The translations under genes were made by a program, and so were the position numbers. This document shows, in pieces, positions 1 through 45,963 of a stretch of 45,963 nucleotides of DNA. The stretch spans positions 1-45,963 of the IMG/VR virus record IMGVR_UViG_3300042503_001859; one strand, 5' to 3'. The notes under the pieces were generated by a model, which saw nothing but the letters and a program-made list of their open reading frames with translations, made no database searches and was not told the DNA's origin. This stretch comes from a virus. Within the stretch, counting starts at the first letter, position 1. Every line of letters begins with the position of its first letter.

Positions 1-37
1 GGTTGACAAGGGTGCTGGATTCTGGTACAATAACCAT
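1..37 (-). CDS. Possible 5' end of the next gene, partial
   Basis: An ATG on the minus strand at 37-35 opens a frame that stays open to the window edge (12 residues, MVIVPESSTLVN). It begins 41 bases after the stop of the Sm-like gene, in the same direction as the whole block, which is where the next gene of the module would start. No convincing Shine-Dalgarno sequence precedes it. The product cannot be identified from so few residues; in T4-like cyanophages the stretch after uvsW leads towards late-transcription and recombination genes, but that is context only. Confidence 0.3.
   Translation of the reverse strand, partial: MVIVPESSTLVN
3..31 (+). promoter_or_regulatory. Sigma70-like promoter facing into the late block
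   Basis: TTGACA at 3-8, a 17-base spacer and TACAAT at 26-31 make a near-consensus host-type promoter on the plus strand. All recognised genes here are on the minus strand, so a transcript from it would be antisense to the Sm-like gene and uvsW. It also overlaps the start of the next minus-strand gene, so it may be a coincidence of coding sequence. Confidence 0.3.
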
Positions 38-78
38 GTCAGGGTTCAGAAATTAGTTCTTTAGAGTACTTAGAGACC

Positions 79-480
79 TTAAGAATCAATATTCAGTTTA
101 AATGACTTCTCTAGAAGCTTCCTTGCTTCTTCAATCTTATTCTTGAATCCTAGTTCCTTATCTAGAGATACTCTATTATTAGTATCTTCACTATTCAAAT
201 ATTTCTTTAGAGTGCTACGATACAGAGTTAATATTTTATTATCTGCTTCACCAACAGTAAATACTTTATTTTTATCTATAAAGAATATATCTTCCTTTGA
301 GAATTTAATCCAAGGTCTCATATCTACTTTATACATCTCTCCTGCTGGTGTAGAGATTGGTTCTACAGATATTTCAAATGGATTCTCTACAACAAATCCA
401 TCTTCTTCTTCACATACAAGTACACTACCAACTAATTCAGTACCATCAATTAATTTAATTACTCCATAGAATTCATTCAT
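79..480 (-). CDS. Conserved phage protein with Sm-like N-terminus
   Basis: 133 aa. The first 40 or so residues read like an Sm/LSm beta-barrel: an FYGVIKLIDGTELVG segment (a strand followed by the DG-containing loop of the Sm1 motif), then GFVVENPFEISV. A middle segment ends RPWIKFSKEDIFFI, and the C-terminal third is charged and probably helical. It overlaps the end of uvsW by 8 bases, so it is likely translationally coupled to it. Proteins of this type are usually annotated hypothetical next to uvsW in T4-like phages of marine bacteria; T4 has no obvious counterpart that I know of. An RNA-binding role is inferred from the fold resemblance only. Confidence 0.6.
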   Translation of the reverse strand: MNEFYGVIKLIDGTELVGSVLVCEEEDGFVVENPFEISVEPISTPAGEMYKVDMRPWIKFSKEDIFFIDKNKVFTVGEADNKILTLYRSTLKKYLNSEDTNNRVSLDKELGFKNKIEEARKLLEKSFKLNIDS

Positions 481-1945
481 GTTCTTTCCTTGTAAAATTT
501 ACTGGAATTATTTCATATTCAAAATTCTCTTCTGAATATGTTTTAATTCGTTCTACTAGATGATTTAAAGTATAATTCTTTTTTTCTCCTTTTGAGAAAT
601 CGTCTGCGATGTCAAATAATTTTGCTTTTGATTTGTTTTCTCCTTTTCGTAATACTCTTCCGATGGATTGGAGATTTCTAACTCTTGATTTACTAGGGGA
701 AGCAAAGATAACGTTATGTAGATTTCTAATGTTAATACCAGTAGAAAAAGTACCGTAAGAAGCAATGATGATAGCATTTGACTCTTCTTCTGTGAGTTTC
801 CTTATTAATTCTCTTTCTTCGGTATCAACACCACCATATACAAAGAATACTTTTCGTTTATCACCTACATCACTATTTATTATTTCGTGAAGTATCTTGC
901 CATGCTTTTCTACCATAGCAAATAAAATTAAAGTATTTCCTGTCTGATCTATTGCAAGATTTTTAATATAGTTATTTCGTTTGTCACTTCGACAAATATA
1001 ATCTAACTCCTCTTGGTAGGATTCAAACGATGTATGTCCATGCTGTAGTAGTAATACATTGATTTTGAGGTTTGACAAGTACCCCTTGTCTATCAAATTT
1101 TTGGTCTTAATAACCTTGTTAACAGGACCGAATAACCCCTCTAAAACGAGTTGATTTGTGCTTGACCCATCCAGAGTACCTGTGAACCCAATTCTATGCT
1201 TACAATTATGCAGTTTTGTCATGATCGTAATCAGTGACTTGGCTTTGAATTGATGAGCCTCATCTCCAATTACAACATCATACTTTTCAAAGAAATTTTT
1301 TGGTAACTTATAAATTGATTGCCAAGTTGTAACAGTTACTTGTTTGTTAGTTTGTTTTGATTTGCCAGCATAAATTTTATGTACATCATCTCCCCAACCA
1401 TAATCTTGAAAGTCTTTTGATAACTGTTCTACAAGAGAAGTAGTAGGTGTGATGATAAGTACATTTAAATTTCTATCAATATAATATCTCATAATGCAGT
1501 AAATCATTAAAGACTTACCAGATGCAGTTGGAGATAATAACAGTTTACGATTATTTCGTAATGCTTCGTAAATTGCTTTGTATTGATAGTCACGAACTTT
1601 AAATGGAATATTTAAAGATTTAACATAATCAACTAAACCTTCTGGAGTTATCTGTTGATTAGAATCTTTGGGCATTCCATAAAATTTATTGTCCTTGTCA
1701 ATATATGTGTATCCTCTAGAACAAAGCCATTCTGTTAGATAATCATACAGACCAACATATATTGTGCCTTCATATGGACTGAATAATTTAATCTTTCCAT
1801 CCCATAATCTATTTTTATATTGAGGCATGAATTTTGCACCAGGAACCTCAAATGTAAAATACTCAGACAGTTCATATTTTATATGAGGTTCACATTCAAC
1901 AGTCAGATATACTTCATTCTTTTTTTGGATAATAACGTCAGCCAT
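473..1945 (-). CDS. uvsW: UvsW-type ATP-dependent DNA/RNA helicase
   Basis: 490 aa, close to the roughly 500 aa of T4 UvsW. This SF2 helicase unwinds branched DNA and R-loops, helping the switch from origin-dependent to recombination-dependent replication. Visible motifs: Walker A PTASGKS at about residues 139-145, Walker B DEAH near 228-231, motif III GFTGT near 253-257, and motif VI QSIGRVLRKG near 426-435. The N-terminal 100 residues match the small DNA-binding region of the family. The start is the ATG at 1945-1943, which shares one base with the uvsY stop; a TTG one codon upstream is less likely. It lies between uvsY and an Sm-like gene, as in related phages. Confidence 0.95.
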   Translation of the reverse strand: MADVIIQKKNEVYLTVECEPHIKYELSEYFTFEVPGAKFMPQYKNRLWDGKIKLFSPYEGTIYVGLYDYLTEWLCSRGYTYIDKDNKFYGMPKDSNQQITPEGLVDYVKSLNIPFKVRDYQYKAIYEALRNNRKLLLSPTASGKSLMIYCIMRYYIDRNLNVLIITPTTSLVEQLSKDFQDYGWGDDVHKIYAGKSKQTNKQVTVTTWQSIYKLPKNFFEKYDVVIGDEAHQFKAKSLITIMTKLHNCKHRIGFTGTLDGSSTNQLVLEGLFGPVNKVIKTKNLIDKGYLSNLKINVLLLQHGHTSFESYQEELDYICRSDKRNNYIKNLAIDQTGNTLILFAMVEKHGKILHEIINSDVGDKRKVFFVYGGVDTEERELIRKLTEEESNAIIIASYGTFSTGINIRNLHNVIFASPSKSRVRNLQSIGRVLRKGENKSKAKLFDIADDFSKGEKKNYTLNHLVERIKTYSEENFEYEIIPVNFTRKEHE

Positions 1946-2376
1946 CAAATACTACCTTGCATGAATTTTTGCCAATCAATACTATTCTTGATTTGAAATC
2001 CTCGTGTGTTTATATTTTCAAGAATTTTTTCAAGAACAAACATCATTTCTTTATAATAATTTAGGATGTTTAAAGACTTTTGAATTTCTTCATCAGACTC
2101 AATGTATAGTTGAACATCTTGTTTCAAAATTTTTAAATCAAAAGGTTTTTCCTTGTAAACTTCGGAATCTGCCTTTCCAGTGTAATACTCAAATTTTTCT
2201 CTAAGTAATTTTTTGTAATCCTGTTCTTTTTTAACTTTTATAAGTCTTACATCAGAAAGATAATTTAAATACTTGCTGTGTAGTTGTGGAATTTTAATTG
2301 ATTCATGGTCTAATAAATCTTGATCCATTACTGAATCTTTTTTCCATTCATCTTTAACAAAGTCAATATCAATCAT
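1945..2376 (-). CDS. uvsY: UvsY recombination mediator protein
   Basis: 143 aa (T4 UvsY is 137). UvsY loads the UvsX recombinase onto single-stranded DNA coated with gp32. The family pattern is clear throughout: an N-terminal DEWKKDSVMDQDLLDHES segment, LHSKYLNYLSDVRLIKVKKE, then LREKFEYYTGKAD (T4 has a YYSGRGD-like segment here), and a C-terminal region with NTRGFQIKNSIDWQKF, matching SRGFAIKHIQDMRAF in T4. The gene overlaps the upstream gp3-like gene by 4 bases (ATGA) and shares one base with uvsW, so the three are probably translated from one late message. Confidence 0.93.
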   Translation of the reverse strand: MIDIDFVKDEWKKDSVMDQDLLDHESIKIPQLHSKYLNYLSDVRLIKVKKEQDYKKLLREKFEYYTGKADSEVYKEKPFDLKILKQDVQLYIESDEEIQKSLNILNYYKEMMFVLEKILENINTRGFQIKNSIDWQKFMQGSI

Positions 2377-2909
2377 AGTTTGTTGTCATTAATATCGTAT
2401 ATATCATATATAGTGTACTTAAAAGTGGCTGGTACAGTAAAATACTGAACATCAGTTGCATTAGTATTAAATGTTAGTGCTCCAATATCTGTAGGAAACA
2501 CATCTTTAAATACTACTTTAAATTTCTTTTTAAAGTTTGAATCTAGAATAAACAATACTGCATCACTATAAGTTTTATCTTCTAGATCCTCTCCAGGAAG
2601 TTCTTGGATATCTTGTAATGAATATGGATGACCTAATTTTCTAATCCAATTATGCACAGTAACATAATTAGACATATTTTCATCTACAATAAATTCTAAC
2701 GATAAATCTTGAAAATTTATTTCATCACCTGGATGAGGTATTGCATTGTATCGTGTAGACTGATTTGCAACTGAAATACTGATCCCAGGTATCGTTGCAG
2801 ACTGACAAAAAAATGATACCTTTGGATATTTAATTAACTGAAATTGAAATCCGATACCAGTTAAAAAATTTGAAGGGCAGCCTGAGTTGGCTATAAAATT
2901 GGCAGCCAT
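2373..2909 (-). CDS. gp3: Tail completion / tail tube terminator protein, gp3-like
   Basis: 178 aa (T4 gp3 is 176). The protein is expected to cap the head-proximal end of the tail tube and stabilise the sheath. The N-terminal half resembles the tube-protein fold: FIANSGCPSNFLTGIGF, a QSATIPGISI segment that parallels the KTAQIPASNIG of gp19 in this window, and a LSLEFIVDENMSNY segment. Position immediately upstream of uvsY and downstream of gp23 fits the gp3 slot of T4-like cyanophages. No Shine-Dalgarno is visible before its ATG. A late-promoter-like CTAAATA is only 13 bases away, so its leader would be very short. A second tube-like protein is the alternative. Confidence 0.68.
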   Translation of the reverse strand: MAANFIANSGCPSNFLTGIGFQFQLIKYPKVSFFCQSATIPGISISVANQSTRYNAIPHPGDEINFQDLSLEFIVDENMSNYVTVHNWIRKLGHPYSLQDIQELPGEDLEDKTYSDAVLFILDSNFKKKFKVVFKDVFPTDIGALTFNTNATDVQYFTVPATFKYTIYDIYDINDNKL

Positions 2910-2921
2910 AGTTTTTATTTT

Positions 2922-2928
2922 TATTTAG
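2922..2928 (-). promoter_or_regulatory. Late-promoter-like CTAAATA before the gp3-like gene
   Basis: Minus-strand CTAAATA lies between the gp23 terminator and the gp3-like ATG at 2909. It would restart transcription for gp3-uvsY-uvsW after termination. The implied transcript start is within a few bases of the ATG, which is unusually tight. Confidence 0.45.
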
Positions 2929-2930
2929 AT

Positions 2931-2956
2931 AAAAAAAGAGCCCCTTTTGGGGGCTC
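2931..2956 (-). terminator. Intrinsic terminator after gp23
   Basis: On the minus strand a perfect 7-bp stem GAGCCCC/GGGGCTC (2938-2944 with 2950-2956) with a 5-base loop is followed by seven T residues (A-run at 2931-2937 on plus). It sits 22 bases past the gp23 stop codon and would insulate the very highly expressed capsid message. Confidence 0.93.
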
Positions 2957-2977
2957 CTGAATTATGTGAATCAGTGA

Positions 2978-4369
2978 TCACATTAGGTTGATGACTCTGG
3001 TTCTTCTGTAGTAAACGTTGTCGTTTGCCTGTAGAGCACCAGAACGCTGGGTTAGACCACCTGCGAATGGGTTTGCAACCATGCCGTAACGGGTCTTGAA
3101 GCCAATCTTTGGCTGGAAGGTGTCCTGACCGATGGAACGAACCATCTGGAGAGGTACATATGGGCAATAGAAGAGACCTGCATCATATGCATTGCTTCCC
3201 TTATAACCCATCACGTAGTAGTGATCGTTGGAGATATTTGCTGAATATGGATCAACATATACCTTGATGCGACCATTGATTGTACCAGCTAGAGTTGATA
3301 CGGTATCGTCTGGAGTGTCTGAAGTGTTGAGTAGTGGGGTGTAATCCATTACCTTAGCAGCAGCTAGAGCACTTGCAACGTCTGCTGAACAGACGATGAA
3401 GTTACCCTTTCCTCTACGAGTCTCATGACCGATTGCGTTTGCATCACGCTCAATCTGGAATAGTAGACCCTTGAACTTCTCAACTGACCAACGACCATTG
3501 GAGTCAACGTCGAGGTCGAAAGTACCAGCGTTAGCTACGTTATTCTGAGCACCAGGCTTAGCGGTTACGTAGATGGTACGAACAACTTCACGGTTGATTT
3601 CAGTTAGAATTTCTGAGCTTAGAATGTTAGCTAGCTCAGTCTCAGCATCAAGACCATGGATAGCCTTGAGGTCTTGTGCTAGTTCTAGGGTGTACTCAGC
3701 TTTTAGAGCACGGCTCTTTGCTGTTACAGTTACCTTCTCGATTGAGAAGCTCATTTCACGGAACTCAGATCCGCTTTCACCTAGAGCTTCAGCAGCGTTG
3801 GTGTTCATACCACCAACATAACCGTAGTCACCAGGGCTTGCTGCGTTTAGTACGGATGGGTTGGTTGCACCTTCACCAGTTGCTGCAGAGTATGCACCAC
3901 CAGCAGCAGAGAAACCTGAAGGAACTTCGTTGAAGAAGGTCTCGTTGTCGAATACGTTTGGAGTAGCACCGTTACCATTACGGTCAGTACCACGATGAGC
4001 ACGCATTGCGAAGATTAGACCAGTTGGGCCGCTCATTGGCTGAACACCGCAAATGTCATAAGCAATTAGCTTAGGCATTGAACGGCGGATTAGGCTGATT
4101 AGAACTGGGTCGAAACCTGCAACAGGACCGCCAGCAGCAGCGCCACCTGAGAAGCCGTGAGCGCCTGCACCAGCACCACCTGCAGTGAATGAACCAGTGC
4201 TGTTAACAGCAACCTCGGAAAGAACACCACGCTCTTCACGTAGGAATGACTCTTGGTTCTCTAGTAGAACTGCAGTTACAGCTTTGCGGTATCTGTCAGT
4301 AATTGGGTTTAGATCGTTGTGCTCCAAAATAGGAGCCCATTTTCTTTGTAGCTGTTCTGAATTAAACAT
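2978..4369 (-). CDS. gp23: Major capsid protein gp23
   Basis: 463 aa, the usual cyanophage size (T4 gp23 is 521). It forms the hexamers of the HK97-fold head shell and is normally cleaved by gp21 after assembly. Typical sequence: N-terminal WAPILEHNDLNPITDRYRKA, the AYDICGVQPMSGPTGLIFAM segment in the N-arm/P-domain region, a glycine-rich GGAGAGAHGFSGGAA stretch near residues 60-75, and a C-terminal KIGFKTRYGMVANPF. The gene has a consensus late promoter about 50 bases upstream and its own terminator. Codon use is visibly richer in G and C than the neighbouring genes, consistent with very high expression. Confidence 0.97.
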   Translation of the reverse strand: MFNSEQLQRKWAPILEHNDLNPITDRYRKAVTAVLLENQESFLREERGVLSEVAVNSTGSFTAGGAGAGAHGFSGGAAAGGPVAGFDPVLISLIRRSMPKLIAYDICGVQPMSGPTGLIFAMRAHRGTDRNGNGATPNVFDNETFFNEVPSGFSAAGGAYSAATGEGATNPSVLNAASPGDYGYVGGMNTNAAEALGESGSEFREMSFSIEKVTVTAKSRALKAEYTLELAQDLKAIHGLDAETELANILSSEILTEINREVVRTIYVTAKPGAQNNVANAGTFDLDVDSNGRWSVEKFKGLLFQIERDANAIGHETRRGKGNFIVCSADVASALAAAKVMDYTPLLNTSDTPDDTVSTLAGTINGRIKVYVDPYSANISNDHYYVMGYKGSNAYDAGLFYCPYVPLQMVRSIGQDTFQPKIGFKTRYGMVANPFAGGLTQRSGALQANDNVYYRRTRVINLM

Positions 4370-4417
4370 TTGGGGTAAACTCCTGGGTTGTTAAATTTAT
4401 TGTTAGGAATCTATTAA

Positions 4418-4425
4418 TATTTATA
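4418..4425 (-). promoter_or_regulatory. Consensus T4-type late promoter for gp23
   Basis: Exact TATAAATA on the minus strand in the 69-base gap between gp22 and gp23, about 50 bases before the gp23 ATG. T4 late promoters consist of this single -10-like element, recognised by the gp55 sigma factor with the sliding clamp. Confidence 0.82.
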
Positions 4426-4438
4426 TAAATCTAGACTA

Positions 4439-5575
4439 TCACTGAGCCCATCTGGATACAGCTTGTACATAAGCTGCCATTGGTCCCTCGTAGAAGTCTT
4501 GATTTTTCTCAACTAGGTCTTCCACATAATTTGATTGAAGTCTTGGAAAATAGTTTTCCTTAATAGTCTCAACCTTGTCACGGAAAGATTCTTCACTAAT
4601 AAACTCAACACCTTCTGATAGGTTGAACAGTTTTTCTTTCTGTGTTTCTGCTAGACCTTCGGATACTTCTGCAATAATTCCATTTTTAATGTATGATCCG
4701 ATTTCTTGGTTTAGCCCAACATTGATTTCAATCTGTTCGTTGAGTTTTTCCTCCATCTCATCTAGTTTAGTTGCCATTTCGGCAACTACATCTTGTTGCT
4801 CTTCAGGGAGATCAATATTGTTCTCCAGGAAGAGATTAGCAAGACCTTGCATTAGATTTTCAGCAATTTCGGTCTTGATGCCATTATCAATAGAAAGCTG
4901 GTTCTCAGCAATCCACTGCTCAGCAACATAATCAAGGTGAGCGTCTACACGAGTCTCTAGGGACTCAGCAATCTCTTCGATTTCTTCGATTAGACGCTGT
5001 TCGTATAGTGCCTCAAACTTTTGAACTTCTTCAACTACTTTTGCTTTTACTGCAGCTTCAAAAATTGTAGCTGCCTTCTGCATGAAGTGTTCGGAGAGTT
5101 CTTCTCCGTAGAAAAGTGCATTGAGATCGTCGGTTACATCGACTTCAATCTCTTCTGCCTTCATTTCTGTTTTTTTCTTGGAAGACTTTTTCTCTTCCTT
5201 CTCATCTTCATCTTCATCATCTTCTTCATCATCTTCTTGAGCTTCATAAATTAGCTCTTCATCATCTAACTCTTCCTCTTCTCTCATTCCCTTTTGACCA
5301 GGAGCTGAGCCTTGAAGACGAGCCATTCCATCTGGTGACTTTGCACCAGCATTTACCTTAGAAGATGATTTACTCATTCTTGAAGAAGCCTTCTTGCCAA
5401 TTTCATCACCTTCTGGTTTGGTTGTGGAAGAACCACCTAGTTCCTCTGGTGATGCACCCTGGCCAGGAGTGCTGTGCTGTAGTTTTTGCATACGGTCTCC
5501 TGGTTTTGCGTGAGCAGTGACAACGTTTCCTTCTTCTAGAAATTCGTCAAATTCTGTATTTAATACATTGGACAT
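4439..5575 (-). CDS. gp22: Prohead core scaffolding protein gp22
   Basis: 378 aa, longer than T4 gp22 (269). It is the main internal scaffold around which gp23 assembles and is degraded by gp21. The order gp21-gp22-gp23 is diagnostic. Residues about 100-150 form a long acidic tract (EEEELDDEELIYEAQ, then runs of D/E and K), followed by predicted helices and coiled coil with repeated glutamates (about 150-330). The N-terminal 90 residues are low-complexity with two related segments, LQHSTPGQGASPEELGG and LQGSAPGQKGMREEEE, apparently an internal duplication. Its late promoter overlaps the gp21 stop codon. Confidence 0.88.
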   Translation of the reverse strand: MSNVLNTEFDEFLEEGNVVTAHAKPGDRMQKLQHSTPGQGASPEELGGSSTTKPEGDEIGKKASSRMSKSSSKVNAGAKSPDGMARLQGSAPGQKGMREEEELDDEELIYEAQEDDEEDDEDEDEKEEKKSSKKKTEMKAEEIEVDVTDDLNALFYGEELSEHFMQKAATIFEAAVKAKVVEEVQKFEALYEQRLIEEIEEIAESLETRVDAHLDYVAEQWIAENQLSIDNGIKTEIAENLMQGLANLFLENNIDLPEEQQDVVAEMATKLDEMEEKLNEQIEINVGLNQEIGSYIKNGIIAEVSEGLAETQKEKLFNLSEGVEFISEESFRDKVETIKENYFPRLQSNYVEDLVEKNQDFYEGPMAAYVQAVSRWAQ

Positions 5576-5614
5576 CGAAAAAACCCTCTAGAAATATGTG
5601 ATATTTTCTACTAT

Positions 5615-5622
5615 TATTTATG
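5615..5622 (-). promoter_or_regulatory. Late promoter before gp22, overlapping the gp21 stop
   Basis: CATAAATA on the minus strand; its TAA is the gp21 stop codon (5620-5618). It lies about 40 bases before the gp22 ATG. Confidence 0.7.
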
Positions 5623-6271
5623 AAATTTTTATATTACGGAGAAAACTTTCAAATACTTGAAGTTTTCTTTCAGTTAAACTATTAGAAGATGCATTATTAA
5701 TTGCTCGTCTGTAACTATTAATTACTTTTTCTTCTAACATGCCATTATTCCAAATCCACTCCTTACCTTCCATGATACCTTGTACAAAAGCATCTGGAGC
5801 AGAAGGGTCTGCAACAATATCTGCAGCAGTAGATAACATGAAGTCATCCTTTACTACATTGATTCCGTTTCTTTCTTCAATAGAACCAATTCCTCTTGAA
5901 GATACACCTAGAGTAACGCCAGACTCAAGTAGAGACTTAGCGATTTTACCCATTGGGGTTTCTAGAATCTGAGCCTTACCAATAAAATTGGTTCCTTCTG
6001 AACGAAGAGAAACAATCTTGTGGGATACTCTATCTAGGTTAATTGTTGGACTATCTGGATGACCTAGTTCACCTAGAGCACGACCTTTTGCAACATAGTT
6101 CTCGTTATAAGAACCAACCTCTCTTTCAAGAGTTTGCATAGGGTACATACGACCATTGCGGTTTTTTAGTTCCGCTTGAAGAAATACTCCTTCAATATAT
6201 AGATTTCTTTTACCACCTTTTTCTTCAGTGATAACTTTGATATCTTCGATAGTTTCTGTGATTAGTTTCAT
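5618..6271 (-). CDS. gp21: Prohead core protein protease gp21
   Basis: 217 aa (T4 gp21 is 212). This serine protease of the S80/herpesvirus-assemblin-like group matures the prohead by cleaving the core and gp23. Catalytic candidates are clear: His71 in ALGELGHPDSP and Ser124 or Ser125 in TLGVSSRG, with a supporting acidic residue expected after the DDFMLSTAADIVADPSAPDA segment. The N-terminal LYIEGVFLQAELKNRNGRMYP is typical of the family. It overlaps the gp67-like gene by 4 bases at its start. Confidence 0.93.
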   Translation of the reverse strand: MKLITETIEDIKVITEEKGGKRNLYIEGVFLQAELKNRNGRMYPMQTLEREVGSYNENYVAKGRALGELGHPDSPTINLDRVSHKIVSLRSEGTNFIGKAQILETPMGKIAKSLLESGVTLGVSSRGIGSIEERNGINVVKDDFMLSTAADIVADPSAPDAFVQGIMEGKEWIWNNGMLEEKVINSYRRAINNASSNSLTERKLQVFESFLRNIKIS

Positions 6272-6525
6272 TGTTCGTACTCTTCTTCTGGTACATCTTC
6301 TTCATATTCATCGTCATCCTCATATTCAACTACAGAGTCGTCCTCTTCATAATAATCATCCTCATCTTCATAGTTTCCTGTTGCAAACATATTCTGAGCA
6401 AGTTCAACTTTTCTCATTCCGATCTTTTCTGAGGCAAGACCAAACAGAGTATCATAAATTTTTTCATTTGCATTAACATTGTTTCTAGCAATAATGCTGT
6501 CAACAATTTCTTGTGACAAAGACAT
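6268..6525 (-). CDS. gp67: gp67-like prohead core protein
   Basis: 85 aa. It lies between portal (gp20) and protease (gp21), which is where T4 keeps genes 67 and 68. The architecture matches T4 gp67 (80 aa): a short helical N-terminus with VELAQNMFATGNYEDED (T4 has an IAIARNFLIEGEEPEDE-like segment), then a C-terminal 35 residues almost wholly Asp, Glu and Tyr. gp67 is an internal core component cleaved by gp21. Only one gene fills the 67/68 slot here. A Shine-Dalgarno GAGG precedes the ATG. Confidence 0.7.
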   Translation of the reverse strand: MSLSQEIVDSIIARNNVNANEKIYDTLFGLASEKIGMRKVELAQNMFATGNYEDEDDYYEEDDSVVEYEDDDEYEEDVPEEEYEQ

Positions 6526-6559
6526 AAAAACCTCAATAATATATGAAAATTACAATAAC

Positions 6560-6567
6560 TATTTATT
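6560..6567 (-). promoter_or_regulatory. Late promoter at the gp20 stop
   Basis: AATAAATA on the minus strand, beginning in the gp20 stop codon (6568-6566), 35 bases upstream of the gp67-like ATG. It would drive the gp67-gp21 pair. Confidence 0.65.
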
Positions 6568-8227
6568 AAAATTTACCTTTTCCATAATCAGATGGAGCGA
6601 TAAAGTCTTTAAATTGACTATTAATTCCGCCTCCTGCTGGGCCAGCTTCTCCAGATGCAGCTACATCAGGTTGTACCTGTTGGTCTTGACCTGGAGGCAA
6701 CATACCTTGCTGATCCATCATCATTTGATTTGGATCTTGGATAATTCCAACTTCTTTCTCTTTTTCAATTTGCATATCAATCTCTTCAATTTCATCATCA
6801 GTTTGTTTTAGAATTTGTCTGCGAACATATTCTACTGAGAAATATTTGCCCAAATATGGCTCAACCTGATTTACAATATTGAGTCTATCATTTAAGATTT
6901 CAGATTCTTTTAATTCATTAAAATGATTGTCAAAAATATAATCGTACTGAATATATTCTTTCATTTCTTCCCAATCATCTGCAGTAATAATTCCTTTTAA
7001 AATTAACTGAGTTCTGAGAAGATCATGGAATAGATCACCAAAACGCTTACGAAGTCTACCAACAAACTTAGCAAATTTAAGTTCGTCTCTAGTGATCTCG
7101 TTAGTTCTTCCGATGGTGAATGAAGATTCTTGCTCTAGTCTTGAGAGAGGAATATTGAGAGATTTGTAAAGTTTCTTTTGGAAATACTTAACGTCCTCTA
7201 GTTCTCCTAGGTTCTGTCCGCCTGGGAGTGTGGTAATTTCTGTACCACGACCACCTTCACGACGAGGTAGCCAAAAGTCTTCAAGCATACTCATATGCTT
7301 TCTGTCATCTCTGATTTCACCAGTTGCAGAATCATATACAACTTTATTTCTATATCTACCCATAACTTCACGTAGATATTGTTCTGCCTTCACTTTAGGC
7401 AGATTACCTACGTCGATATAAAAAATACGACGTTCTGGTGCTCTTGAAAGTCTGTAAATTACAAGTGAGTCTTCAATCATTCGGAGTTGATTGACAGATT
7501 TAATAGCCTTGTATAGATAACTCAAGACCATATTTCTGTTATGATCAAATAGTCCAGAAGGAACATAAGTTACAGCATCATTAGAAATTTTGATACCATT
7601 TGCATCGGAACCTTTGTAACCTCTTGGAAAATAAATGTAGTATTCAATAAACTCACCGTAATCATATTTCTGACCCTCCATTGTAGTGAGAGAGTCTACG
7701 TTTTTTTGTCGTTTAATTTCTCGTACTCTTTTGATTTTTAAAGAGTCAATATATCTAAGTTCTTTGATACCTTCTTTTGGTTTATCAAAGTCAATAATTT
7801 TATGGTAATATAATCTGCCATCAATATACCAGCGACGAAAAATATTATGGCACTTTTTATCGAAATTTAAAAGACGTAAAATATTAGCAAATTCTTCTTT
7901 AATTGATTTTTTAATTTTATCACTTGCTTGCAGTGTAGAAAGCTCTACAGATACTGGAGCATAATCCAAATCACTACTAATAGCTTCATTGATAATATCA
8001 TCAATAGCACTATCAATCTCTGGATGTAATGCAATTTCTCTATATTTTCTAACCAGCTCAAATTCATTATTATGTTGGCCAACGCCATCTAGATCTAGAT
8101 ACTGACCAAAATAGGCACCTGCCGCTACTACGGAGGTGCCATCATCATCATTAGGAGGCGCTGGTGAAAACGCCTTGGCTGGTTTCTTCTTTCTGTCTTC
8201 AATAGAGAAACCAAATAGTTGCGTCAT
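6566..8227 (-). CDS. gp20: Portal vertex protein gp20
   Basis: 553 aa (T4 gp20 is 524). It forms the dodecameric ring through which DNA enters and leaves, and starts head assembly. Family segments include EIDSAIDDIINEAI (residues about 75-88), FRRWYIDGRLYYHKIID, LRYIDSLKIKRVREI, the SRAPERRIFYIDVGNLPK segment and EITTLPGGQNLGELEDVKYF. The last 60 residues are Gln, Gly and Pro-rich and probably disordered. A late promoter sits just downstream of the gp19 stop. gp20 is the usual marker gene for surveys of this phage group, so the sequence could place the phage precisely. Confidence 0.96.
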   Translation of the reverse strand: MTQLFGFSIEDRKKKPAKAFSPAPPNDDDGTSVVAAGAYFGQYLDLDGVGQHNNEFELVRKYREIALHPEIDSAIDDIINEAISSDLDYAPVSVELSTLQASDKIKKSIKEEFANILRLLNFDKKCHNIFRRWYIDGRLYYHKIIDFDKPKEGIKELRYIDSLKIKRVREIKRQKNVDSLTTMEGQKYDYGEFIEYYIYFPRGYKGSDANGIKISNDAVTYVPSGLFDHNRNMVLSYLYKAIKSVNQLRMIEDSLVIYRLSRAPERRIFYIDVGNLPKVKAEQYLREVMGRYRNKVVYDSATGEIRDDRKHMSMLEDFWLPRREGGRGTEITTLPGGQNLGELEDVKYFQKKLYKSLNIPLSRLEQESSFTIGRTNEITRDELKFAKFVGRLRKRFGDLFHDLLRTQLILKGIITADDWEEMKEYIQYDYIFDNHFNELKESEILNDRLNIVNQVEPYLGKYFSVEYVRRQILKQTDDEIEEIDMQIEKEKEVGIIQDPNQMMMDQQGMLPPGQDQQVQPDVAASGEAGPAGGGINSQFKDFIAPSDYGKGKF

Positions 8228-8250
8228 AATAATCCTATAACTCTTTTATG

Positions 8251-8258
8251 TATTTATT
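8251..8258 (-). promoter_or_regulatory. Late promoter before gp20
   Basis: AATAAATA on the minus strand immediately after the gp19 stop codon, about 24 bases before the gp20 ATG, with an AGGA Shine-Dalgarno between them. Confidence 0.68.
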
Positions 8259-8259
8259 A

Positions 8260-8898
8260 TCAAACTCTGTCCTTGGTTACTTCAAAGAAGTTATATTGGA
8301 ACTCTACAGTGAATTCTTCAATCTGATCATTTGCTTCAAATGATAAATCAATAGATGAAATTGCAGAAGGCCATGCATCATAAAATTTATATGCACGAAT
8401 GGTTTCTACATTACTGTCACTTCCTGCATTAGTTGAGTCTGGACCCCTGGAAGGTGTCTGACCATCTCTGCTGAGTTGGAATACTGTCATATCTGCACAA
8501 TATGAAGCTCCACCATTTGCACCATACCCTAACTGAGATACGTTTTCAGTTAAAGCATTAATTCCTCTTGACCATGTTTCAAAAGCTTTACGAATTTCAA
8601 AACTACCATCATTTACTATAGTAACTGACCATGGTTCAAAAGTTCTATCTCCAGCAACTTTAAGCATTCTTCCACGGAAAGGAACTTCGATAGTTCCAAT
8701 GTTTGATGCTGGGATTTGAGCAGTTTTTACAAGAAATTCAGCTTGAGTGGTTAAATTTGGTGATGAAGTTGATGCTGGTCCACCAACATCCCCAATTTGA
8801 TTTAGTTGAGGTGGGAAATTTAATCTAACTAGAAATAGATTAGGTCTTGCCCCACCTTTCTTTAAATATGATTTGAAATCTGAAATACTCTTAGCCAT
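8260..8898 (-). CDS. gp19: Tail tube protein gp19
   Basis: 212 aa (T4 gp19 is 163; cyanophage versions are longer). It polymerises into the inner tube of the contractile tail. Hallmarks: NLFLVRLNFP near residue 20, AEFLVKTAQIPASNIGTIEV at about 53-72, FRGRMLKVAGDRTFEPWSVTI and FEIRKAFETWSRGIN, ending with DQIEEFTVEFQYNFFEV. Tube next to sheath (gp18) and portal (gp20) is T4 order. A loop around residues 130-160 (GQTPSRGPDSTNAGSDSN) is longer than in T4. Confidence 0.94.
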   Translation of the reverse strand: MAKSISDFKSYLKKGGARPNLFLVRLNFPPQLNQIGDVGGPASTSSPNLTTQAEFLVKTAQIPASNIGTIEVPFRGRMLKVAGDRTFEPWSVTIVNDGSFEIRKAFETWSRGINALTENVSQLGYGANGGASYCADMTVFQLSRDGQTPSRGPDSTNAGSDSNVETIRAYKFYDAWPSAISSIDLSFEANDQIEEFTVEFQYNFFEVTKDRV

Positions 8899-8929
8899 TG
8901 TGTTCTCCTAGATGGTTTGCGAAAAATGA

Positions 8930-10963
8930 TTACTGAGTTAGTTCGCCGAAGGAAATGCCAGTTCTTGTAGCAACAAAGGTAATTGTGATGAAGTTGATGC
9001 TTCTTGCAGGCTTCACATAAATTTCAGCATTAAATTCATTTCTGTCAATGACATCTGGAGTATTATTGGTTTCATCACACACCACAAGGAAATCATAGAT
9101 ACCTCTTCTTCCTTGAACACCTCTTAAATAAGGTTCAACAGCAGATTTGAAGGAACTTCTAGTTACCTCATCATTTACTTCAAACAACTGGAATTTAGAG
9201 AATCTTGCAACATTCTTTTCAAGTTCGATGAATAGTCTACGAACATTAATTCTATTGAATGCACTAGGAGAAGATAGTGCAGTCTTATCACCAAATAAAA
9301 CAATACCTTGTCCAGGGAATGAAACGATAGGATTGATTCTATTGGTATAAAGTCTGTCTCTTTCTGATTGCTTTGGTGAATATGCAAGCTTAGTTGCATT
9401 TCTCAGATTTCCTCTATTATATCCTGCAGGAGAGAACCAAGTCTCGGAATTAATAGTGGTATTGATGCAAAGACCAGCAACATCTGCTGCACATGGGACG
9501 TAACGATAAGTATCATTGAACTTATCATAGATGTACTTATAACCAGAGTCGAACATTGCAAATGAGCTACTTGCAATTCCACTGAAGAAATCTACAATGT
9601 TTTCAGTTTTAACAGCACTGGTAGAACTATTAATTACATCTGATCTTCTTGGAGAAATTACAGCTACACAATCTCTTCTTGATTCTGCAATATCAATAAG
9701 CTTAGCTGCTCTATCTGGACTTATAGTTCCAGGGATTAGGAAATCAATATCATTGAAACTTTCAGAATCTCTGAATAGTTCATATCCATTGTCTATTGCA
9801 GCTGTTACATCAACTGTATCACCAGTGAAATTATAATCTGTTCCACCACTCAAGCTAAATCCGATAACTGGAGAGTTTGAACTAGAAATTGGCGAGAATA
9901 CCTTATTTGAACTATTTGTTTCGCCAATCACTGCATTTGTTTGACCTTCTAAATTAATTTTAGAAGTTCCAACAAAATCAATTCCGGTTGAGTGACCTGG
10001 GAATACATACTTGGATCTTTCTGCAATTGCAGTATGGAAGTATACTAATGAACCATCTAGAGTGCTTGCATCTTTTGCTTTGGAAACAAATAGATACTTC
10101 TCAAGAATTGAATTTGGAGTACCAGTAATAACTCCATCTTCATCTAATACTACAATATGCATTTCATCAAATTTGCCGCCTTTAGAAGCAACAGAAGAAG
10201 ATGTTCCTGGCTGAGGAGCAACATCTCTCCATTTTAGTCCAGATGCATACTCAAGAGTGTCGTAATAACTATTATCTGGCGCTGCACTGATTGCACCAGC
10301 TGCAATTAAAGTTACTGGGGTTCCTGCATTGTCGGTAATGCTATATGCTGGATACCCATTGGTTGGATCATCTGAAGTTGGAATTCTCTTTGTACTATCA
10401 TTTAAAATGATATGAAGAGTATTATCTGTAGTGCTTGACTTGTAAATCCAGCCAGTTCCTACAGTAGTGCTGCCTTTTTTAATTACAATGGCATCTCCTG
10501 CTGAGACTGTAGGATCTGCACCAGTATAAGTAATAATTTGGTCTGCACCATGATCAACTGCAACTACTTTTAAAGAATTTAATTTTGTTCCAGCAGATCT
10601 TGCTGCAAATTTAAATGCAGTTCCAGTGTAGTTATCGTAATCAAATTTACTCTTAATAATGAAAGAACTTAATCCTGCATCAGATGAAGAATTTAATACA
10701 ATACTTGAACTTGTTGGTCTTACTACCGCAGCAATTCCACCATACTGAATGATGGTTAATGCAGCAAACCAAGACTCATAGTTATCGTTATTTGGTGTAC
10801 CAAATGTATCTACCAATTCCTTTTCACTAGTAATGTAGGTTACAGTATCTACAGGACCAGTTTCTGCTGCAATTACAATTGCAGCAACATTTTGATCGGA
10901 TACATTAATTGTAGGAGTTAAATCAATTTCCTTAATAGATACTCCAGGTGAAGCAAACGCCAT
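8930..10963 (-). CDS. gp18: Contractile tail sheath protein gp18
   Basis: 677 aa (T4 gp18 is 659). It forms the contractile sheath around the gp19 tube. Family signatures are at both ends: N-terminal SPGVSIKEIDLTPTINVSDQ and AAIVIAAETGPVDTV, and C-terminal FNRINVRRLFIELEKNVARF, FKSAVEPYLRGVQGRRGIYDF and INFITITFVATRTGISF. The central 350 residues are the variable, surface-exposed domains. It has its own late promoter 40 bases upstream and a GAGG Shine-Dalgarno. Confidence 0.96.
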   Translation of the reverse strand: MAFASPGVSIKEIDLTPTINVSDQNVAAIVIAAETGPVDTVTYITSEKELVDTFGTPNNDNYESWFAALTIIQYGGIAAVVRPTSSSIVLNSSSDAGLSSFIIKSKFDYDNYTGTAFKFAARSAGTKLNSLKVVAVDHGADQIITYTGADPTVSAGDAIVIKKGSTTVGTGWIYKSSTTDNTLHIILNDSTKRIPTSDDPTNGYPAYSITDNAGTPVTLIAAGAISAAPDNSYYDTLEYASGLKWRDVAPQPGTSSSVASKGGKFDEMHIVVLDEDGVITGTPNSILEKYLFVSKAKDASTLDGSLVYFHTAIAERSKYVFPGHSTGIDFVGTSKINLEGQTNAVIGETNSSNKVFSPISSSNSPVIGFSLSGGTDYNFTGDTVDVTAAIDNGYELFRDSESFNDIDFLIPGTISPDRAAKLIDIAESRRDCVAVISPRRSDVINSSTSAVKTENIVDFFSGIASSSFAMFDSGYKYIYDKFNDTYRYVPCAADVAGLCINTTINSETWFSPAGYNRGNLRNATKLAYSPKQSERDRLYTNRINPIVSFPGQGIVLFGDKTALSSPSAFNRINVRRLFIELEKNVARFSKFQLFEVNDEVTRSSFKSAVEPYLRGVQGRRGIYDFLVVCDETNNTPDVIDRNEFNAEIYVKPARSINFITITFVATRTGISFGELTQ

Positions 10964-11002
10964 GTTTATTACCTCTATGAGATTTTTTTTCTCAAAACTA
11001 TT

Positions 11003-11010
11003 TATTTATC
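11003..11010 (-). promoter_or_regulatory. Late promoter before gp18
   Basis: GATAAATA on the minus strand in the 60-base gap between gp17 and gp18, about 40 bases before the gp18 ATG. Confidence 0.68.
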
Positions 11011-11023
11011 TTTATATTTTGAA

Positions 11024-12700
11024 CTACTTATATTCCCACATATAAGCCATATCACCATATTCATCAACATTCCACTTATCATCTGTAGCTGCAGTCCAAT
11101 AATCTCCTTTAGTATCTACGAATGTAGTTTCGGTATCCGTCAAGCCATCCAATATAAAACCAAATGGAGCCATATCCTGTTCAATAGCCTCTCTTTGATC
11201 TTCAAAAATTCTTTTCCTAACGTCATTTGATGTAAGCTCTCTAAAGTAAGGTTGAGTAGATAACCAAGAGAAAATTACGAGACACATTGCCAAGTCATCA
11301 TTACAACCTTCTTCTGCAGAAAAAGTATCACTCTTTTGAATAAATGTGGTCAATTCACTAATAATGTCATAATCTGGAACTAAAAGTTTATCATCTTCAA
11401 TCATTGCTTTTAGGTTGGCACATCCATACTTTTTGACTGCCTTGGTCATCTTCACTCCCAATTGTGCCTTGTTGGAAAATCCAGTTCCAACTATCTGGCC
11501 AGCACGACCTTTCATGGCACACATCAGCAAATTATCGTACTCCAGATCAAACTGTAGGATATCTGCCACCTGTCCACCGATATCATTGACCTCAACCAAT
11601 ATATTGGCATTATTGTAGTTTTTACCGACTGTATCTATGATATTGGGGAAGAGGATGGGTTTTATCTCATTATTCTTGTATTTTGCTACCATTTTATAAG
11701 GGATTGTAGTGACATCCATTACCACGAAGGCAGAGTAATCATTTCCAACTCCCCTAGCAACGTCAACGGTCATTACATAATCATGACCATCTATTGGGTC
11801 TTCGTATACGTCTAATCCACCACTTCGTTTCAATGGATCTTCATAAACCATTGCACGAAGTTTATTTGGATTGATTAAAGTATCAACAGATCCTAGGAAG
11901 GTACATTCAAATTCTTGCTCAAACTGTCGTTGAGAAGTGTTTGCAATAGTTTCTTCTTTCCACTTCTGGTCTCTTCCTGGAACATCCCACCAATTAACTT
12001 CTAGTGGGGTATAACTGTTCTTTCCTCGTTCTGCATCATGCCAGAACTTATAGAACATGTTCATTCCATTTGGAGTGGAGATGATAATAACTTTGGTAGT
12101 CTTACCAGATGAAATAGTAGGATATACAGAACTGAAAAACTGTTCTGCAATGTGATTTGGAATGAACGCAAATTCGTCAAGGAAGATGATGTTAAAAGAG
12201 TTTCCTCGGACAGCAGATGATGAAGTGGAAGCAGCAATAATCTTAGATCCGTTCTCTAGCTCCAGGGATCCACGGTTCCAAGAACCCACGCCCTGCTGTA
12301 GCCATTTGGGTAGGTTTTCGTATGATAACTGCAATCTGGATAGAAGTTCCCTTGAGGTCTCTGCTTTGTTTGCAAGAATTGCAATTTTTACGTTGGGGTT
12401 GAACAAAGCATAATGTAACAGATAGGAAACAACCGTAGTTGATTTTCCAGTCTGTCTTGGAAGCTTTGCGATATTAAATCTATGCTTATGAAAATTGTCA
12501 ATCAATTTTTCTTGGAAGTCCCACATTTTAAATGGGACTAGACCTTCATCAAGAGAAACAATTTTGATGTATTTTTTTGCAAAATAAATTGGATCTTCTT
12601 GACATGTCAAATACTCTTCTAACTGTTCGGAAGTAAATTGTATTTGTACGTTAGAAGGTTTGAGGTTAGGATTACCTTTATAACTAGATCTTTCACTCAT
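11024..12700 (-). CDS. gp17: Terminase large subunit gp17
   Basis: 558 aa (T4 gp17 is 610). It is the packaging motor ATPase and headful nuclease. ATPase domain: Walker A PRQTGKST at about residues 81-88, Walker B IIFLDE at 171-176 and coupling motif STP near 208. The RNase H-like nuclease domain is intact, with Asp313 in TVDVARG, Glu370 in LVEVNDIGG and Asp468/469 in GCNDDLAM. All catalytic acidic residues are present. It is separated from its small subunit gp16 by two accessory genes (12716-14271), whereas T4 has them adjacent. Confidence 0.97.
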   Translation of the reverse strand: MSERSSYKGNPNLKPSNVQIQFTSEQLEEYLTCQEDPIYFAKKYIKIVSLDEGLVPFKMWDFQEKLIDNFHKHRFNIAKLPRQTGKSTTVVSYLLHYALFNPNVKIAILANKAETSRELLSRLQLSYENLPKWLQQGVGSWNRGSLELENGSKIIAASTSSSAVRGNSFNIIFLDEFAFIPNHIAEQFFSSVYPTISSGKTTKVIIISTPNGMNMFYKFWHDAERGKNSYTPLEVNWWDVPGRDQKWKEETIANTSQRQFEQEFECTFLGSVDTLINPNKLRAMVYEDPLKRSGGLDVYEDPIDGHDYVMTVDVARGVGNDYSAFVVMDVTTIPYKMVAKYKNNEIKPILFPNIIDTVGKNYNNANILVEVNDIGGQVADILQFDLEYDNLLMCAMKGRAGQIVGTGFSNKAQLGVKMTKAVKKYGCANLKAMIEDDKLLVPDYDIISELTTFIQKSDTFSAEEGCNDDLAMCLVIFSWLSTQPYFRELTSNDVRKRIFEDQREAIEQDMAPFGFILDGLTDTETTFVDTKGDYWTAATDDKWNVDEYGDMAYMWEYK

Positions 12701-12715
12701 AATATTTTATTTAAA

Positions 12716-13720
12716 TTAACATTTCCATTTACGCAGAGCTAATGCTTTTCTTGTTGGTCTGCCCTTTTCGTCTTTCATTGGTCCAGGATTGCCTCCCATT
12801 CTTGCACAGAATGATTTTTTCCGTGGACCTCCTTCTGGTTGAGGTGGTTTTAAATCAGATCCAGGATTTTCACGTTCATATGAACGTCTTCCCTTTTCGT
12901 TGAGTCCACCACTAGGACTCTTACCAGACTTTTTTGTCCAAGCAGCCCCCTCAGTATTTAACTTTGGTTTTTTCCATTCAGGACCTTTTAATTTTGCTTT
13001 TGCTGCAGATTGCTCTCCTGCACTTGTTGTTCTATCTGCAAGATTTCTAATCTTTGCTTGTCTTCTAGCAGCACTATGTCCAGAACCAATTTGGAAACTT
13101 ACATTATCTGCCTCATTCATAAACTGAGAGAAAGATTTCTGCTCACTAATTTTTGCATCAGATGACAGATATTCTGCTGCGGTATCAATAAAATCTGCAG
13201 CTCGTGTAATTTTTGATTGGACCCATGCAGGAAGCTGTTGATTTGATTTACGAATAATTTTACGAAGCATTTCAATGGATCTTTCCATTTGATCCATTTC
13301 AAGGTTTGCCATGTAACCTTCGTGATCTTTGATTTTGCCAGAAGCAATTTCTTTATGATCTTCTTGCATGTTCAAAAGACTGGTATTCATTTCCCATGCA
13401 CTAGGACCATATGAACATTCAGATTTCTTTTCTGGTTTTTCACATATATGGCAATATCTAACTTCCTCTTTTTCTTCTTTAACAGCTTTCTTGCCGTTTT
13501 TCCATTCTCCCTTTAATTTCTTTTCCATTTTTAGTAAATGCTTGTAGTAATCTGGAAACTCAGCAATATGCTGGAGAGCAATTCCATAAGCCTCTTGGTG
13601 AGTTGTTACGTGCTCTCTTTCTACAGTAGAACCGACTTCTGCCTGTCTAATAACGTAATCAACAGAAACGCCATGTTTTTTGGCAATTTCCTTTTCTGTA
13701 GGAACTCTCAGTTTAGCCAT
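12716..13720 (-). CDS. DUF5661/DUF6321-type fusion protein with Cys cluster
   Basis: 334 aa, function unknown. Three parts are visible. Residues about 10-70 look like DUF5661: KKHGVSVDYVIRQAEVGSTV then AYGIALQHIAEFPDYYKHL. Residues 85-105 hold a Cys cluster, YCHICEKPEKKSEC, a possible metal-binding knuckle. The last 65 residues match the DUF6321 pattern: GGLNEKGRRSYERENPG, KKSFCARMGGN and GPMKDEKGRPTRKALALRKW. The middle (about 110-260) is helical and charged. The gene lies between terminase subunits and shares one base with the next upstream gene. A GGTGG Shine-Dalgarno precedes the ATG. The basic C-terminus could bind DNA. Virion or packaging roles are both possible; the domain names are recalled, not searched. 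Confidence 0.6.
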   Translation of the reverse strand: MAKLRVPTEKEIAKKHGVSVDYVIRQAEVGSTVEREHVTTHQEAYGIALQHIAEFPDYYKHLLKMEKKLKGEWKNGKKAVKEEKEEVRYCHICEKPEKKSECSYGPSAWEMNTSLLNMQEDHKEIASGKIKDHEGYMANLEMDQMERSIEMLRKIIRKSNQQLPAWVQSKITRAADFIDTAAEYLSSDAKISEQKSFSQFMNEADNVSFQIGSGHSAARRQAKIRNLADRTTSAGEQSAAKAKLKGPEWKKPKLNTEGAAWTKKSGKSPSGGLNEKGRRSYERENPGSDLKPPQPEGGPRKKSFCARMGGNPGPMKDEKGRPTRKALALRKWKC

Positions 13721-14271
13721 TACCCACCTACTATTTGAACTTCAGTAACATGACCAACAGCAGCACCATTACCATCTGGTTTTACTGAGAATTTAATTGA
13801 ATTATTTAGAGTTGCAGTTCCAGTAAAATTTGCATATGCAGATGAATCTAATGCTACTGTAATGCTGGTATCGGTTACTGCAGTTACGGCAAGGTGTGCA
13901 ATTCCTGTATTATAAGCTGCAACAGAAGATCCAGTTAGTGTTACGTAGTCTCCAACAACAAATGGATGTCCTGGTCTGCCGCCACCTAAATTTAGATTCA
14001 ATACAGTATTTGTAGCACCTTTATCAATAGAGATAATTTGTACTCTTTTTGGAGTGGCACACTTAACTAGTTCTGACTGTTCTTTTGGAATATGAAAATC
14101 ATTCCCATCTACCGCAGTTGGATTTCCACCCCAAGCCACATGAATAGCATCAGATGCATCAGCAGTAAAGCGATAAATTCCACTTCTTACAATAACTGCA
14201 GAAGATTGAGCTGCATTTCCCCCCGTGCAAGATACAGCTGCAATATTTTGTACAACTTTTAAAACAGACAT
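13720..14271 (-). CDS. Probable virion structural protein, unknown role
   Basis: 183 aa, no named family recognised. It is beta-rich, Gly/Ala/Val/Thr-rich, without cysteine clusters or membrane segments. Segments such as VIVRSGIYRFTADASDAIHV, DGNDFHIPKEQSELVKC and GGGRPGHPFVVGDYVTLTG read like a small beta-barrel decoration or neck-associated protein. It sits between gp16 and the DUF5661/DUF6321 gene, with a candidate late promoter inside the end of gp16 25 bases upstream of its ATG. A decoration role is a guess from composition and context. Confidence 0.55.
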   Translation of the reverse strand: MSVLKVVQNIAAVSCTGGNAAQSSAVIVRSGIYRFTADASDAIHVAWGGNPTAVDGNDFHIPKEQSELVKCATPKRVQIISIDKGATNTVLNLNLGGGRPGHPFVVGDYVTLTGSSVAAYNTGIAHLAVTAVTDTSITVALDSSAYANFTGTATLNNSIKFSVKPDGNGAAVGHVTEVQIVGG

Positions 14272-14281
14272 TAAGATACTC

Positions 14282-14698
14282 CTATTCTTCTGTATTATTT
14301 ATTTTTGATTGCTTTAGAAACTTTTGAAGTTCTGCAGTACTTCCAATAAACATAGTATTATTTACAGTAGATGGACCTTTTCTCATAGATGAATCTTCAT
14401 CCATAGTTTTCATCTTTTTCTGCAAATCAATTAATTTATCGGTCATGTCGGCAATGTTTTTAATGCCCTGAAATGCAACTTCATATGCCCTTGGGTGATC
14501 ACTATTTCTAGCTACATCCATGATGCCATCAATTGCTTTCTGACCCTTTCCAATTAAATTATATAATTGTTCTCTACTATATTCATAATCTTTTTCAATA
14601 TCTTTTATATCATCTTCAAGTTTTACAATTTCTGTTTCGGAAACTGTATCTTGAGGGACAATATTAAAAGTGTCATCTAGGTTATCGAATGTTGACAT
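14282..14698 (-). CDS. gp16: Terminase small subunit gp16
   Basis: 138 aa (T4 gp16 is 164). It recognises DNA and regulates gp17 during packaging. Two conserved spots match T4: ARNSDHPRAYEVAFQGIKNI (T4 NADSPRHMEVFATLMGQM) around residues 62-81, and NTMFIGSTAELQKFL (T4 TVFMGSPTELMDEI) near the C-terminus. The region in between forms the long helical pair typical of small terminases (DKLIDLQKKMKTM). It starts 2 bases after the gp15 stop. Confidence 0.87.
   Translation of the reverse strand: MSTFDNLDDTFNIVPQDTVSETEIVKLEDDIKDIEKDYEYSREQLYNLIGKGQKAIDGIMDVARNSDHPRAYEVAFQGIKNIADMTDKLIDLQKKMKTMDEDSSMRKGPSTVNNTMFIGSTAELQKFLKQSKINNTEE
14296..14303 (-). promoter_or_regulatory. Candidate late promoter inside the 3' end of gp16
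   Basis: AATAAATA on the minus strand within the last codons of gp16, 25 bases before the 183-aa gene. Because it is inside coding sequence it could be incidental, but the spacing matches the other late promoters here. Confidence 0.5.
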
Positions 14699-14700
14699 AA

Positions 14701-15498
14701 TTATTCAGTCCAAAGTTCATTGAATCCAAAGTCATCATCTGCTTCTACTAAAGCATCATCTAAAGTATTAATAATTCCATCGTTATTATTATCTTCTAAT
14801 GCTTTTGGAGTTACACTATATGTTACATACCTGTTGGCATTAATTGCAGTACCAATATCAACATTGACCTTTTTGATTATATCTGAAGTTGTAATTGGTC
14901 CGTAAATATATGACTTTGCAGTAAATGTTAGAGTGTAAATAATAGTTCTTCTGGTGGTGAAATCTCCTTCATAATCATCTTGAATAGTTACACCATTTAG
15001 TAAAATTGGAATATCTTTCTTCTCATCTGTTTCTGCAACCATATTGATCGTAATTGAAAAATATGGCTGAAAGAAAGGTAAAATTTGTTCTAAAATTTGA
15101 ACAGCATCGTCGTTATTTTTGCTGATGATAGCAAGCTCAAAATCCAAATTATATGGAACTGGCATATAATGTGAATATGATATGTTAGTTTCTCCATTCT
15201 TTGGAGTTTTGCACACCTGAGTTGGTCCTAACTTTCTTGCGGGATCATATGTGATTCCTTTTAACTCAAATGCAATTCTAGGTAGCTGAATTTGAGTAGG
15301 TCTTCGTTGATCTAAATTTGGATCTGCTTCAATTCTTGCTAAAAATTTCTCAACAGGACCATATGCAAAAGGAACTTTAATGGATTGTTTAACAACTCCA
15401 TCTTTGTCTTTTCTTCTAAGTTCTATATTATTGAATAGAGTACCAAATCCAATAATTGTTTTGCGAATTGATTCGTTGTAAAAATGTGTGCCTAACAT
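14701..15498 (-). CDS. gp15: Tail completion / sheath terminator protein gp15
   Basis: 265 aa (T4 gp15 is 272). It forms the hexameric ring that caps the sheath and joins tail to neck. Family sequence: HFYNESIRKTIIGFGTLFNN at the N-terminus (T4 FYNSSFRRYATLMGDLFSN), IKVPFAYGPVEKFLARIEAD, LPRIAFELKGITYDPARK and VPYNLDFELAIISKNNDD. It shares one base with the upstream gp14 gene and lies 2 bases from gp16. Confidence 0.93.
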   Translation of the reverse strand: MLGTHFYNESIRKTIIGFGTLFNNIELRRKDKDGVVKQSIKVPFAYGPVEKFLARIEADPNLDQRRPTQIQLPRIAFELKGITYDPARKLGPTQVCKTPKNGETNISYSHYMPVPYNLDFELAIISKNNDDAVQILEQILPFFQPYFSITINMVAETDEKKDIPILLNGVTIQDDYEGDFTTRRTIIYTLTFTAKSYIYGPITTSDIIKKVNVDIGTAINANRYVTYSVTPKALEDNNNDGIINTLDDALVEADDDFGFNELWTE

Positions 15499-16595
15499 TA
15501 AAATTCTCCCATATTTGAATATTCACCGAATGGATTTTTTTCAGACCAGTCGATAATTTGGTCACCTTCATCTTCAAACCATTTGTTTTCGTTGAAGTCA
15601 TCATTTTCATTTTCAATAGAGCTAAAGGTATTGATTACCCACTCTGCATTACTAGTTTCTCCGATTAGAGTTTCTCCATCTAGAAACTTCCCTACTATAT
15701 CTATAAGCTCAAGCTCTTTATTTGTTACATCATATCTTATAACTTTTCCCTTAGCTCCGCTTATAGAACCTGTTACAATTTCTTCAAATTTATAAGTTCC
15801 TTTTGGTGCCAATACAGCTTGTGCAGTAGCTCCATTTCCAGCACCAGAAATGATTACTGCAGGTGCAGACGTATATCCACTTCCGGGTTGAATAACTTTA
15901 ATTCCTGTAATTACTCCTGCAGAAACTGTAGCAGCAGCTTGAGCACCAGAAGCTCCATTAACAGGACCAAAAGTTATGGTAGTTCCAGATGCAGTATATC
16001 CAGTTCCTCCACTTAGAACATTAATTTGTTTCAGGCCATCTGTAAGTTTAAACGTAATAGAATATCCTTCATCTCTTCTGATTTTATCAATTTCATCAAT
16101 TCCAGTTTCAAATCTTTCACTGGAATCTTCCATTACTTCACATACTAATTGATATGTTGCAATCTGCCCCAACTGCCTGAATGGCTTATTGTGCTCTACA
16201 AATTTAATTTGAAATAGTTGATTTGTAAGTGGGAAATAAATTACATCACCTTCATTAGGTCTTTCGTTGGTGAGTAAATTATTTGATGATGAGATTAAAT
16301 CTTCCCATCTTCTTTTTGAAATGATAAATGTTGCTTCTTCTGCAATACGTACTCCAAATTTAGTTAATAAAGATCCTTCTCCAGAAAATCCTTCGTAGTT
16401 GGAAAGATACATTTCGATCATGTAATTTTCATCAAACAATGCAAGTGGATCTTCCCTAAACAATCTATCATCATCTGAAAATTCTCTTGGCAAGTAATAA
16501 ACATCAAAACCATAAATTTTCAGAGACTCAATGATTAAATCCTCATAGAGTCTCTGTTCAGATGATGTTCCGTGGGAAAAATAAACGTTTTTCAT
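15498..16595 (-). CDS. gp14: Neck protein gp14 with inserted beta module
   Basis: 365 aa, about 110 longer than T4 gp14 (256). It is part of the head completion/neck ring. The N-terminal half matches T4: LIIESLKIYGFDVYYLPREF, MYLSNYEGFSGEGSLLTKFG, EGDVIYFPLTNQLFQI and KPFRQLGQIATYQLVCEVME. After residue 190 a roughly 75-residue insertion carries two related repeats (LSGGTGYTASG..., PGSGYTSAPAVIISGAGNG), a module also seen in the gp8 and giant gp7-position proteins here. The C-terminus returns to family sequence (NKWFEDEGDQIIDWSEKNPFGEY). One-base overlaps with gp15 and gp13 imply coupling. Confidence 0.9.
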   Translation of the reverse strand: MKNVYFSHGTSSEQRLYEDLIIESLKIYGFDVYYLPREFSDDDRLFREDPLALFDENYMIEMYLSNYEGFSGEGSLLTKFGVRIAEEATFIISKRRWEDLISSSNNLLTNERPNEGDVIYFPLTNQLFQIKFVEHNKPFRQLGQIATYQLVCEVMEDSSERFETGIDEIDKIRRDEGYSITFKLTDGLKQINVLSGGTGYTASGTTITFGPVNGASGAQAAATVSAGVITGIKVIQPGSGYTSAPAVIISGAGNGATAQAVLAPKGTYKFEEIVTGSISGAKGKVIRYDVTNKELELIDIVGKFLDGETLIGETSNAEWVINTFSSIENENDDFNENKWFEDEGDQIIDWSEKNPFGEYSNMGEF

Positions 16596-17416
16596 TATCC
16601 TACCATATCAAGTGGTGGCAGTTCATATGTACTTAGAAGTTCTTCGTATAGCTTATCCAACTCTCCAGATGCATCATCATATAGTTGACGACCATTGAAA
16701 GTCACTCCACCTGGCATTTGAATTCCTTCAAATTTAGATAGATTTTGTCCCCACTGCTTTTTGATAAGTGAGGTTAAATATTTTTTCACCCAAATTTCAT
16801 TATAAAGTTTATTAAACTCGTTTGGATCTAATGCTCTATAACAATCAATAACAATAAAATCATCCTTGGTTTGCATTCCCCAATCAAGGTCAATATATAA
16901 TCTATTTTGAACTTTATTATAACGAATATCTTTATTACCTTCTAACATAAAATCTAGTGTTTCCAGGTAAGTCAAGACCATATAATAATTCATAATATCA
17001 TATGAATAAAAATTATAAAAGTCGTTTAGAAAGAACTGATATCTAAAACCAAACATGTTATTGACAAAAGCATTTGATACTTTAAAAATGCCTTGCACTG
17101 CAATAACATGATCTGGAACTGTTAGATATCCTCTTCCTTCTTCAAAATTTAAAGTTCTAGATAAATCAGAATCATTGGTATCAGTTTTAGTAGTAGTAAA
17201 ATTTCGTATTTTGCCGTTGTCGATATCTTCTTGAGTAAGTTTGTACTTTAAGTACATTCTTTCCATGCCATTATAGGCTCTTTCATTAAAGATTTGAATT
17301 GTGTCGTCGATGAGATCTTCAATCTGATCGTCATCCACATTGACTTCAATCACTGGTTTTCCAAGTTTACGAAGACAATATTCTTTTAATTGTACTCTAC
17401 TACTTGGTTTTGCCAT
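16595..17416 (-). CDS. gp13: Neck protein gp13
   Basis: 273 aa (T4 gp13 is 309). With gp14 it completes the DNA-filled head before tail attachment. Typical segments: VQLKEYCLRKLGKPVIEVNVDDDQ (written in two parts: VQLKEYCLRK and LGKPVIEVNVDDDQIEDLID), YLTVPDHVIAVQGIFKVS near residue 95, and WGMQTKDDFIVIDCYRALDP near 175. It overlaps by one base with the downstream gp14 and the upstream coiled-coil gene. Confidence 0.92.
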   Translation of the reverse strand: MAKPSSRVQLKEYCLRKLGKPVIEVNVDDDQIEDLIDDTIQIFNERAYNGMERMYLKYKLTQEDIDNGKIRNFTTTKTDTNDSDLSRTLNFEEGRGYLTVPDHVIAVQGIFKVSNAFVNNMFGFRYQFFLNDFYNFYSYDIMNYYMVLTYLETLDFMLEGNKDIRYNKVQNRLYIDLDWGMQTKDDFIVIDCYRALDPNEFNKLYNEIWVKKYLTSLIKKQWGQNLSKFEGIQMPGGVTFNGRQLYDDASGELDKLYEELLSTYELPPLDMVG

Positions 17417-17631
17417 TATGCTGACCTTCTAGATTTGGAAGCTTCTTTTTGGACAGATGCAGAGTCTTCACCAAAAGCTCCTCCATCGGATACTGAAGAC
17501 TCTGCATTCATCTTAGTAATAATGTTATTGAGGTAAATTACTTTAGCCTCAAGCATAATATTTTGTGATGTCAATTCATTGATTTTCTTTTGCATCACAG
17601 ATAGCAAATTGTTGATTTCATCTTGATTCAT
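17416..17631 (-). CDS. Small coiled-coil protein before gp13
   Basis: 71 aa, unknown. I chose the ATG at 17631 (MNQDEINNLLSVMQKKINEL) because GGAG lies 6 bases upstream; the longer frame would begin at a TTG that contains this Shine-Dalgarno. Residues 1-45 form a single amphipathic helix with heptad-like leucines and isoleucines, probably an oligomeric coiled coil; the rest is Ser/Ala/Gly-rich and ends in RRSA. It lies between the fibre gene and gp13 and could be a fibre or neck accessory, which is inference. Confidence 0.65.
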   Translation of the reverse strand: MNQDEINNLLSVMQKKINELTSQNIMLEAKVIYLNNIITKMNAESSVSDGGAFGEDSASVQKEASKSRRSA

Positions 17632-17650
17632 AATTTTCTCCAATTAATGA

Positions 17651-20053
17651 TTAATAGGTTCCCCCATCGAGAGTTGTGGTCCAAACTGGAACTCCAGAAC
17701 CATTTACAGTTAGAATTTGGTTTGAAGTTGTTGCATCGTTGGTTCCTGCTGCAACAGTGCTAGTCACTCTCTTGTATGCATCAAAGAATGGAATACCATT
17801 AGTAACACCATCATCTAACTTTACAGTTTTGAAGTATGCACTGCCTCTTGTTCCACTAAATACGTTTCCGCTATTAGTAGCATCTGGGATGTATGTGAAG
17901 TAGTATGTTACTACATCTTCACTAATTCCAGATTCATCATAACCAAAGAAGCCAGTTTTTAGATTATCACGATAGTATCTATATTCGATACCACGGTCCA
18001 TATTGTCATCTGCACCTTGAGTAAATGTTAGATCAGTGCCAGATGTAATACCACCAGTTAGAGGATTACTTAGAGTTACTTGAGTTCCAGATGTAACCGT
18101 AATTGTTGTTCCTGCAGTAATGTTAGCATTTCCACTAATAATATCTCCAGTATTCAATCCTGTAGTATTATCTAAAGTTAAAGTTGTTGCTCCATTTGCA
18201 GCAGATGCAGTCAGCACCTTTTCACTGATCGCATCTCCAAGAGTGAAGATAGGATCATTAACTGTCATTACTGTAGAATTTACAGTAGTAGTTGTACCAG
18301 TTACCTTGAAGTTGCCTCGTACAACGACATCACCACCAGCATCTCCGCCAGCAGGATAAGGGTCAAGGGTAATAGTTTGGCCATTAGTATCTCCATAAAT
18401 TGTAGATCCATTTATTTTTAGATCTCCAAAATCAGTTGTAGTAGCAGCAGTACCAAAATTAATGGTTGTTGCAGCACCAAATGCGTTTACAGTTGTTGCA
18501 GTTGTATTTGCAAGGTTAAAAGTAGTAGTTGAGACAGTTAGATCTCCACCATCAATGTTTACATCACCATCAACATCAAGATTGTTATTGATATTAGTGG
18601 TTCCACTTGCAGAACCAATCTCAATAGTTGTCGCTGCCCCTGCAAAATTTACAGTAGTAGCATTTGTATTGATTAAGTTAAATGTTGTGGTAGAAGCTGT
18701 TAAATCTCCACCGTCAATGTTTACATCACCATCAACGTCAAGGTTATTATTGATGTTGGTTGTGCCAGTTGCAGCACCGATTTCAATAGTAGTTGCAGCA
18801 CCAAATGCGTTTACTGTGGTGGCATTGGCATTAGCTAGGTTAAAAGTTGCAGTGGAAACAGTTAGATCTCCACCATCAATATTTACGTCACCATCAACGT
18901 CAAGGTTGTTGTTGATGTTAGTGGTTCCTGAAGCGGAACCAATTTCGATAGTAGTTGCTGCTCCTGCAAAATTTACAGTAGTAGCAGTGGAATTTAATAG
19001 GTTAAATGTTGTTTGATTTGTAGTTAGATCTCCACCCTTTACTTCTAGATCTAAATCAACAACTAAGTTGTTATTAACGTTGGTGGTTCCACTTGCAGCA
19101 CCAATCTCGATGGTGGTTGCAGCACCGAATGCATTTACTGTGGTAGCATTGGTGTTTAATAAGTTAAATCCAGTTTGATTGGTAGTTAAATCTCCACCAT
19201 CAATATTAAGGTCTCTATCAATATCTAAATTTGCAGTAGAGAAGGTTATTAATTCTCCGCCATCAGTTGTAGTAATATTAATATACTCATTTACACCTTC
19301 TTTAATAATTAAAGCGCCTGCAGTATTATCTTTTATATTAATATCTGTAGCAACTTGAGTTACATTAATATCTCCACCTTGTACGGTGAGATCTCCAGAA
19401 ACGGTGAAATCTGAAGGAGAAGCAAGAGTTCCTATATATGCTGATCCAGCAACATATAAATCTTCTCCGATTCCAATACCACCAGCAATTACTAATGCAC
19501 CAGTAGTTGCAGAAGATGATGCAGTGGTATCACTAATACTGATTGCAACACCATTTGCAAAATTCCAATCTGCACCTGTAACCTCTAGGCGATCATCAGT
19601 AGCTTCATCATATTTAATTTTGGTATCTTTGCTTGTGCCAAAGGTTAGGTAAGTGTCATCAGGAACGACAATTTCACCTGCCCCGTTTGGATCAAAATTA
19701 ATATCTCCGTCTACATTAGTTGATGAAATTGTATTTCCATCAAACCCAAGATTATCTACATAAAATTCATTAATTTTCTTGGCAGAGTCTACTAGCAGTG
19801 CAGAGTTAGCAGTTAGAGTCCCGTGCCCGTGATCAAGCATGTCAGTGAAGTATTTACCTCCAATGACTTCAATATTAGCAGCAATACCTCCAGTCTCAGT
19901 TCCAGTACCCAAGTACATCTTACCATAAGATGCAACCGTTGCATTCTGAGCATCGGTATAAGTAGTAGACCCCCAGGAATAACCTAATTCACCTTGTCCA
20001 AGGTTTGGTTGTCCAGTTCCAGAGGATCTTTTAATTTTAATGATAGTTGCCAT
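17651..20053 (-). CDS. Repeat-containing fibre-like virion protein in the wac position
   Basis: 800 aa. The N-terminal IIKIKRSSGTGQPNLGQGELGYSW is the short segment found at the virion-attachment end of many phage fibre proteins. Residues about 285-505 hold four near-identical 54-residue units (NNNLDVDGDVNIDGGDL..., ATTVN.., TTIEIG) flanked by divergent copies; the Asn/Asp/Gly/Thr pattern suggests a beta-solenoid or triple beta-spiral shaft. The C-terminus (residues about 590-800) is a different domain with GDVVVRGNFKVTGTTTTVNS and FGYDESGISEDVVTYYFTYIPD. It lies next to gp13, where T4 has wac (neck whiskers), so a whisker-like or collar fibre is a reasonable guess; a tail fibre is the alternative. 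Confidence 0.72.
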   Translation of the reverse strand: MATIIKIKRSSGTGQPNLGQGELGYSWGSTTYTDAQNATVASYGKMYLGTGTETGGIAANIEVIGGKYFTDMLDHGHGTLTANSALLVDSAKKINEFYVDNLGFDGNTISSTNVDGDINFDPNGAGEIVVPDDTYLTFGTSKDTKIKYDEATDDRLEVTGADWNFANGVAISISDTTASSSATTGALVIAGGIGIGEDLYVAGSAYIGTLASPSDFTVSGDLTVQGGDINVTQVATDINIKDNTAGALIIKEGVNEYINITTTDGGELITFSTANLDIDRDLNIDGGDLTTNQTGFNLLNTNATTVNAFGAATTIEIGAASGTTNVNNNLVVDLDLEVKGGDLTTNQTTFNLLNSTATTVNFAGAATTIEIGSASGTTNINNNLDVDGDVNIDGGDLTVSTATFNLANANATTVNAFGAATTIEIGAATGTTNINNNLDVDGDVNIDGGDLTASTTTFNLINTNATTVNFAGAATTIEIGSASGTTNINNNLDVDGDVNIDGGDLTVSTTTFNLANTTATTVNAFGAATTINFGTAATTTDFGDLKINGSTIYGDTNGQTITLDPYPAGGDAGGDVVVRGNFKVTGTTTTVNSTVMTVNDPIFTLGDAISEKVLTASAANGATTLTLDNTTGLNTGDIISGNANITAGTTITVTSGTQVTLSNPLTGGITSGTDLTFTQGADDNMDRGIEYRYYRDNLKTGFFGYDESGISEDVVTYYFTYIPDATNSGNVFSGTRGSAYFKTVKLDDGVTNGIPFFDAYKRVTSTVAAGTNDATTSNQILTVNGSGVPVWTTTLDGGTY
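18543..19190 (-). repeat. Four tandem 162-bp in-frame repeats in the fibre gene
   Basis: The phrase tctccacc recurs at 18543, 18705, 18867, 19029 and 19191, exactly 162 bases (54 codons) apart, giving four full units and degenerate flanking copies. Differences between units are mostly third-position, so protein repeats are conserved while DNA has diverged. Copy number could vary by recombination. Confidence 0.93.
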
Positions 20054-20071
20054 TTCTGTTTCCCTGATGGT

Positions 20072-20278
20072 TTAGTAGTTACCGCAATTAATGGTTAGAC
20101 CATTACGTTCTATAATATTAGAAGCAACCCAAGCCCCAACAGTGGCATCATATTGTAAAAGGGCTCCATGCTGAGCATTTAATGCATCGACATCACTTAA
20201 TGATGAAATTTTTTGTGCTGCATTTTGTGCAACAGTTATTACTTGTGGCTGATTTGAAACCGTTACTTTTGTTTTCAT
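20072..20278 (-). CDS. Small virion-associated protein, unknown
   Basis: 68 aa, no family recognised. Residues include KVTVSNQPQVITVAQNAAQK followed by ISSLSDVDALNAQHGALLQY and GAWVASNI. The latter two resemble the short phrase that precedes the C-terminal part of many phage fibre proteins (a L.DV... GALL.YDA..GAWVA pattern), so this looks like a detached fibre segment or a small fibre partner. It overlaps the upstream 110-aa gene by 4 bases and precedes the large fibre gene by 18 bases, suggesting the three are made together. Confidence 0.6.
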   Translation of the reverse strand: MKTKVTVSNQPQVITVAQNAAQKISSLSDVDALNAQHGALLQYDATVGAWVASNIIERNGLTINCGNY

Positions 20279-20607
20279 GTTACTCCAGGATTGATAGTAA
20301 CAATTCCCTCTATTACCCTAGTTTTTTTACCAACAGAATTGGTAAGAACTACATCATATAGATATCTTCCTTGCTCTAACGCAGAGGTTTGAGAAGAAGA
20401 CAATTCAAGAATTACAGTTCCAGTAGTTCTAACAACAGCAAAAGATACCGTAAAGTTGACCGAAGTTGTGCTATAATAAGATTTTCTTATTTTAGCTTGA
20501 CCAGTGTACCCAGTTAAATTCCACGGATTGTTATCATCATCATAAATTGTGATCTGAGCATTGAAATCAGAGCCCTGGTCAACATACAGATTTTTTACAG
20601 CTGCCAT
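20275..20607 (-). CDS. Small beta-sandwich structural protein, BppU-N-like
   Basis: 110 aa. The order DQGSDFNAQITIYDDDNNPW, LTGYTGQAKIRKSY, TVILELSSSQTSALEQGRYLYDVVLT and TRVIEGIVTINPGVT follows the pattern of the immunoglobulin-like N-terminal domain of phage baseplate upper proteins (strands ending in LTG and a closing GxVTINPGVT). It is therefore likely a virion component supporting the adjacent fibre. The family link is pattern recognition only. A consensus late promoter lies 8 bases upstream, giving a very short leader, with a second copy 25 bases further. Confidence 0.6.
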   Translation of the reverse strand: MAAVKNLYVDQGSDFNAQITIYDDDNNPWNLTGYTGQAKIRKSYYSTTSVNFTVSFAVVRTTGTVILELSSSQTSALEQGRYLYDVVLTNSVGKKTRVIEGIVTINPGVT

Positions 20608-20614
20608 TTAAAAA

Positions 20615-20622
20615 TATTTATA
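20615..20622 (-). promoter_or_regulatory. Consensus late promoter, proximal copy
   Basis: TATAAATA on the minus strand, 8 bases before the 110-aa gene's ATG. It is so close that a transcript from it would be nearly leaderless, so the distal copy may be the functional one. Confidence 0.55.
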
Positions 20623-20639
20623 TAGAGAGGTCTCCCTAG

Positions 20640-20647
20640 TATTTATA
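20640..20647 (-). promoter_or_regulatory. Consensus late promoter, distal copy
   Basis: A second exact TATAAATA on the minus strand, 33 bases before the 110-aa ATG and just after the NblA-like ORF. It lies in the loop of an inverted repeat (AGGTCT 20628-20633 with AGACCT 20651-20656). Confidence 0.72.
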
Positions 20648-20664
20648 CGAAGACCTTTTTCTTT

Positions 20665-20823
20665 CTATTTTTTTATGAGTAAATTCATAACTACATGCTG
20701 CTGCATATGATATAATCTAGCAAATTCCTTTGCTATTTTTTTAGCGTCCTCTTCGTTTAATGTGTCTATATCATTATAAATTTTTTGAAGAGTAAACTGT
20801 TTAGTTAGAGGTAGTTCGTTCAT
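20665..20823 (-). CDS. NblA-like small protein (phycobilisome degradation adaptor candidate)
   Basis: 52 aa, beginning at the ATG 20823-20821 inside the end of the preceding gene and ending at TAG 20667-20665. It is mostly helical: MNELPLTKQFTLQKIYNDID then TLNEEDAKKIAKEFARLYHM and QQHVVMNLLIKK. It lines up without gaps with the NblA pattern as I remember it: L.L..QF.L, a hydrophobic at +7, L..E.A, E..R and a C-terminal LL near a lysine. NblA (about 55-65 aa) tethers phycobilisomes to the Clp protease; freshwater cyanophages and some uncultured marine ones carry nblA. The lysine reported to contact the antenna is isoleucine here, followed by KK. The match is by eye, and a small tail-assembly helix pair is the alternative. 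Confidence 0.5.
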   Translation of the reverse strand: MNELPLTKQFTLQKIYNDIDTLNEEDAKKIAKEFARLYHMQQHVVMNLLIKK

Positions 20824-21034
20824 TTAATTTTAGTAGCAAAGATTTAATTTCAGCCAATTCAGTTTTTAAATTATGTAGATCAGTTTCAATGTTATCAATT
20901 TTTTGAAATTTATTCTGTCTCATTTGATAACTTTTCATATAAGTTTCATACTCATATGTACTGTCATTTATTATAGCACCACTTTCAGTATCTCGGTATA
21001 ACCCTGGATGTCCATCTACCATTATTTTTGCCAT
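20801..21034 (-). CDS. Conserved small phage protein with C-terminal coiled coil
   Basis: 77 aa from the ATG at 21034; a longer frame would start at a TTG at 21049 inside the preceding gene. N-terminal MAKIMVDGHPGLYRDTESGA and IINDSTYEYETYMKSYQMRQ suggest a small beta hairpin followed by a helix; the last 35 residues (IDNIETDLHNLKTELAEIKS) are a leucine-heptad coiled coil. No named family recognised. It overlaps the start of the NblA-like ORF by 23 bases and begins 5 bases after the DUF4815 gene's stop codon, so it is part of the same late transcript. It may be a baseplate or fibre accessory. Confidence 0.65.
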   Translation of the reverse strand: MAKIMVDGHPGLYRDTESGAIINDSTYEYETYMKSYQMRQNKFQKIDNIETDLHNLKTELAEIKSLLLKLNERTTSN

Positions 21035-21038
21035 ATTT

Positions 21039-24000
21039 TTAGACCGCAAGTGAAATAGCTCTAAAGTTTCTAATTTTTATATTATTGGTTTGATCGTCAC
21101 TTATCATACAAACTTTGATGCTGTATTCTTTAAACTCGGATATTCCAGACAATTCAAATTCAAATGCCCTATAATCATTTGAATTTGCAGACTTTGGATA
21201 TGTTATTGCAGGAACTTCTACATAGCCAGTCTCATTAAATTTACCTAAATTGCCATCACCTAAAGTTCTAACGAATACTTTGATATCAGAATAGTTGCCA
21301 TTAAGTCCTTGTGTTCTGACGGCATCTAAGAATACTTTAACTGATGTGGATACACCTTGTAAAGTAACTTTCTTTGTTATGTATGATGAGTAGAATCCAG
21401 ATGAAGGAGTCAACTCTGCAGATACATCAGTGGTATTATTGAGAAGTTTTTTACTTAATCTATTTGAAACAGTATTGATTGAAGAACCATATAATTCTAA
21501 TACAGGACTTACGTTATCCAGTTCACTAGACATATTCACATTTAATTTTAATGTATGTGGATATCCTGGGAAATAAACTGATGTGTTTGGTGCAGATGCA
21601 ATTAATCTAGATGTATTCATTCTAGAATACTGCTTATTTTCAACAGATTCTTGATTAAGTTGTGCAAATGAGTTTGCTGATCCATATAGAGGGCTTCCAG
21701 TAATACTGGATAATGTCATTGAAATATTTGTGGATGGGAGTACTAAACTGTTTAGATCTGGGTATAATTCTTCGTATTGAATATTTCTAGATGCTTTTAC
21801 AACATCACCACCAGTTCTCAATTCAGAAGATGACTTGCTTACGGTTGAAATTTTATAGTTATCAAAGTCAATAACTTCAGTTATTTTATGAACTTTATTG
21901 ATCTCAATTAGTGGAATTCCATTTAAAGAATAACACATCACAATTGAATTAATCGCATGTGGAGTTGCAGTTGTTCCGTTAAGTCCTCTTTCTGTTATAG
22001 TTAATGTATTTCCCGATTTTGCTGTATATTTCATAATTTCATTATTAATCATTACATAACCAGGATTTGATGCACTTACTGGAGATCCATTAATAGTTTC
22101 CCATGTAGTAGATGCTGCAGTACCCACTGTAATATTTCCAGTAAATGATGCAGTTGGAATAGATGTATTTAAAGTTGTTGTAGGTGCATCTGAAGATACA
22201 TTTGAAATTTTTACATAATTTTGAGTAGTGTGCATACAATGATTTGGATGGAACACTTCAATAGTTGTTGAATTTGAATATAGTTTTAATGGATTTTGAA
22301 TGAGATTTACATCTGGCACTAAATCATTATTTAATACACATGTATAAGTTGAGTTTGTATTAAATTTTGCTCTATTCATCACAAACTTAACATCTTCAAA
22401 TTGATCAGGTGACCAAGTAGACATATTTTGAGATTTGAAGAGAGAGCCAGAATATGGTTGTTTATCAATAGCATATGAAGTAGTTACGTCTTGTTCACCA
22501 AGCCTTGAAATCCACATCTTATATAATTTAGAATCACTTCTTACAATAAACGCATAATAAGTACCTTGATTTAAATAAACTAATGATGGGAATGTGAATT
22601 TAGTTGCTAATGATGCATCGTTAGAAACCTTCACATCAGCTGGTTTTACAATAGAAATAGAATTTGGAACTACTGTATTTGTAATAGTGCCATTTTCCAT
22701 TGTTCGTATTTCTACAGATACTGGAGTTGATGAATCTTTTGATTGGAAATATAAATCAATTGAAGATAAAAATACTCCACCCTCTGAACTAATAAAGAAA
22801 GATTGTGCTACTGGGTCTGGTCCTGGTGCAGGTCCTGGAGGAGCTGGTGGTGGTGGTGGGAATGGGATAAACTGTACTGTAGTTCCTCTAATTGGGCCAG
22901 ATGAAATTTCTGGTAAATCTAGAGACAATACATTACTAGTCAAGTTTACAGTAGTTCCCAGTGTATCATAAGTGGTAACCGCACTAGTTTCAGCTATACC
23001 ATATATTGAAGTGCCAGTAATTTGATCGCAAAGTTTAATTGATAGTTTTCCAGTTTCAAAAGTTTCGGGTGGAATAATTACAAAAGCTTCTAATGCACCA
23101 GTTGCAGTTGTTTTTACTCTATTTGAATTAACTAAAGTTACTTTTCCAACAGCCCCAGAAGTTTCCCCAATAACATAATACGTTGATCCTAATATAATTG
23201 GGTTTAATTGAGTTGTATCTACTGTAGTTGGTGGTTGTATTGATAGATATGTACTTGATGAAGTATATTGTCCTAGAGGAGAACTCATAACAACTGATTC
23301 TATAATGTTTGACTCTGCTGGACTAAGTACTGTATTTCTATTGGATAAGTATACAGTTTCTCCAACTACAAAAGCACCTGATCTTTCAGTCATATCAACC
23401 ATATCAAGTGGGAATATCATTTCATCGTGTAAAATTTCATCTACAAATAAATGCATTACAGTATTAGCTTTTAGTTTTGCAGCTTGTAGATATAATAATC
23501 TAGAGCGAACAAATCTATTCACTTGAATACTGTTAATACTATCCCCAACTTCAATATCTTGAGTAAACGTTGCAAATGTATTATCAACAGATCCAGTCTG
23601 AGATACTTGTAAAGTTCCGCCTCTAACTGCAAGTGTTGGGACTATATTTCTATTCCAATTATTCCATTGATCTGCAAGTGCTGTAGTACGATCAAATAAA
23701 GCTCTAAATGGTTCGGATAGATCTAGTTGCTGAGTGTTAGTTTCTGTTCTAACTGTATCAAACCAAACATCTTTGTTTGGTACAAGATTAATCTCTCCAT
23801 TCCAAGAAATAACTTCAAACGGCTGTAGATTTTCTACTCTACTTGCATAAGTTTGACTAATATATTCAGTTTCGGTGTATGGAAGAGTTACAAATGCTCC
23901 CATTTTTTTGGTAGTTGAAACGTCATCATAAGTTACTCCAAGCTTGGTAGCATATGGGTATGGTCTTACTAATGCATTTTCTGTATCTATAGATGCAGTA

Positions 24001-27000
24001 TATCTGACGTTATTTAAATCTGCAAAATCAGTAGTTTTAAAATTATCGGCAATAAATCCAGTCTTGAATCTATTATTACCAAATTCATCCAATACTAACA
24101 GACTGTTAGTTCCAACTTCTAGTAAATTTAAAGAAGTTAAGTTTTCTACTGTTTCTAATCTCTTGTCAATACTTGAGATATCTTTCATAGTATATCTCTT
24201 TAGCTGATTGACAGTAATGCCAGCAGAACTCACATCCTTCATATATGGAGGAATAGTCACTGTAGCTAATAGTAAAGAGTTTTGTACTTCTTGAGGTTCC
24301 TGTGGGAAATTAGACTCTGAACCTTTCAATACTAATAGATTATTATTTTCATCTAGGAAAATTTTATCAATTCTGCCTAAGAAATAATCATAGTCTGCAC
24401 TTATAATTTCTCCTGGGTAGGTAAATGTAGAAACTGGCCTGTTTGCTAAGTTTGAGTATATATCAAATACAGAATTGGATTCTACAAATGGAGATCCTAA
24501 AGTTCCACTAGTTCCAGTAGTTGATGAAGGTGAAGTTTCATATCTAAAATCTACAATATCAGTATAAGCAATTCCATTATATGTTGAAGGAATACTAGAG
24601 AAATTTTCTTCCTCGTAATTATATGAATTTGCAGTATAAAAATCGTTGGATGTGTTTGAATGGATATAATAATCAAAAATTACAATAAATTTGTTTGTTG
24701 GAACTGGTCTACCTTCATTTCTCACTAATTTGGAAATATTATAAAACTCAGTAGAATCATTCTTAACTAAATTGAAGTTATTTGTGATGTCTCTGTAGTT
24801 TCCATTAGTCGCAGAAGTAACAAATTTTCCTTGAATATTAGATGACCCAGCAACTACAATTTCAATTGGCTGACTTGGATTGGTTGGGAATTTACTTGAT
24901 GACAGGTATTTGATATAAAGAGTGTTTCCACTGATAGAAAGTACTTTTGCACTAATACCTTCATGATATATCATATTACCAGCTACTATCTGGTTGGAAT
25001 TATTAACTACTACACTATCAAGTAAATTTGTAAGTGCATCAGATGAAGAAATAGCTTCATGTATAGCATGAATTCTATATACGTCTGAAAACTTTAGTGA
25101 AATCTCTTTATCAGATACTCTAGTTCCATACTTAGTATTACTAGAATTTTTTTGCTTATCTACCAATAAATGAGTAAATTTATTGGAGGTCTTTGTTTTT
25201 AATGTTGGATTATTAACTCTTACTTTATATGTAACTAATACAGAAGAACCAATTAAAGTGCTGGATACAATTAAGCCAATACTATTTGATTGGGATGTTG
25301 GACTTATTGTATAAGAAACAATTCCAGATGAATTAGTTACTCCAATATCTCCAGTGGAAATTGAAAAATCTGAAGTAGTAGAAATAGTAACACTACCTCC
25401 AGATCCTACAATTTTAGTTTCATTTACTGTTTTATAGTATGATAAATCTGACGTAGTTTTGACAGTATTTGGGAATGCAGAAAAGAAATTATTTCCGAAA
25501 GTTTTTAATTTTGGTACTAATTTCTTTACAGAGTAATAAGTTCCATTGGATACACTTCCTGAAGGTAGTGTAATAGACTCTCCTGCAATTGAAGATATTG
25601 TTGAAATCGTTGTTCCAATCAATAATTTCATTGAAACTTTTACATCTTTTGAAAAATTAGTGGATACTCCAGTTAAAACATTGGCGGTTACTCCAAAAGA
25701 AGATCCAGAAATAGAAACTTCTTCAAGTTCTAATTCTGCCAACGCTCCCCCAGAAGTTGAAATTGAAGTTATGTTTTCAATTGAATTATTATCTGCTACA
25801 TCTATGGTGTATACTTCTGAGTTGTTGCTATTTGTAAATGTAACTCCTTTTGTAAAATCTCCAGTAGTTTGTCTTAATGTAATTACATTTCCATTAACTC
25901 CATGGACAACTGCTTGAGACCCACCAGAACTAAAGATGAAATCTCCTACAGCTAAACTTGGAGTAGCTTGAAGTGTTGTGATAATTGAAAACATTGTTAT
26001 ATCACAAACAAATAATCTGCCACCAGAAATCAATCCTAGGGATCTACATTGTCCGATTTGAGTTCCTGATCGTAATAGCTGAATATTAGCGCCAGTTGGA
26101 AATATTCCACTGATAGTGTTTACTTTTAGTGTGAAATAATTGCCAAAAATTGATGATATTCCTTGATTATTTAAGGATAGTGAAGATCTTGGTTTATCTA
26201 CTGTTAAATATTTTTTACTGGTGTTATTAACTTCAAATCCTTTTACATATGCTTTGAGTGGATCTAGTTCAATAGTATAATGATCTAATCCATTTATAGC
26301 ATTACCATCTTCTGCGGTTGGAGTTCTATTTAATACTTTTTTGCCGTCTGGAAGACTATCATTTAAATTATATACTCCATTGTTTTGGCCATTATTATAA
26401 GTTTCACGAATTCTTAAATTAATATCATTAATTGTATAATTTCCAGATTCATCATAAGTTCTTCTAGCTAGATTTTTTTCTAGCTCATCATATACTGAAA
26501 TTTGAACTTGCTCTACTAATTTCCCGCTATTAAGTCTAAGTAATTCTATGAAAGAAGAATCGGAACCAAAATTAATATCTTGTTTAGTTAATACTGCATC
26601 TATTTTTAGTCTGTCTGCACCAGGAGCAGTGTAATTTGAAGAACCAACTGCATTATCATATAAAGTAGAATCTGTCTCGGCGCTTACGATAGATTCTTGA
26701 ACAGATAAGCCGATTTTATATGAAGGGAAGTTTGAATATTGATCTAGAATTATAGTTTGAGCTGGAACATTTACAAAAAATCCTCTAATAAAATATACCC
26801 CTTCAGTGATAAATGCAGCACTTCCAACATAATCTGTAGCACCTTGAGTGATGGTAACTGCTACAGGATTGTTAAATTCATCTACTAGTGTTTCTCCACT
26901 TGAGAATTTAGTAAATTGAACACCGTTGATAATATTTCCAGATGAAGTATATTTTACGTAAAGTGTTGGTGTTGATTTTTCTGATTCATCTGCACCAATA

Positions 27001-27338
27001 CTGTTTACTACAGTAGCTACTACATTTGTAGTTAAACCTCTAATATTTTTCCCAACTAAATTTGCTCTAATAGTTTCAAAATTAATAGAATTTACTGTAG
27101 GTTGTACTAGAACAGCAGAATATTGAACATTATACCCAGTTTGGCCAGGAATAACTACAGATCCATCTTTAAATACATGTTGCCCAAATTTTTCAATTTG
27201 ATCTTGTAAAATTGACTGAAGGGTTGTTAGCTCTCTAGCCTGAACAGGATAGTTTGGCTTGAATAATACCTTATAGAATTTTTTACCTGGATCAAAATCA
27301 TCAAAGTATGGTTGCAAACTAAGATCTGTATTTTGCAT
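21039..27338 (-). CDS. Giant DUF4815-type baseplate/tail structural protein
   Basis: 2099 aa. The N-terminus is the DUF4815 signature: YFDDFDPGKKFYKVLFKPNY, VQARELTTLQSILQDQIEKF and GQHVFKDGSVVIPGQTGYNV. A second family block follows a Pro-rich hinge (FPPPPPAPPGPAPGPDP, about residues 1490-1510): QSFFISSEGGVFLSSIDLYF, TPVSVEIRTMENG, YAFIVRSDSKLYKMWISRLG and an LFKSQNMSTWSPDQFEDVKF segment. Between them are beta-rich repeats. A later NNEIMKYTAKSGNTLTITER motif is shared with the other giant proteins here. It follows gp8, the slot of T4 gp9/gp10, so a wedge-peripheral protein anchoring fibres is likely. Confidence 0.82.
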   Translation of the reverse strand: MQNTDLSLQPYFDDFDPGKKFYKVLFKPNYPVQARELTTLQSILQDQIEKFGQHVFKDGSVVIPGQTGYNVQYSAVLVQPTVNSINFETIRANLVGKNIRGLTTNVVATVVNSIGADESEKSTPTLYVKYTSSGNIINGVQFTKFSSGETLVDEFNNPVAVTITQGATDYVGSAAFITEGVYFIRGFFVNVPAQTIILDQYSNFPSYKIGLSVQESIVSAETDSTLYDNAVGSSNYTAPGADRLKIDAVLTKQDINFGSDSSFIELLRLNSGKLVEQVQISVYDELEKNLARRTYDESGNYTINDINLRIRETYNNGQNNGVYNLNDSLPDGKKVLNRTPTAEDGNAINGLDHYTIELDPLKAYVKGFEVNNTSKKYLTVDKPRSSLSLNNQGISSIFGNYFTLKVNTISGIFPTGANIQLLRSGTQIGQCRSLGLISGGRLFVCDITMFSIITTLQATPSLAVGDFIFSSGGSQAVVHGVNGNVITLRQTTGDFTKGVTFTNSNNSEVYTIDVADNNSIENITSISTSGGALAELELEEVSISGSSFGVTANVLTGVSTNFSKDVKVSMKLLIGTTISTISSIAGESITLPSGSVSNGTYYSVKKLVPKLKTFGNNFFSAFPNTVKTTSDLSYYKTVNETKIVGSGGSVTISTTSDFSISTGDIGVTNSSGIVSYTISPTSQSNSIGLIVSSTLIGSSVLVTYKVRVNNPTLKTKTSNKFTHLLVDKQKNSSNTKYGTRVSDKEISLKFSDVYRIHAIHEAISSSDALTNLLDSVVVNNSNQIVAGNMIYHEGISAKVLSISGNTLYIKYLSSSKFPTNPSQPIEIVVAGSSNIQGKFVTSATNGNYRDITNNFNLVKNDSTEFYNISKLVRNEGRPVPTNKFIVIFDYYIHSNTSNDFYTANSYNYEEENFSSIPSTYNGIAYTDIVDFRYETSPSSTTGTSGTLGSPFVESNSVFDIYSNLANRPVSTFTYPGEIISADYDYFLGRIDKIFLDENNNLLVLKGSESNFPQEPQEVQNSLLLATVTIPPYMKDVSSAGITVNQLKRYTMKDISSIDKRLETVENLTSLNLLEVGTNSLLVLDEFGNNRFKTGFIADNFKTTDFADLNNVRYTASIDTENALVRPYPYATKLGVTYDDVSTTKKMGAFVTLPYTETEYISQTYASRVENLQPFEVISWNGEINLVPNKDVWFDTVRTETNTQQLDLSEPFRALFDRTTALADQWNNWNRNIVPTLAVRGGTLQVSQTGSVDNTFATFTQDIEVGDSINSIQVNRFVRSRLLYLQAAKLKANTVMHLFVDEILHDEMIFPLDMVDMTERSGAFVVGETVYLSNRNTVLSPAESNIIESVVMSSPLGQYTSSSTYLSIQPPTTVDTTQLNPIILGSTYYVIGETSGAVGKVTLVNSNRVKTTATGALEAFVIIPPETFETGKLSIKLCDQITGTSIYGIAETSAVTTYDTLGTTVNLTSNVLSLDLPEISSGPIRGTTVQFIPFPPPPPAPPGPAPGPDPVAQSFFISSEGGVFLSSIDLYFQSKDSSTPVSVEIRTMENGTITNTVVPNSISIVKPADVKVSNDASLATKFTFPSLVYLNQGTYYAFIVRSDSKLYKMWISRLGEQDVTTSYAIDKQPYSGSLFKSQNMSTWSPDQFEDVKFVMNRAKFNTNSTYTCVLNNDLVPDVNLIQNPLKLYSNSTTIEVFHPNHCMHTTQNYVKISNVSSDAPTTTLNTSIPTASFTGNITVGTAASTTWETINGSPVSASNPGYVMINNEIMKYTAKSGNTLTITERGLNGTTATPHAINSIVMCYSLNGIPLIEINKVHKITEVIDFDNYKISTVSKSSSELRTGGDVVKASRNIQYEELYPDLNSLVLPSTNISMTLSSITGSPLYGSANSFAQLNQESVENKQYSRMNTSRLIASAPNTSVYFPGYPHTLKLNVNMSSELDNVSPVLELYGSSINTVSNRLSKKLLNNTTDVSAELTPSSGFYSSYITKKVTLQGVSTSVKVFLDAVRTQGLNGNYSDIKVFVRTLGDGNLGKFNETGYVEVPAITYPKSANSNDYRAFEFELSGISEFKEYSIKVCMISDDQTNNIKIRNFRAISLAV

Positions 27339-27371
27339 CTATTTAACCTTCAAAGTTTTCGTGCTTCCTAT

Positions 27372-27379
27372 TATTTATT
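27372..27379 (-). promoter_or_regulatory. Late promoter before the DUF4815 gene
   Basis: AATAAATA on the minus strand, directly after the gp8 stop codon at 27380 and 34 bases before the DUF4815 ATG. Confidence 0.67.
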
Positions 27380-28978
27380 TTAGAACTCAATGACTAATTT
27401 GACATCTTCAATTTGATCATTTGATCTGAACACTGGCTTTCTATTTTCAACATATAAAATATTTCCACTGTATGGAGTTATTTCAGAACTAAAATAGCCA
27501 CTTGAAAATTGTATTCCTGCAATAGTTCCAGTAAAACTAGAATCTGGAGTTGCAGTTACAGACCCAGTGACATTTGAAATTACAGCATTTCCAGAGAATG
27601 CAATTAACTTGTTTTTACTGCTAGATTGAGTCTGAGAAGTTGAGATATATTCATTTTGATAATATCTAAGTATTTTATTGATAGGATCCCAATGAATAAC
27701 TCTTCCTCTTGCTTCGTATGTAACTCCATTATCAATTCTAGTTTGAGTTATAATGTCTCCATTTAAAAATGTAGTTGTTTCTGAAGTATTACTAATAAAT
27801 TTTACTGCTTTACAAACTGTTCCTGTAGTTTGTACAAAATCTTCATTGCTTATTTTAGGATCCTCAATTAAACCAAATCGTCTAAATTCCATATTGACTG
27901 GAATATCTCCATTACCATCTAAGAACTCAATATTTTTATTGATCATTACTCGATAACCACCTAACTCATAGATGGCATTACTACCATGTCCACCTGGAGG
28001 AGAAATAATGGGAATTATTTGCACACTACTTGAATTTGATCCTAAACTGAATGAAGACCCAGTTAAATTTTGGTTGTCATAACATTTTGTTAAATCAATT
28101 GTTCCAAATGTATATCCAGATCCAACATTAACTACTGATGCAGATGTAACTGCTCCATTGGAAATAGTTACAGATACAACTCCACCAGTACCATTTCCAT
28201 CTATTTTAGTATATACAGTTCCTGAATTTTCACCATTAATATTTAAACTAGAACTATAAGTTTGAACAAATACCTGATCAATTGAACCAGCTATGGCAGC
28301 GTCTCTAACACTGGCTTCAATTTTAACTGGAATGAAATCAGTAGATACAAATTTAATATAATCAGTAATTGAAATAGTATACATGTACTTCCATCTATAC
28401 CCATCTCCAGTAGTTTGTATAGTTGGAGTAGTTGATGTTGGTTTTGTTGTAGATGGTTTTCCGTTTGGATATGCACCTCCAACTGGAGTTTGTCCATTAT
28501 AAATGCACTTGTAGACACGAAAATCATCGGTCATCACGTAAAAGCTAGAATCATACAATTTTGATTGTAATGATGCTTTTGCTGGATTTGATGGACTATA
28601 ATCATGTCTATACATGTCATAGACAACCCCAGACTGCCAAATTCTTTTACGAATTACTTCTGATACATCACCTCTTTGAATTCGCTTTACTGCGATCATA
28701 TCATCATATACTTCATTCAGCTCATCCAAGTTATCCACTGGATTTGGTGGAGTTTGATCACTTACGGCTGGAAGTGATCCATACTTTTCTTTGATAGCTC
28801 CATTGGGATCGTTCCAATTATAAGATCTTCCAATGAACAAATATATCTTACTTCTATATGATTGAGCACTGCTAGAAGAATCTGTATCTGGATTTGCTCC
28901 AGTAAAAGGCTCCTCTAGAGACTCTATAAACTGTTGTGCAGCAAACACTCTAAAATTATCAGTTACTAAAGAAGGCAT
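27380..28978 (-). CDS. gp8: Baseplate wedge protein gp8
   Basis: 532 aa, about 200 longer than T4 gp8 (334). Conserved points: IYLFIGRSYNWNDPNG near the N-terminus (T4 ITFGRSEPW), DMIAVKRIQRGDVSEVIRKR, QTTGDGYRWKYMYTISITD (T4 GDGYVWEYLFEI) and the C-terminal YVENRKPVFRSNDQIEDVKL (T4 YMENRPPI.. DQTEEINI). The extra length is central, residues about 235-330, and includes a GSGYTFGTID module like that in gp14. gp8 dimers bind gp7 and gp10 in the wedge. Confidence 0.9.
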   Translation of the reverse strand: MPSLVTDNFRVFAAQQFIESLEEPFTGANPDTDSSSSAQSYRSKIYLFIGRSYNWNDPNGAIKEKYGSLPAVSDQTPPNPVDNLDELNEVYDDMIAVKRIQRGDVSEVIRKRIWQSGVVYDMYRHDYSPSNPAKASLQSKLYDSSFYVMTDDFRVYKCIYNGQTPVGGAYPNGKPSTTKPTSTTPTIQTTGDGYRWKYMYTISITDYIKFVSTDFIPVKIEASVRDAAIAGSIDQVFVQTYSSSLNINGENSGTVYTKIDGNGTGGVVSVTISNGAVTSASVVNVGSGYTFGTIDLTKCYDNQNLTGSSFSLGSNSSSVQIIPIISPPGGHGSNAIYELGGYRVMINKNIEFLDGNGDIPVNMEFRRFGLIEDPKISNEDFVQTTGTVCKAVKFISNTSETTTFLNGDIITQTRIDNGVTYEARGRVIHWDPINKILRYYQNEYISTSQTQSSSKNKLIAFSGNAVISNVTGSVTATPDSSFTGTIAGIQFSSGYFSSEITPYSGNILYVENRKPVFRSNDQIEDVKLVIEF

Positions 28979-29012
28979 TCGTTTTATCCTTATAGTTAGT
29001 CTTTTGTATGAT

Positions 29013-29020
29013 TATTTATT
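29013..29020 (-). promoter_or_regulatory. Late promoter before gp8
   Basis: AATAAATA on the minus strand, touching the stop codon of the 2489-aa gene and 35 bases before the gp8 ATG. Confidence 0.66.
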
Positions 29021-32000
29021 TAAATAAACTCATCAAAATACACCAATGCATCTTGATTATGTGATGTAGAATTTGCGGATCTGGTGCAGCCAAATAGACG
29101 TGGAGTAGATTGGGTAGTATCAATTGTAGTATATTCTATTATTTCAGAATCAATGATAACTTTATAGCTATCATACCCTTCACCAGTGGTCTTTATATTT
29201 ATGGAAGTGATAGTTCCAGAAGAATTTAATACTGGTTCAATAACACAGCCAGATCCACCCCCATTAATAACATCAATAGAAATATCTATCTCATTGTAAT
29301 TACTACCTCCACTTATAAGTTCTATTTTGGTAATCTTTCCTTTACTCACAAAAGGTCTAAATGTAGCACCAGAACCAGATGAAGAATTTACTACAACTTG
29401 AATATCACTAGATTTGAATCTACTTGAATTTGAAATTGGAATAATTTCTGCAGTTGAATTTATTGATGATGCTAATTTTGTTGCAATTTGAATTGAAGAT
29501 TTACTAACTGGAATTTGCTTGTACACATATGAATATGAGGTAGGCACCACTACAGGAGTAACATATTGATTGTATCCTTCAGATTCAATGTCAACTGGAC
29601 CTACTACTTTATTGCCAGACTTAATATCTACAGTAGCACTTCCCTTGGCGTTATATCCAACTCCTTTGGTTCTTAAAATTACTGGATCTACATAATTACT
29701 TCCACCATTTATTATGTTAAAACTAGTCACTTTTCCACCGGAGATAGTTGAAGTGACTACAAGTCCAGATGCCTTTTTAGTACTTAATGAAGTAACAATA
29801 CCAGTTGATACTCCAGATCCGGTTGCAGTAAATGTTGTGCCTACGTTATTGTTAGGAGCGCCAAATGTGGTAAAATTATTACCAGAAACATTAATAATAT
29901 ATGTCTTTCCTTGTTCAATATAAGAAGTAACTTTCATTACAGTTGGTGATAATATAGATGAAACAACTTTTAGATCTGGGTCTCCAGAAATCATTATTTT
30001 GTCTCCAATTGAAATTTCAGAAGAAATGCTGTTTGCAGTTACATCTGAAGGAACTCCTCTAAAGTCTAGGATTACTAACTTACTTGATGATACAGGCGAT
30101 GTAAATACCAACTGATTATTATCAATATAATAATCATATAAAGGACTTTGGATATTTCCATTTCTAAAAACCATAATTTGATTTTCTAATTCTCTAGGTC
30201 TATCAATGTCTTTATTTGGATAATAATCTGTATCATCATTTTTTTGAATATTGAATATAGTGCCAGATGCAGAATTTATAGTCTTTAGTTTGAGGAAGGA
30301 TCCAACAGACTTGACTGATATTTCACTATTTGAACTAGGAGCTACTGCAAACTGAATTTGACTCTTGATATCTCCTTGTAAAGTATAATCTACTGCAGGA
30401 TCTAACAGCTTACCATCTTTTACAACTATTAAACTGGATTCATCTGGATATTGATTATTTTCAATAGTTCCTTGAGGCAAGAAATTCTCTGCAGATTTGA
30501 ATAAATTAAATTTAGTATTGATTCCATTGAATGGAGTGTGTATCTGATCTAGTAACTTGAAAGAGGTATCAAATTTAATACCAAAGATATATCCAGTGTG
30601 AGCACTACTGAATGCTATAGTATTTGCGTTTATAAACGTAAATGTATTTAATTCTTCAGTGCCCCATTGATTTGATGCAAAAATAACAAGATTTTCTCTC
30701 TGATCCACTGGTACAGATTGACTTAGAGTATACTGTAAATTAGTTCCAGTTGGTGTTAGTGTAATCAATGTATTTGCATACATTCTGACCATAAACACAA
30801 CATCTGTTGGAATTAATGGTGTTGCAAATTCAATCATGCCTCTTTCAGAAGTTATTGAATATTGCACACCAGGATATTGAATTATTCCATTTTTAGAAAC
30901 TAAAATATCAACATTTCCAGCAATATCAGAACTGATTAAATTTTCTTGATTGTACAATAATCTAAATTTAGTCCTTGTACCACTTTGATAGTCACCAATT
31001 ACATCTGCAATAAATGATGTTACATATTTTATTGCAAATGGCACTGTTCCAACATCGACAGTAACTCCATCTAATAATGTAACTGTATTACCATTAGAAA
31101 TAGTATAATCTTTATTATAAAATTTTGGAATACCATTTACATAAATTATTAATCCATCTTCCTGTCCAGCAGTTATGGATGTTGATAATGTTATAGTTGA
31201 ACCGTTTACATTTAAAATTCCAATTTCTTCTGATGCATGTGCATACACTATGAAGACAATTTCGGATGCCTGGACTGGAGAAGTAAATGTTAAAGTAGTT
31301 CCTACTACAGTAAAATCTTCAGTTGGATTTTGAATGACTCCATTCCTTGAAACTAGCAAATCATATACATTAGGTGGGGCTAACCCTAACGGTACTGTAG
31401 TTACTTCTGCAATTGCTGTAAAGCTAGTTATGTAAGTATTTTGATTGATGTTATTGTATGAATAGATGACTACAATATCATCAATTACTGTTGGAGCTTC
31501 ATCAAATGTGATAGTTGTACCAGAAATAGTATAGTCTACTCCAGGGTTTTGAAATACACCATTTACACACACTAATAAGTTATTGACACTTACTGGAGTA
31601 AATAAAATTCCATTTCTAGTAAGCGGCCAAGTCTTTTGAACTCCGTCAGGATATCTTAAAGTATCTAGTACAACATTTTTTGTTTTTGCAGGACTCAACT
31701 GCCTATTGAAATAAAATAATTGTACTGCATCTGATGCAGTAGGTGCAGCTTGCAATGTAATTTTATTTCCAGATACTGATTGGGATTGTGAATTTGGAAC
31801 CAATAAAATTTGGTTCTTCACTGCAAATATGTCTGCAGTGTTCTTTACATACTGTGGAACTCCTCTATCAGACAAATTAAATGTTTGTCTAGTATTATTT
31901 TGAACTACATTTAAATCATCTAAAATTACTCCTTTTGCAGATGTAGTAGTACTTGCAACATAATTACTATAAAAATCAATAATTGTGCATTTATTTGCTG

Positions 32001-35000
32001 AAGTATATAAACTTTGGAATGTAATTGTAGATCCTGTTACGCTATATTTTTTTGGATCTAGTATATTGCCATCTATGTTTACAACTAAATTAGTTTTGTC
32101 ATTTATTGGAGTATATGAATTTCCACTCATGTACCTAAGTGGAAACTGGTATGAAGTCCCGTCAAAAACAATAGGATCTAACACTTCAACATAACTATCA
32201 GAATATTCTGGATTTGAATACATAAAATTAGTATCAAATCCATACACAGTATCATTCTGAATGTATACTGTGCCTTCGATTAAATCTTTTGAGATTTCAT
32301 ATAAAGATTCTGGATGTTTTACATTATTAGTTTCTAAATATTCTGTTAATTTCTGTAGATCTACTGCTTTTGTATCAATAATTTTTCTATCATTGATATC
32401 GCCAATATTTACGATTGAACATTCTACAGTCTCATCAATATACCAACCAACTAAATTTATGGAAGGATTATTTATTGATTCGGAAAATACTAGTTGATTT
32501 CCAGATCTGGTAAAATTAGAAATTGGAGCTAGGTGAGTTTGATATACACCATTTGCAATTACAAGTAAATTGCAAGAAGAACTTGGAGTATAATTTATGG
32601 TATATGTAGTTCCTGATCCAGTAAAAGTCAGTGCTTTTAATTGTGGATGATATAATACAAATAATGTATCTGCATCAGTTAATGTAACTGAAGTTAGTGT
32701 CAAAATATTCTGTGTTAATGAATATGCAGATGATGATTGCAATACTCCATTTACAGATACCAATAGTTGATCTTTTGAAGTAGGTACTACTGGAATTAGA
32801 TTGTTTGTTAAAATTATTGTGTTGCCATTTAAAGCAGTATCTACTATTTGAAATTGTGTTTGTAACTTTTGTAATACTATATTATCTGCTGAAGATACCA
32901 AAAATCTTGGTATGTAATCAGTATCGGTTAGATAATATGAATTGAATGGTTCTTGACAAATACCATTAAAGAATGAAATTCCATAAGTTGTTATGTTATC
33001 ATTTTCAAGAATAAATTCTGGAGAGACTTTAAAGATGTATTCTCCAAGTACAAATTCAGAATCACTTACTACATTGACTACAATATAATTTTCACTTAAT
33101 GAGGTTATAATTCCATATGATTGACTAAAGCTACCATAAATTACATCTGAGATTGCAAATGAAGATGCATTTACAACAGCTATTTTTTGTAAAATAGATT
33201 TAGATTGCTTTAAATTTATATTGGCTAAATTGCTTAATGTAGATTTGAAAATTACAGAGCTATTAAATACTTCTTCTTTAGTTTCAAAAAATTCTCTTTT
33301 ATTTTCAATTCTATTTTTGCCAAATACTCTAAATCCAGATACGTGAGTGTTATCTAGAACATCATTCTTCCATTCTTTTGTATTCCTTGTTGATACTATA
33401 CTATATGACCAATCTTGAATATAATCACTGTTTATAATTTTTTGGCTAGCATCACTTATAAACCCAAGATTGTCTAAAAATTTTGGTGAATATTTAATAT
33501 ATGGAGATCTCTTGCAATATGCAGATGCCTTGTTTATTTTTGTAATAGTTCCGTATGGAACTCCTAGTAAGTCATAAATTACATCTCCATCTGAAATAGT
33601 TCCAGAAATTACATTATATTCTAATGTGGATGATTTTGCATCAAAACTAACAACTTCACATTTCACTGAAGATCCTGGAGATCCAAATGTTAAGATATCT
33701 CCTTGGTTTAGTTTTCTTCTTGTCAATACAGGCTTCAATACCGCTCCAACACCAAAATTACTTTGAATTGTAATTTCTGGAAATGCGTTTAAGTTGTACT
33801 TACTTTTTATTACATTTACTTGTCTAATAATTCCAGATTCTGCAATCAATTCAAATGTATAATTTGAATCAACTATACCATTTACTTTTACTTTATCTAA
33901 CACTGAGTTATAAGTATTTCCTCCATTTACAACTTCAATGGAGTCTAATTCAAAGTTATTGATAATTTTTGCAGTGCTTGGAATTTTCAGTTGATACTTG
34001 GTATTTTTATTTCCAATCAATTCATCGCCAACTGAATCATACGCAAACTTTGTTATATTACCAACTTTAGAAGAATTTAATTGAATGATAGCTCCAGACC
34101 CAGATTGAGAGTTTATACCAACTACTTCTGGCAATTTGGCATAATTTTTACCATAGTTTGAAATATTAATAGTTGCAATAGGTCCTAGTGCAGTTCCAGA
34201 ATTGGTAATATATGATAGAGTATTTAAATTTAAACTAGTCAGATTTAAAGTATTCTCTACAGCAAATTTAGTATTGGATACAACACTAAAGATCGTTTGA
34301 TTTCCTAAAACTTGATTGAATTTTACCTTATCTCCAACTTGAAGATCATGGTTTTGATTTGTGGTAAACACAATACAATTTTGATCATTAATTACTGAAA
34401 AATTATATTGAGTTAAATTTTTACCTTTAATACTAGAAATTTGTGCAGAAAATCCGTTGCCGATATTTCCGGCATTGTCTATAATCAATTTATCATTGAC
34501 TTTGTAATTATTACCAGGGTTTTCTAGTATTACCTCAGTTACTTCGCCGCCAGAATATTGTTTTGACTGTAATATTGTTTTATTTAATTTTAGTGTATCT
34601 ACTTGTAGCTCAAATACATTTTGAGAATATAAAGAACCACCTTGTTCAATTATTGGACTTGATGGAAGACCATACAATCTGAACAATACTGGAGAAGAGG
34701 TTTTATCACCATTAATATAACCTTTTATGAAGTAGGATAATTCACCAGAAGTAAGGCATGTTCTTCCATATAAATGGACTACACTGTTTGATACGACATT
34801 AACAGATCCAGAACCTTCTAGTTTACAATTTAAAAATTGAGTATCAGTTTTACTCTGATAAGATATAATTTTTCCATTGACAAATAACCTACCCTTAGTT
34901 TTTGGGTAATTAAATGTTGATTGTACTGAAATTGTAGAATTTGAGGTTGCGGTTATGTTATTTACTGCAGATGTAGCTACTGTAGATGATGGTAAGTATA

Positions 35001-36489
35001 AATCTTTGTAGTTTAATGATTCTTGAAGTTCAAACTCGTATAAATTGTCACTTATTTTTAAAATTTCAGTTACAACTAAATTTGCACCTTTAATATTATT
35101 ACTAATATCTTTAGATTGAACTAGTTCAATTAAGTTCACATTATCTAAAGTAGTCACAGAGCTATATGCAGGTATTAATTCACAACGAATTGATATTCTT
35201 TCATAGAATACTGCAGAGGATGGTCTGAATACGTAATTTTTAGGATATTCAATTAATGGGTCTTGTGATATAATTTCAATAGATGGATTGCCCTCTTTAT
35301 TGATATCAGTTACTGGATAAGCCTTTGAAATAAACCCTCTTGGGTTTTCTCCACCTTCACCGATTATTTTGTCATCAATTTTAAAATATCCAACTACATC
35401 ATACAGAATTAATTCATTTGTGCCAGAATCCCAAGTATCAACTTTAGCAGTTGCAGTGGTAACTCCCTCCGAATCTACATTATAAATTGTTTGGTCTTGA
35501 ATGAAAGTTCTAGGTCTGATTCTTGCAGTAATTGGACCAATGTAATTCTCACCTTCATTAACAACTATAACTTGATTAATAGTACCAGATGAAGTCATTC
35601 CAGTGACTTTCATCTGTGCAGAACTTGGAACAAATACTTCTCCAGGCAACTTTTTGCCAGTTCCAGAACCAACTACTTCAATAAGTGGTTCTGAAATTAA
35701 ATTGCCATTACCATCTACCTCATAGTAATATTCAGTTCCGCCAGAAATTAAGTTAAATGTATCAATTTTTCCAGTATAATTTACAATGTTGATAGATGCA
35801 CCAGATCCCCTAGGAGTTAAACGTACCTTTACCTTTTTATCATTGAATAGAATTCTGAATAAAATTTTATGAGACTCTTCACTTCCTTTTGATGAATAGA
35901 ATGATTTTATATTTTTAAGGAAAGTGATTATGTTTAAATCTTTTGATAATACTTCTGGTAGATTTGGAGAAATCTCAGATTTAATTCTTCTTAAAAATTC
36001 TTGAGTAAAATAATATGCAATATTTACAACTTGAGAACCTGATGCATGTGAGGATGCTACAGCACCTTGTTTGTATACAACCTGACTATATGGAATACTT
36101 TCAAATATAAACGCTGCTGTACCACGAACACAATTTTTAAACTGTGTTGCAGTCTTTTCCTTGTAAAAAATTATTTCACCATTAATACTAATATATCCAT
36201 TCTTTGCTGGAAACCCATGAGTGCTAATAACAGTGATTGTGCCAGAAGTACTGGTGATCGCAGATTGTAAATTGGTATATTGAGTTAAGCTACTGACTGA
36301 ATAGCTTCCAATATTATAATAATCAATTAAATTAGTGATTAAATCTAATGAGTTATACTTAATTTCTTGAGATTCATAATATGAACTCAGAAATGATACG
36401 AATTTGGGATTGGACTCACTAACGAAATCTGGTAACTGCTGTTCAATCAGTGAAGAAATATTTACAATTTTTTCTTTTGTACTGGTCAT
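29020..36489 (-). CDS. Giant modular baseplate protein in the gp7 position
   Basis: 2489 aa, the largest gene here, between gp6 and gp8 exactly where T4 has gene 7 (1032 aa). The N-terminus (IEQQLPDFVSESNPKFVSFL, SSYYESQEIKYNSLDLITN) is the wedge-associated head segment common in these phages. Then come two NGEIIFY..KTATQF modules (near residues 103 and 540), NxGxNY beta modules, about a dozen 75-90-residue VNGVLQ..DYT units (residues 1235-2140), a YIINVSGNNFTTFGAP module, and C-terminal GGSNY repeats. The gene overlaps gp6 by 4 bases. Position suggests the wedge backbone; the repeat region suggests an added long arm or fibre. I cannot show sequence homology to T4 gp7. Confidence 0.72.
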   Translation of the reverse strand: MTSTKEKIVNISSLIEQQLPDFVSESNPKFVSFLSSYYESQEIKYNSLDLITNLIDYYNIGSYSVSSLTQYTNLQSAITSTSGTITVISTHGFPAKNGYISINGEIIFYKEKTATQFKNCVRGTAAFIFESIPYSQVVYKQGAVASSHASGSQVVNIAYYFTQEFLRRIKSEISPNLPEVLSKDLNIITFLKNIKSFYSSKGSEESHKILFRILFNDKKVKVRLTPRGSGASINIVNYTGKIDTFNLISGGTEYYYEVDGNGNLISEPLIEVVGSGTGKKLPGEVFVPSSAQMKVTGMTSSGTINQVIVVNEGENYIGPITARIRPRTFIQDQTIYNVDSEGVTTATAKVDTWDSGTNELILYDVVGYFKIDDKIIGEGGENPRGFISKAYPVTDINKEGNPSIEIISQDPLIEYPKNYVFRPSSAVFYERISIRCELIPAYSSVTTLDNVNLIELVQSKDISNNIKGANLVVTEILKISDNLYEFELQESLNYKDLYLPSSTVATSAVNNITATSNSTISVQSTFNYPKTKGRLFVNGKIISYQSKTDTQFLNCKLEGSGSVNVVSNSVVHLYGRTCLTSGELSYFIKGYINGDKTSSPVLFRLYGLPSSPIIEQGGSLYSQNVFELQVDTLKLNKTILQSKQYSGGEVTEVILENPGNNYKVNDKLIIDNAGNIGNGFSAQISSIKGKNLTQYNFSVINDQNCIVFTTNQNHDLQVGDKVKFNQVLGNQTIFSVVSNTKFAVENTLNLTSLNLNTLSYITNSGTALGPIATINISNYGKNYAKLPEVVGINSQSGSGAIIQLNSSKVGNITKFAYDSVGDELIGNKNTKYQLKIPSTAKIINNFELDSIEVVNGGNTYNSVLDKVKVNGIVDSNYTFELIAESGIIRQVNVIKSKYNLNAFPEITIQSNFGVGAVLKPVLTRRKLNQGDILTFGSPGSSVKCEVVSFDAKSSTLEYNVISGTISDGDVIYDLLGVPYGTITKINKASAYCKRSPYIKYSPKFLDNLGFISDASQKIINSDYIQDWSYSIVSTRNTKEWKNDVLDNTHVSGFRVFGKNRIENKREFFETKEEVFNSSVIFKSTLSNLANINLKQSKSILQKIAVVNASSFAISDVIYGSFSQSYGIITSLSENYIVVNVVSDSEFVLGEYIFKVSPEFILENDNITTYGISFFNGICQEPFNSYYLTDTDYIPRFLVSSADNIVLQKLQTQFQIVDTALNGNTIILTNNLIPVVPTSKDQLLVSVNGVLQSSSAYSLTQNILTLTSVTLTDADTLFVLYHPQLKALTFTGSGTTYTINYTPSSSCNLLVIANGVYQTHLAPISNFTRSGNQLVFSESINNPSINLVGWYIDETVECSIVNIGDINDRKIIDTKAVDLQKLTEYLETNNVKHPESLYEISKDLIEGTVYIQNDTVYGFDTNFMYSNPEYSDSYVEVLDPIVFDGTSYQFPLRYMSGNSYTPINDKTNLVVNIDGNILDPKKYSVTGSTITFQSLYTSANKCTIIDFYSNYVASTTTSAKGVILDDLNVVQNNTRQTFNLSDRGVPQYVKNTADIFAVKNQILLVPNSQSQSVSGNKITLQAAPTASDAVQLFYFNRQLSPAKTKNVVLDTLRYPDGVQKTWPLTRNGILFTPVSVNNLLVCVNGVFQNPGVDYTISGTTITFDEAPTVIDDIVVIYSYNNINQNTYITSFTAIAEVTTVPLGLAPPNVYDLLVSRNGVIQNPTEDFTVVGTTLTFTSPVQASEIVFIVYAHASEEIGILNVNGSTITLSTSITAGQEDGLIIYVNGIPKFYNKDYTISNGNTVTLLDGVTVDVGTVPFAIKYVTSFIADVIGDYQSGTRTKFRLLYNQENLISSDIAGNVDILVSKNGIIQYPGVQYSITSERGMIEFATPLIPTDVVFMVRMYANTLITLTPTGTNLQYTLSQSVPVDQRENLVIFASNQWGTEELNTFTFINANTIAFSSAHTGYIFGIKFDTSFKLLDQIHTPFNGINTKFNLFKSAENFLPQGTIENNQYPDESSLIVVKDGKLLDPAVDYTLQGDIKSQIQFAVAPSSNSEISVKSVGSFLKLKTINSASGTIFNIQKNDDTDYYPNKDIDRPRELENQIMVFRNGNIQSPLYDYYIDNNQLVFTSPVSSSKLVILDFRGVPSDVTANSISSEISIGDKIMISGDPDLKVVSSILSPTVMKVTSYIEQGKTYIINVSGNNFTTFGAPNNNVGTTFTATGSGVSTGIVTSLSTKKASGLVVTSTISGGKVTSFNIINGGSNYVDPVILRTKGVGYNAKGSATVDIKSGNKVVGPVDIESEGYNQYVTPVVVPTSYSYVYKQIPVSKSSIQIATKLASSINSTAEIIPISNSSRFKSSDIQVVVNSSSGSGATFRPFVSKGKITKIELISGGSNYNEIDISIDVINGGGSGCVIEPVLNSSGTITSINIKTTGEGYDSYKVIIDSEIIEYTTIDTTQSTPRLFGCTRSANSTSHNQDALVYFDEFI
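30070..32790 (-). repeat. About twelve diverged beta-module repeats within the giant gene
   Basis: Units share the pattern LLV.(V/R)NG(V/I).Q.P..DY(T/S)..G..(I/L)TF...P....D.(I/V).(I/F).Y. Examples: LLVSVNGVLQ, LLVCVNGVFQNPGVDYT, LLVSRNGVIQNPTEDFT, LIIYVNGIPKFYNKDYT, ILVSKNGIIQYPGVQYS and IMVFRNGNIQSPLYDYY. Spacing is 75-90 residues. DNA identity is low, so these are old duplications. Confidence 0.88.
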
Positions 36490-38654
36490 GAGCAGATATC
36501 TGGGGTAACTGGAGTGAAGTCGTCAATATTTGGATCCGGTGGAGGACATCCATACTCTGCAAGTTTTTGCTCAGTTGCATTGTCAATATATCCCTGAGCT
36601 TCAATTTTTTCGTATAGTGCAATACAAGGATCTACTGGATCAGTTGGTGGTTCTATGGTTTGAGTTCCATCTGGATTGGTTGTAGTTGCTGTTCCATCAT
36701 CAGCTACATTAGTCACACTACCATCTGGATTAGTCGTAGTACTTCCTGGAATGTCATTAGTTGGATTATTGCCAAGTGGATCTCCAGATGGATTTGGAGT
36801 TGGACTTAATGTATTTGGATTTGGCAATGGTTCGACGGTAGGACGAGTAGATCCTGATGTGGTCGATATATCAATATAATCAACTTTAACTGGTTGAATT
36901 GATGGGTATGTGTCTGCTCCTGTTGTTATGTCTGGGTTATCTGGAATAACATAGATATTTATTGGGCTGGTTTGACAGGCAGTTAAGTCAAATTCTACAA
37001 CACCAGTTTCATAATTTATAGTACCTACAATAGCAATTACTCTTTCTTTCTCTGTAATTAAGTATACGGCACCATCTTTTTCACATCCAGAAAAATTATT
37101 TGAAAATGCAGCCAGGAATAAAGGTGCATTATAACCTTTGATGCAAAATGGCTCACTAATCAAAGTGTATTTTGAATCAATATTATTTTTTAATCTGGTA
37201 TAGAAATTTAACTTGTATCTGTAGTGAACGTTCTCAAATAATTGAACTAATCTTCTGAAGATTGGTTTTAGAATGACAAACTTAACCGCTGGCTCAATAT
37301 CTCTAATCAAACATATTAATTTTGAAGATGAAAATATACCATTGAAGCTTTTAAATTCATCATCTAAGTTGTAGTCTGATATAATCTGTCTTGTTAAATT
37401 TATTAGTGTTAATTTATCTTTGTTTGTTTTAGTCTGATCATATATTACGTCAATATATAAATCTATGAAAAATGGAACAGCATCTTCAATAACTGGAGTT
37501 ATTGAACCTACAGCATATTTCTTCAATTCCATTGTAATTTTATTTTTTTCTACTAATGAAATTGTAGAACCGATTTTTGGCTTTATTGATATAAAAACTT
37601 TACCAAATTCTGGTGGTGATTTGGTTTCTCCACCAATAACTCTGATTAAATCTGCATTTGCGTAAATATTTTGAAGAATACTTTCATAGTCACTATTTAC
37701 TACTGCTCTTTCCTGTGAAGCATAGTATCTAGGTGCTCTGTATTTGATAGATTTAATGGATTCAAACTCAGATCCACCATCTGTTTTGGCACTTAATGCA
37801 GTTGCGGAAATATTACTTGCAGCGATATTGGTGGTATCCCCAGTCACTACACCAATAAACTTTAATTCTGAGGTTGAAATTTGATTTGATTCAGAACCAC
37901 TGGATACGATGTATTTGATTACAATTACTTCATTATTTTGTAGTTTTCTACCAATTACATCATCACCAAATATTACTTCATATTTTTGATCTTGAACTTC
38001 TTCAACAAAAAATACTCTATCGGATGCTGTAATTCCGACAATACCTAATTTTCTCTCATATTCAACTTCTAAGTTGGTTCCTGGGTCGGAAATTACAAAA
38101 ACTTTGATTGTATCTGCATCTACATAATTGTTTGGAATGAAAAATCTTTGATTTTCATTTGAATTGTCTACAGTATACCTGATACTAAATTCTGATCCTT
38201 CTATTAACTCTACATTACTAAAAGTAACTGTATTGTTTCCTTGAGTATTAATGTTTAATCTGTCTCTTAATACAAATGTATAGTTTTTGTTGTTTTGTGT
38301 AGTCGAGAATAAAGGTCCAGCGTCTACTGTAACGGATTGATATGACTGTACGTTATTTACTGTAATGTTATAATTTACTTTTGCTGAAGTATATGAATTT
38401 GGTGTATATCCTAATCTCTTTGCATGTGAAACTACGTTATCACGCAAAACAGCAGTATCCAAGTTTAGCTCATTGGCTACCATGTTGATATTATATGATG
38501 AATACATGCTGTTGTATGCCAGCACATCCACCAACATAGCCAAGTTAGATCCTTCAAAGTCATAATCTTTGAAGTCTGTCTTGGTTTTGATGTAATTTTT
38601 AATGGATTCTCTGATTTGATCGAATTCTAATGCAGAGATAGTAGGTAGTTCCAT
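36486..38654 (-). CDS. gp6: Baseplate wedge protein gp6
   Basis: 722 aa (T4 gp6 is 660). It forms the ring of the baseplate inner wedge. Family features: IRESIKNYIKTKTDFKDYDF, EGSNLAMLVDVLAYNSMYSS, NMVANELNLDTAVLRDNVVS, AKRLGYTPNSYTSAKV, and YRAPRYYASQERAVVNSDYE near residue 305. After about residue 600 comes an unusual tail: a Pro/Thr/Asn-rich linker with DPLGNNPTNDIPG and two NPDG(S/T) repeats, then a small Cys-containing end (EYGCPPPDPN). It starts 3 bases after the gp25 stop and overlaps the giant gene by 4 bases. Confidence 0.92.
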   Translation of the reverse strand: MELPTISALEFDQIRESIKNYIKTKTDFKDYDFEGSNLAMLVDVLAYNSMYSSYNINMVANELNLDTAVLRDNVVSHAKRLGYTPNSYTSAKVNYNITVNNVQSYQSVTVDAGPLFSTTQNNKNYTFVLRDRLNINTQGNNTVTFSNVELIEGSEFSIRYTVDNSNENQRFFIPNNYVDADTIKVFVISDPGTNLEVEYERKLGIVGITASDRVFFVEEVQDQKYEVIFGDDVIGRKLQNNEVIVIKYIVSSGSESNQISTSELKFIGVVTGDTTNIAASNISATALSAKTDGGSEFESIKSIKYRAPRYYASQERAVVNSDYESILQNIYANADLIRVIGGETKSPPEFGKVFISIKPKIGSTISLVEKNKITMELKKYAVGSITPVIEDAVPFFIDLYIDVIYDQTKTNKDKLTLINLTRQIISDYNLDDEFKSFNGIFSSSKLICLIRDIEPAVKFVILKPIFRRLVQLFENVHYRYKLNFYTRLKNNIDSKYTLISEPFCIKGYNAPLFLAAFSNNFSGCEKDGAVYLITEKERVIAIVGTINYETGVVEFDLTACQTSPINIYVIPDNPDITTGADTYPSIQPVKVDYIDISTTSGSTRPTVEPLPNPNTLSPTPNPSGDPLGNNPTNDIPGSTTTNPDGSVTNVADDGTATTTNPDGTQTIEPPTDPVDPCIALYEKIEAQGYIDNATEQKLAEYGCPPPDPNIDDFTPVTPDICS

Positions 38655-38657
38655 TTA

Positions 38658-39074
38658 TTAGCTTTCTCTTACGAGGATAAAGTCTACGTTTTGCACAACT
38701 GGGGGCAGTCCGACGATAAAATAATCTATACTTACGTCAAATTCATCAGAATCATCTTCATTATTTACAGTGATGTTTTCTAATGTAATTCTTGGTTCAT
38801 ATGTAAGAAGCACATTTTCAATTTCTTTAATCAAAGAATTTGCAGAGAATGTGGAATTAAGTTCAAAGAGGTAGCTAGTAGTATCAGTTCCAATTAATGG
38901 GTTGAATAATCTCTCGCCCAATTTAGTTAAAACTAAATTTTTGACTGATTGCTTAATAGCTTCCTCATTTTTTAGCACCACAATGTCCTTTGTGACTGGA
39001 TTTAAACCAAAATTTAAGCTAATGTCTTTAAAAGACCTAGAAATTTTGCCTAATTCTTGAGAAACTATGGACAT
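38658..39074 (-). CDS. gp25: Baseplate wedge protein gp25
   Basis: 138 aa (T4 gp25 is 132). A conserved wedge component of all contractile injection systems (GPW/gp25 family), needed for sheath initiation. The usual segments are present: VKNLVLTKLGERLFNPLIGT, with the characteristic GER-F-P-G pattern, and LLTYEPRITLENITV containing the EPR motif. It is co-transcribed with gp6, and a CTAAATA late-promoter variant lies about 30 bases before its ATG. Confidence 0.93.
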   Translation of the reverse strand: MSIVSQELGKISRSFKDISLNFGLNPVTKDIVVLKNEEAIKQSVKNLVLTKLGERLFNPLIGTDTTSYLFELNSTFSANSLIKEIENVLLTYEPRITLENITVNNEDDSDEFDVSIDYFIVGLPPVVQNVDFILVRES

Positions 39075-39100
39075 TAAGGTAAAAAACTAGTAGTTATAAA

Positions 39101-39256
39101 CTATTTAGATACATCCTCAAAGTATTCACAGTAATCAATACTATATTTTTTTGATTTTTGAGATTTTTGAGGAACGTAGTCAGTAACTAATCTAGTTGTT
39201 CCCCACATAGTTTTCATGTATGTGGTGTCCCTATCGGGATTTGGATGCATTGCCAT
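39101..39256 (-). CDS. 51-aa phage protein, unknown
   Basis: An open frame of 51 codons from the ATG at 39256, with GGAG 7 bases upstream, ending at TAG 39103-39101. Sequence begins MAMHPNPDRDTTYMKTMWGT and ends YSIDYCEYFEDVSK. It lies between a terminator/late-promoter pair and gp25, which is typical of a genuine small late gene. The start could alternatively be the ATG two codons later. No family recognised; a basic middle (QKSQKSKK) and acidic tail are visible. Confidence 0.6.
   Translation of the reverse strand: MAMHPNPDRDTTYMKTMWGTTRLVTDYVPQKSQKSKKYSIDYCEYFEDVSK
39102..39108 (-). promoter_or_regulatory. CTAAATA late-promoter variant before gp25
   Basis: Minus-strand CTAAATA overlaps the stop codon of the 51-aa ORF and lies 27 bases upstream of the gp25 ATG, repeating the stop-codon/promoter overlap seen elsewhere. 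Confidence 0.5.
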
Positions 39257-39316
39257 CTGTTTTCTCCAAAAATGGGTCTAACAGAACTTTTAAAGGGGTT
39301 GCTATCCCTTCGGTAG

Positions 39317-39324
39317 TATTTATT
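39317..39324 (-). promoter_or_regulatory. Late promoter after the terminator
   Basis: AATAAATA on the minus strand immediately downstream of the terminator at 39328-39350 and 60 bases before the 51-aa gene. It would start the gp25-gp6 message. Confidence 0.67.
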
Positions 39325-39327
39325 AAT

Positions 39328-39350
39328 AAAAAAGGAGGTCATAGACCTCC
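39328..39350 (-). terminator. Intrinsic terminator after the 47-aa basic gene
   Basis: Perfect 7-bp stem GGAGGTC/GACCTCC (39334-39340 with 39344-39350) with a 3-base loop, followed on the minus strand by six T residues. It lies 10 bases past the stop of the 47-aa gene and ends the spike-protein transcript. Confidence 0.92.
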
Positions 39351-39360
39351 AAATACTGTA

Positions 39361-39504
39361 TTATCGACCTTGACCTCGATAGGCTTTTTTCCGACCATTA
39401 CGACTTGATGCAGAGAGTCGGGTGTTCTTTGAACGACCTTGACGGGTCATTTTGGGATTTCCTGGGGTGTAGCCAGACTTGTTGAAACTAGGTGCTTTTG
39501 CCAT
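39361..39504 (-). CDS. 47-aa very basic protein
   Basis: Open frame from ATG 39504-39502 to TAA 39363-39361; too short for usual ORF cut-offs. Sequence begins MAKAPSFNKSGYTPGNPKMT and continues RQGRSKNTRLSASSRNGRKK, AYRGQGR. Roughly a quarter of residues are Arg or Lys and it has only one acidic residue or none, so it should bind nucleic acid or an acidic protein. It starts right after the PAAR gene's stop (TGACATGG context) and is followed by a strong terminator, which supports it as real. Function unknown; an RNA-binding or internal virion protein are possibilities. Confidence 0.62.
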   Translation of the reverse strand: MAKAPSFNKSGYTPGNPKMTRQGRSKNTRLSASSRNGRKKAYRGQGR

Positions 39505-39505
39505 G

Positions 39506-39829
39506 TCAGTTCACGAATAGGTTTGTGGGGGCAGGTAATATTGTACGTGGAGAAGCCGGATTTGTCAAGTCCCCTACGTGGGCAGATGGCCTTCCGTTAA
39601 CAAAGACCTTGCTTGGGGCTATGATAGCCCTTGCGAGAGGGGCACAGCTTGTGTCAGGGCACGTAGGAAAGCCTGGAGCAGGGGTTAGAACGTCTCCTGC
39701 CTTGGCTCTGGGCCTTCCATTGGAAAATACCGTGGATGCAATGGGAGTTACGATATTGGGTGGGTAGACACAACATGGTCTAAACGAAATAGAATCTGGA
39801 TTTCCTAATGCTGCTATCGGTCTTGTCAT
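39506..39829 (-). CDS. gp5.4: PAAR-domain spike tip protein (T4 gp5.4-like)
   Basis: 107 aa (T4 gp5.4 is 97). PAAR proteins form the sharp, metal-binding cone at the tip of the central spike. PAAR-type repeats are visible: MTRPIAALGNPDS, STVFSNGRPRAKAGDVLTPA, and a paired VFVNGRPSAHVGDLTNPAS, with Cys in FRPCCVYPP and GFPTCPDTSC as possible ligands along with His. The ATG is 2 bases after the 1079-aa gene's stop, with AGGA at suitable spacing. The spike body (gp5) is not in the window. Confidence 0.9.
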   Translation of the reverse strand: MTRPIAALGNPDSISFRPCCVYPPNIVTPIASTVFSNGRPRAKAGDVLTPAPGFPTCPDTSCAPLARAIIAPSKVFVNGRPSAHVGDLTNPASPRTILPAPTNLFVN

Positions 39830-39831
39830 GT

Positions 39832-42800
39832 TTATTTGTCCTGAATAGAAATAGGCCAGAATTGAGACAAGTAGTTATTTTTCTGATAACTATTGATTGC
39901 ATAATTACTTCCTGCAAATGGAGTCATCGTGCTTTCAAATAAGTATACTTCTCCACTTTCAGCAGTTCCAGATCCATCAGATGTTGCAGTAAACACAGTT
40001 CCTACTGTATATCCATCTGGAGCACCATAATCTTTCCAGTTGACAGATCCGAGGCTCTTAATTATATATCTAACACCAGATTCTATGTCTCCAGAATTTG
40101 CAGTCTTTTCAAATGATGCTGTAGTATTAAACATTTCTCGTGTACACTGCAAGAATTGTGTTTCTGTCTTGTCTCTATAATAGATAATCTCTTCACCAAG
40201 ATAATAATGGTATAGAGTTTCATTTCTAGTTTCTGGGTTAATTTCTTTTTTTACAATAAATTTTGGAATGATTAAGTAACCTGCAGAAATGAATTGATGA
40301 GTACTATCTACTGTAATTGTAGTATCAGATGATTTTAATTCTTGAGTAAGCTTTGCATATGGAGGTTCATCCATATATGGATTGCCCTTGTTCTTGACTG
40401 CATTAGAAAGATTCTTGCTAACTTCATTTACTCTGAAGTTTAGAATTTTCTTGAATGTAACTTGATAATTTCCATCATCTCCATGCCAGAAAGTAGTTGG
40501 CGCTGGTCCTGCTGCCCATGCAGTAGTGCTACCACCAAGTGGAGGAGCTGGAAAAGGTGCTGCAGAAATAGTTACTGTGTTGATGAATCCTTCAACAGTA
40601 TTAACATTAGCTTGCCAACCAGCTCCACTTGATGGAAATACATTACCAGTCCAGCGAGGAATAGATTTGATCTGAATTTCTATGTTGTTTTCATCAGAAT
40701 CTGGGAATAGTGCAGAATCATCAATGAAACTAAAGTCTTCAATAACGTATTCTAAAGATTTGAATCTAGGTGGAATACGATATGCAGCTTCAGTTTTGAA
40801 GACTTGACTAGATTTATCTTCACCTTCAATCTGTGGAGGTAGATTTGGAATGGTTGTTTGCTTTGGAACAGACCCACCAATCATCTCAATGGCTCTTAAT
40901 AGAGTGTTTTGAAGTGAATTTTCATTGGAAATGACTTGTTTGTACATCTCCTCAGGCAAATTGATGCTTGCAAGATTAAAATTGCCCTGTAAATTTGATG
41001 TAATTACCTTGTCAAGCTCTTCTTTACTGTAAGATTTTGGAGTTTTTGTGTCAAGACAAGGATCAAATATGGTATCAGTTGTGATTGGAGCAATATAATC
41101 GTTAAAAGTCTTAAATTCGCTGTGTGGATAGTAGACTTTTGAGTAGTCTGGAGTGATATTGTTGTCACATTCAGAGTCTTTTATTGCTAAAACAGTGCGA
41201 GTTCCAAGTTTTACCTTCTCAGTGTCAACAATTTCCTGTTGAACTGTAAGAAAATTAGACTCAGAAAGCCTAGAAACCCAAGTAGCAAGCTCATTTTTCT
41301 CTGCTGGGCGGTTAAAGTAAGTCCAGAACACATTGTTTACCTGATATGCAGCATCACCTGCAGGAGCAACACATAAGAATTGCTGCTGTAAGTAATAACT
41401 ACCATCATTTAGAATGACACTACCCAATATAAACTTACCATCATCATCTTCTAAGTAAGTAGATTCACAGAATCCATCTCTAGAATAGAACAATGGTGTA
41501 TAAGTATAGAACTTTTTATCATTACTGACATAAACTCCACAGACGGCAGAGCGGTCTATGATTCCTCTACCAGCAATAACCTGAATTCTATTCACTGGAA
41601 TGGTTGCACCATTTTGAACTCTGGTTACATTCCAGCCACGAACAAAGGTATTAACCTTATTATCATCTGTTTTAAACCAAACCTTAAAGCTTTTACTGTC
41701 TACTACTTCAACTTTAGATACAAATGTGAATGATTGTTCATTGCCAGAAGCACTTTGATCATCTGTGATAGTGATCTGAACATCATTCTTGTTACTAATT
41801 GTGGTAGCATCAAGAAATGTGACTAGGTAATATTTTCTATTGTCTGAATCATTTGATCCACCTTCATCATTCTTGTTCTTTGCTTGTACTCTAATATCTT
41901 TGGTGGTAGTTAACTGAATATCTTTGTTCTTTTTGTTATCAAAAACATGATAGACAGGACTCGTATACTGAGGTGTACTCGGAGTAGATTTAGAATAGTA
42001 TTGATCTTTTACAAATGGAGCACTGCCACCACTAATCTCTGCATAGCACAAGATTTGGTTGGAGATGTTATTTGCTAAACCAGTATTGGTAAACTTTACG
42101 TTTCTAACCTTTCTTTTGTTTTTATACTTTAAAGGTTTAGTAAGAAAGATTTTGAGTCCTTGAATACTATCTACGTAGGTCTCTTTTTGAATACCATAGC
42201 CAGTTACTAAATCACCTATATTGACAATTCTATCCTCTGCTCCATCATTTTTGTTGATGAAGATAAACCCAGGAGTCTTGTTCTTCTCAGAAACCTTAGA
42301 AACTCTTCTTCTAACAGATTCTGTGGTTCTTAAAGATTTCTCGTCAAAGTGTTCGGAGTTATAGTTAACTACTTTGTTTACTGTCCAACCGTTGATGACA
42401 TCACCAACAGCAATCATATCTTTATTGGCAGTATTCTCATAGTAAAAGAATATTTTATTGTCGAGTGTACCTCCATGGTATGCAATACTACCTTCAGGTA
42501 GGCCAATTACTTGACTGTCTACTCTGGCAAGTGTGAATGTGCCGCTGACGCTGGTACTGGATACTGCATAAATTGGGCAAGGTGCTGGTGCCTCAGGGTC
42601 TGTGCTAGGTGGTGGAGTAGTTACAGTAATACCTCCCACAGGACGTGCAGGAAGTGTATGAGTTAATGGCCACTCAAAGATATGATAGAAGTATTGTTCG
42701 TCGTATACTTTATCTGCCTTACAGAATCTCTCATATACTGGTCTACTCTTGATATTATCACCAGAACCAATAAACTCGTATTCCTGTTGATAAAACTCTT

Positions 42801-43071
42801 GATCAACAAAGTTTACATTATCACCATCGGAATTCTCTGCATCAAGAGCAGGAATCTGAATTACTGTTTTACGAAGCTTTTCTTGCTTGCTGCCATTCTG
42901 TATAGTTTTATTTGCAGCATCAGGTGGTCTTACTTCGTACCAGTATTTCTCAATATAAGGAAAGGTTATAGTTATCTGAGCTGGTGGCTGTCCTTCTGGT
43001 GCTGGACATTGTGGGTATGTAAAAGTTAACTCTGCATTCCTTGGATCTTTTTTTGGACTACAATTAGCCAT
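39832..43071 (-). CDS. 1079-aa virion structural protein upstream of the PAAR tip
   Basis: No T4 orthologue recognised. Beta-rich, with modules also found in the giant proteins: LGEEIIYYRDKTETQFLQCT near residue 965, and YIIKSLGSVNWKDYGAPDGY then GTVFTATSDGSG near residues 1010-1045. Around residue 585, NNVFWTYFNRPAEKNELATW resembles the DUF4214 pattern. Cys-containing N-terminal region and a SRPVYERFCKADKVYDEQYF-like segment are unplaced. Context (next to PAAR, upstream of gp25/gp6) suggests a hub-proximal or short-fibre component. No lysozyme motif is apparent, so it is not a gp5 replacement. Confidence 0.62.
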   Translation of the reverse strand: MANCSPKKDPRNAELTFTYPQCPAPEGQPPAQITITFPYIEKYWYEVRPPDAANKTIQNGSKQEKLRKTVIQIPALDAENSDGDNVNFVDQEFYQQEYEFIGSGDNIKSRPVYERFCKADKVYDEQYFYHIFEWPLTHTLPARPVGGITVTTPPPSTDPEAPAPCPIYAVSSTSVSGTFTLARVDSQVIGLPEGSIAYHGGTLDNKIFFYYENTANKDMIAVGDVINGWTVNKVVNYNSEHFDEKSLRTTESVRRRVSKVSEKNKTPGFIFINKNDGAEDRIVNIGDLVTGYGIQKETYVDSIQGLKIFLTKPLKYKNKRKVRNVKFTNTGLANNISNQILCYAEISGGSAPFVKDQYYSKSTPSTPQYTSPVYHVFDNKKNKDIQLTTTKDIRVQAKNKNDEGGSNDSDNRKYYLVTFLDATTISNKNDVQITITDDQSASGNEQSFTFVSKVEVVDSKSFKVWFKTDDNKVNTFVRGWNVTRVQNGATIPVNRIQVIAGRGIIDRSAVCGVYVSNDKKFYTYTPLFYSRDGFCESTYLEDDDGKFILGSVILNDGSYYLQQQFLCVAPAGDAAYQVNNVFWTYFNRPAEKNELATWVSRLSESNFLTVQQEIVDTEKVKLGTRTVLAIKDSECDNNITPDYSKVYYPHSEFKTFNDYIAPITTDTIFDPCLDTKTPKSYSKEELDKVITSNLQGNFNLASINLPEEMYKQVISNENSLQNTLLRAIEMIGGSVPKQTTIPNLPPQIEGEDKSSQVFKTEAAYRIPPRFKSLEYVIEDFSFIDDSALFPDSDENNIEIQIKSIPRWTGNVFPSSGAGWQANVNTVEGFINTVTISAAPFPAPPLGGSTTAWAAGPAPTTFWHGDDGNYQVTFKKILNFRVNEVSKNLSNAVKNKGNPYMDEPPYAKLTQELKSSDTTITVDSTHQFISAGYLIIPKFIVKKEINPETRNETLYHYYLGEEIIYYRDKTETQFLQCTREMFNTTASFEKTANSGDIESGVRYIIKSLGSVNWKDYGAPDGYTVGTVFTATSDGSGTAESGEVYLFESTMTPFAGSNYAINSYQKNNYLSQFWPISIQDK

Positions 43072-43083
43072 ATGTATAAGTCA

Positions 43084-43266
43084 TCAGTCTCCTACTTTAT
43101 GTATGCGAATACCAGGAGTATCATGGTGATCAAAGTATTCAAACTCTAAGGTATCACCCTCAATCCATTGCATTTCATCGAGTAGTTCATCAGGGAATGT
43201 AATGAAATATTCACCAGATTTATCATCATACTGTACTTCTGTGGTAAATGAAGAAAATGTAGACAT
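43084..43266 (-). CDS. AbrB/MazE-like small protein
   Basis: 60 aa. The sequence SGEYFITFPDELLDEMQWIE then GDTLEFEYFD and PGIRIHKVGD follows the swapped-hairpin AbrB pattern (..I..P.ELL...GW..GD.L....). Such small proteins are common in cyanophages, and in bacteria the fold serves DNA-binding regulators and antitoxins. No toxin partner is beside it. A DNA-binding regulatory role is therefore possible but unproven. It is 12 bases upstream of the 1079-aa gene. Confidence 0.55.
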   Translation of the reverse strand: MSTFSSFTTEVQYDDKSGEYFITFPDELLDEMQWIEGDTLEFEYFDHHDTPGIRIHKVGD

Positions 43267-43306
43267 GTGTATTTTTATTCAAAACTACAGTATATATCAA
43301 CGTTTT

Positions 43307-43338
43307 TCAGAAATTTTTTTGGAGAAAAATTTTTCTGA
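43307..43338 (-). repeat. AT-rich inverted repeat in an untranslated gap
   Basis: TCAGAAA at 43307-43313 pairs with TTTCTGA at 43332-43338, extended by T/A runs with a GGAG loop at 43321-43324. It lies in the 149-base gap between two genes and could be a transcript 3' or 5' structure. It lacks a clean GC stem plus T-tract, so a terminator is not claimed. The rest of the gap shows nothing clear. Confidence 0.5.
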
Positions 43339-43415
43339 GATTATTTGAAGTGTCTCTGAAAGACATAGAGTAATATATGATAATTGCTCTCGGAGACTTG
43401 TGTTTGTTGGAAATT

Positions 43416-43790
43416 TCATAGAAGTTTTTCAAAATGCAAATGGGGAAATATGATATACTCTTCTTCTCCTTCGATTAGTTTGATAATTTCTGCATTGGTT
43501 TTGGATTTGTAAAATTGTTTGTTTAATGTGTACAACTCATCATATACAACTGCAATGTTACCTTCGTAATACTCTGATGGTTTTGTGATATTGAGGGTAG
43601 TATGAACATCTTTAAGTGCTTCTCTTATGCCAGAATTTTTTACATTCATTTGATACATTGTTTTTAGCTGAGCTAAAAATTCGATAGCTTCTTTCCTATC
43701 TGTTTCTAAATCTTCTCTGATATCTTGGTATGTGTGAAGATCTTCTGATACATGGCCATTTTGATTATTTGGGCAATTCGTATAGGTCAT
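43416..43790 (-). CDS. Small phage protein, unknown, last of the AT-rich block
   Basis: 124 aa from the ATG at 43790. The frame stays open upstream to a GTG at 43997, but those residues come from GC-rich sequence and a tandem repeat, so I reject the longer start. Sequence includes CPNNQNGHVSEDLHTYQDIR and a C-terminal EEEYIIFPHLHF. The middle is helical with a KEAIEFLAQLKTMYQM segment. No Shine-Dalgarno is evident. Unrecognised; it could be a truncated gene if the contig is joined at this point. Confidence 0.5.
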   Translation of the reverse strand: MTYTNCPNNQNGHVSEDLHTYQDIREDLETDRKEAIEFLAQLKTMYQMNVKNSGIREALKDVHTTLNITKPSEYYEGNIAVVYDELYTLNKQFYKSKTNAEIIKLIEGEEEYIIFPHLHFEKLL

Positions 43791-43800
43791 AAAAATCTGG

Positions 43801-43840
43801 TGGAAAATTTTTTGAGTTGATGGAAAATTTTTTGAGTTGA
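43801..43840. repeat. Exact tandem duplication of 20 bp
   Basis: The unit tggaaaattttttgagttga occurs twice without change (43801-43820, 43821-43840). It is immediately before the composition switch and just upstream of the last phage-like gene. Confidence 0.95.
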
Positions 43841-43952
43841 TTGAATATCTCTCTGGCTCTTTGGGTCCGGTATAGCTTAGGGTAGTTAGAGGTTTTTCAC
43901 GGCCCGGCGGGCCGGCGACCCATAAGGCCCGCTTATACTGCCCTGCCCGACT

Positions 43953-44038
43953 GATCAGGACTGCTGATGGATCAGGAATGCTGATCTGTCTTGCCACTGG
44001 CTGATAAGCAATGCTGATGGATCAGGACTGCTGATGGA
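43953..44038. repeat. Cluster of TGATCA-containing direct repeats
   Basis: The 19-base string gatcaggactgctgatgga occurs at 43953-43971 and 44020-44038, with a diverged copy (gatcaggaatgctgat) between. Further TGATCA or TGATCAG sites follow at 44064 and 44330, just after stop codons of two small ORFs. The 43841-44066 stretch contains no gene I can support. Confidence 0.8.
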
Positions 44039-44039
44039 A

Positions 44040-44058
44040 GGGGGAGGCTGGCTCCCCC
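44040..44058 (-). terminator. GC hairpin after the 65-aa gene
   Basis: Stem GGGGGAG/CTCCCCC (44040-44046 with 44052-44058), 5-base loop, 8 bases past the gene's stop. Only two T residues follow on the minus strand, so termination is uncertain. Confidence 0.5.
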
Positions 44059-44066
44059 GTTGCTGA

Positions 44067-44264
44067 TCACCAGCCTGTTTTCACCCGCTTGCCTGACCAG
44101 CTAGCAGCGGCAGCGTACTCAACAGCGAAGCGGTCAATATCCCACACGTTGGCCTTGGCACGCTCAGCCGCACAGCGTGCCAGGTTGATCTGATCAAACA
44201 GGCCAAGCTTCTTAGGTGCCCGATACAGAGTGCCAGCGGCTGAACAGATAGTGGAGTCGATCAT
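44067..44264 (-). CDS. 65-aa unknown protein, GC-rich array
   Basis: From the ATG at 44264; a longer frame would need a GTG within the promoter region. Sequence starts MIDSTICSAAGTLYRAPKKL and ends AAAASWSGKRVKTGW. It looks helical, with a LFDQINLARCAAERAKANVW segment. No family recognised. Codon use strongly favours G/C in third position, unlike the phage block. The stop is followed by TGATCAGCAA and a GC hairpin, a layout repeated after the next gene. Confidence 0.55.
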   Translation of the reverse strand: MIDSTICSAAGTLYRAPKKLGLFDQINLARCAAERAKANVWDIDRFAVEYAAAASWSGKRVKTGW

Positions 44265-44301
44265 GGGTCGTTGGTGGTTACTTGAGAATCTTAGCACGGA
44301 T

Positions 44302-44322
44302 GGGGCCAGGCTGGCTGGCCCC
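44302..44322 (-). other. Intergenic GC hairpin
   Basis: Stem GGGGCCAG/CTGGCCCC (44302-44309 with 44315-44322), 5-base loop, between the 74-aa and 65-aa genes. TAAGAT (44293-44288) on the minus strand 9 bases downstream is a possible -10 for the 65-aa gene. Confidence 0.6.
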
Positions 44323-44330
44323 TTTGCTGA

Positions 44331-44555
44331 TCAGTCAGCTGCCGCAGCCGCCAGCAGTTCGGCGATGTGATCAAATCGGGCCCACGCTGCCTTGCCCACG
44401 GCGCTGCAGCCGCTGGCGGTGAGATCGGGCCGGCGACCCTCTACGGCATCCCGCCAGAGGCTGTGCCAGCGGGTAGCGGCGTCAGCTAGCTGGCTTTGCA
44501 GCTGGCGGGCCTCGGTGAGGCTGAGGGTGAGGGTGATAGTGGGTTCGGTGGCCAT
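44331..44555 (-). CDS. 74-aa unknown protein, GC-rich array
   Basis: Begins MATEPTITLTLSLTEARQLQ and continues SQLADAATRWHSLWRDAVEG. Predicted two-helix protein with a leucine-rich amphipathic first helix and an alanine-rich end (AELLAAAAAD). It starts with the CCAGCACCATG leader shared by its neighbours, but no -10 or -35 is clear, so it may be co-transcribed with the 61-aa gene. No family recognised. Confidence 0.55.
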   Translation of the reverse strand: MATEPTITLTLSLTEARQLQSQLADAATRWHSLWRDAVEGRRPDLTASGCSAVGKAAWARFDHIAELLAAAAAD

Positions 44556-44593
44556 GGTGCTGGTGTGGTGTGGTTGATCGGTGGAAGTGGAAG

Positions 44594-44613
44594 GGGAGGC
44601 CCGGAGGCCTCCC
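44594..44613 (-). other. Intergenic GC hairpin
   Basis: Stem GGGAGGCC/GGCCTCCC (44594-44601 with 44606-44613), 4-base loop, 9 bases past the 61-aa gene's stop. It occupies the same place in the cassette as the hairpins at 44870 and 45246. Confidence 0.65.
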
Positions 44614-44622
44614 GTGTGGGGC

Positions 44623-44808
44623 TCAATCCCACCAGTCGTTGGACTGCTGCAGCTCAGCTACAAGGTCTGCGAGGGCCATCCCCCAGTAGGCGTAGCGGGT
44701 GCCCTTGTGGGTCACCAGCCAGATCTGCTCGGCGCCAAGCATGGCGCCAGCAGCGACCCGCTCCACTCCAAGAGGAGCAAGGGTTGTTTGGGCTTCGGTG
44801 GTGGTCAT
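44623..44808 (-). CDS. 61-aa unknown protein, GC-rich array
   Basis: Begins MTTTEAQTTLAPLGVERVAA, with a central GAEQIWLVTHKGTRYAYWGM and a C-terminal QQSNDWWD. A short beta hairpin between two helices is suggested. It has the best-formed promoter of the array (TTGACG-18-TATAAT) and a 5' leader stem-loop. No family recognised. High G+C at third positions and the open frame support coding. Confidence 0.58.
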   Translation of the reverse strand: MTTTEAQTTLAPLGVERVAAGAMLGAEQIWLVTHKGTRYAYWGMALADLVAELQQSNDWWD

Positions 44809-44824
44809 GGTGCTGGTGGGTTGT

Positions 44825-44844
44825 GCGGGGTCCGTTTGCCCCGC
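44825..44844 (-). ncRNA. Leader stem-loop at the 5' end of the 61-aa gene's message
   Basis: Stem GCGGGG/CCCCGC (44825-44830 with 44839-44844), 8-base loop, ending 16 bases before the ATG. Two other array genes have the same element with different, compensated bases, which supports an RNA structure. Confidence 0.6.
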
Positions 44845-44852
44845 TTGAAAGA

Positions 44853-44882
44853 ATTATAGAGGGTGGAAGGGCCAGCCGTCAA
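44853..44882 (-). promoter_or_regulatory. Sigma70-type promoter of the 61-aa gene
   Basis: Minus strand TTGACG (44882-44877), 18-base spacer, TATAAT (44858-44853). The predicted start puts the leader stem-loop at the very 5' end of the transcript. Confidence 0.75.
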
Positions 44883-44892
44883 GCAGCTGGCC
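44870..44892 (-). other. Hairpin enclosing the -35 box, 61-aa gene
   Basis: Stem GGCCAGC/GCTGGCC (44870-44876 with 44886-44892); the 9-base loop contains the -35 hexamer. It is also 8 bases past the preceding gene's stop, so it may act as terminator, operator or both. Confidence 0.65.
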
Positions 44893-44900
44893 TGTATGGG

Positions 44901-45185
44901 TTACCAATCGCTGGGGTCGTACTGATCACAGAGCCAGTCGGCCCGCTCAGCTTCTGTCATTGGCCTAGTGAGGCTGAGCGGGCCGCAGGCCCAGATCTCA
45001 GCTTCCTCGCCTTGCTCAACCGGGCAGGCCCAGCTGAGAATCAGCCCAGAAGGGAGATACAGCCAGCCCCTGGTGGGCTGGTTTGCCTTGGTATCCACGT
45101 AGAGCCAGTGGATCACGGTTTGAAACTTAGGGGGGAGCTGGAGCTGGCCCACGGTGCAAGGGGTGAACAGGTCAGCGGTTTGCAT
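44901..45185 (-). CDS. 94-aa unknown protein, GC-rich array
   Basis: Start set at the ATG 45185, which follows the shared CCAGCACC leader; an in-frame ATG at 45209 lies in the leader stem and is rejected. Begins MQTADLFTPCTVGQLQLPPK and includes ILSWACPVEQGEEAEIWACG near residues 50-70 and ERADWLCDQYDPSDW at the end. Rich in Trp, Cys and Pro, so a compact fold, possibly metal-binding. No family recognised. Confidence 0.58.
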   Translation of the reverse strand: MQTADLFTPCTVGQLQLPPKFQTVIHWLYVDTKANQPTRGWLYLPSGLILSWACPVEQGEEAEIWACGPLSLTRPMTEAERADWLCDQYDPSDW

Positions 45186-45201
45186 GGTGCTGGTGGGTTG
45201 T

Positions 45202-45220
45202 GGGGGCATCTCTGGCCCCC
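45202..45220 (-). ncRNA. Leader stem-loop at the 5' end of the 94-aa gene's message
   Basis: Stem GGGGGC/GCCCCC (45202-45207 with 45215-45220), 7-base loop, 16 bases before the ATG. Equivalent to the element at 44825 with compensatory changes. Confidence 0.6.
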
Positions 45221-45229
45221 GTGATCACA

Positions 45230-45259
45230 ATTGTAGAGGGTGGAAGGGGCAGCCGTCAA
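45230..45259 (-). promoter_or_regulatory. Sigma70-type promoter of the 94-aa gene
   Basis: Minus strand TTGACG (45259-45254), 18-base spacer, TACAAT (45235-45230), matching the 61-aa gene's promoter in spacing and in the CCCTTCCACCCTC spacer sequence. Confidence 0.75.
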
Positions 45260-45267
45260 GCTGCCCC
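45246..45267 (-). other. Hairpin whose loop is exactly the -35 hexamer
   Basis: Stem GGGGCAGC/GCTGCCCC (45246-45253 with 45260-45267); the 6-base loop is the -35 box of the 94-aa gene. It starts 7 bases past the 107-aa gene's stop. Confidence 0.7.
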
Positions 45268-45274
45268 GTAGGGG

Positions 45275-45598
45275 TCAGACCGTGGCGTTGCGATCCTGGC
45301 TCCAATCACGCAGGCGGCGGGTGCTGGCCTTGCTGAACACCCGGTCCCCGATAGTGGTGCCATCGGCCAGGGTGATTACAGAGCGCCCAGCGGCGTCAGC
45401 CGCTATCTGCAGAGCCTGACGGCCCAGCTTGCGTTCCTCGGGAAGGGCTGTCTCGCTGGTAGCCAGATCGAACAGCCACTGGGCACGGTGGCGGCCCACG
45501 ATGGTGGGTTCCTTGATGGTGCGACGGGCCAGGGCCACCGCCACGATGGTGGGGATGCTGGTACGGGTGAGGCGGTCAGAGCGGTTGGGGTTTGCCAT
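45275..45598 (-). CDS. 107-aa unknown protein, GC-rich array
   Basis: Begins MANPNRSDRLTRTSIPTIVA and includes AQWLFDLATSETALPEERKL and LADGTTIGDRVFSKASTRRL. Basic overall, helical N-terminal two-thirds, with a short strand pair near the end; composition would suit nucleic-acid binding, but no motif is recognised. It has a leader stem-loop and a TACACT -10 (45646-45641), with a poor -35. Confidence 0.58.
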   Translation of the reverse strand: MANPNRSDRLTRTSIPTIVAVALARRTIKEPTIVGRHRAQWLFDLATSETALPEERKLGRQALQIAADAAGRSVITLADGTTIGDRVFSKASTRRLRDWSQDRNATV

Positions 45599-45612
45599 GT
45601 TCCTGGGGGTGT

Positions 45613-45632
45613 GCGGGCTCCTGTCGGCCCGC
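45613..45632 (-). ncRNA. Leader stem-loop at the 5' end of the 107-aa gene's message
   Basis: Stem GCGGGC/GCCCGC (45613-45618 with 45627-45632), 8-base loop, 14 bases before the ATG. Third member of the leader family; upstream, GACCC/GGGTC (45658-45662 with 45670-45674) is the matching promoter hairpin. Confidence 0.58.
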
Positions 45633-45697
45633 TTGAGATAAGTGTAAGGGATGGGGGGACCCTAGCTATGGGTCAGGCCCCGGATTGTTGCAATCTG

Positions 45698-45963
45698 TCA
45701 CACTGACGGCAACCCAGCAACCCAGGCTGCTGCAGCCGCCAAGCTGGAGAACTCAGCTCCCACGCTGGGGCATTGCCAGACGCTGAAGCAGCGGCGCTCC
45801 CATTGGCCGCTGTCGTTGTGGTCGTATGGAGCGTCGACCATAACGCTCACAACCTGATCCACTCGGATCAAGTGAACCCAGCCACGGCGGCCCCTGATGG
45901 CGGCCTGCCAGTCCCGAACCCAGCGGCGCTGGCCGGGAGCTGGAGAGAAGACGGCTGGGCGGG
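45698..45963 (-). CDS. Unknown protein, 5' end beyond the window
   Basis: The frame is open from the window edge to TGA 45700-45698, at least 87 residues. It contains RRWVRDWQAAIRGRRGWVHL then IRVDQVVSVMVDAPYDHNDS and ends SSLAAAAWVAGLPSV. Tryptophan- and arginine-rich, probably a small alpha/beta protein. Same strand and composition as the rest of the array. No family recognised, and the start cannot be seen. Confidence 0.5.
   Translation of the reverse strand, partial: RPAVFSPAPGQRRWVRDWQAAIRGRRGWVHLIRVDQVVSVMVDAPYDHNDSGQWERRCFSVWQCPSVGAEFSSLAAAAAWVAGLPSV

Follow-up and report, generated by a model that had tools for sequence, protein, structure and literature searches.

NblA marks the light-harvesting antenna of cyanobacteria, the phycobilisome, for destruction. 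In cyanobacteria the protein routes the antenna to the Clp protease (review PMC7760959), and NblA is likewise borne by freshwater phages of Microcystis and Planktothrix (Ma-LMM01, MaMV-DC, PaV-LD) and by cyanopodoviruses such as S-SRP01. According to PMC9602691, a marine phage nblA expressed in S. elongatus caused phycobilin loss (Nadel et al. 2019, as cited there), and the paper also cites Gao et al. 2012 and Ou et al. 2015 for bleaching upon expression of phage NblA. The same paper describes the nblA of S-SCSM1 and seven cyanomyovirus homologues detected by HHpred, which grouped with S-TIM5 and picocyanobacterial nblA, and it cites Nadel et al. for S-TIM5 as an nblA-bearing phage. The occurrence of nblA in cyanomyoviruses is therefore already published, and the gene described here is a divergent branch of phage NblA rather than a new idea. 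On the host side, a divergent nblA-like gene is mentioned for WH8102 in PMC7439483 (citing Nadel et al. 2019). Prochlorococcus is devoid of phycobilisomes (PMC7439483).

The window, that is, the whole stretch of 45,963 nucleotides analysed here (IMG/VR record IMGVR_UViG_3300042503_001859), represents a T4-like cyanomyovirus late region whose order is reversed. A sequence-only reading had placed an NblA-like frame of 52 amino acids among its tail genes, without giving the strand, and this frame does run from ATG to stop over exactly 20665-20823 on the minus strand, with the translation MNELPLTKQFTLQKIYNDIDTLNEEDAKKIAKEFARLYHMQQHVVMNLLIKK (Table 1). The residues quoted in that reading are likewise present (L4.L6..Q9F10.L12, L22..E25.A27, E33..R36, and L48L49 ahead of K51K52), so that the N-terminal LxLxxQF signature of NblA is found in the protein. 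Relatives at 52-100% identity occur in 27 IMG/VR contigs. Among 12 distinct nucleotide versions from IMG/VR, the differences fall mostly in third codon positions (310/180/1277) and the median dN/dS is 0.065, with the same pattern outside the overlap with the upstream gene, from which it follows that the ORF is a genuine conserved coding gene under strong purifying selection. The C-terminal Leu51 and Lys53 of Anabaena NblA are the residues that contact the phycobiliprotein. A gapless alignment to that protein (offset +3) puts L48 on L51 and I50 on K53, the lysines standing at 51 and 52, and the displacement of the key lysine already suspected is thus real.

Table 1. Features around the NblA-like gene and exact late-promoter octamers in the window
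Feature	Position	Strand	Basis
NblA-like gene, 52 aa, PHROG 27081	20665..20823	minus	ORF call, PHROG 27081, PF04485, intermediate-sequence HMM, dN/dS
Upstream neighbour, 82 aa, PHROG 473 'virion structural protein'	20801..21049	minus	PHROG 473, E 3e-25
VrlC-type structural protein, 2099 aa, upstream in the same gene run	21039..27338	minus	Counterpart in S-SM2, Bellamy and S-SRM01 annotated VrlC/structural protein
Downstream neighbour, 110 aa, beta-sandwich-like	20275..20607	minus	LtfC-like PF23926, E 1.2e-4, below cut-off
TATAAATA octamer just 3' of the NblA-like stop	20640..20647	minus	Exact T4-late-promoter octamer
TATAAATA octamer ahead of the downstream gene	20615..20622	minus	Exact match
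TATAAATA octamer about 50 nt before the major capsid ORF	4418-4425	minus	Exact match

In direct searches, PF04485 is the sole Pfam match of the ORF (14.5 bits, E 0.051) and extends almost end to end, with residues 3-49 on positions 1-47 of the 50 of the model, but the score stays below the gathering cut-off of 25 bits. The profile search proposed in the sequence-only reading hence gave the expected family at a sub-threshold score, and because of this score the protein is called here NblA-like or divergent, and not a plain PF04485 member. L022, the best-scoring close relative, reaches 19.7 bits, and PF04485 is the Pfam family that matches most members (7 of 27, best E 0.0012). An NCBIfam search returned no match for the ORF, and phmmer against the PDB gave chance matches only. 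On the other hand, PHROG 27081 matches the window ORF with an E of 2.7e-7 (residues 6-47 to positions 11-53 of 59), as well as all 27 aligned family members, and this family includes gp237 of S-SCSM1 (S-SCSM1_237, annotated 'phycobilisome degradation protein (nblA)'), S-SCSM2R_118 (annotated 'NblA') and the S-TIM5 homologue.

The stronger connection comes from cyanobacterial proteins that lie between both groups. The family-wide alignment is too divergent to serve for a collection scan. When 386 cyanobacterial genomes were searched with a model built from the window clade only (A4), the three highest-ranking matches (E of 1.7e-4 to 1e-3 per genome) were proteins of 57 aa from three genomes, which have the form MSDLP(I/V)EKQFTHMMFCQQIQNI.. 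and cover model positions 1-48 of 52. These same proteins score 20-23 bits to PF04485, and a paralogue in one of the three genomes reaches 29.2 bits, above the cut-off. A canonical-only NblA HMM gives the host intermediates E values of 1e-5 to 9e-8, and in the reverse direction an HMM built on four of these intermediates detects canonical NblA with an E of about 1e-5 (6,071 ORFs). The same four-protein HMM, run over 11,913 viral ORFs, returned phage family members in all of its top 40 places, with the window ORF at E 2e-4; since these ORFs were gathered around the phage family, the top 40 represent a separation from background ORFs and not 40 independent matches. The ORF is accordingly linked to NblA through cyanobacterial intermediates in both directions, and its kinship with NblA, proposed earlier by eye, appears very probable from these sequence comparisons, by this route rather than through a direct Pfam match. 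They supersede a profile-profile comparison in which the mixed family alignment was weak (10.7% and 8.9%) and the window clade alone gave 37-58%. The bridging proteins (L139, L140, L149 and L378, in genomes G285, G349 and G196) have the form MSDLP.EKQFTHMMFCQQ.., and a similar hydrolase-like ORF lies near two of them. The best viral match of the intermediate HMM (33 bits) is an unannotated homologue in Synechococcus phage Sf-CH8 (L039, 4001-4156; also in Sf-CH5), located within a gap of the deposited annotation.

The family model matches 36 of the 386 cyanobacterial genomes (best E 8e-9), mostly of 1.7-3.7 Mb and often with 1-3 copies, and in a PF04485 scan of 194 genomes the same small genomes mostly lacked a canonical NblA match. 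Many of these host proteins differ from the phage family in an AWKQQQ-type second helix, and most of them fall below any Pfam threshold. Judging from their small genomes and from PMC7439483, the carriers are presumably picocyanobacteria, a pattern in line with the divergent nblA-like gene mentioned for WH8102, and their nblA-like genes are the likely host source pool of the phage family. The host neighbourhoods of the homologues, inspected by eye, contained no phycobilisome gene that could be recognised. A 59-column tree, in which few forks are reliable and the exact branching is not resolved, places the window clade between canonical NblA and the marine-type/picocyanobacterial branch, and S-SRP01 inside canonical NblA on a long branch. 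The cyanopodovirus type, represented in this comparison by S-SRP01, is thus probably a separate acquisition. The S-SRP01 protein (L041, 2007-2222), annotated as hypothetical, passes the Pfam NblA cut-off with 25.2 bits, and its gene overlaps an exonuclease gene.

With canonical NblA (PF04485; PDB 1OJH, 3CS5, 2Q8V) the ORF shares a gapless near full-length alignment, the LxLxxQFxL start, the C-terminal Leu and, in its predicted structure, a helical hairpin with equal borders, whereas it is about 20% identical, remains under the Pfam cut-off, has Ile for K53 with a Lys one residue later, and carries an extra conserved LYxxQQ segment. S-SCSM1 gp237 and its cyanomyovirus homologues (PMC9602691) resemble the window ORF in family, length class and T4-like cyanophage carrier; the window clade, with an identity of only about 25-42% to the others, retains LLxKK at its C-terminus and, at its N-terminus, an LPLxKQFxL that is nearer to canonical NblA, and S-SCSM1 carries its nblA at another genomic place. 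In the window clade L4, L6 and F10 are invariant and Q9 is present in 13 of 15 sequences, whereas in the wider family F10 alone of these four remains so. Position 48 is Leu in 10 of the 15 window-clade sequences and otherwise Met or Phe, while the C-terminus of the wider family is mostly not conserved, with the S-SCSM1 and S-TIM5 members ending before the C-terminal contact position.

Given the kinship with NblA, an adaptor function is quite likely by analogy, and the ORF as a whole is probably a divergent, host-derived NblA that acts as a late-made antenna-degradation adaptor of a freshwater T4-like cyanomyovirus. The protein would be made from late transcripts running through the VrlC and PHROG 473 genes, would dimerise, and would bind both the host ClpC chaperone and, through its C-terminus, a phycobiliprotein. 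The antenna would then be handed to the Clp protease, which would free amino acids and cut the light input while virions are being built. As the residues of the C-terminal contact are conserved only in part, the choice of substrate may differ. A more tentative possibility, less favoured than the simple adaptor, is that PHROG 27081 and the small-genome homologues make up a separate adaptor branch that diverged from canonical NblA, with LYxxQQ as a new conserved surface and the C-terminal Leu/Lys contact lost, which would recognise a different part of the antenna (e.g. phycoerythrin rods) or another Clp substrate and would be carried by phages of phycobilisome-bearing Synechococcus, usually at a constant position within the late virion module. 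An NblA-derived but repurposed protein is unlikely; its hairpin would dock on ClpC or a phycobiliprotein either to deliver some other substrate or to block host NblA and so protect the antenna. The phage family has invariant residues of its own (K8, F10, I19, K32, Y38 and Q42) and no conserved C-terminal Leu/Lys pair, and the small-genome cyanobacterial homologues, in 1-3 copies, are equally divergent; however, the phycobilin loss reported in S. elongatus for a marine phage nblA (Nadel et al. 2019, as cited in PMC9602691) speaks against repurposing, as do the N-terminal LxLxxQFxL signature and the mostly present C-terminal Leu retained in the window clade.

The genomic context of the antenna adaptor proposed here is suggestive of late expression. 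The large ORFs follow the order VrlC-type protein, PHROG 473 protein, NblA-like ORF, 110-aa protein (the counterpart of the S-SM2 T4-like GC 211 protein) and an 800-aa fibre-like protein, and the ORFs beyond the latter may be read as gp13 to gp23 and UvsW from their sequence, the T4-like order and annotated relatives. The NblA-like gene overlaps by 23 nt the 3' end of the PHROG 473 gene, which is listed with a TTG start and has an in-frame ATG at codon 6. The TATAAATA octamer is the consensus of T4 late promoters, and its three exact copies, the only ones in the window and below chance overall (shuffle mean 6.6), appear to be placed like such promoters. Among 111 relatives, an octamer occurs within 150 nt downstream of the gene in 30 and upstream in none, against a background of 1.6%. 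The NblA-like gene is thus the last of one gene run, just ahead of a probable late promoter, and this position together with the placement of the octamers would imply late expression.

The sequence-only reading had proposed looking for the gene at the same spot in other cyanomyoviruses, and it is indeed found there in S-SM2, Bellamy, SynMITS9220M01 and the freshwater S-SRM01. Of 203 related loci, 188 have the PHROG 473 gene immediately upstream and 123 a GC 211-type gene downstream, although these loci were gathered by similarity and the former proportion describes the clade and not all cyanophages. The 15 exceptions comprise five loci that begin immediately ahead of the gene or miss the distance limit, nine isolates with the gene elsewhere, and the podovirus S-SRP01 with its canonical-type NblA. 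Three queries gave 27, 293 and 443 IMG/VR matches, in sets that are not de-duplicated. That most relatives have the gene in this late-module slot suggests that removal of the antenna may be timed to coincide with the assembly of virions.

The same slot, very stable between virion genes in environmental contigs, and the overlap with a virion gene could instead indicate a small virion or tail-assembly protein, whose likeness to NblA would come only from both being short helical hairpins. Such a role is, however, very unlikely. In S-TIM5 the gene shares its region with PurM, tRNAs and talC; in S-SKS1, S-B05 and DSL-LC03 it is located in small-ORF regions, and in Sf-FS3 and S-SCSM1 its neighbours are 2OG-Fe(II) oxygenase or helicase genes. 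It is also accessory, being present in 25 phage records, all of them isolated on Synechococcus, as compared to the 316 records with the PHROG 473 gene, 20 of which are Prochlorococcus phages. A fixed virion context together with general presence among T4-like cyanophages, as expected of a structural gene, is therefore not what is observed. For the virion proteome of S-SCSM1, which comprises 45 proteins, the text names only three proteins with a known non-structural function, NblA not among them. An orthologue family with a virion role had been named beforehand as an outcome that would speak against NblA; the family exists, but it also occupies these non-virion contexts and has homologues in cellular cyanobacteria. 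An obligatory virion role is unlikely because of the other locations in S-TIM5, S-SKS1, S-B05 and S-SCSM1 and the 1-3 homologues in small-genome cyanobacteria.

The preferred reading, a divergent NblA, is also consistent with the predicted fold. An AF2 model built with 42 relatives (pLDDT 87.7) has helices at 6-20 and 24-50, those of a canonical Anabaena-type control being at 9-22 and 27-55, and the borders agree within two residues after the +3 offset, so that the helical hairpin anticipated for an NblA is indeed predicted. This two-helix hairpin of about 50-60 aa is nevertheless not NblA-specific by itself. Foldseek against the PDB and BFVD, and VIA-align, gave no usable match, and since Foldseek with the canonical control model also misses 1OJH, this null is uninformative either way. 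Of 19,820 shuffles of the window ORF, 24 scored as high as the ORF itself with an HMM built from 135 canonical NblA sequences, and the direct resemblance is thus above chance, suggestive but weak alone. That an unrelated small helical protein resembles NblA by chance, as this modest score and the empty Foldseek search could be taken to mean, is scarcely credible, having been largely refuted by the two-way intermediate-sequence searches.

The nblA-like genes are widespread in cyanomyovirus contigs, yet they are 'hypothetical' or unannotated because they fall under profile cut-offs. Finally, at about 44.0 kb the GC content of the window rises from 0.36 to 0.62. The GC-rich end (43920-45963) contains several short minus-strand ORFs, each after a ACCAGCACCATG-type start context, and repeats of the GATCAGCA type are present at the joint; this end has the look of a chimeric junction or of inserted foreign DNA.
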